A DNA stretch of 64,000 bases, taken from Rhizodiscina lignyota. Its lineage: Eukaryota > Ascomycota > Dothideomycetes > Aulographales > Rhizodiscinaceae. Where the stretch lies: NCBI GenBank assembly GCA_010015805.1, contig ML978124.1, positions 1,674,001-1,738,000 on the forward strand, written 5' to 3'. The notes beneath the pieces were generated by a model. That model was not told where the DNA came from. It saw nothing but the letters and a program-made list of their open reading frames with translations, and did not search any database. Position numbers and translations under genes: made by a program. Shown here piece by piece: positions 1-64,000 of the stretch (positions within the stretch are counted from its first letter, which is position 1; each line of letters opens with the position of its first letter).

Positions 1-192
1 CTTTACTGCCTACGACGAGCGACCTGAGACAACGAGTGCTTGTGTTGCTAGAGCAAAGGCAGACGAGAACGTCCTTCAAAGACCATAAGCCGCCCAACCG
101 TCTGGATCGTGGATAACATCATTGCTCGCGTTATGAGACTGAGGGGCAGAGTCCCCGGGGTATTTTGGCTGATCGTAAAACTCCAGATCCAG

Positions 193-3100
193 TCATAGCT
201 CGTCATCGTCAATTTCGCTCGGCTTGAGAAGGCCGCCGACCTTCATCTGCCTCTCACGTTCCTGATCCTTGGCATTCTTCGCAGCCAACTCTCTCTCTTC
301 GGCGAATAGCTCCGCATTGTCGCCACTGAACTCCTTGAGCGAGATGAGGAAGTCGCGCAAGATAAGCTTGAAGCGGTTATGGTCAGCGGTATTGGCGAGG
401 AGGCCGTCGATGAAGTTCGAGATTTGAACCCTGCGTTCACGATTTTAGTAAAGAAAATGATGATACACAGTGGCTAACTCACGCTTGAAGATTGGGGAAT
501 GCGTTTGCAAGCAAGTTGCCGGTGAACTGCTTGAGGAAGTCCTTATTCGGCGTGCCCTGAGGGGCCGTGTCTGGCATATAGATTGGACCTTGGAGCTTGC
601 CAGACTCAACCAACCAGAACATCTTAGCCAAGAGTAACGACTGGCTCTTGAAGCCTGCCTTATGATCACTATCCGTCAAGACGAAGAGGACGTCCTGGAG
701 AATAGTAGTAAAGAAGTTCTGGAAGAAGGCATTGCAAGTGTTCTGATCTGTATCGGCCATGTTGCTGATGAGCTCATTGCACATAGATAGTCCAGCAAAT
801 TCAACATCCCGATTGTCGTGCTTGCTAGCCCACATGCAAGAGTCGATGACGAATTTGAATTGCCGGCCGTCGAGTTTCAGTACAGCATTGAAGCAGCGGA
901 GATTGATCGTACGGAGAAGTTTGAAGAATTCGACGCGGTGTTCGGGGTATTCAGAGAAGTCTTTGTTGATCATGTCAAGTGTGCATTCGAAGACATTGTC
1001 CATGATGTTCATGACCTGGTCTTCCATCATGCTCTGTATGTAATCTATTAGCGGCTAACCATTGAACGGGGGGTGGGCCAGACCCAGTGTTTGCTGAGAT
1101 TGGGTCTCCAACGTACATGTAACTTATTGATGATTGTAGTCATGAGGTTCAGAACCTCTGCTTCACGGGCATCTGGAACATTGCGCTTGTAGTCGAGAAG
1201 GACGGCTTCGAGGAGCTGCGGAACAATGCTGTTGTGCACCATCTCAAGATCATCAGCCCTCTCCACATAGGTGTTGATAAGCTTGAGGATTTCCTTCTTG
1301 ACCGTGCGAAGACCTCGAACTTTTGGCATCTTCGTCGCAATAGCACCCTCTCTCACGACAGCTTGGTCGATCAGAGTGCTACTGGCACGGTACATGGTCA
1401 ACATGTCCAAGTAGATGCGGCCGATTTGCGGGTAGAAGTAGCTGCCGATAGAATTGCATGCAGCTACGTTAGTCTTCATGATGTTGCCAATGATCTTGAT
1501 GGCTTCGGCATCCTCTAGGATATTTGGGTCGTTGTGCGCAGTTTGGATGATCTGATCCCATGCAGCGTTTGGCAGAAGCATGAGATCATTAATGAGGCGC
1601 TCTTGGATAGCCTTCTGTCCTTGAGCACTGATCATGTAACCACAGGCTTCGTAAAACGTATGGACCTGTTGCGGGGAGAGGTCATGTGTAATCTTGCTCA
1701 AGTTACGAACAATCTCGTCGATGAATGGCTCGTTCTCGCCAGGCTGGTGAGCAACGAAATGCCTTCGGCATTTGTTCGCAATCTTGATGAACGTATCGCA
1801 AGCCATATCTTGTACACCTGTGGATAGTTAGACCGAGTACGAAATGGGCTGTGAGGGATGACGTTACCTTCATGCGTCTCGTGCATAAACTCAAAGAGCT
1901 TGTTGACCACGGTCTTGAGGAATTTCCAATGGGCCTTGAGGAAGCGCGGATACTGCCCAACGATGTACATAATGTTACTCGCCACAACAGCCTTGTTATC
2001 TTTGCCGCGCTTCATCTCAGTCAAGCCTAGGAGATCCTTGATGACAGTAACGAGGAAGCGCTTTTCTGTTTCTTCGTTCATGGCGCCGGAAATGGATCCA
2101 ATGGCCCAACACAGGGTATTGCAATTGGCCCACGACCACTCTGATCCATCGACTTGTCGCGCAAGCTTCTCGGACATGATCTGCTCGGTATCGTTGACGT
2201 CTAAATGAGTAAGGAATACGAGGCACTCCCTCGTTGACTTGTACAGCTGGATGGTGTCGCTCTCCTTGACGAACTCGCGGACAATTTCACCCTCGTCATT
2301 CTCGACAATCAAAACCTCCTCTGGACGGACCATCTTCTCAATCATGACCTGGCGCAGATTCGAGAGCACCTCACTGTACTTGTGCTTGCGCAACGGATAG
2401 TTCATGAGCATCGCAGGATCGCGCGCACCACCGTTCGACATGGCGGCACCCATGCCCATGTTAATCAGCGGGTTGATATCGCCGATCGGAAGTTGCTGCA
2501 TCTCATCGTAAAGCTCGGAAACAAGCTTAGTCCAGTACTCGAGGCAAATCTTGAAGATTTCGCGGTCATCGATTTGGCTTATGCGAATAAGATAGAAGTG
2601 GCCGTGTGTGAGAAAGTCACGGTTTGGGAGATTTTCGATGACACTCAGATGCATCGTGAAGAAGTTGCAGAGGAAGAGGGCCAGATTCTGAACAAACTCT
2701 TGGTCTCTGCCATTGCTTGAAGCGTAGGTCTGCTTCAGGTCGAGGGAGAGGGGAATGATCTTTGAGATCGCCGTGAGCGTCTCCGTAAACATCTGCACCA
2801 ACTTCTCATTGTATGTAGGCTCAACGTGCAAGCTTGCAATCTCCGTCAAGCACTTGAGTGTGATGTTACGGAAGTCGGGCACGTCGAAGAAGCGGCTACG
2901 AAGCGTCTCAATCAAGCTGACTCCGCTCGGAGGTGTCTCGAATATGTAGCCAAGAGGGATCCAGTTCAGGAAGCGGAGGAGAGTTTCCAGCGTGGCTTTG
3001 ATAAGGCTCGCCTGAGAGGCCGTGCTCAGAATCTCTGAGCAGAGTTGGTAGATCGACGTGAACTCGTCGCACATGCTCTGCTTAAGCTCTTTCGTCTTTG

Positions 3101-3658
3101 TCGAGGTCAGCTGATCCGCAGAATAATCAAACACCTCTTCAGAAAGCAATCGCAGGATTGCCATGTTGTTCTCGCAAATCGGAAGGCTGCTCCTGCAGGA
3201 GGAGATGATCTCGTTGATGAAAGTGGGCCAATTGTGGGGCCATTCCTGCTTCAGGATATTCACGAGGGTGAGGTTGAGTTTGTTGAGAAGTGTGCGCTGA
3301 CTTCGGAGGCTCTCTTCGGTTTCTGAGGTCTTGATAATGACGTTGACAACGAAATTGCGAATTCCTATGGACATTAGTACCCATCATACTCGCACAAAAA
3401 AAGTGTGAGTGTCATACCTTGACACTGATCACGCGGTAGCACCTTCCATCGTGTCAGGATAACGTGATCGAGCACCTGAAGTCCCAAGAACTTCGTCTGG
3501 GGATATGTCGCATCCGACAAGATCTTGTCCACCATAAGCCACGCATCAGGGTTCTCCTTGAACTGGTTCAACGTGTTCTGTGCCTGCTTCTGTGTCTCTC
3601 CACGACCTTCGTAAAACGCCCGCACGGCGGCATCGAGCTCTGCTATGCTCATCGCCAT
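193..3658 (-). CDS. CRM1: Exportin-1 (CRM1/XPO1), nuclear export receptor
   Basis: Importin-beta-family exportin that carries leucine-rich-NES cargo out of the nucleus with Ran-GTP. Five exons on the minus strand: 3658-3418, 3364-1868, 1817-1117, 1033-483 and 430-193. Together they give 1,075 aa, the usual length for the family. The first exon reads [18 protein letters not shown]. The middle contains the NES-groove helices, including [20 protein letters not shown] and [20 protein letters not shown], and the end reads [10 protein letters not shown]. Each junction restores a continuous CRM1-like sequence. At the leptomycin-B-reactive position (human Cys528) this protein has Thr529 (codon 2019-2021). 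The identification is very secure; the exon 3/4 junction was chosen because acceptor 1034-1035 gives KLH-SMMEDQV. Confidence 0.97.
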
Positions 3659-4299
3659 GTTGAATGAGTTTGGTGTGAACTAACACCACTTGGTGAACGC
3701 GCAGTCGCCTTCTTGAAGCTGAATCTACTCCGCGCTAGATCCCAGCAGTTGTGATCATGCAGCGACAGGAGTAGTCCTCCGCGGACGCGTGGGTGACGTG
3801 GTTGAGATAGCTCGGTCGACGATGAATCGAACGGCGGGGCAAGTGATGAGGTGTTTTGGTGGTTGGGAGGTAAAGCGGTGAGGTTTTGGGACGCCTAAGG
3901 GAAAGAGAAGCTCTAGAAGAAGTCACAGTGTGCTCGTGCAACACAAAGCGACTGACTGGAGCAAGCAAGGCTGCACCGTTGAAGGTGAGGATGGTTGGCG
4001 TGTGGCGGGTGATGCAACGCGAAGGAGAATGCCCAGAACTGCTTGTTAGGCTGCGGCGCGGAACTAACCGAACACCCGGGCTTGGCGTTTTTCGGCTTCG
4101 GGAATGGGCCTCTGAGCTTCGCCCGGACAACCATGCATCTTCGCCGAATTGTAGCTTAAAGTGGCGCATAAGATATCACACCTGTTCAGGAAAAAGAGAA
4201 TTCATTCGAAAGTTCATCATAATCGCCTGCTATCCAATCTCCTTCTAGGAGCAATCAACACCCTTCTCTCGCGTTCTCTCCTCCGTTCTGGTCAGATAT
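3659..4299. other. Intergenic: CRM1 promoter and SGO1 3' end
   Basis: 641 bp between the CRM1 start and the SGO1 stop, both genes on the minus strand. It should hold the CRM1 promoter and the SGO1 3' UTR. Open frames here (for example 3735-4169 minus) are Arg/Ser/Pro-rich and have no family resemblance. I see no other element. Confidence 0.5.
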
Positions 4300-6566
4300 T
4301 TACAGCATCATACTTCTCCTTCTCGCAGCAACCCTTTCTCTCCTTGCTACATTCAAACTCTCCCCTGCTGCTGTCCCGCTAGTACTTGTACCAACTCTAC
4401 TTGAAGGTCGCGTGAGATTTGTCATTGTCTTGCTCCTGATTAGACCCTCAGTCGCACCTCCATTAGCAGCGGTGGCGTCGCTAGCTGCAAGCATCGAGGG
4501 AACTGAAGAGTGTCGCCTGGAGCTTCGTGCTTTGCTCGCGTCCAGTTTATTCCGAAGCTTTTCCGATGACGATGGCTGCGATCCTTGAGGTGAAGATTCG
4601 TCAAAGTCGAAAATGGCTAAGCTGTCGCGCTTTTCGTCGGTCATGCCCTCGACGTCGGCTTCCGAGATAACTGCTGGCAAGACCTGGGAAGGCCGACCTA
4701 ATCTCTTCCGCATGGCAGAAGTAATACTGGCTGGGCCTGATATGGCTGTAAGATCAAGTACCCCGAGATCAATTCTTGGATCCATCCTCTGCGGCTCTGG
4801 CTCTTCGTCCGCGTGTTGCTCCTGGGCTCTCGACAGTGCTACCTTGTTCTGAAGAGGAGAATTTACCTCTCCAATCAATTCGCCCTCCCTCTCTTTGCTC
4901 GAAGCAGATTCTGTAGGTAGCCTTGTCCAGTCTTCAATGCTCGTGTCACCATCTTGGCGCTCCCGTTTTGTCGTCCGCTCTGGCTTTATCACAGTTGGCC
5001 GTCCTCCTCTTCCCACAGCATCCACAAGTTCTTTTCCTGGTCGACGCATCTTTGTGTTCAAGCTTGGCTCCGCGTAGTTGACTTGAGCACGAGCGCGTCG
5101 TCCTGGGCGACTTGTGGCCTGGGCGTCTCCGTAAGTTAGGTTAGGTTCTGGCGTGTCTCGCGGTGGCGGTGCTGACGATTCGGTTGATGGTGGTGAGAAG
5201 ATGTCAAGCGCAGCGGGAGTCTCTGGCGGTAAACTGGCGGCATCCAAGACGATATCTGCACGGTGTGGTGGTGGCAGTGGAACATCATCCACCACCGTCT
5301 GTGGCCGTGATTCAGGTGCTGCTTTAGGTTTTCTCTCTCGTGCTCGTCGCTCGTCGAGCGCAGACACTGCTATGGACTTTTTCAAGTCCATCAGTTCCTC
5401 TCCGGATTTCTCTTTTGGTAGCTTTTTCGGAGAGTTGACTGGATCCGTATTTACGCTCTTTGAACCCAGAACCTTACGCTCTGTTACCTGCGATGTTTTC
5501 GACGAGCTCTTCTCGGGAAGTGCTGGCGCAATGGTCTCCTTCTGCTTCTTCTCGCCATCGTCACTGCGCTGTCTTTCAGTTCTTGCGGAACTAACCCTTC
5601 TACTAAACTGGAAGGCTTCCTTTGATATTGTAACCGCATCATCTTGTTTCTCCTCGACCTCGCGAGTACTTAGCTTCCGCTTAGCACCCGCTCGGATAGG
5701 TAGGACTTGGGATACTCCTTGCGCTGCGTGTTCTGACAGGACATCTGCACTTTCTTCTGTGGGCGGGGATTGGAAGACAGTCATTCTTCGAATATCAATA
5801 CGAGGTTGGCCATCACGTCGCTTGCGTCGCGTTTCGAGATTCACCGACATCGACGTGGACAGTGCGTCTGGGATTTGCTCATCTTCTGCACTGGAGGATT
5901 GAAGTACTGATGGTGGGTCGAACTTGATTGGGTCTTCGTCAGGGAAATGCGCAACAGGCGGTGGGCCTATGTCAGGAGACTCGCTCGCGTTCACGATGTC
6001 TCGAATTTCCTCAGCACTAATATTTGTCAGATCTTCTCCAGCCTTATTCGCGTTGCCAACATACTTCAATGTCCGTCTTGGGAAAGGTTTGTCTTCTCGT
6101 ATAGATGGCAGTCGTCCATCCACTCCAGCTTCTGCTGCAGCAGCTGATGCGACAGCCCTCCATTCTACCAAACTACTCGTCTCCGCTGTTTTTCGTCTTG
6201 CCGTTGTTGTACTTGGCCTTGCCGTTATATCCAATTCCGCAAGCAACAGCCCAAACTCTTGCATCTTCGCTTCTAATTTGTCCTTGACAGAGCTAACTAT
6301 ATCCGCAGATGGTCCATGTCGACCACGCCGACCTTCGAGTTGGTTCTGGAGATCGGCAACTTGTTCTCGCAAGGAAAGGTTTTCGGCAAGGAGGCGTGAC
6401 GTTTCTGATTCTAGAGTACGGATGCGCATAGACTGGGCGGAGTTGTGTCTGGATCAAAATTCTTAACATAGCTCGTACAGATGGATGCGAATGCATACTT
6501 TGCAAGCTCCCTATTCTGGCGAATGAATCGTCTCTTCACTGTAGCGGCCTTCTTGTCAGTCTCCAT
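4300..6566 (-). CDS. SGO1: Shugoshin, protector of centromeric cohesin
   Basis: Two exons: 6566-6499 and 6448-4300, giving 738 aa. Exon 1 encodes METDKKAATVKRRFIRQNRE. Splicing at a GTATGC donor and a GATCCAG acceptor gives LAKHNSAQSMRIRTLES, which continues the N-terminal coiled coil that in this family binds PP2A-B56. Residues about 471-500 hold the basic shugoshin C-terminal motif (RRARAQVNYAEPSL then MRRPGKEL), which in the family binds phosphorylated histone H2A. The linker is long, charged and low-complexity, as usual. Shugoshin recruits PP2A to protect cohesin and helps place the chromosomal passenger complex. It is divergent from DAD2 across a 441 bp shared promoter. Confidence 0.93.
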
Positions 6567-7007
6567 TGAAATTTAAATCGTTCAAAAGATGCGGGTCGTG
6601 TGCCTACCCACATCGGCCGACTCTGTAGGTATCGGCACCTCGTTGAGTCGCGCCATCGGCGCAGGCGCAAAGGATAAATGGCAGTAGAGATGCTGTTGCT
6701 TTGCAAGATTGCTGCGACCGTGACTTGATATGCTCAAAGCATCCGTAACGCCCTTGCTGAAAGCTGGAGGCTAAAGTGGAAGTTGCAGTTAGGGCTTCGA
6801 GCAGGGAAAAAGTTGGCCTAAACAAATATCCCGATTGGGATAAATGCGCACAGCGACCGGCGCACGGACGAGTTTGACACGCGATACCGCGTCTTGCATG
6901 TGAACCCTTCGTGATTTGATATTTGGACGACTCTGCATCAACTCGACAATTGTTATAATCCAAAAAGCAGCAACACTATTTGTCTGAAGCCAGCCTCATT
7001 TCGAAAT
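6567..7007. promoter_or_regulatory. Shared divergent promoter of SGO1 and DAD2
   Basis: 441 bp separate the start codons of two divergently transcribed chromosome-segregation genes. Inside are two ACGCG cores in opposite orientation, at 6879-6883 (plus) and 6888-6892 (minus). ACGCG is the core of the MCB element bound by the fungal MBF (Mbp1-Swi6 type) cell-cycle factor. That the factor binds here is inference. Confidence 0.55.
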
Positions 7008-7577
7008 ATGTCCTACCCAAATCGTCCGACCCTTCCCTCCCACATCCGCTCTGCCTCGACGGCCAACGCGCAATCCTCCGCCAATTCGACAGCGGGCGCA
7101 TCTCCAGTCCTTCTGGCGCGTATAAATGAGAAAAAGGCGGAACTGGCGAGCCTGAAGGAGCTGCAGGCTTTGAGTGCGGGCTTAGCGGATCAGATGCAGA
7201 CGCTGGAAGAGAAGTTGAGTACACTCAGCGACGGGACAGAAGGTGAGGGCGCAAAACTCCTGAGAAGGGTAAGATACGATATCGCAGAAATGGTACTGAC
7301 GGAGTTGAATTTTAGCTGTTGCAGCGGTTCTAAGCAATTGGCACAACGTATTGAGGGCGATAAATATGGCTTCAAGTGCGTAGCTCGCTGCCAACATACC
7401 GTACAGGAATTGTATTGCTAACATCTGATAGTGAAAATACCGAAACCGAAAGAGGAAAACACAACATCAGAGGAGAAGCCCGAGCAAGAAGTGCCATTAC
7501 CCGTCACGTTGGTCCGGATACCGACCGAGCAAGCCGGGCTCATTGCGCAAGGTACATCCGGAGGTGCTGCTGACTGA
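7008..7577 (+). CDS. DAD2: DASH/Dam1 complex subunit DAD2
   Basis: Three exons: 7008-7242, 7316-7375 and 7432-7577, giving 146 aa. DAD2 is one of the small coiled-coil subunits of the ten-protein DASH ring that couples kinetochores to microtubule plus ends. Residues about 35-75 form the conserved helix (ARINEKKAELASLKELQALS). Splicing then yields AVAAVLSNWHNVLRAINMAS, the second conserved block. The C-terminus is a charged and then Pro/Val-rich tail (KIPKPKEENTTSEEKPEQE). Phases at both introns are consistent. The 60 nt middle exon is easily missed. It is divergent from SGO1. Confidence 0.92.
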
Positions 7578-8208
7578 AGAATCACCGGCTACACGAAATA
7601 CTCGTACGCATACTACCTCAGTACACTGGCCTCCCAATTGAAGAATGTAGTCGACGCTGCCGGCACTTGACTGGCCTAAACCAAGACCCGAACAAAGATG
7701 TTTCTGTGGTCGCCATCATACCTGAGACGGCACTGAGCATATACGATCGAAGGGTATCGGTACGAGTGCTACCGCCATGGATACCAGGAGAGGGAGTTCG
7801 GTTGGGAGCATGAGAGCATGGGGAAGTGATAAATGGCACATAAACGAGGTGCATATTGGAAAGTAGCAGGATGAAGAGCGTCCTTTAAGATGAAGAATCC
7901 CCTCTAATTAGGAGAATATGATTCATGTCGATCGTATGGGTATCGAAGCTCCAGTATCTATATTGAGGGTCGATCTACCAGGTCCTCAAAACCATAATGC
8001 TGCTGCAATTTCCCTATTCCCATTGATGCTGTGCACTTAAGCCGTGATGCAGTTCCCAGCTAATCGCCCCGAAATCATACAACGCCTCATAATGCATCTT
8101 CTATCGCGAGCGCAGATGCCTCATGCTGCGAAAATCATCGTAGTCCCATACGCATTCGTGTCCCGTACACCGTGCCGTAAATCATCGATCAGACACGCCC
8201 TCGCGCAA
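7578..8208. other. Intergenic between convergent DAD2 and YPI1
   Basis: 631 bp between two 3' ends. I see only short unsupported frames and no RNA gene or repeat. Confidence 0.4.
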
Positions 8209-8685
8209 CTAGCTCTCTTTCGCTTTTCCCTTGCCATTCCCATACTTTGGTACCCTCTCATATGCATTCGGGCTTGGCTTTCTCGCTTTGTCTTTCGCGT
8301 CTCCTTCTCCTCCGTTGCCGTCGTGCTCATGGTTGTGCTTGTGCTTTCTTCTCGCTCTCGATCGCCTTACCGGCCTCGCCGCACCGTCATCCGCGCCACT
8401 GTCAGAGTCATTGCTCGATGATGAATCATCCGAAGAGTCCTCGTCTGATGATTCGCCCACTTCGCGCGGCTTGTGGTAGATGCAGCATACTTTGGAGCTC
8501 TTCTTGCCCATGCCTTCGTTGTCAATGACGTCTTCTGCCCATTGGATGTGCCGCTCTTCAGCGGGAGAGATGGACTCTGCGCGTAGGCGGAGGGTGCCGG
8601 ATGTGGCTATGGAGGGTTCGGCGGTGGTTTGGGTCGTGGATGCGGAGGCGGCGGCAGTATTTTGTTGGCGCATATGTTGCGCCAT
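8209..8685 (-). CDS. YPI1: Type 1 protein phosphatase inhibitor (YPI1/PPP1R11 family)
   Basis: Single-exon gene of 158 aa. The diagnostic block is [20 protein letters not shown] followed by [15 protein letters not shown], which carries the PP1-binding inhibitor-3 signature with its Cys-Cys pair. Acidic Ser/Asp repeats and a basic His/Lys tail follow, as in fungal YPI1. The family binds Glc7/PP1 in the nucleus and controls its activity and localisation. I start at the ATG ending at 8685; the open frame extends 14 codons upstream but without an ATG. The gene is divergent from CTP1. Confidence 0.93.
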
Positions 8686-9093
8686 TATGGTTATTTGTAG
8701 CTTTGTGGCTGGTGAGACGGAGATCAAGGTCCTGGTGAGGTTTTTGAAAGGAGAGGAGAAGAGGAGGATATAGTGGTTATCACTGCGTGCTTTTTGTGCC
8801 TCGAATGTTCTAGGTGCAGATTCGAGATGTGGAGAGACGCGGTTGGAGGTTGATGACCTGATGCTCCTGCAGCGCGCCCAAAAATAACGACCGGGATTTT
8901 GCCGCCCTTCACCCGTTGACGTAGTGACAACCTCGGATCGGTGTCAGGGATTTATGGCCGATTTCAAGCCATAATGGCTTTCTTTCTTCCTGTATTTTTA
9001 TCATTTCAATGTTTGTGAAGTGACAAATCATTCGTGTAAGAGCTAGGCGTTTGGGCAAATAGAGGCTCTTTGTTCCCTTTAGATTCACGGCTA
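8686..9093. other. Divergent promoter region of YPI1 and CTP1
   Basis: 408 bp between two start codons. It must hold both promoters. No recognised motif stands out by eye. Confidence 0.4.
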
Positions 9094-10298
9094 ATGAGTT
9101 CCAAAAATGGATCCAAAGTAATTGGCCACGTCCAAATCAAATTATTGGCATGATTCTAATGCGATATAGGCATCACAGACCTTACCGATAGTATCGCTAC
9201 TCTCCGGGGGCGTTGCGGGAGGTGTGGAAGCAGCAATAACGGTATCTTCATCTCCGTCTCATTATGTGTCACGCGATCAAAGCTGATTTTTGCCCAGTAT
9301 CCTATGGAGTTTGCGAAAACTCGCGTTCAGCTGCGGAATGAGCGAGGTGTCCCGTCACCAAGGAATCCATTCAGTATCGTAGCACAGGTCATACGAAACG
9401 AAGGCTTTCGCGCACTGTACAAAGGGTGTTCAACTCTCATCGTAGGCTCTATTGGCAAAGATGCTGTGCGCTTCTTGTGTTTCGACACTATCAAGCACCA
9501 ATTCGCAGACCCAGAGACCGGGACGCTCACTCCAATCCGAAACATGCTCAGCGGAATGGCAACAGGTGTAGTCGCGAGCGTCACCTGCGTCACTCCAACG
9601 GAGAGAGTAAAGACCGCATTGATCGACGATGCGAGAAACGAGAAGCGATTCCGGAACCCTTGGCATGCAATTAAGCTCATTGTCCAGGAGAGCGGGCCCA
9701 TGGGCTTGTATAGAGGCCTCGCAGGGACAACTCTCAAGCAAGCAGGTGCCACGGCGTTCCGCATGGGCACATACAACATCCTTAAGGACTATGAGAAGAA
9801 GCGACATATTCCACAGACCATACTCACAAATTTTGCGAATGGAGCAGTAGCGGGTACGGTGACGACGCTGGCGACACAACCGTTCGACGTAGTTAAAACG
9901 AGGTAAGAATGTCATTGTGCAACACCAATACGCACCTTGGAGACGCTGCTCTGCCATGCTGGCTAAAGCACGGAAATTTACTGCAACCAGCACTTGAACT
10001 CCTGCACATTTAAGCACTCAAAAATTCCAAGAGCCACTACGGCTTTAATTTTAACACGGCTGAACTCCGTTAACGTATATTGGCGTCTAGGTCGCAGTCC
10101 GCACACGGTGCGAGCACCAGTGAGGCTATCAAAAGCGTATTAAAGGACAATGGTATTCGTGGGTTCTGGAAGGGTACAGTGATGAGGCTCGGAAGGACTA
10201 TAGTGGCTGGTGGCATACTGTTTACTACTGCAGAGGCTGTCGCGAAGGTGCTGAATCCGCTATTTGGGCAGACTTCAATCGGGACGATGAGTCATTGA
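9094..10298 (+). CDS. CTP1: Mitochondrial tricarboxylate (citrate) carrier
   Basis: Four exons: 9094-9117, 9170-9241, 9298-9902 and 10091-10298, giving 302 aa, the normal size for an SLC25 carrier. Exon 1 encodes only MSSKNGSK. Three carrier repeats are visible through their signatures YPMEFAKTR, TPTERVKTA and QPFDVVKTR, each followed by a matrix helix. The family exchanges citrate for malate or isocitrate across the inner mitochondrial membrane and supplies cytosolic acetyl-CoA. The last intron (188 nt) is longer than most here; acceptor 10089-10090 restores KTRSQSAHGAS. Confidence 0.95.
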
Positions 10299-10639
10299 AT
10301 ATAAATTAATTGGACTAACAAATCATTCTTCCATTATCGTGCCACTAACAAACTGTAGAATGAAACCCGGTCGCTTCTCACCTTAACTAAATGGCGCCAA
10401 ATTTGCACTAGACTCCCGCGTATTGGCATTTGTTAGTGATCCTCAATTTCTACTGACCTTGCCACCTTTACAGAAGCAGAGGCTCTGGTTATACGACTGT
10501 TGAGTCAGACAGCTCACGCCCAGGTTCATTCCGCCATCTAGTCCCAGAATAGAGAGCTTCTGACACACAGGCGAAAACCAGAGCAATACAGGCTTTCCTC
10601 CATAGAGGGTATTGTTCCCCAGGATCGACACCATTCTTC
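10299..10639. other. Intergenic between convergent CTP1 and GNAT genes
   Basis: 341 bp between two 3' ends. Nothing beyond the presumed 3' UTRs is visible. Confidence 0.4.
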
Positions 10640-11284
10640 TCACTCCAACGTCTTCCTCAACGAGGCAGCAATGAGCAGGATCTTCTCTCCATCCAGCGTC
10701 ACAGGGTACATCGGGTCCTCCCTCTCCTTCACGTAACCCATTCTAGCATACCAGTCCTCGTTACTCGTCCCCTTCTCCGGCATCTCGATGTTGAGGCTCG
10801 AGCACACCCTCGCATAAAAGGGCCTCCACTCCTCCCCATCGTCCTCGATATACCGCTTACTGATCGCGTTGAGCGTGATTGACTTGCAGTCTGGAGAGCC
10901 ATACGGCTCCACCTTGGCCCACGACTCCAGTGCCCGGACGGCTGCACCACCCAACCCTCCATGGCGGTGTTCGGGCAGGATGAACAGATCAGCAATGTGC
11001 ATTACAGTCTGGCCATCCAGAGCTTCGATCTTCTTTTGGGTAGATATATGGCCAAGGAGGCGCTGCGGCGCCGGCTGGGCGGACACTGATGGCGGGACAA
11101 CCCAGAACATGGACAGCGTATGGGTGTCCATGGCTGCTCGCCATGCTTCGAGAGTAGAGGGCGAATTGGACCACCCGCAAATGATGCGCTGTCGTAGCAG
11201 TTCGTCGAATTCAATAGCGTTGTGGAGGTTCATGGGTTCCAGGATGCTGTTTTGAGCGGCTTCGATCGCGGCTAGCTTTTCCAT
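10640..11284 (-). CDS. GNAT-family N-acetyltransferase, substrate unknown
   Basis: Intronless, 214 aa. The segment HIADLFILPEHRHGGLGGAA fits the GNAT motif A (strand beta4, then an R/Q-x-x-G-x-G/A loop that binds acetyl-CoA pyrophosphate; here RHGGLGGA). ALESWAK continues the following helix. The late WYARMGYVKE block matches motif B (tyrosine near the thioester, then YxxxGY). No close functional family is recognised, so the acceptor could be a small molecule or a protein. Divergent from the YFH7-like gene. Confidence 0.82.
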   Translation of the reverse strand: MEKLAAIEAAQNSILEPMNLHNAIEFDELLRQRIICGWSNSPSTLEAWRAAMDTHTLSMFWVVPPSVSAQPAPQRLLGHISTQKKIEALDGQTVMHIADLFILPEHRHGGLGGAAVRALESWAKVEPYGSPDCKSITLNAISKRYIEDDGEEWRPFYARVCSSLNIEMPEKGTSNEDWYARMGYVKEREDPMYPVTLDGEKILLIAASLRKTLE

Positions 11285-12228
11285 CCTCGGCGGTGAAGAT
11301 CGAGGTTGTCTTTCGATATCTCAGGGGTAACCAAATATTTGGCCGCCCGGGAAGCTGTAACGCTTAAGGGCGAGTAGCTCTTGTACTCCAAGGTAAACGA
11401 GACTATCTCTGAGAGATTGGCTGTGTATTCTTTGGAGTGTACTGAACAGTAGTGAGCCTTTAAAAAAGCTTGTATGCCTTTGTTTATTTTAGAGGCTACA
11501 TACGTATCCTGAACGGATGCTGTTCAGTGTCTTGAAAGTAACGACCGGTATCTTTGTCACCTTCGAGATGCGTCCAGTGTGGCTCTTTATACCCGTTACC
11601 GCTGAGCACTCGCTGCCCATAGAAAGCCATGGCATGTACTTAGAACGTCCTAAAAAGGACATTCATGAAGAGTACGCCCTCCTATACCCCTAATATGGCT
11701 ATGTCGCCTAAGCACCTTCCTATTTAGGCTTAGCAAGATCCTACCGAACTCCCGTTCTTAATGTCTGGAGTTTCATGCTGCACTATCACTCGGACTGCCA
11801 AGCTGCTGGACATAACCAAATATCTACTAAAGTGAACAGAAGAAAGAGGATGTTCCTGAGTGAGTTACATGGTGCGATGGTGATGATCCGGATTGATAAA
11901 GCTCAGCCACCGTTCAGCCACAGTTGAGCCCAGACCAACGTTTGAAGGGCGTTCGAATAAAACTATCATCTATGCCAGCATGATTAAAGATATCATGCCT
12001 TCTGATATCTGCCTCGATTCATGAGGATGGTTTTGAATATTGGATAAGAAACAGTGTGGAAGCTGGAGCGGTGATAAGGTGCCTAATCTCTAGAAAAATG
12101 ATGTCACCTTGCAGGAGAGTGCAGATACAATAATGCTTGTCTCAGGTGGTGATATCTTGCATTATGACGACCGAAAAGGCAGCGATCTCATAGCCCATGT
12201 CAAGAATCAATCATGTTATTGTGTTGCA
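11285..12228. other. Divergent intergenic region, GNAT and YFH7-like kinase
   Basis: 944 bp holding two promoters. A 9 bp inverted repeat (actgaacag at 11441-11449, ctgttcagt at 11520-11528) and a weaker pair (gtactccaa at 11383, ttggagtgtac at 11432) are visible, with unknown meaning. The open frame upstream of 12229 has no in-frame ATG. Confidence 0.35.
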
Positions 12229-13067
12229 ATGGAAGAGCAAGTAGACCACCTAGTAAAGAAGACATGGGGTGAGTTTTGGGTGGCGGACGAGAAGATTGAG
12301 CTAATTGTCTTACAGAGAAATATGAGAAGACGCCAAAATCTCAGCGCCTGCTCATAGGCGTATCCGGCATTCCAGGCTCAGGTACTATTGATGCCTTTAA
12401 AGTCTATAGCAACTTCCCTTGACGTGTTAAAGGCAAAACGACGCTCGCATCGATCGTAGCGAAACGCATAAACGAACTCTATCACGACCACGCCCCCGGT
12501 TGCTCTTGCGGAAATGCCGTCGCCGCATTCATCCCCATGGATGGTTACCATTTGTCCCGCGCTCAGCTTGATGCGATGCCAGACCCGGTGACTGCACATG
12601 CGAGACGAGGTGCAGCGTTTACATTTGATGGCGAGAGCTTCCTCCATCTCGTCAAGAAATTGAAAGAGCCTCTACTCCCCGAAAGCACAACTCTCTATGC
12701 CCCTTCATTTGACCACGCTGTCAAAGATCCTGTGGAAGATGATATCCCGATAAGCCCTGGCATGAGAGTTATCGTGTTCGAAGGTAACTATCTCAGCTTG
12801 AACAAGAGTCCTTGGAAAGATGCGGCGGCTCTCATGGATGAGCTATGGTTTGTTGAAGTCGACTTCGATAAATCAAGGCAGAGATTGGTCTCGAGGCATG
12901 TCAAAGCTGGAATTGCGAGAGATGAGGACGAGGCGAACATGCGTGTCACTGAGAACGACCATGTGAATGGGGAAGAAATTGTAGAAGACAGGATGGACGT
13001 GGACGAAGTCATCATTAGCAAAGAGGATGAGTTATGGAAGCCAGAGAAACAAGAGTTTGGTAAATAG
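12229..13067 (+). CDS. YFH7-like ATP-dependent P-loop kinase
   Basis: Three exons: 12229-12268, 12316-12381 and 12433-13067, giving 246 aa. Splicing brings together a Walker A motif GVSGIPGSGKTT, which is split by the second intron. Downstream MDGYHLSRAQLDAMPDP is the substrate-side block typical of the phosphoribulokinase/uridine-kinase superfamily, and VIVFEGNYL is a Walker B-like strand. FDKSRQRLVSRHVKAGIA corresponds to the lid. This is the architecture of yeast YFH7, whose substrate is not settled. The ATG at 12229 is the first in frame and gives the family-like start MEEQVDHLVKKTW. Confidence 0.87.
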
Positions 13068-13599
13068 ATAATTCTGAACCTAGAGCTGTCCAAGTCCACC
13101 GCAATTAGTTATTCAGAGTCGCCATCCGGAAGCCGCAACTCGGACTCCCTAACCATCCTCTCCAACTCTACCATAAACCCTACCCTCCTTAGCATAGATG
13201 TAGTCTTACGCATCTACATCTACCGCGAACATATCACCATCTCTTCAAAGCCACCCGCCATGCACCTGACGTCGAGCCTTCGACCAGTCCGCGGAGTAGG
13301 CATCTCTCTTCTTCCGGTTTGCGCGATATCCCGTACACGTAGCCAAGTCCAACTTACACTCTTAGCGATCGCTTTTGACCGAGTACTGGGAGAAGCACTA
13401 TCGGTTATACCGCGGATCTATACGAGATATGCACTTCACTTCAATGAAAGTGTTTCGGATACATTTGCACCTGTGCAACGGCATTGATGCCGGTACCATT
13501 TAGTATCCTATCCTTTTGAATCACGTGTGTCCCTTTTCGTCTACCTACACCCCTTCCACAACCCACACCGCCGCTCCCATACCTCCCGCAGAAACCCCC
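13068..13599. other. Intergenic between convergent genes
   Basis: 532 bp between the 3' ends of the kinase gene and the orphan at 13600. The 13540-13600 part is C/A-rich. No gene or element recognised. Confidence 0.35.
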
Positions 13600-14290
13600 T
13601 CAAGGCCCACGCACCGTCCAATCATTGCGTCCATGCACCTCCGCCATGTGCCTCCGCAATCCCGCCTTCCCCTCCCTGCCCTCCTCCGATGGCTTCCACA
13701 CCACTCCCCGCCCTCCACACAAATGGCAAGCCACACTCACCCACAGGCCGTCGCGGCCCACGACCACGTCCGGGTGTGTTCGCAGGTAGAGGAATCCGTC
13801 GGCGTCGCGAGCGCAGTACTCTGGCGTCATGAGGGTGCGCGTGAGCGCCAGCGCCGCGGCCATGTTGACCGGGTCGTTGGTGCGCATGAGGCGCGTGGAG
13901 TTGTTGACTACAGCCAGGGCGGCAGTAGTTCTAGCCTGGGGGGTCGCTGCGGCGCCGGTCGGGAGGACGACGGGAAGGTGTTGCGGCGCGCCGCCTTCGT
14001 TGATGAAGATTTGGGTGGGCATGGGTGGGTCCAGGGCGGCCTGTTACCGGACGTAATATTTTTCGTTTAATGAGTTCAATGGTATGAAAAACACTCACAA
14101 GATCATCAACACTCTGGCCCAGCCGGACATTGACGCCCCTGATCTGCCGTTCGGTGTTGTTGAGGCTCTCCATGAGCTCCGACTTCTGCACCGTGAGGCT
14201 GGCTTTGAGCTCGACGAGGCGAAGCTGATCGGCCTTGACCCGATCAATTGCTTCCTGATTGGGGTTCTGGGGCCGCTGGTGTGCCGACAT
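13600..14290 (-). CDS. Orphan protein: N-terminal coiled coil, C-terminal C2H2-like segment
   Basis: Two exons: 14290-14099 and 14040-13600, giving 210 aa. Residues about 10-60 are a heptad-rich helix (DQLRLVELKASLTVQKSELM). The middle is Ala/Thr-rich. Near the end a C-x2-C pair (VACHLCGG) is followed after 22 residues by H-x4-H (HMAEVH), which could bind zinc although the loop is longer than a classical C2H2 finger. I do not recognise the family. The intron (14041-14098) has a GTGAGT donor and an ACAG acceptor, and frame is kept. Confidence 0.7.
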
Positions 14291-14561
14291 GTTTGATAGT
14301 GTTGATAGATTGTTGAACGAAATTTGGGATGACGGAGGTGTTTGTGGACGCAGTAGGGAAATTTGGTATCGAAAAAGTTGAGAGAAAGAGAGAGAGGAAA
14401 CAGTGAGAAAGAGCAGCTTTTATATTCAAGACTCTGCGGAAAGTAGGCGCCAAGCTCTTGTCACTAAACTGACCCGCCAACCAATAAGAAAGTCAAATTC
14501 ATGGTATAACACATCCGCGGCGCTATGCTTTTCGCTCAACTTGCCACATCTCGTACCGCAC

Positions 14562-16224
14562 TCACTCAAGCTTGCAATAATTCGCCGGGAACGCGCCCCT
14601 TCTGCCCTTCAGTTCGCCCTCCCACCAATCCATCTCACTGTCCGTCTTCTTGACGACTTTGATCTTATCCCCTTCTCTGAATGACAAATCGCCCTCGCCT
14701 TGACCATCAAAGTCATACAGCGCAGTAACATACTGCCATGTCTGGCTCTGGAACTTCTTCGGTGGCGGAGGTGGTGGCTTTTTCTTGCCTACCACGCTGC
14801 CTCCAGGCGTCACGATTGGGGTGCTGGAATACGGATTTATGGTGCCCGTGGCCCGCGGAACGTTGAAGTAGTCCTCCTGCTCGCCCGTGGATGAGCCCTG
14901 AGAGTAAAGGCTGGCACCGCCTGATGACATGCGGATGAGGCCATCGTTGGAGCGCGTGGCCTTTAAGGAGTTGGTGGACGCGTAAGAGTTGATGCGCGGT
15001 TTCTCCATCGGCGTCATTTGCGGCGGCGGAGGAGCCCCGTTTCTGTATGATCCTGGCGACTGGACGTTGGACTTGCTCTGCGGGACAGACGTCTGGCTGC
15101 TTCCTCGTCGAGCAGCGAAGCCATTACGGATGTTGAGACCGGTGTATGACTTCTTCCTGTCACTACCAGCGTCCATGGCCTGGTGGATAGCCTTGCCTTC
15201 AGCTAAGATTCGTAGCTTTTGCTCTGCCTCCATACGCGGCCGTTCGAAATCTTCACGCCATGTCGCTACGATCTCCTCAAGCTCCGGGGCTGGGGACGGC
15301 AGACTGTGGTCTTGACAATAGTTGTGGAGGGTAGTGTAACAGTTTGCCAGGAGCGCATTTTGGATCTGAATCTGAGCTGCGAGGAGATGCGGGAACAGGG
15401 ACAGGAGGCCGTTGACTAGCGGCGGAAGGCATTGCTTGAGACTCTCGTCCGCACTTTCGTAGTCCTGTAAAGCTTGTTATAGACTTGAAATACGCAGGGC
15501 TGAGGTAAAGCTTACAGCTGTCGACCTGTCCAGGTCAATCTGGTGCTTCGCCAGAGCCGTGTTTTCTCTATCAGAGCGTCTAGTCTTCTTCTCCACCGCA
15601 TCAACCCTGCTCTGATATCTCTCGTAGTCCAGCTATATCACCTGATTAGCTGAAGAACACCCACAATAGAATATTAAGGTCCGTACCTTCCTATCCTCCC
15701 TCTTCTTGATAGTCTTCTTCATTGGCTGAATAGCCGCCCTGGCATCTTGTGCAGGCTTAATTATCTTCTCGTCCATCTCCCTTACTTCTTCCAACAAGTC
15801 CTTCTTCAGCTCGGCGTATGCGGTCCTAAGATGGGCAACGCGCTGCATTGGCAGCCTCGGCGTCTGGATTGGCCTATGAGCAGGTTCGTGGCGTTCGTTA
15901 CCTTCATCATCTTTGAAAGTAGCTATGATCGGACTGTAGATGCCCTCGAGCTCGTAGGTGAGGTTGGCTTGGTGCTTGAGGATGTCGGTCCACGCGTCTC
16001 TCCACGCTTGGCTCGCGTCGATGAGCTGAGAATGCAAGTTAGTTTGGTTACCAATGCTTCACTCGTGCGATAAGAGATGATCAGATATGAAGAGGAAGAC
16101 GCTGGAAACTCACAGATTCAAGCGCCCTGTCAGCTTCTTTAAACTCGGCGATCAAAGTGCCCACGACAGCGTTGTCGGCGGTTCTGGGCAGGAACGCACC
16201 GAATTTCCTCTGCATGCGCTGCAT
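14562..16224 (-). CDS. RVS167: Amphiphysin-like BAR-SH3 protein RVS167
   Basis: Four exons: 16224-16114, 16025-15687, 15632-15516 and 15464-14562, giving 489 aa. The BAR domain fills about residues 1-250 (MQRMQRKFGAFLPR, AWRDAWTDILKHQ, QPMKKTIKKREDRK, LDYERYQSRVDAVEKKTRRS). A Gly/Pro/Ser-rich linker with a polyproline run (KKKPPPPPPKKF) follows. A C-terminal SH3 domain runs from YVTALYDFDGQGEGDLSF to GAFPANYCKLE. In yeast this protein pairs with Rvs161 in endocytic vesicle scission and binds actin-patch proteins. All phases agree. Confidence 0.95.
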
Positions 16225-16714
16225 CGTGGAATGCTGGCGACAAAGGCTCTGGAACTTTGTAACTAAAGTGAAGAAATCATCAATTGGATGGTATGAGGCG
16301 AGGCAAAGAGGACAGAGAGCGGTATGAGTCTTGGATGGCACAGCCTTATGGACAATATGCCTTTTGCGGAGCGCTGATCAGGATTCGTGTCGCGGCCCCC
16401 AATGAGGCGGCACAATGAGAGGGCTACTCCCCGCGTTTCACCTTTGCTTGCGCCGAAACCAGGGAAAGGGTTGCGACATCCCGCGAGCTAGTGAGGGCGC
16501 AGAGCATTGGCCATATCGCCATCGTTTTTCGACATCGTTTTTTGATATCCGTTTTGGCTATTGTACATTGTATACAGTTGGGTACCCAGGTACCCTTCCT
16601 TGCCCACGTATTTTCAGAAGCTACCCAAGTAGAGCCTTCATAGCTCTCAATCAGCATTCAGCTCGAAGGACTGCCTATTTGCAGCCACAAGTAATCGCCA
16701 TTCAGCGAGGTGAC
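16225..16714. other. Intergenic: RVS167 promoter and Acinus-like 3' end
   Basis: 490 bp. Two GGTACC palindromes lie close together near 16580-16592. No gene is visible. Confidence 0.35.
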
Positions 16715-18691
16715 TCAACGGCCCCGGAATCCGCCATAGCCTCCGCGACGGCCATATCCACCAAAGCCGCCCCTAGGACCACCGTATCCGCCGACTGCCC
16801 TGTTGTCGCGCTCTCTCACTCCCGGAGGAACGAACTGAGCGCCATTATCCACGAGGACATCTTCATCCTCAAACGTGTACTTCCTAAGCTTCTCGTCCGG
16901 TCCGATGCCTCGTCCGCCTCGCCAGTCACGGGAAGTCAGCCGGTCGAACTCATCCAACCGCTTATCCACGATCTTGTCTGCCACTGGCAGGAAGTAGAGC
17001 TTCGGCTTCGCAGTCGTAGACTTGAACAACTTGTCCAGCGCAACAAAGCCCTTGCCAGCTTCCTTTGGCTTTGGTCGTCCTACTGGTCGTGAAATTTCTG
17101 CTTCCGTTGTGCGTCTTGATATTGTATCAGGACGTTCTGGCATGTCATTGAACTCACCTCGATCCGTACCACGACCCTGTCTGCTCGGTCCAGAAGTGCC
17201 TGCACTCACCGATTCTCTGTGTAGAGCCTCGACACCTCCATCCCTACCATCCTCATAGACAACCTCCCACCTCTTGATGCCACTCTTTGTACCATCCCGT
17301 TCCATCTCGATCCACTCTGCCACCTTGCCCTCTGGGACGAAATCAGCCCACAATTCTAAACGGTCTCGTTCGTTGGGCCACTTCTGATTGTGCATCGCAG
17401 ACCTCACACGTGCTGCTGCGGACAACGACGTGAATGTGGCGAATGCATGCGTCTTGATCTGATCAAGGTAGAAGGTCTGTAGAATCGACTCATCGGGCTG
17501 CGATGAAGGTCCAGTAGCGATGGTGATAAGGTGTGCCTGGAGTGCTTTATCCTGAAGGGGGCGCATGAAGTTGCGAATGTAGACCGCACTCGTGGCAGGA
17601 TGAACAGCAGGCTCTACTGGTCGATCATCGGTCTCGGCGCTCTCTGGCTCTTCTTGCGTAGGTGCAGGAGGTGCAGTCTGGAAGATCTTCCTGAACCTTC
17701 TATCCTTCTCTTCATCCTTCGAAAGACGTCTCTTCTCGTGTTGCGCAACATCATCTCTCTTCTCCTCACTCTTAGTATCTTGGCCTGGGGTGTCTTGTGA
17801 AGCCTTGTGGTCTTCCATAACTTCATCCTCTGCGGTGCCGGCATCTTCTGCTTGCTTGGCCTCCTCTCCTGTGGCAGGCTCCTCTGCCATCATGACATCA
17901 CCCTCTGCCGTGGGAGGCTCATCTGCCTGCTTGACCTCCTCCTCTGCTCGCTCAACATCATCCTCAGCCTTGTCCTCTGCTATTTCCCTCATGTCACTGT
18001 CCTCTTTGAGGTGCACAGTGCCATCATCGTCATCCTGACGCAACTTCTTGTTCACAACCTCAGACTCATCGACCGGGGGTGTCGCACTGCGGCGTTTGCG
18101 CTTCTTGCTATCTTCTACTAGCTCTTCAGGCTGAACAGGTTCAGTTGAAGGCGCCGACGATGCTGGTGGTGCGTCCGGCATCGCTTGCTCTGGTGCTGGT
18201 GCAGTGGTTGGGGGTTGCGACTCGCTTGTAGGCACGGGTGTTGCGGTAACGGAGGGTCCTGTTGATGGTGCGGCAGCATGCTGCGACGCGTCTTCCGCGG
18301 GAAGTGTCATGCTTGAATCCGCGGTCGGTGCTGCGGGAGCCTCATCGGCAGGCTGGGTCGTAGCCTGAGTATCTACAGCACCTGGTTGTTCGGTGTCCTT
18401 GTCCTTAGATTCACTTGCGCCTTGCTCTACATTAGAATGGGTGTAGTATACTGTTCGCGCTTTACTTGATTCACCTGCTGGTGCTTCATCTTGAAGTGTT
18501 TGCTGCGACTCTGCGACTTCTTCACCAGCCGGCGGCGCATCTGGTGTTTCACTGGATGCGAGTTTTTCGCGATCTTCTTCCTGGAGCCTCTCGATGATTT
18601 GCTGTTTGCGCGTGAGACCCGTGGATGGAATGCCGCGCTCCTTGAGCAAGGCGCGCAGATTCGCGACCGTGAGCTTGTTGTAATCCGTCAT
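16715..18691 (-). CDS. Acinus-like SAP/RRM protein (ASAP complex scaffold)
   Basis: Intronless, 658 aa. Residues about 5-40 form a SAP domain (LTVANLRALLKERGIPSTG). A long acidic, Pro/Ala-rich low-complexity region follows. Residues about 371-450 resemble the Acinus RRM (YIRNFMRPLQDKALQAHL). About 548-580 is the RNPS1/SAP18-binding motif (LDKLFKSTTAKPKLYFLPV). The tail 634-658 is an RGG/YGG box. In animals Acinus scaffolds the ASAP complex tied to splicing and exon junctions. The order SAP-RRM-RSB makes an Acinus orthologue likely; what it does in fungi is inferred. Confidence 0.86.
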   Translation of the reverse strand: MTDYNKLTVANLRALLKERGIPSTGLTRKQQIIERLQEEDREKLASSETPDAPPAGEEVAESQQTLQDEAPAGESSKARTVYYTHSNVEQGASESKDKDTEQPGAVDTQATTQPADEAPAAPTADSSMTLPAEDASQHAAAPSTGPSVTATPVPTSESQPPTTAPAPEQAMPDAPPASSAPSTEPVQPEELVEDSKKRKRRSATPPVDESEVVNKKLRQDDDDGTVHLKEDSDMREIAEDKAEDDVERAEEEVKQADEPPTAEGDVMMAEEPATGEEAKQAEDAGTAEDEVMEDHKASQDTPGQDTKSEEKRDDVAQHEKRRLSKDEEKDRRFRKIFQTAPPAPTQEEPESAETDDRPVEPAVHPATSAVYIRNFMRPLQDKALQAHLITIATGPSSQPDESILQTFYLDQIKTHAFATFTSLSAAARVRSAMHNQKWPNERDRLELWADFVPEGKVAEWIEMERDGTKSGIKRWEVVYEDGRDGGVEALHRESVSAGTSGPSRQGRGTDRGEFNDMPERPDTISRRTTEAEISRPVGRPKPKEAGKGFVALDKLFKSTTAKPKLYFLPVADKIVDKRLDEFDRLTSRDWRGGRGIGPDEKLRKYTFEDEDVLVDNGAQFVPPGVRERDNRAVGGYGGPRGGFGGYGRRGGYGGFRGR

Positions 18692-18983
18692 CGCGTTGGG
18701 AAACGTTCTGCTTGGATCATACGTGGTGTGGTATGCGAATGTGTAGGTGGGAGGTTGAGAGTTTGAAGTTGGAGAGATAAATAAAGACGCGCGTGAGCAG
18801 GTGTAAACCTTGGCGTCATGGCCGTTTTCGTTTGCACTTGGCAGTGGAGCCCAGCAGTGTTGCGGCGGCGCGGGCGGAGGCGCGGAATGCGGAAAATTCC
18901 GCTGTCAGCCGCGATGCAGGTACCGAGATCGTGAAGAGATCGTGGGCTTCAAAATGCGTCATTAATTCACTGGAAAATCTCCG

Positions 18984-19843
18984 ATGTCGACCGAAGTGGC
19001 GAGCAATGAGACCCCACACGGCCCGTGTAGGCAGCGTCAGGTCAATGGCGTCTACTGGAAGAATGAGAGCACGCAAATACCGGTTTACTATGATGTACGC
19101 TCCATAGACGACATGCTCTCGCTTATCCGGACAAACCTGAGCCGGGAGCGAGATGAGATCGTCCCAGACACAGTACAATTAGATGTGCTCTTTAATCCTG
19201 GTGCAACGCTCGCGATTGAAGGCTTACAACCCACCGAACAGTCTCAATCTTCAGCATCAGGCGGACCACCAGCAGGGAATGCACCTGAAGTCAAGTGGAT
19301 GACGACCGTGGAGATCCTGAGTTATCCTCAAGACTTAGAAGACTGGAGGAAATTCTATCAAACAGTCGCAAAGAGTTTTGTCAGGAGCATAGCAGATACC
19401 GATGGCTACAGCTACAGCATGAGGCAGTTCTTTCTCACGAAAGGGGGGGAGGTTAGGACAAGGTATGTCTGCAAAGACTCTACTCAGAACAGGGACCGGG
19501 TATCTTCAAGCCGTATTTCAAGAAAGAAAACAATTAGAACAGATGGGACTGTCTCTAAAGGCCGAAGCAAGAAGAGGCAACCCGCAGTTGATGCCGGTGA
19601 TCCTAGTATGTCCACGACCTATCTGCGTCCTTTGAACAAGAAAAGAGGAGAAGCTAACAGGGCGTAGCGAGCAGTAGGCGGCTTCCAACGTATGAGTGCA
19701 AAGGCTACATCTCTGTCGACTTTTGTACCACGGCCCAGACGATTAAGATTCGATATCGACATTTGCCGATCCATCGAGCTGTCGGCAACAGCGTCAATTT
19801 GCGCAATGAGCATCAACAAGACGCTCCAGATCTCGATGGATGA
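18984..19843 (+). CDS. Orphan protein with a C...C-x20-H-x3-H segment (possible zinc finger)
   Basis: Two exons: 18984-19605 and 19668-19843, giving 265 aa. The intron has a GTATGT donor, a GCTAAC branch site and a GCGTAG acceptor; without it the frame stops before the conserved-looking part. The segment YVCKDS (end of exon 1) and YECKGYISVDF ... IKIRYRHLPIH (exon 2) places Cys, Cys, His, His in an order that recalls WRKY-GCM1/FLYWCH-type fingers, but spacing is not standard. A basic stretch (GRSKKRQ) lies between. The 3' end is uncertain: another coding-like frame follows at about 19866-19995 but cannot be joined by a clear intron. Confidence 0.6.
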
Positions 19844-22703
19844 ACCTTGCATACTCTATTGCAGACAGATTTTGGTCATCCTTTGGTCGATCACGGCAAT
19901 TGCTCATCGAGTATGTGGCTATACATCAAGATCTGCCATTGTGCCAAGCCATCTGGGCGTTGGTGAGCAGTGCGAATGTGAAAAGGTTGTGAGAAGTCAT
20001 TTGAAGATCAACTCAGCCGGAAATTAGGGCATGATGACCAGTGGCATCCGAGGTGCAAGACTTCCGCACGCTTTCAGCTCGGTAAAGTTTCCTGTTCCAC
20101 GTCCTTCCAAACCGTGGACCGAACCACGACTGACGATAATCAGGGGAAGCAACAATTGTGCAGAATCTCGACCAGCACCCTGGGCAAAGGGTCTAGTGTC
20201 GTCACTTATCGACAAAGACTCGCGCAACCCCATAGTGGAGCTGTTATAGTCAGTGTGCCTCTATCGATGCGCCAATTCTTGCGCGGCAAATGCGCCGAGA
20301 AGGGCTAGAGAGTTTGAATCATTTCGCGTGACGGGAACGCTGCGCGGGAGAGCGTGGCTGAAGATCTCGATGTAACGGGACAGAAGGCAGAGAAGGCAGA
20401 GAAGACGTGCAGGGTATCATGCGTGGTATGCTCTCTGGATATGGTGCCACGGAATGCGGCGGCCAGGCAAATCCTATCGTGCAGCGTGTCCAGGAGAACG
20501 CTCCGACCTCTCCTGTCAATGCCTGAATGCAGACGCGGTGTAACAATGGCAAGGCGCGCGGCATTTGTGACGACCCAAATATATTTAAGGGGACAAGAGT
20601 GGAATTTCCCGACGTCTAGTCTTGTTCGAAATCTAGAACATGCGAATGACTGCGATAGTGAAGTGAGCCTTTTTTCCTTCAGGTCGGATGCCTTTTTGGC
20701 TGGACATAGCCATTTTCGTTATGAGCAATCATATTTCTCGCTAACCACCCCTAGTCCAATGCTGCGCTGTACGCCATATGCGAGCAAAGTTGCTTTCGGT
20801 GCGTGATTATCACTACATGATCAGATATAGGAAAGTGCGACGTGAGTGCTGTCCAATCGTAGCAATTCAATGCCAGCGATGCATTTTCACATACGAACCA
20901 GTCAGTTATGCACTCCAGACAGTCGTTCAATCATTCATCTGCCAACTCCCGCTCACGGTAATGACTCTCCCACACAATACGAGTTTGCTTCGTTGCCTTC
21001 TGCATGTCCTTGGGCTGCCCAATGCCCTGTTGCGGTGATGTTGCACAACCGCAAGCACGCGACAGTGGTCATTCCGTACCAACGTCTGCGCGCCAGCGCG
21101 CCTCCTCGATCACGCCAAATCATGTAGATGTTGAAGCACGTTGACCGCTTCTGTGGCCATGGAGAATTAATCCTTCCCTTGACGCTTCCCCTCTTTTCGA
21201 CCGCGCCTGCTGCTACTTCACGGATAGGTCCGCTTGAAGCAGAACGGTATCACCGCGGCATCTCTGACAGGCCTGACATGCTTCATAAGTAGCGTCGTCG
21301 ACTGCTGGAAACCAATCATGATGCCGCTGATCTGGGACCTGTGGTTACCTCAGCGACCTTCGAGACCGCCTGACTGAAGCAAGTGTGCGGATCGGTCTTC
21401 ATCTTGAGAGGAAGATTCGGTGGTATTGGAGCATCTCTAGCACCCGTTTACAAGGACCGATAATGGTGTTTGGGCATGAAATGACCTTTCCACGATCGAG
21501 GGTGATACGCCTGGGAGGGTAACAAACTGCCTGCTCCTTCAACGCCCGAGAGCCTCATTGAAATAAGTATATTACGTCGTGACAGTGCCGTATCAAGAAA
21601 CTGTTGCAGAATGTCTGTGGCACGCAAACACCCGAAGCTGAGTGCTATCGTCGCAGGAGAAAACTCAGGTGAAGTTGAGCGGAGGGCGCTCCGGAGATAT
21701 CTGGTTGGGCGGCATTTGCGGACCGCCAGGCCTCCCCGACTCGAACAACATTCTGTGTAACAAGTGAGGGATACCGCTAACGAGCAGGGATACCGATATT
21801 CCGAATAACCGTCCGGAGTGGAGTCCTAGGGATGCAGCGGATTCGAGTCCGGATGGAAAGCCACATATGAAGAAGAGAGGGTGAAGGATTCTGCAATTCT
21901 CGATTTGGAAGACGCAAGAAGATCGGTAATTGACAGCTTCAAAGCCCAGAGGTTGTGACATGTACGATGACAAAACTACTTCAATCAATGGCGTGTGAGA
22001 AGCTCTTAGAGTCGTACTAGCGAAATGCAATGCTGGAATAGTCAACAGCATGCCGCCAGCGCTTTGGATGCAAGCTCCCATGAGCACGAGCGAGGTCGAG
22101 CGCGCGGATATGGACCTGGCGCGGCTAGTGGCTTTGAACGATCGGCTAGATGGGCGCTCTGTATGCCTTTAAAGTTAGATAGGGAATACAAACTTCTGAC
22201 TGTACAGTAAATGGAATTCCGGAATGCAGGCACTAACAAATCGAGTGCAGAATTAGTATGAGCGCCACTGAAACCGGAGAATTTCCATGTCAAGATGCCA
22301 CGCCCTTTTAATGGAGATCACGGCTAATGTGAGATTCGTTGAGCTGCAACTTCTCCCGGGACCTGAAGCTTCGTGCGGCTGTGGCTTCTATTCGTGAAAT
22401 CCTCCACGTCGCGACTGGTGGCCGCTGAACGCACATAATCAGGTGCAAATCTTTGTGCGACATGCTGCATTGATCCGAGCACCTCCATCATTGCAATTCA
22501 TCTCCTGATGGGGTGTGTAAGCGCTGTCGTCGCACGAAAAGGACACTCGTTTGGCGCTGCTCGGGAGCTATATATGGCGGTGAACCCAACTAAAATCGGC
22601 AGATAAAGTGTGCGCAGGCACAAAGTCTCTCTGTTGAGTGAGCAGAGAAGAACGGTTATCAAGGAAAACTAGAGCGCAGATTGTCATACACTGCGGCATC
22701 GCC
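19844..22703. other. Gene-poor stretch without a supportable gene
   Basis: 2.86 kb with only short frames in all six phases. A frame around 19866-19995 (plus) has coding-like composition (RFWSSFGRSRQLLIEYVAIH) and may be a lost or additional exon of the preceding gene. A minus frame at 21665-22087 has hydrophobic runs but no family signature. No tRNA, rRNA or terminal repeats found. Confidence 0.4.
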
Positions 22704-23469
22704 ATGGCACGGAATGGGAGGAAACTCAAAAAGAACACAAACAATGACGACAGTCGCACACGAGAAAAGATGTCTTTTGACTTTCTGGCTCCGTCGCACA
22801 AGCTTCATTCCCCTCAAAAGATGTTCCTTGAAGAGACAAGGTTCCATGCAGCGGTATACGCAACTCCAGTAAGCGCATGGTTGGAACAGTAAGTTGCGAG
22901 AGACAAAGAGGATAGGAGAAAATACTTATTAACTTCACAGAAACTTGACAGCTAGGCAAATACCGTCAAGAGGTGAACAAATTGTCCTGAGACATGATTC
23001 TGGGGGGTCAGATTTGGGGCCACATTGTGATGCGGACTCCGAAATCTCCGCAGAGACGCCAACCTCTCAAGGCACCTTCGACATTTCAATTCAAGACGCG
23101 GCGAGGTCAGATCATAGAAGACGTGTAGACGATCGACACAACTATGACGAAGAGGAGAAATTTGCCATTCTGTGGCTGAGGATTGTTCGCGAGGAAAAAT
23201 GGACCGAGGTCTTACGACATTTCCACATTCTCTTCCCTCCGGACGTTCCTCGACGACAGGCTGGAAAAGGGCTTACGGCGCGGTATTTTCGAAGGAGGAA
23301 AGGCGGGCTGGAATGCCGATACTACAGGTTACGTGAAGACCTTTACATGAAGCCACTCCGTAGCGTTGAATACGACTCCGCGAACGATCGTGCTGTCTTA
23401 GCGAGGATGCACCAAACTGCTGGTCTCTCCAATGATTTCTTGGAGCGTCTGCGTCTTCTGGGTGATTGA
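22704..23469 (+). CDS. Small Myb/SANT-like orphan protein
   Basis: Two exons: 22704-22888 and 22941-23469, giving 237 aa. After a polar N-terminus, residues about 130-195 read YDEEEKFAILWLRIVREEKW then FPPDVPRRQAGKGLTARYF and GGLECRYYRLRE. This is a three-helix pattern with spaced aromatic residues like a fungal Myb/SANT-type domain ending in a GGL-x-x-x-YYRL motif. A DNA-binding role is inference. The intron has a GTAAGT donor and a TTAAC-TTCACAG acceptor. The start is the first in-frame ATG; ATG 22770 is an alternative. It is isolated in a gene-poor region. Confidence 0.68.
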
Positions 23470-24918
23470 CGAGGTCGACTACTCCAGTGTTCTTGCTGTC
23501 TCAAAAGTTTCCATCTTATGGATACGGCCGATCGTTCTTCATGAAATTGCAAAGCCCGTGGCAACTTTCATAATTCGAACAGTGTTTCATTGGTGCATTC
23601 GGGAAGAGCCGGAGACAGGTTAATCAACCTGGAAGGTGGATTGGATGCGCACAGCGCAGTCTAAATGATTTCCCTCGTACGAACGTGGTCGAGAACTTTG
23701 TCCTGTGTGATTGTTGACCTTGTGGAGATTCTTCCAGTGCTTGAAATGGGTTGAAGTTAAGCATCTGGGAAGCGCGGAAGACAAGTCAATCAGGCCGGAG
23801 GACAGGTTCCATCGACAAGCTGACTGTGCTCCAAGAGCTTGGACGCCTTACTAGAGGTACTAGATGTGTAGTCAATGTTAGGATAATAAATTGTTGAGTT
23901 GAGTGATGCTTGAGAGGCGTGATAATGCACGGTACTTTCTCTTTAATAATAATGAAGACTGGTGTGAAAGTCTAATTGTATGCGCTCAGAAGCCCCCAAG
24001 CCGTTGAGTGCAATGAAGACCGACGTGTCACATAGCAAGTGACCTTACCCGTTAACGAAAACGGGCCCAGTCCTGGAAGTCCGTCAGTAACTTCTTAGCA
24101 GCGATAAACCCATTACGCTAAATGGAGGTGGAGGGGGTGGACATCAAACATGTTACTCCTCAATACAAATGAGACCATCTCTGAAACCCTAAGAGTTTAT
24201 GCTTGGACGCGAGGAATGTCTCCAGGTGCTGCGCAAAGAGATGCTGTCCTTCTCCGCTTTGAATCAGACCAGGTCGCAAACTCTTGTATCTATACTCGGG
24301 AACTACGAACCTGTCAAGCCTGATGGTGATATGTAGAGGTGTATCGCAATATGGGATTGTCTTTCTTCACCTCAAACACGATGAGTTCGGACAGTGTGTT
24401 GGTGGCTGCTCAGAAGTGACAGACCTGTTAAGCCTGACGATCGTCGATGCGCTGCGTGATATATGACAATCCTTCCTCAACACAAACAAGAACATGTTTG
24501 AAAATTTACTAACAGATGGGCTTATGTGGCCAAGTGGTGGATGTTAAGGACGCTCAAGGGCCTCTACTTCGACGGAACCGAGCGCGTGGCTGACAGCTTG
24601 TTGACATGTATCCGGAAGTGATCAACCCGTCGTTAAGGGCGACGATTTCCGAGGGGCTCACGTATTTGTATATAACCTTCGATGAAAACGAGAGTATATT
24701 TGGAAGTTGGTTTAGATGTGCTTGGGCGTGACGAACGTGTTGAGTTTGAGAGTTGAGTGTAGCGAGGCCGAAGGAAGGCATAATTGGAGGTGTTCACTCT
24801 TCCATCACAAACAAGAACCTGTCTGAAAGTCCGTCAATATATACGAGTTTTATTTTCAGGGACCACACGTAGCTTGTCTGAAATCTCTTCGATTCAGTCT
24901 ATATCCCCTTCAAACTAA
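23470..24918. other. Gene-poor stretch with degenerate repeats
   Basis: 1.45 kb without a supportable gene. Four diverged copies of a module resembling acaaacaagaacctgtctga begin near 24156, 24474, 24801 and 24857; see the separate repeat entry. The stretch before 24100 shows no clear structure. Confidence 0.4.
24156..24890 (+). repeat. Degenerate repeated module, about 320 bp apart
   Basis: Similar 30-35 bp segments occur at about 24156 (tcctcaatacaaatgagacc), 24474 (tcctcaacacaaacaagaac), 24801 (ttccatcacaaacaagaacc) and 24857. Each runs into a tgtctgaaa-like end. The first three are spaced about 318 and 328 bp. Between them, cctgtcaagcctgatgg at 24307 and cctgttaagcctgacga at 24420 form another diverged pair. 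This suggests old tandem duplication followed by mutation. Boundaries are approximate. Confidence 0.4.
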
Positions 24919-26028
24919 TTACCAATGTCTCCTCCACGGATGGGCCCCAAGATCTTCATCGCCGCTGTGCTCGGCTGCATCATCCCAGCCAAACTCTTCT
25001 TCATCTGACGCATTGCGTCGATATTGATATGCGTCAACGTCGTACTCATCGTCAAGCTCCAACTCATCCTCGGGATAATCTGCGCCGTAGAAATCCTCTG
25101 CATTTGAATCTTCATCATCACTCCTCTGAGCTTCATCCTCGCTGTCATTCTCTCTTTCACCAAAGTATTCCTGCCACACCACTTCATCCTCTTCTCTGAT
25201 CAGGAGAATGCCGACATTAGCAGGGTCTGCAGTACTTATATCGATCTCCATTGTGTCGTTCAGAATGTAAGTGTCGTAGACGTAACCATGCTCTTGTTCG
25301 TCTTCGCTTTCAGTGAGCATGGAGCTGAAGACTTGCTCGCTGTTGGGCGCGACACCTGCATCGCCAGCTCTATCTTTGAGCCGTATGACGTTTGTCCTCG
25401 GTTTGAACTTTGGGCCAGTCGAGATAGCAATGTGGGCGATATTTGGCACTGGCAATGCGCCATCGGTATCGGTCGAGCTGACTTGTGGACTCCATGTTTC
25501 TGCTCGCTGTTTGGGGACTGCTGAAGTCTTGCCTGGCCGCTTACGTGGTGGGGAAGTCTCTCGCTCTGTTGCTGGCGATTTGACGATGCTTTCGTTGCCG
25601 GTGATGTGTTGCCGCTTGTTTGGCGGTTCTGTATGCGCTTCGAAGGTTGCTACGGAGCCTTTCCTCTTCTTCGCTTGAGTGAGGACGTATTTTTGGAGGT
25701 CAGGTCTTGACGTTGGCGAGGTGGCGGAAGTGATCGTGATCTGAGATGGAGCGACGGCCTGAGTCGAGCCATTGTCTTGCGGGACAGGAACGTCTTGAAC
25801 GGGCTGGAATCGTCGTCTCTTCAGTTGAGAAGCTTGCTGCTCGGGACCAACGCGCACGAAGACCTGTGATTGTTGGGTGCTCTCGAGGACTATATACATC
25901 AGAGCTGACGTCCCGATATAGCGGACGCTAGGTCATAATGAGGTAAACTTACATAGCACTTCGGGTGTACGCGCCTCCTCATCTTCAAGCTGGAGCTTGC
26001 GCTTGACTCTGATCTGTTGTGGTGCCAT
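24919..26028 (-). CDS. IWR1: IWR1, RNA polymerase II nuclear-import factor
   Basis: Two exons: 26028-25953 and 25889-24919, giving 348 aa. The start MAPQQIRVKRKLQLEDEEA is followed after the intron by FVRVGPEQQASQLKRRRFQP, the basic N-terminal part. The acidic C-terminal Iwr1 region contains GYVYDTYIL and then AEDFYGADYPEDELELDDEY and DEEEFGWDD. In yeast Iwr1 binds the assembled RNA polymerase II, directs its nuclear import through an NLS, and is exported again. The intron has a GTAAGT donor and a TATATAG acceptor in phase 1. Confidence 0.87.
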
Positions 26029-26780
26029 GCTGTGCACGTTCTGATCGATCGTGTGTGAGTTTTAGTGATTTTGAACGTGTTCTGCGAGCTTTGATTGCAT
26101 GCAACTGTTGGAGGGTGGGCGATGCTTGAATGTTGCAAGGGTGTGGGTGCATTGCACAACATTTAAGGTTTCGCGGAGCTATAGCCACCTCCCCGCCAGG
26201 CACCACGCGTGTTGCTAACCCTAACCCTACCAGGAGGTGTCTGAACGGGTGAAGGTGTCTAATGTTGCCTCTTGAATGGAGTCTGATGTCAGGATAATAT
26301 ATGAAGACTTTCTTTCTTTCATCATATGCTATAGTGCCTCAAAGCTGAACCGATTTCAGACGAGTTGAACAAGAAACTATCCAGTGATTGGTCGTTTGCA
26401 ATTCGATCTAGCTTCCCAAGCGAACGTAGCACAGAAAGTGAACTCATGATGGTAGTTAGGCTACTCCGGAGAAGGCTAACTACGTTACATAGGCCCGAGC
26501 CAATGATGTTCGTGGAGTTGACTCCTTGAGCTTCAATGAGGGTTTTAATCTCTTAGTGAATACACCTGTCGGCTAGCCGTCATGCCATGTCGCTAAGATG
26601 CAATGCCGTCGATCTTATTATGCAAATAGAGGTGGGTTTTCTCCAGACAAAGTCAAGTCAAGTTCGCACCAGACGCCATGTTGCTCACCAACCCGTGGTT
26701 ACACAAATGCTGCAGGTGTCCTGTAGTGTAAGCGACCGCTTATGCCACAGTCACCTGAGTTGAGAGATGATCTCTGTGCT
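26029..26780. other. Intergenic: IWR1 promoter and desaturase 3' end
   Basis: 752 bp. It includes a short telomere-like run, ctaaccctaaccctac, at 26215-26230, about 190 bp upstream of IWR1. Otherwise nothing is recognised. Confidence 0.4.
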
Positions 26781-28006
26781 TTAAATCACGCCGGGAATAC
26801 TCTTCCCATGCGCCTCATTAGCCCCAAGCTCTTCCTCTCTCCAACCATTTCCGCCCACTTTTCGTCCACCTTCCGCGCGTTTCACTCGGCACCACAATCC
26901 GACTTCCTTATCCCAGATGAATTGCCAAAGAACATATGTCCAGCTCCTGTGACAGGGAAGATCTGCGTAGAATTCCTTTGCCATCTGGTGGAGTTTTGGT
27001 AGCCTGGTCCATGGAATGGCTGGGAAGTCGTGATGCTCATTATGCAGTCCGACATTGTATGTCAGGATGTTTAGTGGACCATAATATGAGAAGGTCTCCG
27101 GGACAGGTGCAAGGTTGGCCGGGTTCTTCGCAGCAGCTGGCAGCTTTTCGAAAACGTAGTGTTCTGCAATGAAATGCCCTGCACATGGATGCAGCGATCC
27201 TGCCAAGAAAGAGCTCCAGATCAGGTAGCCCAACGCTCTGCCTCCTGCGTATTTGACCAAGATATAGTCGAAGAGAACTTGAGCAGCAATATTGACCAAG
27301 TGTATCCGCGTTATCGGCAAGCGGTAAACGAACATTGGCCGGATGGCGTAGAAGATAAGCTGGAAGGTACAGAAGAACGCCTTTCCAAGGACAGAGTCAA
27401 AGAAGAAAGCTTCAAGAGCAGTCGGTAGGTCAGCGTCCAAACCATCCACACCGAGAGATTTATGATGGGTGAGGTGATACGGCCGAAAAGAGGCACTATA
27501 CGGTATGCCAATTGGCAAGTTTGCAAAAATGGCAAACAGGCGGTTGGCCAGCCCAGACTTGAACGCCAGATTATGTGATATCTCGTGGATCGCAAGGAAG
27601 AGGTTCGAGTTCGCCGTGGCGCCTATGATGTAGGCTGTAAGGAAGAATTGCCATGAAAAGAAGGACGAGTTTCGAAGTAGGACGGCGCAGGCAATCTGCA
27701 ATGCAACAACAGCTATAACGACATATTTGGTCAACGGCTCTGGCCCGCAGAGCTTGGTGACCTGACACGTATTTGTTAGCCTACGGAACAAAACAGGACG
27801 AGGGGTGGGCATAATACTTCTGGGTGTGCTTTTATTATCGCTTGTCTTCGTGTCCGGTGCGGTTCTTCTGTATAAGTCCACAAGAAACGATCGTAATCAT
27901 CATCTCTCGCCGGTGTCTCGGATTCAGTGGATATCGTCGTAGCTAGAGGCGCGCTCTTCGGCCTTCGCTGTGACGCAACGGTGGTCGTAGCAACAGTTGA
28001 AGGCAT
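26781..28006 (-). CDS. Sphingolipid delta4-desaturase (dihydroceramide desaturase)
   Basis: Two exons: 28006-27818 and 27761-26781, giving 389 aa. An N-terminal lipid-desaturase segment (DDDYDRFLWTYTEEPHRTRR) is followed by membrane segments and three histidine boxes: HEISHN, HLTHH and HNEHHDFP. These are the di-iron ligands of membrane desaturases. Box order and the phrase FLAIHEISHNLAFKS match DEGS1/DES1. The enzyme introduces the delta4 double bond of the sphingoid base in the ER, feeding glucosylceramide synthesis. An upstream in-frame ATG at 28033 is possible, but 28006 gives the more usual start. Confidence 0.95.
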
Positions 28007-28783
28007 GACGACGATGGAATTAAAGAGCGACAAAGGACATTAACACCCTCATGTTCGACGTTCTGGAAACCGCCGCCTTGAGATTTTCCAAGAAGTTGTG
28101 GAGCAAGCGCAAGGGTGGGGTGTGCTCGGAGGTAAAGGCACTACGTAAATTGTCGACCCGATCTAGACCGTTGAGCAATTAGCTTGGAAACGTCACCAAG
28201 GTCACAGAGCTTTTTCTCGACAGCGACGGGTCCGATTTCGGCGGAAACTCCCTCGAGTCCGTTCAGAAGTGGTTATCTTGTTCCGACAGTTTAAGCATCA
28301 CTAGTCTCCCCCACTCTGCACACGGGACTTCACCGCATCAAGAAAAGGGGGTTGAGAAGACAACATGTGCACATAGCTTCAATTGAACTGTCCGCAATCC
28401 AAAAAGTTGCGGATAAAAAGAGGGTGAAAACGAACAGATATCCTGCAAGTCACCGTAAGGCGTGGTTTTCTCACGACTCCTCCAAGATGCCTTTCCATGC
28501 CATTTGAAGCTCTCGATATAGTGGAATCTCACCGTCATCTCGCAAAACCATATTAATCATTGATTTCATCGAGTTCGCCATGTCAAAGTTGTGCACTCAA
28601 TGGCGATCGAGCACGCGTTTAATCATGACTGGAGTCTTCTCGAAAGGCGTCGGAGAACTTGTAAAATTTCAACTGCTTGTACTGTGTGTCTTCTTAGAGC
28701 TCCGGCGCTTATGCTCAAAGTTCCTGAGCCATTCCTTCACGTAAGTATGTTCGCTATCTACTCATACAACCGCAGACTCTGCT
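28007..28783. other. Intergenic: desaturase promoter and orphan 3' end
   Basis: 777 bp. No gene, RNA or repeat recognised. Confidence 0.35.
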
Positions 28784-29309
28784 TCACTCTTTCCTCTCCT
28801 TCACCACATGGGTCAGCATCTTCCAGAAGGTGACTTTTACGGGGACGCCACCCCAGCGCCCATCGCTAAGGTTGATGGGCAGGAATGAGACTCCATCTGG
28901 GAACGAGAAGCTTTTTAAGTTAGCAGGGCCAAGCTGAAGAGTGATGGCGAATTGCATACTAAAAAGTCTTCCTTCTCTCCCTCTCCTCTTCCAGCTCGTA
29001 GACAGATCCACCACAGTCCAGGACAACCTTCTGACACATGTCGAAGACATATAACCCGTGCGGGCTAAGAGCACGGCCCTCGGAGGTATCGCCGACATTC
29101 ACCTGGGCCGCAAGTGTCAACGAGCGACGTTAGGGAAATGGTAACGGATGAGATCGAACCTCATAGTGATCGGTGAACGGGAACCATTTCTCTTCCAGAA
29201 TCGTGTCAACCTTCCTCTCGAACTTGCACTGGAGGAACTCTTTGATGACCTCGATGAAATGGTCAATACTATCCCTGCATTTGGCCATGCGGGGAGCCAT
29301 GTGAGGCAT
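28784..29309 (-). CDS. Orphan small protein
   Basis: Three exons: 29309-29160, 29102-28960 and 28910-28784, giving 139 aa. The second intron is convincing: GTATGC donor, TGCTAAC branch site and AAAAAG acceptor. It joins VYELEEERERRKTFY to FSFPDGVSFLPINLSDGRWG. The first intron has a weak GTTCGA donor but a good GCCCAG acceptor, and frame is kept. The protein mixes a helical N-terminus (IDHFIEVIKEFLQCKFERK) with a beta-like C-terminal half. I do not recognise the family. A further 5' non-coding or coding exon is possible because a GTAAGA donor lies upstream. Confidence 0.55.
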
Positions 29310-30329
29310 TTTTGCATCTTTTGAAGAAGTTGGAGATTGGTATATCGATAGCTGATCCTTGGATAAATGGGTCAACTCTTACCGCTGTGCTCGGAGTGGC
29401 CAACGATTCTCGAGAGGAGGAAAGAAGAAGAGATGGGGGGTTTCAGACACAACGCCTTTAATGTACACCCAACAGACTCCGCGTTCTTGCTCTTTCCTCG
29501 TGGACGGAATTCGGTTATTCACTCCTCTCAAACCCAAGAGCAAACACGGTAGTGTGGTCGATTCATACATTAGTGTCTCGCACAGTTCCATTCCATGAAC
29601 AAGCTTTCATGGCTTCACTTTCCCGCATATGCGGTTACACACGATCTTCACACGCGATCTCCACTAACCAACTAGTCACCCATACGAAGCAGCAACTAGT
29701 ATACGGGGAGCGGTACCGAACGCCAGGCGCCAGCTTAAAGAAATACTAGAGGGAACTAGTGCATGGACCCGAACATGCACGCCCGATCAAGCCCACCAAA
29801 GTCCAATCAGTTCCGAGCAAATTCACAGGAAATCAAACGTACGAACCCCTGTCTGAACCGCAGACAAACTTTGGCGCCCTTCGCCATCCCGTTCCATGGT
29901 ACAACATAAAACCTCCGCACGCATCGGAGCCGCAATACTCAATTCGGCCTAGAAGACCTGCGAAGCAGACATGCGAATCACAAGCTGAATCTTTAGTGAG
30001 CCTGGGAAAGCCTTTCTCATTGCACCGGAAGCCTTGGTTTGAGCCTGGAAATCCACTTGTATTAGATGCCCATTCAAGTCTATATCGAAGCAATCGCACG
30101 AATCATCGAGCAAGCCGTTAACAGGTCCAGTTCTTATGTAGCAACAGAGAGCTAAAGAACCTCGCATTTCAGCAAATCAGACTAGACCTCCCTGAACTGC
30201 AAACCTGGCGCCATGCTCTCTCCACCGACATAGACCCAGAGCAAAAAGAAATTCGTATTTCGGAACAGTAGAGTAACACGAGCCACCATTGATGAAGTCT
30301 ATTACTACGTCTAGAGTCCTGAAATACCA
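29310..30329. other. Intergenic: orphan promoter and ASN2 3' end
   Basis: 1.02 kb. A 120-codon plus-strand frame at 29759-30121 is Pro/Arg/Ser-rich without any recognisable domain or conserved splice context, so I do not call it. Confidence 0.35.
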
Positions 30330-32497
30330 TCATGCTGCATCATCATACTTGGACTCATGCGTCGCGATCGCTCGTCCAGATGGATCCGACTGGTTGCTCC
30401 ATGTCGGCGTCCATCTCATCACGGTGCTAGCGCAGAAGGACGGAAAGTGCTCATCGAACATACAGCGGTACCAGTACGCCTCCTTGGTGTCCGGGATATC
30501 GTCTCCCCACTCGGGCTTGGGGTTTTTCATGTCCTCGTCGGACACATGCAGCTCGGCGTTGTCCTTGAGCGCGTCGATCCAGCCGTAGCCGACGCCATCG
30601 CTGAACTGCTCCTTCTGGCGCCAGAGGATCTTGTCCGGGAGGTAGGGCTCAACGTTGGGTTCGTCGGTTGTGTCGAAGGCTTTACGGAGGATGTACTTTT
30701 CTATGCGGTCCTTTGTGATCAACTTATCGGCCGGGTCGATGTTCATGGCAACATCGAGGAACTGTTGTGGATGTTAGCGTTGCCTTCTACTTTCCCTCCT
30801 AAATCGAGTTTATATGAAGGTGAACTTACCTGCTTGTCCAAGAAAGGCACACGAGCCTCGACGCCCCATGCACTCGTCGACTTGTTCGCCCTCAGACAGT
30901 CGGCATAATGCAGATTCATTACTCTCTTGATGCACTCCTCATGGAAAGCCGCCTTGCTTGGAGCAGCATGGAAGTACAGGTAGCCTCCGAAGATCTCATC
31001 AGATCCCTCGCCAGACAACACCATCTTCACACCCATCGCCTTGATCTTCCTGCTCAACAAGAACATCGGAGTCGAAGCGCGGATCGTTGTGACATCGTAA
31101 GTCTCGAGATGATAGATGACATCGGACAGAGCGTTGAGACCATCCTCAATGGTGAAGGTGAAGTTGTGGTGACGTGTGCCTAGGAAGTCTGCCACCTCTT
31201 GCGCAGCTATTGAATCCGGCGCACCAGGCAGGCCGATAGAGAAGGAGTTCAGTTGCGGAAGAATTTGTACAGTAGACAGGTGGTCCTCCGCATCGATACC
31301 GACGAGATGATCCGGGTTGCTTCCATTGACGCCGTTGGATTTCGACTTGACTTCCTCGTTGAGGCGGGTGATTTCACGTTGCGCGATTGACGCCACGAGA
31401 CTAGAGTCGAGGCCACCGGACAGGAGAACGCCGAAAGGTACCTCAGCCATGAGTCGCTTACGGACGGCCCTTTCGAACGTCGTGCGGAGGAGCTTATAGT
31501 CAACTGGGGTAGTAGGTATGTTGCTTGGCTCCATCAGCCATTTCGGTGTATAGTATCTCGTCATCTTATCCGTCTTCGAGTCGTAGACGTGACCGGGTGG
31601 GAACGTAATGATGTTGTCGCAAACGGTGTGGAGGCATTTCATTTCGGAGGCGAAGTATACAGCGCCTGGTGTCTTGCTCGAGCGGCCCATGTAGAATGTA
31701 GTAATTCCAATAGGATCCCTTGCTGCAAGGATCCGATCTTGCGTCTTGTCGTGGAGAACCCATGAGAACATGCCGTCGAGGTATTTCGGCGTGTCGAGAT
31801 CATGCTCGAGGTACTAAACGGCCATAAGCATGTTACTTCTATACATGCAACCTCCAAGCACGTACCAACGGTATTATCACTTCGCAATCCGAGTGCGTAT
31901 GGAAGTTGTATGGCTTCTTTAACTGCTTTCGCAGCACCCTGTGATTGTAGATCTCGCCATTGACCGCCAAAGATACCGTCTGCTCGTCGTTCACAAGTGG
32001 CTGCGCTCCACTCTCTATTTGTATTCGTTAGGGATGTCCGATTATATGGTGTGGCGCGAAGGATGCATACCGACGCCGACGATACTCAATCGCTCGTGCA
32101 CAAGGACTAGAATTCTGTCAGAAACTGAACAAGTGCCATTATACACTGAGCACACTTACTTGTATTGTTTGCGACCCAGTTGCCACCTATTATACTTCAG
32201 CATCTTGTTTCTTGAATTTATTGTCAGGTCATGTTTGACTCACTCCAGTCAGGCCCTCGATGGCGAACACTGACAATCCTGTTAGCACTGTCCGAAAAGA
32301 AATCCAAGAAATACTCACGCCTTTCCCAGCTTCAGGGCCATAGGCTTGAACTTTTGCACATCAGGATGGCTATCACGCGTCAGTCTACCTGTCCACACAT
32401 AATTCTCATGCCGTGAGCGGTCTGTATTATCCCGCCACACACGGATAGAGAAATCTCAGTGGTAAACGTACCAATGGCAAGCGAAAATACCACACAT
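30330..32497 (-). CDS. ASN2: Asparagine synthetase, glutamine-hydrolysing
   Basis: Eight exons: 32497-32472, 32369-32319, 32269-32244, 32186-32160, 32106-32071, 32014-31866, 31813-30830 and 30761-30330, giving 576 aa (about 570 in yeast). The spliced start [16 protein letters not shown] exposes Cys2 as the amidotransferase nucleophile. [11 protein letters not shown] and [10 protein letters not shown] complete the N-terminal glutaminase. [17 protein letters not shown] is the PP-loop of the synthetase half, and [17 protein letters not shown] is a further signature. The enzyme makes Asn from Asp, Gln and ATP in the cytosol. The first five exons are only 26-51 nt. A Gcn4/CpcA-type site lies 95 bp upstream. 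Confidence 0.97.
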
Positions 32498-33369
32498 GAC
32501 GCCGGGTGGGGAATCAATCCGTCTCTAGAAATCTAAACCGAAATGCAAGAGAGTGAGGTGGTTGAGGGTGGTTTTTAACTGGCGTTGAATTTGAGTCAAA
32601 ATGACAGAGAGGCGACCAGGGACCCACCTGCGAACTCGGAGATCGGTCCCGCCATGCAAGGCCCCTCCATGTTCCATGCGTGGCGCGGATATAAATGGCA
32701 TGCTCGCGTGAGCATCACCGCCGCCTTATGGAGTGAACGCAAAAGCTGGGAAAGCGATTGCTCTCTGTCAACTCGGCAGTTTGTGGAGTAATACATATTG
32801 GACAGCATCAGCTGACTCTCAGCGGATGCAGCAGCGGCCAGCGTGCTCCAGTGATTCGATGGGACGGTTCGCAAGAGGAGCTCCTCACATGCAAATGTAC
32901 CTGATGAATGATCTTGCTCTTTAGGAGTTGATATCAAAGTGTGTAGGGGACTACCTAATCAACACCTTCAATCTACTGTTGATACATATGAGACAGCGTG
33001 TTTCAAGTCTCGGCTTTCTTCCACATCTTCGCTCGTTGTGTTCGTCCACCATGCAAGTGTATCAACCTCAGGAAAGCCAGATCCACCGCCAACGCTTTCA
33101 ATCATTTTACCGCTCCCGCAATCTCGACCTCCAGACCACAGAAACAACAGGCAAAGAAGGCAAATGTTCAAGGAGAGTGCAACCCTGGTATCCTTGCTGA
33201 GAAGGCGCATCCCCGTAACAGACCCCACCGGAAACCCGCATGCACCTAGCAGTAAACTTCGTCTTGTGAAAGGCATTCATCTACCCGCGCTTCAATGACT
33301 CCCAATTCTTGCCTATGACTCAAATTCTTGGCTGACCACGCTCTTCTACTCGGTACGCAGTTGCGTATT
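32498..33369. other. Intergenic: ASN2 promoter and SCS2 3' end
   Basis: 872 bp. It contains the TGAGTCA element listed separately. No other gene is supported. Confidence 0.4.
32592..32598. promoter_or_regulatory. Gcn4/CpcA-type binding site TGAGTCA upstream of ASN2
   Basis: An exact TGAGTCA palindrome lies 95 bp upstream of the ASN2 start codon. TGASTCA is the known site of the bZIP regulator Gcn4 (CpcA/CPC1 in filamentous fungi) that induces amino-acid biosynthesis genes on starvation. Position and target fit; binding is inferred. Confidence 0.65.
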
Positions 33370-34528
33370 TTAGAACAGGACGTATGCCAGGATGAAGCAG
33401 ATCAGACATAGAGCTGCCACAATCTGCACTGGTACGCCTGCTGGAGCTTGCTGCACCTGCTGAGCAAGACCACCTTTCTCGGAAGTGGTGGCGCCCGTCT
33501 CCGTCTTTCTTTGCCGAAGCACATTCTGTTCCGCAAGCTGCTTCTTCAATTGTTCGATTTGGCGCTGGGCTGCAGCGAGCTGTTCCTTCAGCTCATTGGT
33601 ACTCGTCGGAACGGCGGCTGCGGCGCTTCGTGCGGTCGACTGGACAGTGGCAGCAGCTCCTGCAGCGGCGCCAGATACGGTGTCTGCGACTTTCCTTGTT
33701 CGATCCGTTGTTTCGGACCTGTCGGTGCCGGTTGGCGTGAAAGCCGCCATCGACGGCGAAGCCTGCGACGGAGTAGACTCTGCATGATTGACGCCATTCA
33801 CTTGCTTCTTAGGTGTCGAGGTAGCCTCGCCATCAGCGGGGAGGAAGTTTACGCGGATCTTCCTCTCTGATATGGATGACTTGTTCGTTTGTTCGATTCC
33901 TTGCCACTGTTTATCTGTAAGCAATCATGTATCTGGCCGAAGCCATTCTTCATCTGCATGGGCTGTTTTGCATACGATCGTAGAGATGCTGCCTGAGTCC
34001 TTGTCGGCTGGGATTGGAACGGACTGAACGAGGAACTTGTCTTTGCACTTCGCGTCTAACGGCGGATCTTCTCGCATAGCCTGGAGGAGCACTGCAGGTT
34101 CGTAAGTTCAAAGCAAGACTGCATTGAACCACAACTGACCTTGTACTTCCACTGTGTCCCCCGCCTCAATTTTGCCGGAGTTTGGCCTGACGCAATACCT
34201 ATGAGACGAACGTGAGAATCCAAGTGGCGTGATTGGAGGGACGATGGGGCCGCGCGTACTGTTTAGGAGCTGTGGTCTTGACCTGGAGAGAAGAGATGTA
34301 TTAGAACAAGTATCCGTAACCTCTCAAAACACAGCATTGTTGTGGATTGTTGTTCCTCACCTTGAACGCAACAGGATCCGAGTGGGTGTTCTTGAGCCTC
34401 AACGTTTGCGACACCTCCTGGGTGAAGGGTCCTAATATAGGTTAGCCCATAATTGCAATATATGCCTTGTCTTCTGTAGTAACCGTACGCTTGAAGCCGA
34501 GCTCCTGGGGGTCTAATTCGACCGACAT
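33370..34528 (-). CDS. SCS2: VAP-family ER membrane protein SCS2
   Basis: Six exons: 34528-34489, 34431-34361, 34282-34260, 34198-34140, 34091-33976 and 33906-33370, giving 281 aa. The N-terminal MSP domain reads MSVELDPQELGFKRPFTQEV, then LRLKNTHSDPVAFKVKTTAP and YCVRPNSGKIEAGDTVEVQV. After a Ser/Thr/Ala-rich linker comes a coiled coil (ELKEQLAAAQRQIEQLKKQL) and a single C-terminal membrane anchor (VQIVAALCLICFILAYVLF). VAP proteins bind FFAT motifs and tether ER to plasma membrane and other organelles. Five short introns break the MSP domain; all phases agree. Confidence 0.94.
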
Positions 34529-35204
34529 GGCTGATAAGTCGAGATTGGTAATCGGGGAACGCCGTCAAATTCAGGAACAGCTGGCGATGCGCGCAACAAC
34601 CACACGCTGATGCGCACCAAGCAAGCCGAGAGAAGCGGGGACTGGTTGTTGGAAGGAAGTGGGAGTCAGGAACTTAAGTATTCCTAACGATGGCGCGTTG
34701 TTTGAGGGCGTGAGTGAAGTGTTTCGCAGGTTTCGCACTGGGATGGAGAGGTGGTTGGTTTGGTTTTGGTTTGGGGTTTGGGGCGGCGAACTGACGTAGG
34801 AAGCTCAAGACGGGAGCAGCTCGGTGCCAAGACCGAAAGTGTTGCTTGTGAATGCGGACGTCTTGCACCTCTAATTCACGTCACACTTCATTTGTAGACG
34901 TAACTGCGCCAGCCTGCAATTATCCTCCCTCTCGGCCAGTTTTGCGGTCGTCTTGACCCCGCCATCGCGAGAACACACCCTGCCTTGCCTTTCTAGGCGG
35001 AAGCGACCCATTCGGGAAAGAACGCCATCGTCCACCACAGAAGCTTCACTTGCAACGCAATCCACTACTATTTAATTCTCATCTTCCTTCTCCACCTCAA
35101 GCCATATACCTCTCATCTTCAAACCTTGCAACGGCTCGGCAACACATCTACAGCCCCAAACAATAACCTCGTTGCGAACTTCTCCACTAGAACTCGTCCC
35201 CATC
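34529..35204. other. Divergent intergenic region of SCS2 and the UBX gene
   Basis: 676 bp with two promoters. A G/T-rich tract at 34752-34783 is listed separately. Confidence 0.4.
34752..34783 (+). repeat. G/T-rich low-complexity tract
   Basis: GG or GGGG runs separated by two to four T (for example ggttggtttggttttgg). The spacing is compatible with a G-quadruplex on the plus strand. It lies about 225 bp upstream of the SCS2 start. Confidence 0.6.
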
Positions 35205-36194
35205 ATGGCGTCCTCTGATCTGAACATGCTCATCGACATGGGCTTCGACAACGAAAAGGCGTCCCTTGCTATCAAGAAGTCGGGAAACTGTGAGCAGCTT
35301 TCGAGATAGTGAGGCTTGTATGCACTAATATACAGCACAGTACAAGGCGCCATCGACTGGCTCGAGAAGAACCAAGACAAGACCGTCGAAGAAATCAAGG
35401 AGGAAGAGAAGCAGGAAAGCAATGTCTCGATTAGCGCAGCAGACGAGAATGCCCTATCGCTTGTGTGTAACGAGTGCGGCAAGAAGTTCCGTAGCCAGGC
35501 ACAAGCCGAGTTCCACGCTTCCAAAACTGAGCACACCGATTTCTCCGAGTCGACCGAAGAAATTGCGCCTCTCACTGAAGAAGAGAAAGCTGCCAAGCTA
35601 GCAGACCTGCGGGAAAAGTTGGCGGCCAAGCGCGCTGGCCAGAGCGAACAAGACAAGCTTGATAGGAAGAAGAATGAGGAGATTAGACGCAAGGCTACGA
35701 CGGAAGGCAAAGATATCAAGGAAGAGCTTCAGCGAAAGGAGCAGATCAAGGAAGCACAGGCGAAGCGCCGCGAGAAGCAGGCAGACATCGACGCGAGGAA
35801 GGCTGTACTGGCGAAGCTGGAGGCAGATAAACAGGAGCGAAAACGCAAGGCCGAGCTGGAGAAGGCCAAGCGTACTGGCCAAGCCCTGCCAGCGGAGCCT
35901 GTAGCAGCGGCAGCACCGGCCGCTCCGGCCGCTCCCAAGCCTTCTTCGAGCTATACAGAGGCGAGGCTACGCCTGCAAGTTGAGGGAGCGAAGCCGATCA
36001 TGAAGACATATCCGATCGAGACGACTCTCTTTGAGGTTGCGAGCGATGTGGAGAAGGAGGTTCTTGGTGGTGCAGAGGGTGGTGTGAATGGCTTCCAGAT
36101 GACGTTCCCAAAGAAGTCGTTCGATCGATCAGATTTTGGAATGACTATCAAGGAGGCAGGCTGGGTGCCTAGCGCGGCTCTGATTGTACGGTAG
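35205..36194 (+). CDS. UBA-UBX domain protein (UBXN1/SAKS1-like Cdc48 adaptor)
   Basis: Two exons: 35205-35289 and 35341-36194, giving 312 aa. Residues 1-40 are a UBA domain (MLIDMGFDNEKASLAIKKSG). A C2H2-type finger follows (VCNECGKKFRSQAQAEFHAS with a second His in KTEH). A long charged coiled coil comes next (residues about 120-215), then an Ala/Pro linker, and a C-terminal UBX fold (ARLRLQVEGAKPIMKTYPIE to KEAGWVPSAALIVR). UBX proteins bind Cdc48/p97 and the UBA binds ubiquitin, so a role in handling ubiquitinated clients is expected. Acceptor 35339-35340 gives LQGAIDWLEKN. Confidence 0.92.
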
Positions 36195-36533
36195 ACGTCT
36201 CTTAGACGCTCCAAGGAGAGATTACGAGATGAACGTATTTGCATGGCATGGCTTGGCGTTTGAGAACTAAGATCCTTCTTGGCTTTCACGAGAAACTTGG
36301 GCGGCAGAATATTGATGAAATAGCACGTCGTCACAAAAATGAATCACTCAGTTGAAGTGCACATAATCTGAGACACTCGTCCATTTATCTTTACAGCGGA
36401 GATTATATGATCTTCCATTCAGGTTTTCCAGGCCCCATAACCCTCTTGCGGCCAATCAAAATGCCATTTGAGCCCCGTTGCTTGCCATTCTGTTACCAAA
36501 GGTTTCCATTCACACCTTCCATGCATTCATGAT
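36195..36533. other. Intergenic between convergent UBX and DUF1761-like genes
   Basis: 339 bp between two 3' ends. Nothing else recognised. Confidence 0.35.
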
Positions 36534-37196
36534 CTAGTTAGAAAAGGGATCGGTCCTGGTGCCCCACCAGGTGAGGAACAGCGACAAACCGACAGTCTCG
36601 AAGACGCGGGCGACAGCACCGACGGCAACAGTGTCCAAGGGGCGCTTCTCAGTGAGGACTTGGGAGATGAACTGAGCAGACAGTTAGCATTCAGATCAGT
36701 CACTTAAAATTCAAAAGCTATAGAGCTCAAATGCCACTTACCGAAGGAGCCGAGCTAGCGAAGAAGATCAAAGTACCCATGTACGCAGCGCCCTTGTAGC
36801 TGAGCGTGCCAGTAGCGTTCAACAGCGCACCGACGCCATATGTCTGAATAGCAGAACCGACGATCGAGCTGCCCCACGAGGCGGCGGCAGTAGCAGCCTC
36901 CTTGGACCTGAAGAACTCCTCCTTGGTGTTGGCAGCCTGTGCCTGGCGGTAGGTCTCACCGAAGACAGGGGCGAGCACGGCGAGCGAGGCGGCGTGCGTG
37001 AAGACGGTGCCGAGGGCAATTGCGGAGGGCTTGACGGGTGGGAGATCTGGAGAGAGTGCTTGTTAGATTTACCTGAAGCATACGAAGAGATTTCGAACGA
37101 CGACGATGGACTTCAGAATGGCGCAATCGTCCTTTGTTTACGTATTGCGGGGAAGGAGAAGCGAAGGTGGATAGACGTACAGTGCAGAGTCGCCAT
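36534..37196 (-). CDS. DUF1761-like small membrane protein
   Basis: Three exons: 37196-37181, 37046-36742 and 36671-36534, giving 152 aa. Exon 1 encodes only MATLH plus one base. Several hydrophobic, Gly/Ala-rich segments suggest four membrane helices (ALGTVFTHAASLAVLAPVFG, SIVGSAIQTYGVGALLNATG, AAYMGTLIFFASSAP, VAVGAVARVFETVGLSLFL). The pattern resembles fungal DUF1761 proteins, whose function is not known. Reading frame and GT/AG signals agree at both introns. Confidence 0.82.
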
Positions 37197-38417
37197 TGTG
37201 TCGACTTGAGTGCTCGAGTGAATTCGAGAGTAGTCTTATTGCAATTGAGATGTAGTCTGAGGTACTTTGAGACTTGTTCAGGTGGGTTGATGGTGTGATG
37301 TTGGGGTTGCGCAGCGGGAGCTTTATTCGATTGCGGAGCGATGACGTTTGTTTGCATCACCAGACCTTTGGAACTTGGACCTGGCCTTTTTGCTTTCTCC
37401 CAGCCAATCTGGAACTAGCGTCGATCATGGAGGCTTTCATCGGCTCAAGGTTATGCCAATCTTGTTTCTAAAGTCCATGGAAGTTCCCCCTATTTCTCGA
37501 AGAATCGCATTCCCTCCGTTTTCTGCATCGGTTCGGGTACCCGCCTGACCCTCTGAGCATGCTTCGAGCAGAACGTCATCTGAGTGGAAGGTAGGACCTC
37601 TTTAGATCGATATGCTTCATGTTCAGTTTCCTTTCCTAGCTCTGTCAAAGCCTCGACAAGGATGCATCACCCTACGTGTCCATTGAAGGCATTCAGCGAG
37701 ACGGTTGAGCACCTCGAGGGTGGCAAAAAAGGTTGGTCGTAGCTTTCAAGACACTGAACAGTAATAGTGTGCAGCCTCATGCCTGTCATTGACAAATTGT
37801 ATAAGCTTACATTCCGAAGAATATACAACTGAGCTTTCAGAGATACTCTCTCTATTACCCTGGAGAGCAGGAGCTGATTGCCACTGAGCGATTACAGCCC
37901 GCTAGCGGCGAAATATTCTCTCACCCTCGAGCGCACTTCATACAACATCGGATTCGGTAACTGCTGGCCGCAACAAAGTGTTTGCGACGCATGTGAGTTG
38001 GCCTGCGGCCGAGTTTGAATGGCATGGCACAAACTCGAGAGTGCCCATTCGGGAAGATATTCTTCAGCCTAACGGCGAATAGGCCCTCACCAGCGAGGAG
38101 CAGAGGAGGCGGAAGTCACAGCGGAAAATGAACAGAGTGAAGAATTTCCCCTCCGTAGGAGAAAAAGCAAAGGGGTGCGGACCGGAAATGGTATGAGCAA
38201 ATATGAGGCCGCCTACGGATCAGATAAAGACTTAGGGCCGCTCGTAGACGGAGATCAAGGCATTCTAGGCCAGGGTGAATAACATCAATGCTGAGCGAAG
38301 GAAGCAAAGAATCAGAGGAGCTGAAGGCAAGGTCTTGCGGGAAGGAAAAGGGAATCTTCAGCCTCTGTAGAGTAACTGAATTTACAAATGGAATCATTTG
38401 GCAACGCAAATGCAGGC

Positions 38418-38496
38418 TAGTCTCTAAAATAGCTATCTGATATGGGAACCCTGTTCTGTAGAGTATACCGCCTGCAGCACAAACATGACTAAAAGA
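38418..38496 (+). repeat. Diverged dispersed repeat, copy 1
   Basis: Starts tagtctctaaaatagctat and ends aaacatgactaaaaga. The same two blocks, in the same order and orientation and with similar spacing, recur at 42006-42091. Nothing identifies the parent element. Confidence 0.5.
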
Positions 38497-38570
38497 AAAA
38501 GGAGGTTAGACAGTGAATACAAAACTCAATCGCATTCTGCGAGAAAAAGAAGGTAGAAGATCCAATATTA

Positions 38571-38586
38571 AAAAAGGGCAAAAAAA
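38571..38586 (-). terminator. RNA polymerase III terminator of tRNA-Thr
   Basis: On the minus strand a run of six T (38586-38581) starts 6 nt after the tRNA 3' end and a run of five follows, the usual pol III stop. Confidence 0.7.
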
Positions 38587-38591
38587 GAAGA

Positions 38592-38723
38592 TGCCCACTG
38601 ACAGAATCGAACTATCGATCTTCTCATTTCGTAACATACGAGTGAGACGCTTTACCACTCTGTTTACAGTTAGTCGGAAATTTTCATATTTAAGATTTTA
38701 GGAGACTTACGAGCCAAGCGGGC
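38592..38723 (-). tRNA. tRNA-Thr(CGT) with a 9 nt anticodon-loop intron and a 51 nt D-arm insert
   Basis: Read 5'-3' on the minus strand: acceptor GCCCGCT (38723-38717), TG, D stem GCTC (38714-38711), then a 51 nt insert (38710-38660), then D loop AGTGGTA. The anticodon stem is TCTCA/TGAGA with anticodon CGT. A 9 nt intron after position 37 contains TACGA, complementary to TCGTA of the anticodon loop. The T arm is GATAG-TTCGATT-CTGTC, followed by acceptor AGTGGGC and A73. Without both inserts the molecule is 72 nt and pairs throughout, and it resembles yeast tRNA-Thr(CGU). The 51 nt insert begins GTAAGT, carries CTAAC and ends CAG, and it splits the A box. Whether the gene works or is inactivated cannot be told from sequence. 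Confidence 0.8.
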
Positions 38724-39248
38724 AGAAAACATCAGCTCTCTGAAACTGCATGTTAACTATAAAGACTTGACTAATACTGCACACAGAATTTTTTTGGTCG
38801 ACCCACTTTTACCCATTGCATCCATGGGTAGTCAGGAACATCCTCAGCTGTCTCCAAGGCTACAAAATCTTAGAATCTTCTTTACACCTTACATTTCCTG
38901 AAACCAATTTTCCCCTGACTGACCCTTACCGATGTTTCTAGCTCCTGCTCCGCCCAAGTGGAGAGCCTACCGCTGAAGTGGTACCCAAGTAAGAAATTCG
39001 GAGAAACCTTTTGGGCACATCTTTGGCTACCATTGGCAATTTTAGAGAATCAGAATTATTCTGTCATTGTCTAAACCTCCTCCAATGATGCTTCAGTGAC
39101 TATTGGAAGACTCCAGGGTCCATACAGAGACATAAAGTCGCTCTTTGGGGTGGCTCAATCGTGCTCTGCTTTCGCAATCCCGGTTGCTCCTAGCACACCA
39201 TTTCTGTCAGGGACTGGTAAAGAGAGGGATATCTGATTGATTTGTGCT
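38724..39248. other. Intergenic: tRNA-Thr 5' side and COQ2 promoter
   Basis: 525 bp. No gene or motif recognised. Confidence 0.35.
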
Positions 39249-40541
39249 ATGCCGGCGGTAGTGCAGGGCCAAATTGCAGCAAGGATGTGGTGCAGATGGA
39301 GCCGGCTATCAGGGGCTGATGGGCGAAGAATTGGAAGTGAGACGCGACATTGGATTCAGGAGGCTTTGGCCAAACCAAATCCAACATATGTTTCATCCCG
39401 GCGACTCTTCGGTATAGCGCGAAACAACGGAGGATGTCTATTTCGAAGAAGCGAAGAAAGAGCTAGAACGCAATTCATCCCAGCATCAACCGCTCTGGAA
39501 CCTTGCCGCTGGACAACATCATCCGCCCTCACAGGCACTGCTCGAGAACCAAATGTACAACCATACACACCTCCAACAACAGGACTCCTCTCATACCTTC
39601 CGCCGTCAGTCGTCCCATATGCTGAGCTCATTCGCCTCGACAAGCCAACCGGAACATACTATCTCTTTTTCCCATGTCTCTTCAGCACTCTCCTCGCGGC
39701 ACCTCTTGCAACCCCAATCGCTCCACCGCTTACAGTCATTGGGACCACGGCTCTCTTCTTCACCGGGGCGCTCGTCATGCGCGGCGCTGGGTGCACCATC
39801 AACGATCTATGGGACCGCAATCTTGATCCTCATGTAGCGCGAACAAGGCTGAGGCCGATTGCTCGGAAGGCTATAACTCCCTTCAACGGCCTTGTCTTCA
39901 CAGGCGCTCAGCTATTGACCGGATTGGCCGTACTCGTGCAGTTTCCAGTGCAGTGTCTCTACTACGGTATCCCGTCTCTTGCGCTGGTAGCGACATATCC
40001 GCTCGCAAAGCGTGTAACGCACTATCCACAATTTGTTCTCGGGCTCACATTCTCCTGGGGAGCCATTATGGGGTTTCCAGCCCTCGGGGTGGATCTTCTG
40101 TCTAACCAAGCAGCACTGACAGCAGCGGCATGTCTTTACGGTAGCAATATCGCCTGGACAGTGTTGTATGACATGATCTACGCCCACATGGACATCAAAG
40201 ATGACGTCAAGGCTGGTATCAAGAGCATTGCACTAAGGCACGAAAAGAACACCAAGGCTGTATTGAGTGGACTGGCGGTTGTCCAGATTGGCCTGCTTGC
40301 AGCAGCGGGGACTGCCGCTGGCGCAGGACCGATCTTCTTCGTCGGCAGCTGTGGTAGTGCTGCCGTCACGCTGGCAACGATGATATGGAGGGTCAAGCTG
40401 AAAGAGGTTGCGAACTGCTGGTGGTGGTTTAAGTACGGGTGTTGGTTCACGGGTGGAGGTATTGCACTTGGTTTGTTTGGAGACTATATTGCCAAGTGGA
40501 TGGGGGGAAAGGCAGAAAGTCAACAAGTGGAAGAGGGCTGA
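39249..40541 (+). CDS. COQ2: 4-hydroxybenzoate polyprenyltransferase (ubiquinone synthesis)
   Basis: Intronless, 430 aa. The first about 115 residues are Arg/Ser-rich and poor in acidic residues, as for a mitochondrial presequence. The UbiA domain carries the first Asp-rich motif NDLWDRNLDPHVART and the second YDMIYAHMDIKDD, both needed to bind Mg-prenyl diphosphate. Many hydrophobic helices surround them. COQ2 attaches the polyprenyl tail to 4-hydroxybenzoate in the inner mitochondrial membrane. The in-frame open region begins upstream, but the first ATG is at 39249. Confidence 0.95.
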   Translation: MPAVVQGQIAARMWCRWSRLSGADGRRIGSETRHWIQEALAKPNPTYVSSRRLFGIARNNGGCLFRRSEERARTQFIPASTALEPCRWTTSSALTGTAREPNVQPYTPPTTGLLSYLPPSVVPYAELIRLDKPTGTYYLFFPCLFSTLLAAPLATPIAPPLTVIGTTALFFTGALVMRGAGCTINDLWDRNLDPHVARTRLRPIARKAITPFNGLVFTGAQLLTGLAVLVQFPVQCLYYGIPSLALVATYPLAKRVTHYPQFVLGLTFSWGAIMGFPALGVDLLSNQAALTAAACLYGSNIAWTVLYDMIYAHMDIKDDVKAGIKSIALRHEKNTKAVLSGLAVVQIGLLAAAGTAAGAGPIFFVGSCGSAAVTLATMIWRVKLKEVANCWWWFKYGCWFTGGGIALGLFGDYIAKWMGGKAESQQVEEG

Positions 40542-40871
40542 GCACTGTCTACTAATTGGAGCATGGGATTCAATTCGTCTCTGTATTCGATATGTGTACC
40601 ATAGATCTGCCGGAAAATCAAGACTTCTAACGGACTGGCAGCCTATGTGGTATCCACTCTGTGCGCCTTTGGCTCTCGATCGATTATTCCGCTTCCCTCG
40701 GCAGTCTCGATGTCGAGTTGGAAAGGCTAGCTTCTTGACCTCTCCATCTGTGAAGGGGTGCAAGAGAGCCATTCCTGGCTTGCGTACCAAGCTTCTCTAC
40801 GCTTGCATATCTTGGGTATTCCAGAACTTTTTTCATGTCCTAAGAACAAAATACGGAGTATTGTCATCCTC
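40542..40871. other. Intergenic between convergent COQ2 and the HTH gene
   Basis: 330 bp between two 3' ends. Nothing recognised. Confidence 0.35.
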
Positions 40872-41722
40872 TCACTTACATCCAGTCATGATCCCCAAGT
40901 GCAGCTGGAAACCGCCACGTTTGTATGTTGGATTCTCCGATGTTGCAATACTAGGTTGAGGAGCGGTGTTTGCCACAGGCCCTTGTTTCTGTTTCTTAGG
41001 TATCAATCGCTTCTGAGGTTTGGTCCGCCAGCTGTCGTCGTGGCCGAACAAATGCGCATGCCCATTCGTTTTTGCAACTGAAGGTATACTGGACTTCGCA
41101 CGAAACTCCAACGCCGTGATCGTTTGCGGCTCTTCAACTACATTCTTATCTGCTGCATCCTCATCTGCTCGCTCCGGCCCATTTAACAGGTCTTCGAAAC
41201 GCTTCTGTGCTATCCGCGCAATCTCTTCTTCGCTCCATTCTCGCCTTGCTATCATCGAATCGATCATTCTTCTCCTAGCGTCGACACCAAGCTCAGTCCG
41301 CACCCATCGCAGCATATCTTCCGGCGACATCCATCCTTTGCTTATCATATGCTCTAGCAGTGCGTCTTCATGCTCTTGCGTTAACGTCCGCCTCCTGCCC
41401 ATTTCCTTGTGCTTCGGCGGTCGCACGGATCCATACATCGCGAGATTCTTCTTCCACTGGCGAATGGTGCGAATCGCTACTCCGGTTTCATTTTGAATCT
41501 CTGTTGTCTTCCGGCCTTGGAAGAGGAGTTTCACGACGCTTGCGACAACAGCGGAGTCGTAGCCATGGGTAGAAGCGTAGGGATCATGATGGGAACATTT
41601 CTTCGACTTTGGGGCTATAGGTGGCATCTGCATATCCGACTTAGTATCAAATCTGCCAAAGAAGACCTAGGCATGCTTACCGTTGCAGGAAGATTTGCGA
41701 GAAGATCAATGCGGAGTTGCAT
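40872..41722 (-). CDS. HTH protein resembling the Tc1/mariner transposase DNA-binding half
   Basis: Two exons: 41722-41681 and 41627-40872, giving 265 aa. Residues about 37-80 form a homeodomain-like HTH (AVVASVVKLLFQGRKTTEIQ, TGVAIRTIRQWKKNL). A basic linker GRRRTLTQ follows, then a second helical block about 90-160 (LLEHMISKGWMSPEDMLRWV, SMIARREWSEEEIARIAQKR). Two HTH units joined by a GRPR-like linker is the layout of Tc1/mariner transposase N-termini. The remaining 100 residues are polar and hold no DDE/D catalytic core, and I see no terminal repeats nearby. It may be a host-adopted DNA-binding protein. The intron has a GTAAGC donor and an ATGCAG acceptor. Confidence 0.72.
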
Positions 41723-42138
41723 GTAAAGGTTGTTCTAAGGTGGAGGCTGTTGCTGTGGACAAGGATCGTGGTGCACCTATTTAGGTTAGTGTTTTCTACC
41801 ATAGCATGTGCATGTCCCTCACATCCTCTGGAATTTTTTCTGATTCCAAACGGTCTGTCTGACAAGAATATTGTTCGAAAAGTGGATTAATTAAAATGAC
41901 CCGGTGAAATTTTTGCTCTATTCTACGTAATTACTTTGCCAGACGAAAGAAGTATACGTTATTCTGTAACGCGTAAGGATTCCAGCTCTCAACATCTGTG
42001 TCGCTTAGTCTCTTAAATTAGCTATTCATTTGACGTATAAAACCTGCATGTGTCTACTGTCTGCATGTGCAGTATAAACATGACTAAAAGAGGGGGAGTA
42101 CTCAAATTTTACAATCGGAATCATTCATATTTACAATA
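41723..42138. other. Intergenic: HTH gene promoter and nucleoside hydrolase 3' end
   Basis: 416 bp, A/T-rich in part. Contains dispersed repeat copy 2 (42006-42091). Confidence 0.4.
42006..42091 (+). repeat. Diverged dispersed repeat, copy 2
   Basis: Starts tagtctcttaaattagctat and ends aaacatgactaaaagag, paralleling 38418-38496 with about 8 nt more between the blocks. Confidence 0.5.
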
Positions 42139-43634
42139 TCAAAGCGGCGACTTCTTGTCCGCCTCGGCCAGAGCTAAGTCTATAAGCATCCAAAATGTGG
42201 GTATCTCAAGTGTTCTGGGTATCCTGATTCCTTTTTCGCTCTCCCTCAACAGCTTCACGACCGTTCTCCCGCACTGTCCAGAGTCCTTGAAATGGCGTCT
42301 CCGCTCGAACGAGTTTGGCTCGCCTTCGGGCACCACGTAGATCTCGAACCGCTCTCCATTCATGTCTTCGAACAGCTCTGGCGTAAGAGCAGCCGTTACT
42401 GCGACTGGGTCGTGTAGCGGCGGCCCTTGATTCATCCCAAATTCTCGGTGGTAAGTTTTGGAGAAGAAGATCAAGAGCTCGTGAAACATTTGCCGAAGGG
42501 TTGTGCGCTCGCCGCTCTTCTCTTTTCCATAGCCATACGAAAGGAGCTCCAACACCTTCGGGCTCGCAAGCACTTGATGTGTGATGTCCAATGGTACGAA
42601 CGTAGTCTTCTCGGCCAGTGCAGTATTGGAGAAGACAGCTTGCGCCGCTTCCGGGTCGCAATATATGTTGAACTCTGCAAATGGGCTCCAATTGCCACAT
42701 GCATTCTTCTGCTGTATCAACATCGTTGCCAAGTCCTCATCACTAATATCATCCACCTCAAGGGCCAATCCTTTTTCTCTGAACAACTTTGCTAATTCAA
42801 CTGGGGCGATGTCTGGAGGACCTTCAGGATACTCCCTCCACACCTGCGGCGACAGCTTCACGCGTTCCGCATACCGTCCCATCGGTGCGTGAGTGAAGAA
42901 GTTGCCAACTCCACCTCCCATGATACTCAGGCCGCGGATATGACTTGCAAGGTTCGGGTGAAGAGCAAAGAGGAGTGCGGCGTTAGTCATCGTGCCAGTT
43001 GTAACGAGCCATGCCGAATCGCGAGGTGTATTGATGAGTGCATTGTACATAGCATTAACAGCAGTTACATTTGTAACTGGCGGTTTGACAGGTTCTGGGA
43101 GCAGATCTGTCCCATCAAGACCAGTTTTGCCTGTTTCAAGTGTTAGTCGTGTGGAGAACGAGCATTCAGAAATGCGCCGGACCATGGTACTCAGGTGCAT
43201 ATACAGCATATCTAGCGAAAGGTTTTGCAGCGCCCGGGTAGACAGGGACGTCTCGGCAGCCAATTGCCTCCAGTACAGACTGCGTGTTCCACGTCGTGTT
43301 CTCGAGCGAGGCATTGCCATGAACGGTACTTACGCCTAAGAGGTTGAACCGTGGGCATTGAGTGGCGAGGAGAATGGCAAACGCATCCTTAAAGACTGGA
43401 TCAGCTATATAATGTGCATGGTAAGAATGAGCGTGATTCGTACATCGTGTCCTAAACGTCCGTCAGTTCATCTGAATTACACTCAGCGAGCCGTGATGAA
43501 GCTGGGTACGCCAATCAGAGCAACCAGAAATCGCTTAACTTACCTGTATCACAATCAAGCCAGATTGGTATAACATGTTGGCTTTTATCTTTTCCCCAGA
43601 TTTGCAAGGCCTTTTGTCTTGCGGCGTAATCCAT
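42139..43634 (-). CDS. Inosine-uridine-preferring nucleoside hydrolase family protein
   Basis: Four exons: 43634-43544, 43451-43444, 43387-43183 and 43130-42139, giving 431 aa. The 8 nt second exon completes the metal-binding motif WLDCDTGHDDAFAILLATQ, where the Asp cluster binds Ca2+ in this family. LLGVSTVHGNASLENTTWNT, HGKTGLDGTDLLP, LSIMGGGVG and FNIYCDPEAAQ follow, all typical. The enzyme cleaves the N-glycosidic bond of ribonucleosides for salvage. The third intron has an unusual GTCCGG donor but a good CTAAC branch site and ACAG acceptor, and only it yields HGKTGLDGT. Fungal URH1 is the nearest named relative. Confidence 0.9.
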
Positions 43635-44104
43635 TTCTTATATTGGACAATGGAAAAGAATGGACAACCAGCTTTGACAGCGCGCCGACATTGATATGGT
43701 CAAAGCCTTCCTGAAAGGGTTGGAGAAAAGGGAACGGGCGCTGGAGACAGGGTTCAGACTGGAACGGCAATATCGGAACATCAAAGGAGATGTCTGTCAG
43801 CAAGCAAAATTTTTCGACATATTCCTATGCGGCACTCACTGGGCTTGGCGAAGAGTTGATCTCAGCACGAATTAGGCACGTCTAGTTTAAACTTCATTCA
43901 TGATCAAAACAAATTTAACAATGTTTATTTGATTTCAATTTTTTTTTTTTAGGCTTAACAAGTTCTTATCCGCATGTTTGAAGATCTCGGCCATGCCTCA
44001 AGCTCACAGTGAGACCAGCAAAGTTGGACAGCAAGAAGAAGCCAGGAGTAGACTACCAAGGACATACAATGCTCGCTAATCCCCCAAGTATCCTGCATCC
44101 CCGA
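43635..44104. other. Intergenic: nucleoside hydrolase promoter and JmjC gene 3' end
   Basis: 470 bp with a 14-base T run near 43938. No gene recognised. Confidence 0.35.
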
Positions 44105-47100
44105 TCATTGAACATTGCTCATTTGCTCATGCAACCTTAGTCGGCATCCTCGCCGGAATCTCATCCTCGCCGGAATCTCATCCTCACTGCTGTCGTCTTC
44201 CTCCTCACTATCATCCGAAATCTGCACAATAGTTGGTGTGGCTATCGTCTTTGGCACTGGTGCACTACTCTTGCCGACAATCTTGATCTTCTTTCCTTTC
44301 GATAGAATTGAGGGACGGATCTGCCTGGGCGGGGACGGAGCATCTTCTTCATCGGAATCTGATTCGATTTCAGAGGTGCCGTCCATGGCCCATTTCGCGG
44401 CTTGCATCTTTGCGTTGACGTTTTCGCGGCTCTGTTCAAGTAAGGCTGCAGCGGATCTTGCCATGTTAACAGCTATGAATGACGAACCTCCTATTGCTGG
44501 GATCGTATGTTGGTTCTTTGGCGGACGTCCACGACCACGTTTGGCACTACCAGTTGAAGGGGTGACACTAGCAGAAGCATTCGCTGGTGCGCCTGAGTTG
44601 TGATTCTTTGGCGGACGTCCGCGGCCACGTTTGGCACTATCAGTTGAAGGGGTGACACTAGTAGAAGCATTCGCTGGTGCACTTGAGTTGTGCTTCTTCG
44701 CCTGTGCTGGCCGTTTTGCGGTAGGTGCTCCATTAATGACAGAATCTCCATCGTCAGTGTCGCCCTCCGCATCGACATCCATATTGCCAGTACTGGCGCG
44801 AATGGGTCGTATCATGGGAGCCTTCATTGCTGTTGCTTTGGGAGGGAGAGTCTGACGTCGGGCAACATCTGCTTTGCGATCGCGCTTACGTCCTACAGTT
44901 CCATCTTTGAAATTTGCCGGAAGCTCAGTCAAATCGCCAGCTTCACCGCGTGCCCGGCGTGACGTGCCTTTGCGGATAACTTCGTCCTGGCCGTCAGCCA
45001 TATCCACGTCTGAACCATCAGAAGCGACTTCGATTTCTTCATATGTCACTTTGGGAGCGCGACGTTTGTGCTTGTTGAATCCGTCAGGCTCGCGGTCTTT
45101 TCGGCGATCCCGAAGGGTGAAGTCCTCGTCATCTTCAACTGCAACTTTGTATTGTGTCACATTCTTCTTCTGCGTAAGTCCTGGGCTTGGTAAGGTCATA
45201 GTGCTCTTCGGCTGTGGTATGTCCGACCGAATCAAGACTGTGTTCAGTCTTGACATTGCGCCATTTGTAACCGGCTTTGGAGGTGGTGGTCGATAGTTCT
45301 TGGAAGGGTTCGAAACAATATCACGAAGCTTCTCGCCGTTAATGGACAATTGCACAATCTTGCTCTTTCCTCTCATTTGCGCATACACAATAATATAGCG
45401 ACCATCTCTCCTTGCCTCGTCGATTAGCTTCTTCTCCTGATCTTGCTGATACTGCTTAGTGGCCTTGTTGATTTTCGGGGGTACAAGTGGTTTTGTGAGT
45501 TTCTGTTTTTTGTCCGCTACTAACTTGATCTCGCCGTCATCCGATGGTCGTGGTCGCTTCTTGTGATTTGTCACAGGCGATTTTTGCGAAACGGATCCTG
45601 GGTCAGGATATGCGTATTGCGTAGACTCCCCCTCGCTCTGACCATAAATCGCTGACGAAGGATGGGTGAATAGACTATCGCCATTCGCTTCTGCGCCTTC
45701 CATGGTATCGCCTTCAGTCATTCGAAGCGACGGATCAACAAAACCGTTCACACCCACAGCCCAGTTCGTTGCTGTCCCGCCGCCGAGTGCTGGGTCGATG
45801 CTATCCTCCACCGGAGAGTACGATATCTGGCCCCTAGTAGTGTCGTCTTCCAAGGCATAGTGATCATCAAGCGTGGGATCGCTTTGTTTCGCTGCTTCCG
45901 CTTCACGTCGCCTCTTCTCCATCCTGGGATTATTGATACCAGGAATGTCCGTAGCGTCTAGCCAGTTCAGATTCGACGCTCCAAAATCAACCAAACTCTC
46001 AATACTCCTCACGTCCGCAACATTCTTGGTATTATGGCCCAACATGGTCCCCTTGGGCTGATATGGTCTTTGTCTAGAATCTTTTCGACACGCTCCAGTA
46101 TTGCAGACCTTTCTACAATGCGGGCATTCCCACTGTGGATCTTCCATGACAGCAGTCGGATGAAGATCGTGAGCTCTCCATAAGCTTCCATAACACCAGT
46201 AACGATCGCACATTGTGCATACAGCCATCTTCCAGTGCGCATGTCGGTGGCAGCAGACGTGACAAGGAGCGGAGGTTTGGAGCCAAGCCTTGTTCTTCTT
46301 CCGAATCTTCTTAACCCGGCCGTCCTCATCCACCTCGATTTCCTCTTCAGAAGCTGTTTCTTCTGGATCCGGGTCTGGTTTCTTGATGTCTACCCAAGGT
46401 CGCACTTTAAGCTGATACTGGCAAATTTGTGCCAGAGTTCGTTTAGGATAAATACGACGCTCTTCGGTCAGCGGGAGTTGTGTTGCGACACCTCCATCAA
46501 TCTCGATAATTTGTTTTCTCCATTCCTCGTACCGCTGAAGTAGGTCTCTCCACTTCCATTGTTCGACCCATTTGAAGTTCGACTGACAGGAGCAGCTGCG
46601 CCCCATCGTGAAGCAGTCCATGCACATATCATACGGCTCGTCATTCTCGGTGTCCAGTGCTCTCGGGCACGTCTTGCATGTTAAGAATCGATTGAAAATA
46701 TTGCCGCGGCAATAAGCACAGGTGATGTTGCTGTCGTATGCAAGGAATTCGCACTGCTCTTTTGGCCTTTCTGGGTCGAACATCTCGGAGAGCATTATGC
46801 TCTTGAACATTTCGAACAGGCGTTTGAAGTCTTTCTGGACTTGCCGAATCTTTTTAGAGGTGCGAATGGCGTGCGCTTCTTGGTCGCTCCGGTAGCTTTG
46901 CGATTGAGCAAGACGTAACAGGCCGGAGTATTTTAGGAGGGTATAATAGATGATTGATTTGTTCTTGTACTGTTCATCACGACATACCATGCGTGCATTT
47001 GGAAGTGCTTCCTTGAGAGCCATCTCGAGAGTCTCAACGGTTGTGCGATTCCAGGCGACCTTCATGGTTCGAGTTCCTCGGTTCCAAACTTGATGAGGAG

Positions 47101-48099
47101 CCAGAGGAGGTATCAGGATGAAGTCTCCCGGCTTCTGTTCAACGACATACGTCTTGAAAGGAGCCTTCTGCCACGCAACGACCTGAGCAAAGTGGCTCTC
47201 AACCTCAATGTCGTGTCCAAGAGTGGAAAGCCAGTATTCAGCAACCATATGCCGGTCCTTGGATTCGGTCATGAACCAAATCGACGAGCCCGGTCGCTCA
47301 GGTTTGCCGTCGTCACCAACAGTTCCTGATGCTTCCACCATGATGTTTTGACCAAGTGATGCACACATCTCTCGATGAGATGGTGTATATGTACCCTCAT
47401 GACCGATATAGCACATCAGATTCTCGGCACGCATCTCAGGTGGCAGGCTGCTCATCAAATCGCCCGCGGGTGCAATGCTCTTGCCTTTGCGACGGCCTGA
47501 CGAGTTCGGTATAGGTTCATCGACTGCACCTGGACCACCAGTCTCTCCCGTGCTCTCATTCAGATAGAACAAGCCGCCAGGAATCTGTTCCTTCACTTTC
47601 TCATGCCAGACTGGTGGGCAGTCGATATCTTTCAGATAGATGCGCTGACGATTTAGATCTTTGTAGTTGTCCTTCTTCTCGAAGTATTGATTCGCGAGTG
47701 CGCCCATGTGACGGAGGTAGTGGCCGATTGTGAGAGGGAGATTCTCCTTGCTGGTCAAGTTGCGCGCATTTTCGACTGCAATGTGAGTCAGCATCATGAC
47801 TTGATAGATTGATATGGGCCACCAGACCCACCTTTGTCGCCATGATTCTCTATCAGCCAGCGCCGCTGGAAAGTCCAAGGGTCCAGCTTCTCGTCGAATC
47901 CATCAATCACCAAGGGCTTTCCTCCAATAATGACATGCAGGAGCACCAGCTTTTCGAATTGTTCCATGCCATTTTCCTTGATCGTGTCATACGATATTCG
48001 GTCGACGTATTGAAAATTGTCGGTTTCCTCGACGACAGTGCGGACGTCAAAATCCGGGGAAAGAGGCTCGAAGGACGCGTGCTGTCGCCGCGCGGGCAT
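44105..48099 (-). CDS. JmjC / zf-4CXXC_R1 / AT-hook chromatin protein
   Basis: Two exons: 48099-47832 and 47775-44105, giving 1,312 aa. A JmjC fold spans about residues 190-340. Iron ligands are visible as His223-x-Glu225 (TPSHREMC) and His317 (LAPHQVWNRGT), so catalysis is possible. A Cys-rich segment (443-487, CAYCRGNIFNRFLTCKTC) is followed by a second one (594-655, CHVCCHRHAHWK to ECPHCRKVCNTGACRKD) that matches the zf-4CXXC_R1 domain known from CDCA7 and plant JmjC proteins. The acidic/basic C-terminal half holds two AT-hooks (KRGRGRPPKN) in a 30-residue tandem repeat. A histone lysine demethylase or heterochromatin-boundary factor (Neurospora DMM-1 is one JmjC example) is likely; the mark it acts on is unknown. 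Confidence 0.88.
44514..44693 (-). repeat. Two-copy 90 bp tandem repeat encoding AT-hook units
   Basis: Units 44514-44603 and 44604-44693 are nearly identical and in frame. Each encodes APANAS-x-SVTPST-x-SAKRGRGRPPKN. It lies inside the JmjC gene and doubles its AT-hooks. Confidence 0.9.
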
Positions 48100-48480
48100 T
48101 TTTGCGACGAAGCTTCATCCACAAAGAAAGCAGGCGATGCTTTTATAATTGCTGTCGTACGAAGCCGAGGCGATGGAAGCGACTCAGCAGAGATAGTAAA
48201 GCGATGCGCGACAGGTTGTGAGGTGAACTTAAATCGAAATGGAAGAAAGTCAAAAGCTCAAAGTGGTGGGCAGTTGAAGCTAAGTGCGGCCCGTGCGCAA
48301 TGATATAGCAAAAGTCACGAAGGCCTGGGAGCAGTTTGGGGAAACCTCGTACGAATGCAGAATATCTATTTCATGAATTTATATAGTACATATCATAAAG
48401 TACTGTTGCAGCTATTGATACCCGAGTTCCTAAAACGCCATTCGCTTAAGTCTAGGGAGTTTGTATGTTCCCCGCCCAGT
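48100..48480. other. Intergenic: JmjC promoter and nucleoside transporter 3' end
   Basis: 381 bp. Nothing recognised beyond the expected promoter and 3' UTR. Confidence 0.35.
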
Positions 48481-50029
48481 TCATGACCCAGCAGCAAGGA
48501 AGCTCAGCAGACTTCCTACAGTCAGTCCACTAACAAGGCATAGGCCCATGAAGCCTCCAGCAGCCTCCCTCTCTTCTGGATCGACCCAATCAACAGCTCC
48601 CATCATGCAGGTACTCCCAATGAACCCATTCGTAAGCCCAAACAAAAATTGCACAATGACCAGATAGAAGAAATCGCTGGGAATCTTTGCTCCCTCATTT
48701 CGGATGTTGCATAAAAGGTACATCGGGATGAAGATTACCCTCGCCACTGAAAGGATGAATACTAGCTTCGGTCGCGAAGTAAGGCGTAGAGCGGGAATGC
48801 CTGTGCAAAGACGACCGACAAGGTCGCCAGAATTCCAGAATAGGAATGCAAGCGGGATGAAGGAGGCTGGTTGCGTAATTGGAAAGTGGTTGTCCGGTGC
48901 CGGTGGGTTTACGCTTTCAATCTTCTGAGTGAAGACTGGGAATACCATGGTGATACCTCCAAGCCGTTAGTCAAGTAATAGAGGGAAAAGGGCTAAGACA
49001 TACCAAAGGTGAGAAACACTGCACCAGCCAGCCATCTTAGCTTAGACAATAGCGTGAGCATCGGTACACTCCTCCTAACAGCGTCTTCTGCGGGAGCGTT
49101 GTCTGGCACTAGCTTCTTGCCATGCTTGTCCCGATTTCTGGCGACAAGATACAAGAATGCCACCAGAGTAAGCAGACTGACGGCTGTAGCAGTCAAGAAG
49201 TATGAGAAAGCAGATGTGCTCGACTGCTCAGGGACGCCGTTGCCCTTGTCCTTTGCAGGAGCGCCCATCACGCTCACTATCTGCGCGATACATGGGAGCA
49301 CGCCTGCTACGGCTTGCCCAGTCATGATACCCTGCGGATACTCTTCTCGTCCGAACCCGCTAACATATGCGAAGACGCCGTTCTGACATAAACCGGCCGC
49401 CAAACTCGCAGCAAGAACCATAACCAGGACAAAGCCGAAGTATACGCCTGCGGAAACAGATGTGAAGAGCCGCGTTGATATGGCTAACAGAGTAAATGCC
49501 ACCATGTTGATAACAAGCGACCATATTATTCGTCCAGGATAGTTTGCGCGGGCCTGAAGGTTTGTCAGGAGCAGCATAGCCCCGAGATTCGCGACCGTCG
49601 AGATGGACAATTCGGCGGCTTGGAAGTTCTTGAGAACCCATGGAGAAGATTGAAACCGGCGCTGGAAGTATGGTCCGGCGGCTAGAAACATGTTCCTACA
49701 CTGATTGTCAGTCTCATTACAATGAAGCTTTCGTCCGAATATACACACCAAGCCCAAAGCATTGCAACACCAATCAGCATAAAGATCAAATAATCCATCC
49801 AAGAGAACTTCTTCTCTCCTTCCCTCCCATCTCTTTCATCCCAGTCATTCCCATGATCAGTGTCCGCACCTCCGTTTTCAAGTAGTGGTTGATAGCTCGG
49901 CGTACGCCTGAATACCCTCTTGACTCGTTCCATCATGTCGTCGAAGAAGGATGGGTTCGTCGAGACGTGGGCATCTCTCGCACTAGATATATCAGGCGAG
50001 CGTGGCTCAGCCTGCGACTCATCCTGCAT
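48481..50029 (-). CDS. Equilibrative nucleoside transporter (FUN26/SLC29 family)
   Basis: Three exons: 50029-49749, 49695-49004 and 48956-48481, giving 482 aa. A hydrophilic N-terminus (about 70 residues) is followed by the first helix YLIFMLIGVAMLWAWNMFLA, whose WNMF-like end is an ENT hallmark. About eleven hydrophobic segments follow. GLCQNGVFAYVSGFG and FLFWNSGDLVGRLCTG are conserved ENT blocks. Yeast FUN26 sits in the vacuolar membrane and moves nucleosides; the same site is likely but not shown. Both introns keep frame; the first has a GTGTGT donor. Confidence 0.92.
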
Positions 50030-50378
50030 ATCGCATGTCGCGTGGCGGAAGCCTGGTTGGATGCAGATGGGCTCAGACCGCGCGTGAGGTGGTCACGGAC
50101 GATGACATGGATGGGACCATTCAATATGGCAGGATATGCGCTGTGGTTTGCCGAAAGGGGGCTAAACCACAGTACGAGACATTCCCGTCCTTTCACAGAC
50201 TTCGTCTACTGTAATGGCAAGCACATACCAATAATTCAAATAGATTTTATTTATTAATTTTCATATTAATACAATTGAAAGTTACTATTACGCATAGTCC
50301 TTATCCCTCATTAAATGGTCATCATAATAGTACAATCAAGTCATTGCTGAAGATCAACCTTTCTTCACTCACAGAGCC
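50030..50378. other. Intergenic: nucleoside transporter promoter and hexose transporter 3' end
   Basis: 349 bp, with a short A/T-rich patch at 50235-50280. No gene recognised. Confidence 0.35.
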
Positions 50379-52265
50379 CTACCTCTCTGTTTCCTTTTCC
50401 TCTTCCTCCTTCTCCTCTTCCAGCTCAGCAGTCGGTTGGCCAGGTGCAGGCTGAGCCTCTTCTTTTCTCACAGTCGTGGCGCCGGGCTCAAGTACTGAAT
50501 TTTCCATTGTTGGACCTCCATCCTCAGGTGGCACCCAGTTCTTACTCTTCATGGGCAATACGCCCATGATATACATCGTATCAATCTCCTCTAGTGTACG
50601 GCCTTGAGACTCGCACACGAAGAAGTAGACAAAGACTGCGCCAGCGAAGCACATGCTTGCAAAGACATAACCGTACCGGTAATCAATCGCCGTCGTGATG
50701 TATGGGGTAAAGAAAGAGATGAGGAAATTCCAGATCCAGTTCGATGCTGTCGCAAGACCCATGCACTTGGCACGATAGCGAGTGGGATAGATCTCTCCGA
50801 CGACAGTCCACACGAGAGGACCCCAAGTCATGGCGAAGCCGGCGATGAAGAGACATGCGAAAACAATCATGGCAGCTCCGGCTTGTGGGGTGTTCTGTGG
50901 GAAGCTTTGGTCCAGAGCGAAGTGACCGACTGACGCAAAGATCAGGAAGCAAACGAACATCCACAGGCCGCCGACGATGAGAGAATGGCGACGACCAAAA
51001 TGCTCGACAACATACAGCCCACCAAATGTTGTACCGAAGTTGACAGCACCGAGAATCATGGCTGTCACGTAAGAGTTTGAAAGGCCGGTGGCAGTGAAGA
51101 TAGTCGTGCCGTAATAAAAGAAAAAGTTGGCTCCAGTGAGTTGCTGAAGCATCTGCATGATGACGCCAATCAACGTCCTTCGGGTCATGGCCGGCGCAGT
51201 GAAGATTTCGTACCACTTGTGCGAGCCAGATTGTTCAAGGTCGAATTTTCTCTTGATCTCACCCATTTCGCGGTTAACTTCCCAATGGTTGTCGGAGACA
51301 CCGTAGCTCAGGGCTATAGTATGACGGGCTTGGTCAACGCGTCCCTTGCGATAATCCCAACGGGGTGACTCTCGAAACAGAAGGATGCCACCACCCATGA
51401 TGGCAGGCCAGATAAAGGCTATGCCCATAGGAAGTTTCCAGGCACGCGAGCTGTTGTCCTTCTCGGTGCCAAAATTGACACAGTCGGCGACGAATATGCC
51501 CAAGGTGATAAAAAGCTGGTAGCAACTGCAGGTTGAATCAGCTCGGGTTTCAACAACCATCTATTTAGCGTTGCGTACCTGATCATAGCACCACGAACCT
51601 GTCGCGGTGCAGTTTCTGCTTGATACATTGGCGTTAGAACGGATAGACCCCCTACACCCAAACCTGCAACCAGTCGGCCGACGGCAATTTGGTACCAATG
51701 AGTGTCAGTGGCGATTTGGACGATGTTGCCGACGCAGAACACGATACAACAGGTGGTGATGCATCTTGATCCATTCGTTAGCAAGTGCCGTTTGCGTCGT
51801 TCACATGCATCTCGTACAGTTTACGTCCAATACCATCTGCAATTGGTGCAGCCGCCAATGCACCTATCAACGTTCCGATGGAGAGAAGGCCAACGATAGT
51901 ACCAGATCGGCTATTTGAGAATGCAGGGCTTCCATCCTTTGTGGTATCACCAAATGCTTGCAAGAAATTGTCCATCTCAAGGAAGCCAGATATTTGACCT
52001 GCAAAGAGTGAGTCTTAACATGTCGATGAAACAACGTCCATGACTGACCAGTATCGTAACCAAAAATGAGACCGCCCATCGACACAAGGGTGGCCATCAG
52101 GAGAATACGCAGCGAGTATACGTGAACAGGTTCATCGTGTCCACGCTGCTTCTCTGCATCGCCAATGATTGCTGTAGAATGGCGAGGGCTATTGTTCGTC
52201 ATGGTTGGTGATGTTGCCCCAGATGCAGAGGCATTGTTACCTCGAAACTTGGAGAGGAACGCCAT
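50379..52265 (-). CDS. MFS sugar (hexose) transporter
   Basis: Four exons: 52265-52049, 51998-51818, 51764-51579 and 51525-50379, giving 576 aa. Twelve membrane segments with the sugar-porter signatures: GGLIFGYDTGQISGFLEM in helix 1, IADGIGRKL between helices 2 and 3, VGRLVAGLGVGGLSVLTPMY, FRESPRWDYRKGR after helix 6, QQLTGANFFFYYGT in helix 7, and GRTLEEID after helix 12. Cytosolic tails are Ser- and Glu-rich, with a Glu/Lys repeat at the very end. It belongs with fungal monosaccharide transporters; the preferred sugar cannot be told. The first in-frame ATG is nine bases upstream of the one used. Confidence 0.93.
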
Positions 52266-53355
52266 TTTGAGCACAGGCCGTTGCGGACTCTTCAGTGGGC
52301 ATAACTAAAAGGACGTTTCACGATATTATATACTCCGAGTACCTCGTTGGCGATCGCCGCGGTGCCTAAGGTACTCTCCACACCGCGGGGGAATCACGCG
52401 GACGCAAAATCAATGTATCCATCGCGATGGCGCCGTCACAGATGTTTGCACAGACGCTTGGGGGCCAGTGAGGAGCAGGATATTTCATTTTGTTAATGCT
52501 TGACAGACGTCATGGGAGGTATTTTGCCATCAGATGTAGAGTGAGATCCGCTTTTTGGCGTGCATGCGACACTGACGCTAGCCAATTGAAGCTTCTGCAG
52601 ATCGACGTCAGTCTCAACCGCAGTTCTTTCGGACTCCGACCTGAGCAATGCATCAATGCGGCAAGGGAAAGCGAAAGAGAAATTAGTCAAACCGTGCAAC
52701 TTATCAAGGAGAGATATAGAACGTCAGTCGGTATACGAGAAATTGGCACCCGACGCCTCAGCGACAGAGAAAATAGACAGCAATTAAAAGGAAGAAAAAG
52801 AAATAAGAAGCCGGAGAAAGGACAGGCATAGCATTTCCGTTGGTCTTACGTCGTTTCTCGTGCGAGTCATACTGCAAGATCTAGCGAATCGGATAATAAC
52901 ATTGCTATCAAGAGATTAGCGCAGGTATGGTACGAACTATATTTTGTGGAAGGTCAAATCGCTGTACATAAGGAGTATGGATTGTAGCTGGATAGGAGAT
53001 CTACCATGGGCAAAACGCCAATGATACAATGCTGTGAATTAAGGACGTCTGGAGAGAGACAGTGAAGAGATGTAGATCAGCCAATCCTAGGGAGGAATAG
53101 CGCGCGTTAAGGCCAAACTATGTTGTGGAACCATCAGACAATGACGCTTGGCCTAATCTGGAACTTTTATATCTGAGGGTGTTGGAATTCCAGTCAGCTA
53201 TACCTCTCTCCTCACCCTTGAGAATCCACCCAATGACTTTTTGAATGCTATCCATCCGTGTCGCATTACCACGTACAATAACTTCTTTTCCTAAATTCCA
53301 TCACAACTTCCCACGATTCCCAATTAACTCTTCGCACATACGTGTAGAAGCAACA
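52266..53355. other. Divergent intergenic region of the hexose transporter and MYG1
   Basis: 1.09 kb holding two promoters. No gene, RNA or repeat recognised; the 52700-52830 part is A/G-rich. Confidence 0.4.
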
Positions 53356-54525
53356 ATGTCCGACCTCGCTCCGACGTCGAAGCGTCAGAAGCTCTCAGGC
53401 CCACTAATTGGAACGCACAAGTAGGTGATCTCCGAGAAATGCCCAAGCTCCACCTTGTTGCCATTTTGATATTGACATGTGAACCACAGTGGCCACTTCC
53501 ATGCCGACGAAGCCCTCGCAGTTTACCTCCTCCGCCTCTTACCAACATACTCCTCCTCCCCTCTGGTACGGACACGCGACCCAGCGCAATTATCAACATG
53601 CCACACAGTCGTAGATGTAGGCGCAGAATATGATTCTGGAAAACTGCGATTCGACCACCACCAGCGCGAGTTCAACTCCATCTTTCCCAATCGGTCGACC
53701 AAGCTCTCCTCTGCCGGATTGGTATACCTACACTTTGGCAAGCAGGTCATCAGCCAAATTACCGGACTAGACGAGCAGAGTAACGACGTTAGTGTCCTCT
53801 GGGACAAGCTATACGAAAGCCTAATCGAAGCGTTCGACGCGAACGACAATGGAATTGACGTGTATGACCCTTCAGCGCTGAAGAGCGCTGGGCTGGAAAA
53901 GCGGTTCGAGAACAGAGGCTTTAGCATCGCGAGCGTGGTGAATAGGTACAATTGGCACCATGGAGAGGAGGAGGCAGAGAAGGCGAAGAGCAAGGAGCAA
54001 CTACAGCAAGAGGAGGACGAGCGGTTTGAGAAGGCAAGCCAGTTCACTGGGGAGCAGTTCATTATGGAGCTACAAGACAAGCATCGCTCCTGGCTTCCTG
54101 CGCGAGCAATCGTCCACGAGGCATATGCTTCACGGCATAAATACCATCCCTCTGGTCAAATCATGGTGCTCCCGTTTCGACAAGGCGGCGTACCGTGGGC
54201 AGATCATTTGTATACCCTCGAAGCTTCCACTGCTAGCGCAGCAAACGGAGGTGCAGACGCGTCATCATACCAGGTCTTATACGTCCTGTTCCCTGAAGAC
54301 GGCACGCCGGAGAGTAAGTGGCGTATCCGCGCGGTATCGATGGAAGGAGGTGGTTTCCAGAATCGGAAGGACATGCCAGATGCATGGAAGGGACTGCGCG
54401 ATGAGAAGTTGAGCGAAGTGAGCGGAGTTGAGGGAGGCGTCTTTGTGCATGCGAGTGGATTTATAGGAGGAAATAAGACCTTCGAGGGAGCTTTGGAGAT
54501 GGCGAAGAAAGCGGTTGAGACGTAA
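53356..54525 (+). CDS. MYG1-family DHH-type exonuclease
   Basis: Two exons: 53356-53420 and 53490-54525, giving 366 aa. The spliced start reads KLSGPLIGTHNGHFHADEAL, the MYG1 hallmark, and VDVGAEYDSGKLRFDHHQRE holds the DHH-like metal-binding motif. LSSAGLVYLHFGKQ and GLRDEKLSEVSGVEGGVFVH are further family blocks. Human MYG1 is a 3'-5' RNA exonuclease shared by nucleus and mitochondria; the fungal protein is probably similar. The intron joins CAC-AA to T-GGC, restoring THNGHFH. Confidence 0.95.
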
Positions 54526-55094
54526 TATATGACTTCTAGATGAAGCATTTGTGGCGTTCTGGAATGCATGGATCTGAGAAAACAGTGGAAAAGCAACGCA
54601 ATAAGTTCAAAATAAGCTGCTCAATTCATTTAGAACTTGATAGTATCCAATACTTTCATTTGACCTCCATAAGCCTTATCGTGTACCGTGCTAAAGCTGC
54701 CGTTAAAGTAACGTACAGAGAAACGAAGTGTCAAAAACAAGGCCTTAGCATGGCCTGACTGCGGCCACTCAATAGCCTTGCTCAGAGTTTCCTTTGCTCT
54801 GCCGGTAGAACGCCGCCCAACCAATTCATCAATACATCGAAGAAGCATGGTCTCCTGCCATCTTGAGTATCTCATTGAACATCACCGGAACCACTGTAAC
54901 TGTGACCAGGAAAGAAACCCCTGATATGGCCCAAGATCGGGATGGGTCAAGCTCGCCGTCGCACCGGAAGTAGTACTTTTTCTTTGAACTGTAACCATCG
55001 CAAGAGCAACTCCACGTGACGTCTCTTAGTGAATTCACCAGCTACACGTTCCTTGACGGGGAAGCTACCTTCGGGAGCCACCACCGTCTCGAAG
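54526..55094. other. Intergenic between convergent MYG1 and IGO1
   Basis: 569 bp between two 3' ends. Nothing else recognised. Confidence 0.35.
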
Positions 55095-55753
55095 TCACTT
55101 CTGAATCATGACCGGCTTCGCACTGGCATGCTCTGTGCCCCGCTCCTCTCCTCCTCCACTCTCCTCTTGCTCCCCCTCTTTCTCCAGCTCATCAGCGCTC
55201 GTCTCGCGCTGCAGATAGCTCGTGCCCTCCTTTACCGGACTGCCGCCATGGCCCTGTACTCCAGCCACGGATGGAGGAAGCTGGACGCCTGGCATGCCGC
55301 CGCTGATGCTACCATTGTGACCGTGTCCGAGTGACGAGGAAGAGTGAGGGATATTCTCTGGAGAAGGATGCTCGCGGCCGATGGAGGTGACGCCGACGTC
55401 AGAGGCTTTGCCGGCTTTGGAGAGGGCGTAGTCGCCTGAGTCGAAGTATTTGCGCTCCTGATAAAGCATTGCAGTGAGTAAGTGTGATGAAGAAAATTAT
55501 TCAAGACCGCGAGACGAAGTGCAAATGAATAGCAAGATGATAAGAGAGTTAGAGAGTGTGGAAGCGGCTTATCATACCTTCAACTTATTCTGAAGCAGGT
55601 CGGTCTTGTTGGGAAGCTTGCCATAGAGGCGGAATAGGCGCTGCTCTTCTGGGGAGAGCGACTGTTATAGGCATCAGTGGTTAACTCCTTTCCAGTAATA
55701 AGGAGGGTTATGCTCACATTGATGTCGATCTTGTTCCTCTGATGGGGATTCAT
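55095..55753 (-). CDS. IGO1: Endosulfine-family PP2A inhibitor (IGO1/IGO2)
   Basis: Three exons: 55753-55718, 55661-55578 and 55457-55095, giving 160 aa. Residues 1-40 read MNPHQRNKIDINSLSPEEQR and LYGKLPNKTDLLQNKLK. Then comes KYFDSGDYALSKAG, the invariant FDSGDY site whose Ser (about residue 47) is phosphorylated by Greatwall/Rim15 kinases, turning the protein into a PP2A-B55 inhibitor. The C-terminus is Gly/Ser/Glu-rich and variable. It links nutrient signalling to quiescence and mitotic entry. Both introns sit before the target site and keep frame. Confidence 0.95.
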
Positions 55754-57156
55754 GATGCTCCGTTCTTGACTTTGTTGCTTCTCTTGAGGATTTCGTAGGA
55801 GGCCTTAGGAGCTTGAAGGGTGTACGATAGGGAAGAAGTGAAATCTCTCGTGACCAATATTTTTGTTGTCGTGTTTGGGGCTCTTGCGCTTTGTCTTCTC
55901 GCAAGTTTATGCTGCCCTCGTGCCCTTGTCCTTGCTCAACCCTACCACGGCGACAGGACCAGGGTTGTTACCAGTCAAAGACGGCGTCGTCGCTCCGGCA
56001 GCAGAACGACACGTTTGACGTGGTCACTGCTTTCTGTTGATTGATAGGACCTTGTTGCTATGATTTTACTTCGTATCGCGCGGTGAACGTACGAAGTAGA
56101 GTATGGAGGGGCGATACGACGAAGTGTGATTGACTTTTCGGTGAATTTTGTTCGGTGAGCGATGACCGACGTGCGGACACTTCCGCGGCGACGCTTCCGT
56201 CGTCGATGAAGAGAGCTATGACGCTTATGGGCGCAAATGTTGATCCGAAAGGTCAATGGCAGTCGAGAGTGATGTGCTTGAGCGGGAAACCGCCAGAATA
56301 CGTCGATATCGCGACCCCAGAGCTGCCACGGCTGACGAAGACGAGCTTCAAAGAGGGGTCAACAGCAGGATGCAGTGGATGAGGTGATCCTCTATGCTAC
56401 CAATCGCTAGAAGCCGGTCTGACGGGCCGGTGGAAAGCGTTTAGGCGGGAAGAGTCGTGTGTCGGAAGGAGAGAGGTTTTCAGTGAATTTATGTGCGGTC
56501 TGGGGAATGGGAGCAGATCTGCTGGCGCTGCTGCAGGTGCAAGAGGTGAGGTGCGGGCGATTTACAGAGCAAGTTGCTGCTTGTAGCACGAAAGCAGCCA
56601 AGCCGACGCCAGGCCGAACGTCACGCGGGGCATGGGAGAGGGAGCTCTAGCGAATAATTCACCGTCCCGCTGAACCTTGCTTCACACTGCTGTGCGAGCC
56701 TTTTTTTCTCACTCCGAGTTGGTGGATATGAACCCTTGAACAAGGGTCTTGAAGTGTGCTCGATCATTTCCGGATCCTCATCGTTCATTGCTTGAATTGG
56801 AGTCTAATATGTAGTGCCTCTTTCATTCTGCTACTTCCACAATCTGACCGATCCGCTTTCGAAAGTCATTTCGTTCAAAAAATTAGCACTTCTCATTGAT
56901 GGTACGGGTAGAGCTCCGGTCTCCTTTCATTAGCTCACCCACGCGTCAGTGCTGGCTGCTAGGGCTGCAATACCGTTGACCTCGATTGGGTACTGGAAGC
57001 CACTACTTACTTTTTGCTCTAGCGAAGCGTTGCTATACGACCTGAACCTGACTGCCGGAGCAAAGAGGGCTTAAGACATTCGAGCAACTGCCATCACCTC
57101 GTGACCACTATCCCAATTCTTGAGCGCCATTCGATTCATAAGCATCAGGGGAATCT
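55754..57156. other. Divergent intergenic region of IGO1 and SFM1
   Basis: 1.4 kb with two promoters. Short frames only; no recognisable gene, RNA or repeat. Confidence 0.4.
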
Positions 57157-57932
57157 ATGGTGAGCTAATGCCCTGACGCTCTAAATGATCATGTCGAACG
57201 CACCCTGACAAACGAACCCAGAGCAGTACACTAGGCCCGCCCGCCAATGGCGGGCAACACAAGATCTTCATAGTCGAGCATCTTGACCCAGAGCTCGAGC
57301 AGTGGTCTGAGCTTGAATACAAGACCATTGCAGAAGAGTGTCACGCCTCTGGTGCGCAGTTCTGGCTTACGTCGGTTCCTCCGTCACTGCCTCTACCTAA
57401 AAGTCTTCAAGACAAGCAAGCTGAAGGCTTCAAAGTCGAGCAGCGCGGTGTAGAGGAGATCTTTGCTGAAAAGAAGGAGACTGTGTGTTTACTTGATCCA
57501 TCAGCTACGAAGGAGCTGGGTCCTGAAGATGGCAAGCAGTTCACTGTATTCCTGTTTGGGGGCATTCTTGGGGATGACCCGCCTCGAGACAGGACGTCAG
57601 AGCTCCGAAAGAAAGGCTTTCAGGGTCGAAGGCTAGGCCCCGTACAAATGACGACAGATACGGCAGTCCGTGTCACGAGAATCGTTGTCCAAAATGGCAC
57701 ACCATTGGATAAGATACCGTATGTGGACTATCCTGAGCTCAAAATTGATGAACATGAGAGCACGCAAATGCCATTTCGATATGTTGCGACTGAAAAGGGA
57801 GAGCCGGTTATGCCAAAGGTAAGATGTTCACAGTTACGCAATGGCGAGAGTGGTAAAAGCTAATTCAAGTCTCAGGGAATGCGGGAGCTCATCAAACTTG
57901 ACTCTGAGAAAGGTTTCGGCGAGCTCCTGTGA
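57157..57932 (+). CDS. SFM1: SPOUT protein-arginine methyltransferase SFM1
   Basis: Probable exons: 57157-57159, 57222-57818 and 57876-57932, giving 218 aa (213 in yeast). KIFIVEHLDPELEQWSELEY, CLLDPSATKELGPEDGKQF, FLFGGILGDDPPRDRTSELR and RRLGPVQMTTDTAVRVTRIV match SFM1 closely; the GGILGD and MTTDTA blocks form the knotted SAM site. Yeast Sfm1 monomethylates ribosomal protein Rps3. The body frame has no ATG, so the start must come from an upstream exon. The best choice is ATG directly followed by a GTGAGC donor, giving MSSTLGPPANGGQHKIFIVE. The first exon is the least certain part. Confidence 0.88.
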
Positions 57933-58475
57933 GTGCTGATCATACCTCCAGCGCAGACTCATTCAAGACGTTGCTCGATCCAAGAACATGCCTCAGACTC
58001 GTCGGAACTGCTCTGAAAGAAATATTAACGATGCATTGGGCAACTCGCAACGTGTGAACAAGCTTTATTTGATCACTTGGCTGCTCCCGAGTACCTGAAA
58101 CGGGGCGCTAAATGGGGCGTGTGTGACATGCATCGTGCATGAGGCAGATGTTAGATCGTCAGTTTCCATGTCTCAAGGTTCACGATTTGCAGGGGAAGCG
58201 AATATGTGGCGTTTTATACCCCTGATTCCCAGTGCATGCAGATGGACGCCCTGCAAGGTACGCTCGAGAAAATTGCAGCTTAGAATCACAAAAGATTTCA
58301 ATTGTAGTGATGTTTTTATTTATTTCCTTCAGATATGTCGTAGAGGTGCCGTACAATGCAAGCCCAAGCAAGTAATTCCCCACCTCAAAGCCATGTGATA
58401 TCCACTTCTTACTGAAGCGCCCTCAACTCCATCTCAGCATATCAAATGCTCCGATGTGCCCACTCGCGAGAGACT
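57933..58475. other. Intergenic between convergent SFM1 and ATX1
   Basis: 543 bp between two 3' ends. Nothing else recognised. Confidence 0.35.
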
Positions 58476-58791
58476 CTACTCCTGGAGCTCAACAGGCATC
58501 TCCTCGCCGTCAGCCTCGCCGGTATTGACCTTCTTGCCCGTCTTCTTGATTGTCTTCAGGACGGTCTGGTAGTTGAGGGTATCGTCGACGGTGTTGACAA
58601 CGGCAGTTTGGTTATCGAGCGAGACTTCGTAGTCCTTAACGCCTGTTTGAAATATGATTGTTAGAATGCGGTCTGCGGCGCGTGAGGAATGTGGCAAGCT
58701 TACCCTCGAGCTTCTTGAGCACACGATCGATGGCGCCAGAGCAGCCACCGCAGCTCATGGTGACGTTGAACTTGTAGTTGTGGGAAGACAT
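58476..58791 (-). CDS. ATX1: ATX1-type copper chaperone
   Basis: Two exons: 58791-58704 and 58642-58476, giving 84 aa. The single heavy-metal-associated domain begins HNYKFNVTMSCGGCSGAIDR, with the MxCxxC copper site, and continues GVKDYEVSLDNQTAVVNTVD and VLKTIKKTGKKV, the conserved Lys-rich loop. ATX1 carries Cu(I) from the cytosol to the P-type ATPase Ccc2 in the Golgi. A short acidic tail follows the domain. The intron has a GTAAGC donor and an AACAG acceptor. Confidence 0.95.
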
Positions 58792-59881
58792 CTTGGCTAG
58801 TATAGAAATTATGAAGGCAATGGTCCAAAGGGCTTAGATAGGGAATTTAAATGGCACGGCTGTTGATAGAGCGTTGGAAATAAAGAGACCTCGGACTTGA
58901 TGGCGTGCTCTAAGCCTGTATTTGTAATGCGGAATGAGAGAGGCGGTGGATCTGTCTGAGGTGAAAGGAAGCGGTGACACGGGAAGCTTTATATAGCCTA
59001 CAGTACGACGAATTGTTTCTCAGGAGCGAGAGGACAGGTGTATCGGCAAAATACGCGATACGCGATGAGCGGTTTTAGAGCTGGGTTCGCAGACACGGTT
59101 GGAGGTCGGTTTCGAGACCCTGCCGGTTCTGGAACAGAACGCCATTCACAGCCCGATTTGGGCTAGTGCTGTAGCAAAATATAGAACTTCATTGTTGTCA
59201 CATTACACACTCCTTGATCACTATTCACAACGCCATGTCTCCTTCGGGGCTTCTTCAACGAACACATTGCTTTGCTGGCGTCGCCCCCGTGGCTGAGACT
59301 TAGATCGTGAGAACCAGCGCGACAGCCACTTCTACGTCGACACCATGGAGTTGGATCCTTGTTGTCGGTTCTCGAATGCTATTTAACAGAGCTCCCGGAC
59401 TCCGATGGGCTAATCGAAGGCAGCGCTGTATTAGGGGCCCGTATATTATGTCAACGGCTAGAGTATCGATGAATGAGGGTCTATTAGAAACGCATCTTAC
59501 TGCCTCTCGTCTTGCGATGATATTGACAATGACTCTTCATTCATCCAAGGAGGAGTATGTGAGCACATCTATCCTTTAGGACAAAACTGCAGATCTCTTT
59601 TGTATATTCAAATTATCTTGAGAGTCGACTGTATCGACCAGATACGTGCGACTACCAAAAGAAAAGCCACCTTGCGACCGTTAGACCTAAAGATGCAGCT
59701 GGTTTAAGCCATTTCAAATGCAGACCACTCCTATTGGGCATTATCAATTTCGTTGCTGTATTTTGGTTCATGCTAATCGCACGAACCGCAATTTCTCGTC
59801 TCTTAAATTCCTCCACAACTTTCCTAGTCCACACTTTCAAAGTTATCTATTTCCCGTTTAGCTCGACGGCTTTCCCAAACC
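58792..59881. other. Divergent intergenic region of ATX1 and the first BTB gene
   Basis: 1.09 kb holding two promoters. No gene, RNA gene or repeat recognised. Confidence 0.4.
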
Positions 59882-60771
59882 ATGCCGAAGAAGAAGAGAG
59901 CAGATTTAGCTCGCGAGAGTCTGAACAGGGAACCGTCATTCGAGTAAGGTTATTTGAATCCCTTTGAAGGTCCTTGCTAACTCGGCCAAGGAATGGAAAA
60001 ATTGGCCCTTGCGGCATAATGATTCTCGCAGGCCCAGAAAAGAAACCATTTCTAATTCATAAGGATCTTGTTGCACACTACTCACCGTATTTCCGTTTTA
60101 TGATCGAAGGACACCCTTGGCGAGCTTGGGTAGCTGGAGAGGACTCCTCCATTCCGCTCGAAGATGTAAATCCTGCCACGGTCGGACTCTTTCAACAGTG
60201 GTTATACAGTTCTAAACTACCAAATCCCGTTTGCGACCGCCCTCATGATGACATCCACTATACTAGGAGCGATATAGAAGCCACGAGTCTTCACAAGACG
60301 GTGCTACTATACACGTTCGCGGAACAGTACGACACCCCTGCCCTCAAGTTAGCGACCATGAATTGGATTCTCAGATACGTCACTGTGAATTTCATGTTTT
60401 GTTATCCTTGGTACGAAACAGTCATCGTAGCATTTGCTAAGCTTGAAGAGAACGATCCTTTGCGGAGGCTATTCATCGAACTTTACGCCGACAGATGGAC
60501 TGGGTTTGAGGAGGACGCACAGCTTCGCTGCGCCCCTCGCCTACCGTCTGACTTCACATATGGCGTCATGAAGCTCAAGGGATAGCTGCAACATGAGGCA
60601 AGAGACATGTCATACGAGAGTCGGGAGAATTGGTGCGACTACCACGTTCACGCTGATGAGGCGGAGAAGAGTGCGTGTGCAGAGGCTCGCGACAAGGAGA
60701 TAAGCGGTTTAGAAGTCGAGTGCTATTGGACCGAGAGCGAGAGTGAAGGAGAAGATACGTCGCATAAGTAA
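59882..60771 (+). CDS. BTB/POZ domain protein with an in-frame UAG (first of a tandem pair)
   Basis: Two exons: 59882-59943 and 59991-60771. Translation starts MPKKKRADLARESLNREPSF. A BTB fold follows (MILAGPEKKPFLIHKDLVAH, YSPYFRFMIEG, NPATVGLFQQWLYSSKLP), then helices (YTFAEQYDTPALKLATMNWI). A TAG lies at 60583-60585 after 218 codons. The same frame then stays open for 61 codons to TAA at 60769-60771, and CDYHVHADEA there matches CDYHEHSDEA in the second BTB gene. So the part after TAG is old coding sequence. The gene either ends early, is read through (TAG is followed by C), or is decaying. Fungal BTB proteins of this kind have no assigned function. Confidence 0.78.
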
Positions 60772-61104
60772 TGAGGCTTGAGTGACTTCTGTCGGACAGT
60801 AGGCTCGAGTGCATTCCCTTGCAGTCGATGTACGCGGCAGTGGATTGGCATGCACCACGAGAAAGAGAACTATTAACAATTCACAGCGACATTCACAAAA
60901 TCCCTCCGTGCGCTCTGTGCACGTCATTACCTTGTTTGCAAACACACTCGTGTTTAAGTACAACACCTGTTCACATAACTTCAACCCATCTCGTGTTCTT
61001 TAGTCCAACACGTTTCAATCATCAAACAACACTCCTTACATTGGTCTACTCTATTGAAGCACTAGCTCTCCCCTTCATTCTTGCAACAGCCTTAACAGCA
61101 TATC
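60772..61104. other. Intergenic between the tandem BTB genes
   Basis: 333 bp that should hold the promoter of the second BTB gene. No recognised motif. Confidence 0.35.
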
Positions 61105-62009
61105 ATGGCGAACGTAGCTGGTACCGGCAAACAGCCGACTTTCAGGTGAGTGTAATTTGATTGGACTTAAAACTCGGCAATCTGATAAGACGTAGACATC
61201 TCACAATTCGTGGGGCGAAGATGGTGACTATCGAAGTTGGCCCCGAAAAACATCCATTCATCGCTCACAAAGACCTTCTCTGCTACCATTCGCCTTATTT
61301 TCGAGCTGCCTTCGAAGGTTCATTCATGGAAGCTCAACAAGGCAAAATCACACTTGACGAAGTGCTCCCAGAGACCTTTGGATGCTTTCTTGACTGGCTT
61401 TACATGGGCAAGATTCCATACGTACCGGGAAACGAGGTCGATTATTCTACTTCCTCAGACGCCGGCGCGACATCCGATAGCGATGACAATACCCCTTGGA
61501 AGGCGCTCTACACCTTTGCCGACCGCTACAACACCCCAAAGCTGAGAACTGTCATAATGGACAAGGTCTTGGCATATGTTAGAATTTGGAACTGGGTTCG
61601 CGATGGACCCGATGAACTGCTCGACTTGTACATCTTCGGAGATCGATTCGTCATCCCCGAACTCAAGCGAGCAATCATCGATAAGTGGATCTTTGTCTAT
61701 GATCACGCTCCAGAGTACGAACTCATCATCCGAGCCTACGCGGAGCTTCCAGAATCGTCGGGCTTACGGAAGCTCCTGGTCAACCTTAACATCAAGCATT
61801 TCGAGCAACGGTACGAAGGTGAGCTGCGAAAAGAGCTCCCTCGTCTATTCTTAGAGGATATGTATATTGGCTACGCAACAACTCGAAGAGGCATAAACAT
61901 CGATCCATGCGACTATCACGAACACTCCGATGAGGCGGACCGGAAAGATGCCAGTAGAAATGGAAAGCGTTGGGGTGAGAGAAAACGATGGATGTTCATA
62001 CAGGAGTAG
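61105..62009 (+). CDS. BTB/POZ domain protein (second of a tandem pair)
   Basis: Two exons: 61105-61145 and 61196-62009, giving 284 aa. After MANVAGTGKQPTFRHLTIRG the BTB fold reads MVTIEVGPEKHPFIAHKDLL, YHSPYFRAAFEGSFMEAQQG and LDEVLPETFGCFLDWLYMGK. A helical region follows (LYTFADRYNTPKLRTVIMDK, LYIFGDRFVIPELKRAIID). The basic C-terminus ends GERKRWMFIQE. BTB domains mediate dimerisation or Cullin-3 binding; the actual partner is unknown. It shares exon layout with its upstream neighbour, so the pair probably arose by tandem duplication, followed by marked divergence. Confidence 0.87.
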
Positions 62010-62318
62010 AGAGCCCGAGATACTTGCAAGCGTGGCCTCTTGCCCATTGTCTGCTGAAGTTTGCAAATTTCCGTGCTAGCTCAAACAAGGGCCCACGAAT
62101 GGTTAGAAGGTCCTGGGGAGGAAGCGAAATGATTTAGTACGACAGCCTTCACCAGGGCTAACCGACGACAGAGGACCATTGAAGATAGACTAAATTCCCT
62201 TTCCAAATCTAGCCTATGCACAATTAGTCCTTTCCTCCTGAAGAAGTTTGAGCTTGCAAAATCTGAAAAGTGATACACAAGGGCACTAAGACGAAATGTA
62301 CGATTATAGTACGTGTTT
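62010..62318. other. Intergenic between convergent BTB and DUF1223 genes
   Basis: 309 bp between two 3' ends. Nothing recognised. Confidence 0.35.
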
Positions 62319-63104
62319 CTAAATCCTCGCCGCTCCCACGACCCATCCACCGTGGCCTTTTTGCACCAACACTGCACCTCTCACCCCCAAATCCTGCCGC
62401 CGATCCAGAACGAAGACCTTCTCTCCCTCCTTCTCCTCAATCAACCCAACCCGTTCCACACTCTTCACCACGTTCAGATGCGGAAGCGTCTCTCCCTTAT
62501 TCTCTCCCCTTGTGATCTGCACGTCTTGTCTCTCCGGGTCGAACCACGCCACTACAACTTCCAGAGGCTCCGCATCGCTACTGAGCCCGGAAGCATTCAC
62601 AGTGACAATCGTATCTTCTCCATCACCAGTAACTACCGACACGCTGACGGGGAGCTGACTTCCAGCGGAACCGTCCCCCAGCAGCCGCTCCAAATCGCTC
62701 TTCCGGCTCCCAACGCCGCTCGCACGGCCGTTGACGATGACCTGCGGTGTGAACGCGGAGCGCAGGCTCATGCGACGAACATAATCTCGCTGCCGAGCGT
62801 CGAATGCAGAACTGCCGAAGGTGTCGGTCCAGCCGAGGTAGTCCCAGTATGTGACATGGTATGTCAGAAGGAGATAGTCTGTCTGGACTTGAGATGAGCT
62901 GGCGAGAGATATGAGGTTGTCGTTCGCTGGTGGACAAGAGTTGCAGCCTTGGGATTGGAAGAGCTCGACTACGGTAATGGGAAGGGAGGAGGAAGGAACA
63001 GTGGACGAGGATGCAGATATCGAATTGGGGGTGTAGGCCGGTGGTGTAGTCGGAGGAGCGGAGTCGGTATCGGTCGGGTGGATGCGACGGAATATGGCTT
63101 TCAT
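62319..63104 (-). CDS. DUF1223 thioredoxin-fold protein
   Basis: Intronless, 261 aa. The family hallmark TVVELFQSQGCNSCPPANDN places a C-x2-C pair (CNSC) after a beta strand, as in a thioredoxin-like fold. YHVTYWDYLGWTDTFGS and RQRDYVRRMSLRSAFTPQVI VNG are the other conserved blocks. The C-terminal half is beta-rich and ends VQKGHGGWVVGAARI. DUF1223 proteins occur in bacteria and fungi and have no settled role; an oxidoreductase-like function is only inferred from the Cys pair. The open frame continues upstream but 63104 is the first ATG. Confidence 0.88.
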   Translation of the reverse strand: MKAIFRRIHPTDTDSAPPTTPPAYTPNSISASSSTVPSSSLPITVVELFQSQGCNSCPPANDNLISLASSSQVQTDYLLLTYHVTYWDYLGWTDTFGSSAFDARQRDYVRRMSLRSAFTPQVIVNGRASGVGSRKSDLERLLGDGSAGSQLPVSVSVVTGDGEDTIVTVNASGLSSDAEPLEVVVAWFDPERQDVQITRGENKGETLPHLNVVKSVERVGLIEEKEGEKVFVLDRRQDLGVRGAVLVQKGHGGWVVGAARI

Positions 63105-64000
63105 CTTGAATACGTCCAAAAGAATACTCGGTAGATGATCTGCTCAGGTAGTACTTGCACGCGAGGAAGACACAGAGAGTGACGAGTTTGAAGAAAAGGA
63201 ATTGAGCGAATGGCGAACCTACATCTTGCATACCTATGGCATTCTTATACGGATTGATGCTTCATCAACGCCGAAGGAGACATGAAGTTGAGCATGTCAG
63301 ATGCCAAGGCCGTCGCGCTCAGCCACTTGAGGGACAAAATGATAGTGGAATCATTTGAGAGCTGGAGCACAGTCCATTCCACGTTTCCATATTAGCGGAT
63401 GATTCGTCAGCATGCCCAAGGGGAATATGATATTGTCTTCTGGTGCAATCGGGATACCAGAGCAGAGGACCAGCGATCAGAGAAGGCACAAGATGTGCAG
63501 CAAGTTCGATGAAGGACGAGTGGGGTTCCGAATCAAGAGGCGACAGTGACCTCACAATAACTAACGTGCATCCACGTGTGCCGAGCCACCCAGGGTAACG
63601 AGCCAAAAATTGGGTACTTCCACATGAGATCACTCTGAATTTCGCGTGCGCAGTGTATGTGATGCAATTCACCCTGATTCCTGTGGATGGGGCCTCCTAA
63701 AGTCCCGGAACACCTTCTAAGTAAAACTTGAAGCTGACGTTGCCGTCTCCCCGCCTGGTCTGTGAACATGAAGGGCTTCATCTCATCGAAATATAGCCTC
63801 GCATCACCACAGCTCCCATATCGAGCCATCTTCACTTGCGACACGCTAAAAATTGAAGTGTCCGACTCTTTAAACTGATCCCCCCGCTGGGAGACGGTCA
63901 TTAGAGATTGAATCATGCAACTTATCACGCCAAGAGGTACCTCCGACTCAAAACCGATATGATCCTAGTCGGCCTTAAAGCGTCACGCGCACGCTCAAAA
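63105..64000. other. Terminal stretch of the window: DUF1223 promoter, no clear gene
   Basis: 896 bp. A 131-codon minus frame (63533-63928) has no recognisable domain and starts without supporting context. A gene could run off the edge, but nothing here shows one. Confidence 0.35.

Follow-up and report, generated by a model that had tools for sequence, protein, structure and literature searches.

The locus and its joined tRNA

On the minus strand of the window, the 64-kb stretch of Rhizodiscina lignyota DNA analysed here, positions 38592-38723 hold three blocks of 13, 23 and 36 nt that are split by inserts of 51 and 9 nt. With both inserts taken out, the blocks join into a 72-nt tRNA whose anticodon, CGT, makes it a tRNA-Thr(CGT). 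Exon 1 (38711-38723) supplies positions 1-13 of the cloverleaf and is followed, between positions 13 and 14, by an insert of 51 nt in the D arm (38660-38710) that begins GTAAGT, contains CTAAC and ends in CAG, the marks of a spliceosomal-type intron. Exon 2 (38637-38659) covers positions 14-37 and includes the anticodon at 38638-38640, as placed by the sequence and by ARAGORN. It is separated by a canonical 37/38 intron of 9 nt, TGTTACGAA (38628-38636), which can pair with the anticodon loop, from exon 3 (38592-38627), where ARAGORN and a consensus match place positions 38-73 and the B box.

The joined molecule forms 20 of the 21 standard cloverleaf pairs, the sole exception being C13-A22, and each of the 19 conserved tRNA positions that were compared carries the expected letter. 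Two of the pairs, 5-68 and 51-63, are wobble pairs that could be native or could represent early decay. Cloverleaf, conserved positions and CGT anticodon are together those of a nuclear tRNA-Thr(CGT) once both inserts have been removed. The preliminary description of this DNA, which had claimed that a tRNA-Thr(CGT) emerges only after removal of the 9-nt and 51-nt segments, is borne out by ARAGORN, by the borders and by the conserved features, and its account of the coordinates, borders and GTAAGT, CTAAC and CAG signals of 38660-38710 stands as given.

The surrounding elements were compared with those of a Pol III type 2 gene. After a 5-nt trailer there is a run of seven T (38580-38586), read directly from the minus strand and likely to be a Pol III terminator, and four T directly before G1 (38726-38729) lie in the likely leader. 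Further upstream on the same strand, 33-38 nt from G1, a TATA-like TATAGT (38756-38761) can be read directly and counts as weak evidence of a promoter element. Measured against consensus sequences, the B box matches at 9 of 11 letters, and the A box is whole only after splicing: its 5' part, the TGGCTC of TGGCTCAGTGG, occupies 38711-38716 in exon 1, its 3' part is the start of exon 2, and the 51-nt insert separates the two halves, as had been claimed. The spliced form matches the A box consensus in full, and before splicing the closest match, at 6 of the 7 fixed letters, lies within the D loop.

The D-arm insert among the introns of the window

The insert was compared with ten protein-gene introns of the window, kept by hand according to reading frame from 43 candidates, many of them mutually alternative. 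A splice matrix was built from these ten, with branch sites placed by hand; an eleventh intron (36672-36741) was found later and stands outside the matrix. The D-arm insert scores 20.6 on this matrix, equal to the best of the ten, and ranks first among the 127,898 51-mers on both strands of the window. At 51 nt it falls within the range of the local introns (51-88 nt), and its best-scoring branch A lies 10 nt from the end, compared with 9-14 nt in the ten. These values uphold the earlier claim that the insert matches the protein-gene introns of the window in length and signals, and in splice sites, branch site and length alike it has the character of a U2-type intron of this region. A strict search for GTAAGT, CTAAC and CAG within segments of 40-120 nt returned three segments in the window, the D-arm insert included; the other two are protein-gene introns, one in an asparagine synthase gene (30762-30829) and one in a DUF1761 gene (36672-36741), and the joints of both fall within Pfam domains. 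Such placement was found for six of the eleven local introns, whose joints lie in Asn_synthase, IU_nuc_hydro, UBA, IBN_N, Sugar_tr and DUF1761 domains, in a test that covered eight of the eleven (all but 1034-1116, 16026-16113 and 22889-22940); for the JmjC and nucleoside-transporter introns, the Pfam search of the piece gave no family. The DUF1761 gene itself lies on the minus strand at 36534-37200, and the branch region of its intron, CTAACTGT, has eight letters in common with that of the D-arm insert, a stretch too short to indicate kinship. Together with the gene content, the introns of the window suggest a filamentous ascomycete.

The insert departs from the local introns in two respects. 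Its G+C content of 0.29 is lower than that of any of the ten (0.37-0.52), and the base preceding its 5' splice site is C, a letter found there in none of the ten introns, six of which have G. Since the tRNA constrains the exon letters, we propose that the perfect GTAAGT could offset the missing exon match to U1. Runs of four T do not occur in the insert, which says little, because nine of the ten local introns are also free of them. Folded alone, the insert behaves much like its shuffled versions (z -0.96, equalled or bettered by 33 of 200). The search for similar sequences suggested in the preliminary description, run on the 64-kb window, returned no copy of the insert, the best other match being 12 nt long (E 0.13). 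Four exact pattern scans for relatives, three of viral_contigs and one of genome_contigs, gave 0 matches; both collections consist of viral and prokaryote sequence, and the result has no bearing on fungi.

On these signals, the sequence gives good support to reading the D-arm insert as a spliceosomal-type intron. The other possibilities, that it arose as a chance insertion, reflects an assembly error or is an endonuclease-cut intron of the kind found in Cyanidioschyzon, are very improbable even when taken together. The last of these has a counterpart in the non-canonical D-arm introns that PMC4090602 describes for a red alga and for nucleomorphs; against it, and against the other two, stands the first rank of the splice signals among all 51-mers. 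An endonuclease-type origin appears the less likely also from a rough bulge-helix-bulge test in one register, where the borders of the insert formed 2 of the 4 central pairs and 0 of the 4 outer ones; this is a weak test, for the canonical intron itself formed only 3 and 2 of them, and the splice signals remain the main argument. Only the 9-nt insert has the features of a canonical 37/38 tRNA intron. It follows position 37, and the fold predicted for the unspliced RNA joins it to the anticodon loop by a helix of five pairs, in agreement with the pairing that had been described. The same fold keeps the acceptor stem and is better than that of shuffled sequences (z -2.26, equalled or bettered by 5 of 200), so that the precursor is not shapeless.

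Detection of the tRNA across the joint

Given the whole 64-kb window, ARAGORN reported no tRNA, whether anticodon introns were disallowed or allowed. Four versions of the gene were then supplied within a 221-nt stretch around the locus, following the earlier proposal that a tRNA search be run with and without 38660-38710. A tRNA was found in both versions that lacked the D-arm insert and in neither that retained it: the unspliced gene and the gene minus only its 9-nt insert gave nothing, removal of both inserts gave Thr(CGT), and removal of the 51-nt insert gave a tRNA that, with introns allowed, was named Ser(CGA) because ARAGORN sets the 9-nt intron a few bases early. The Rfam tRNA model matches the locus from the D arm on, over model positions 9-63, at 19.1 bits compared with a gathering score of 29. 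A RAGATH-25 match on the plus strand at 38525-38555 (20.9 bits, gathering score 49) was dropped as probably due to chance.

How readily such a joint arises was assessed by cutting out each segment with a relaxed 5' splice site, a branch site and a YAG end, and running ARAGORN across the resulting joint. Among 153 intron-like segments in the window, the only one to yield a tRNA was the D-arm insert, and none of 3,899 segments did so in 20 dinucleotide shuffles. On these figures, chance is not expected to produce a tRNA-like joint where an intron-like segment is removed. When the test was loosened to admit every segment of 40-100 nt bounded by GT and AG, tRNA calls came from 5 of 28,423, all at the tRNA-Thr locus, compared with 2 of 141,691 in five shuffles. 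These five segments have five different borders, three being cut on the minus strand and two on the plus, and each takes out most of the D-arm insert. The alternatives to 38660-38710, namely 38662-38704 and 38662-38713 on the plus strand and 38658-38710 and 38658-38706 on the minus strand, were discarded as excisions that nearly coincide with that of the D-arm insert. As five borders give calls, ARAGORN alone does not fix the ends of the insert; they are fixed by the splice signals together with the conserved positions, and 38660-38710 is the only one of the five that also has the required branch site and YAG end.

A working gene or an interrupted one

We favour the reading that the locus is a functional nuclear gene for tRNA-Thr(CGT) whose D arm has acquired a spliceosomal intron, and would give it a probability of about 0.6. 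The grounds are found in the sequence: a mature tRNA across the joint, splice and branch signals, a canonical 9-nt intron and the T7 tract. From these we infer that the gene may be expressed and processed by both machineries. In such a scheme, Pol III would transcribe the gene, its A box being divided, from the B box, perhaps aided by the TATA-like element; the spliceosome would take out the 51-nt intron in the nucleus and so restore the D arm; the restored D arm would permit full folding and the removal of leader and trailer; and the 9-nt intron would be excised last by the tRNA endonuclease and ligase. The spliceosome would probably act before the endonuclease, since it is the spliceosome that restores the D arm. 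In yeast, intron removal by tRNA endonuclease and ligase is cytoplasmic, and with a nuclear spliceosome the order of processing would follow from this separation. The further proposition, that here is a natural nuclear tRNA which depends on spliceosome and tRNA endonuclease alike for its maturation, and whose A box by consensus is present in the spliced RNA and not in the gene, seems to us to have slightly better than an even chance.

The condition of the mature part bears on whether the gene is alive. In simulated decay of the joined tRNA by random substitution (20,000 trials per step), the full set of 20 pairs, conserved positions and anticodon was left intact in 29%, 9.2%, 2.7% and 1.0% of cases after 1, 2, 3 and 4 changes, which implies that the gene has been under selection or else was interrupted recently. 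ARAGORN, for its part, is tolerant of decay: after 2, 3, 4 and 5 random changes it still found a tRNA in 297, 292, 262 and 218 of 300 copies. Among threonine codons in seven hand-chosen reading frames, four of which have one stop in the counted stretch, ACG accounts for 56 of 233. The intact conserved features, the B box match, the T7 tract and the use of ACG codons favour a live tRNA gene.

The preliminary description had offered the alternative that the insert killed the gene, and the intact mature part weakens this idea while the split A box keeps it in play. On such an account, an intron or intron-like element would have entered one of several tRNA-Thr(CGT) copies, whether through reverse splicing, through break repair or as an introner-like element, and by splitting the A box would have stopped transcription, with little time since for decay. 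The two wobble pairs are compatible with this, and with 0-2 substitutions an intact appearance would be only mildly surprising at the rates simulated for 1 and 2 changes; the perfect signals would likewise be carried along by a newly moved intron. The general remark in PMC4090602 that, in eukaryotes, a short insertion in the D or T arm of a tRNA gene mostly affects a single copy out of many synonymous ones and that such copies are regarded as pseudogenes, with nucleomorphs and Cyanidioschyzon as exceptions, also points this way. A recent death has to contend, however, with a T7 tract, a B box and an anticodon intron that are all in place, and with the lack of a second copy of the insert within the 64-kb window, and we regard it as unlikely, though as a serious competitor. 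A live gene processed by the spliceosome may alternatively have its precursor made by Pol II inside a longer RNA. Spliceosome substrates are usually Pol II transcripts, and such an origin would account for the tolerance of a split A box; it sits poorly with a T7 tract 5 nt past the tRNA, with the lack of any listed reading frame of at least 150 codons on either strand of 37415-39236 (where a non-coding Pol II RNA is possible) and with the position of the nearest minus-strand protein gene found, the DUF1761 gene (about 36534-37200), which starts some 1.4 kb downstream. We consider this origin improbable.

For a working gene of this kind, the nearest precedent lies in fungal U6 and U3, whose introns lend support to the presence of a spliceosomal intron in a tRNA gene. 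Fungal U6 and U3 genes are described as carrying spliceosomal introns in PMC5832005, which states that, among small structured RNAs, these two alone are known to be frequently split by an intron, and U6 is given as a Pol III transcript in PMC10484740. As in U6 snRNA and U3 snoRNA, an ordinary spliceosomal intron would lie inside a small structured RNA; unlike them, the host here is a tRNA whose internal promoter is split by the intron and which has an endonuclease-type intron as well. The reference list of one paper names work on fission yeast U6 and a 2016 paper on the repeated gain of U6 introns in fungi. Koehrer, Vogel and Domdey are said to have engineered in 1990 a yeast tRNA precursor carrying a pre-mRNA intron, a construct that would in principle demonstrate that the pre-mRNA pathway can splice a tRNA precursor; that construct was artificial, whereas the tRNA-Thr(CGT) case would be natural. 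D-arm introns, sometimes accompanied by an anticodon intron as at the present locus, are described for tRNA genes of Cyanidioschyzon merolae and of nucleomorphs (PMC4090602, PMC3978253, PMC9602550). Those of C. merolae are linked to the tRNA endonuclease and bulge-helix-bulge motifs, in contrast to the spliceosomal signals of the R. lignyota insert. A title in the reference list of PMC11782384 refers to mRNA-type introns in fungal 18S rDNA, which offers a comparable case of such an intron in a non-coding gene outside Pol II transcription, although that is an rRNA gene transcribed by Pol I and the present gene encodes a tRNA. Among the open-access papers listed in our searches, a set with few subscription papers, none was seen to describe a tRNA gene with a natural spliceosomal intron.

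The literature we drew on keeps tRNA introns apart from mRNA introns: eukaryotic tRNA genes are stated to have at most one intron (PMC8450103), and recognition by the endonuclease is set in contrast to recognition by snRNAs (PMC4390854), with algal exceptions noted in PMC4090602. If the reading of a working gene is true, the spliceosome would serve a tRNA precursor in nature, and the locus would offer a simple system for studying how introns enter non-coding genes. It would also mean that tRNA finders can overlook such genes, since both ARAGORN and Rfam at its gathering score miss this one.

Elsewhere in the window, two BTB-domain reading frames on the plus strand (59968-60585 and 61161-62009) are adjacent and possibly tandem duplicates, and a minus-strand reading frame of 264 codons (40872-41666) looks helix-turn-helix-like by eye and has no Pfam match.
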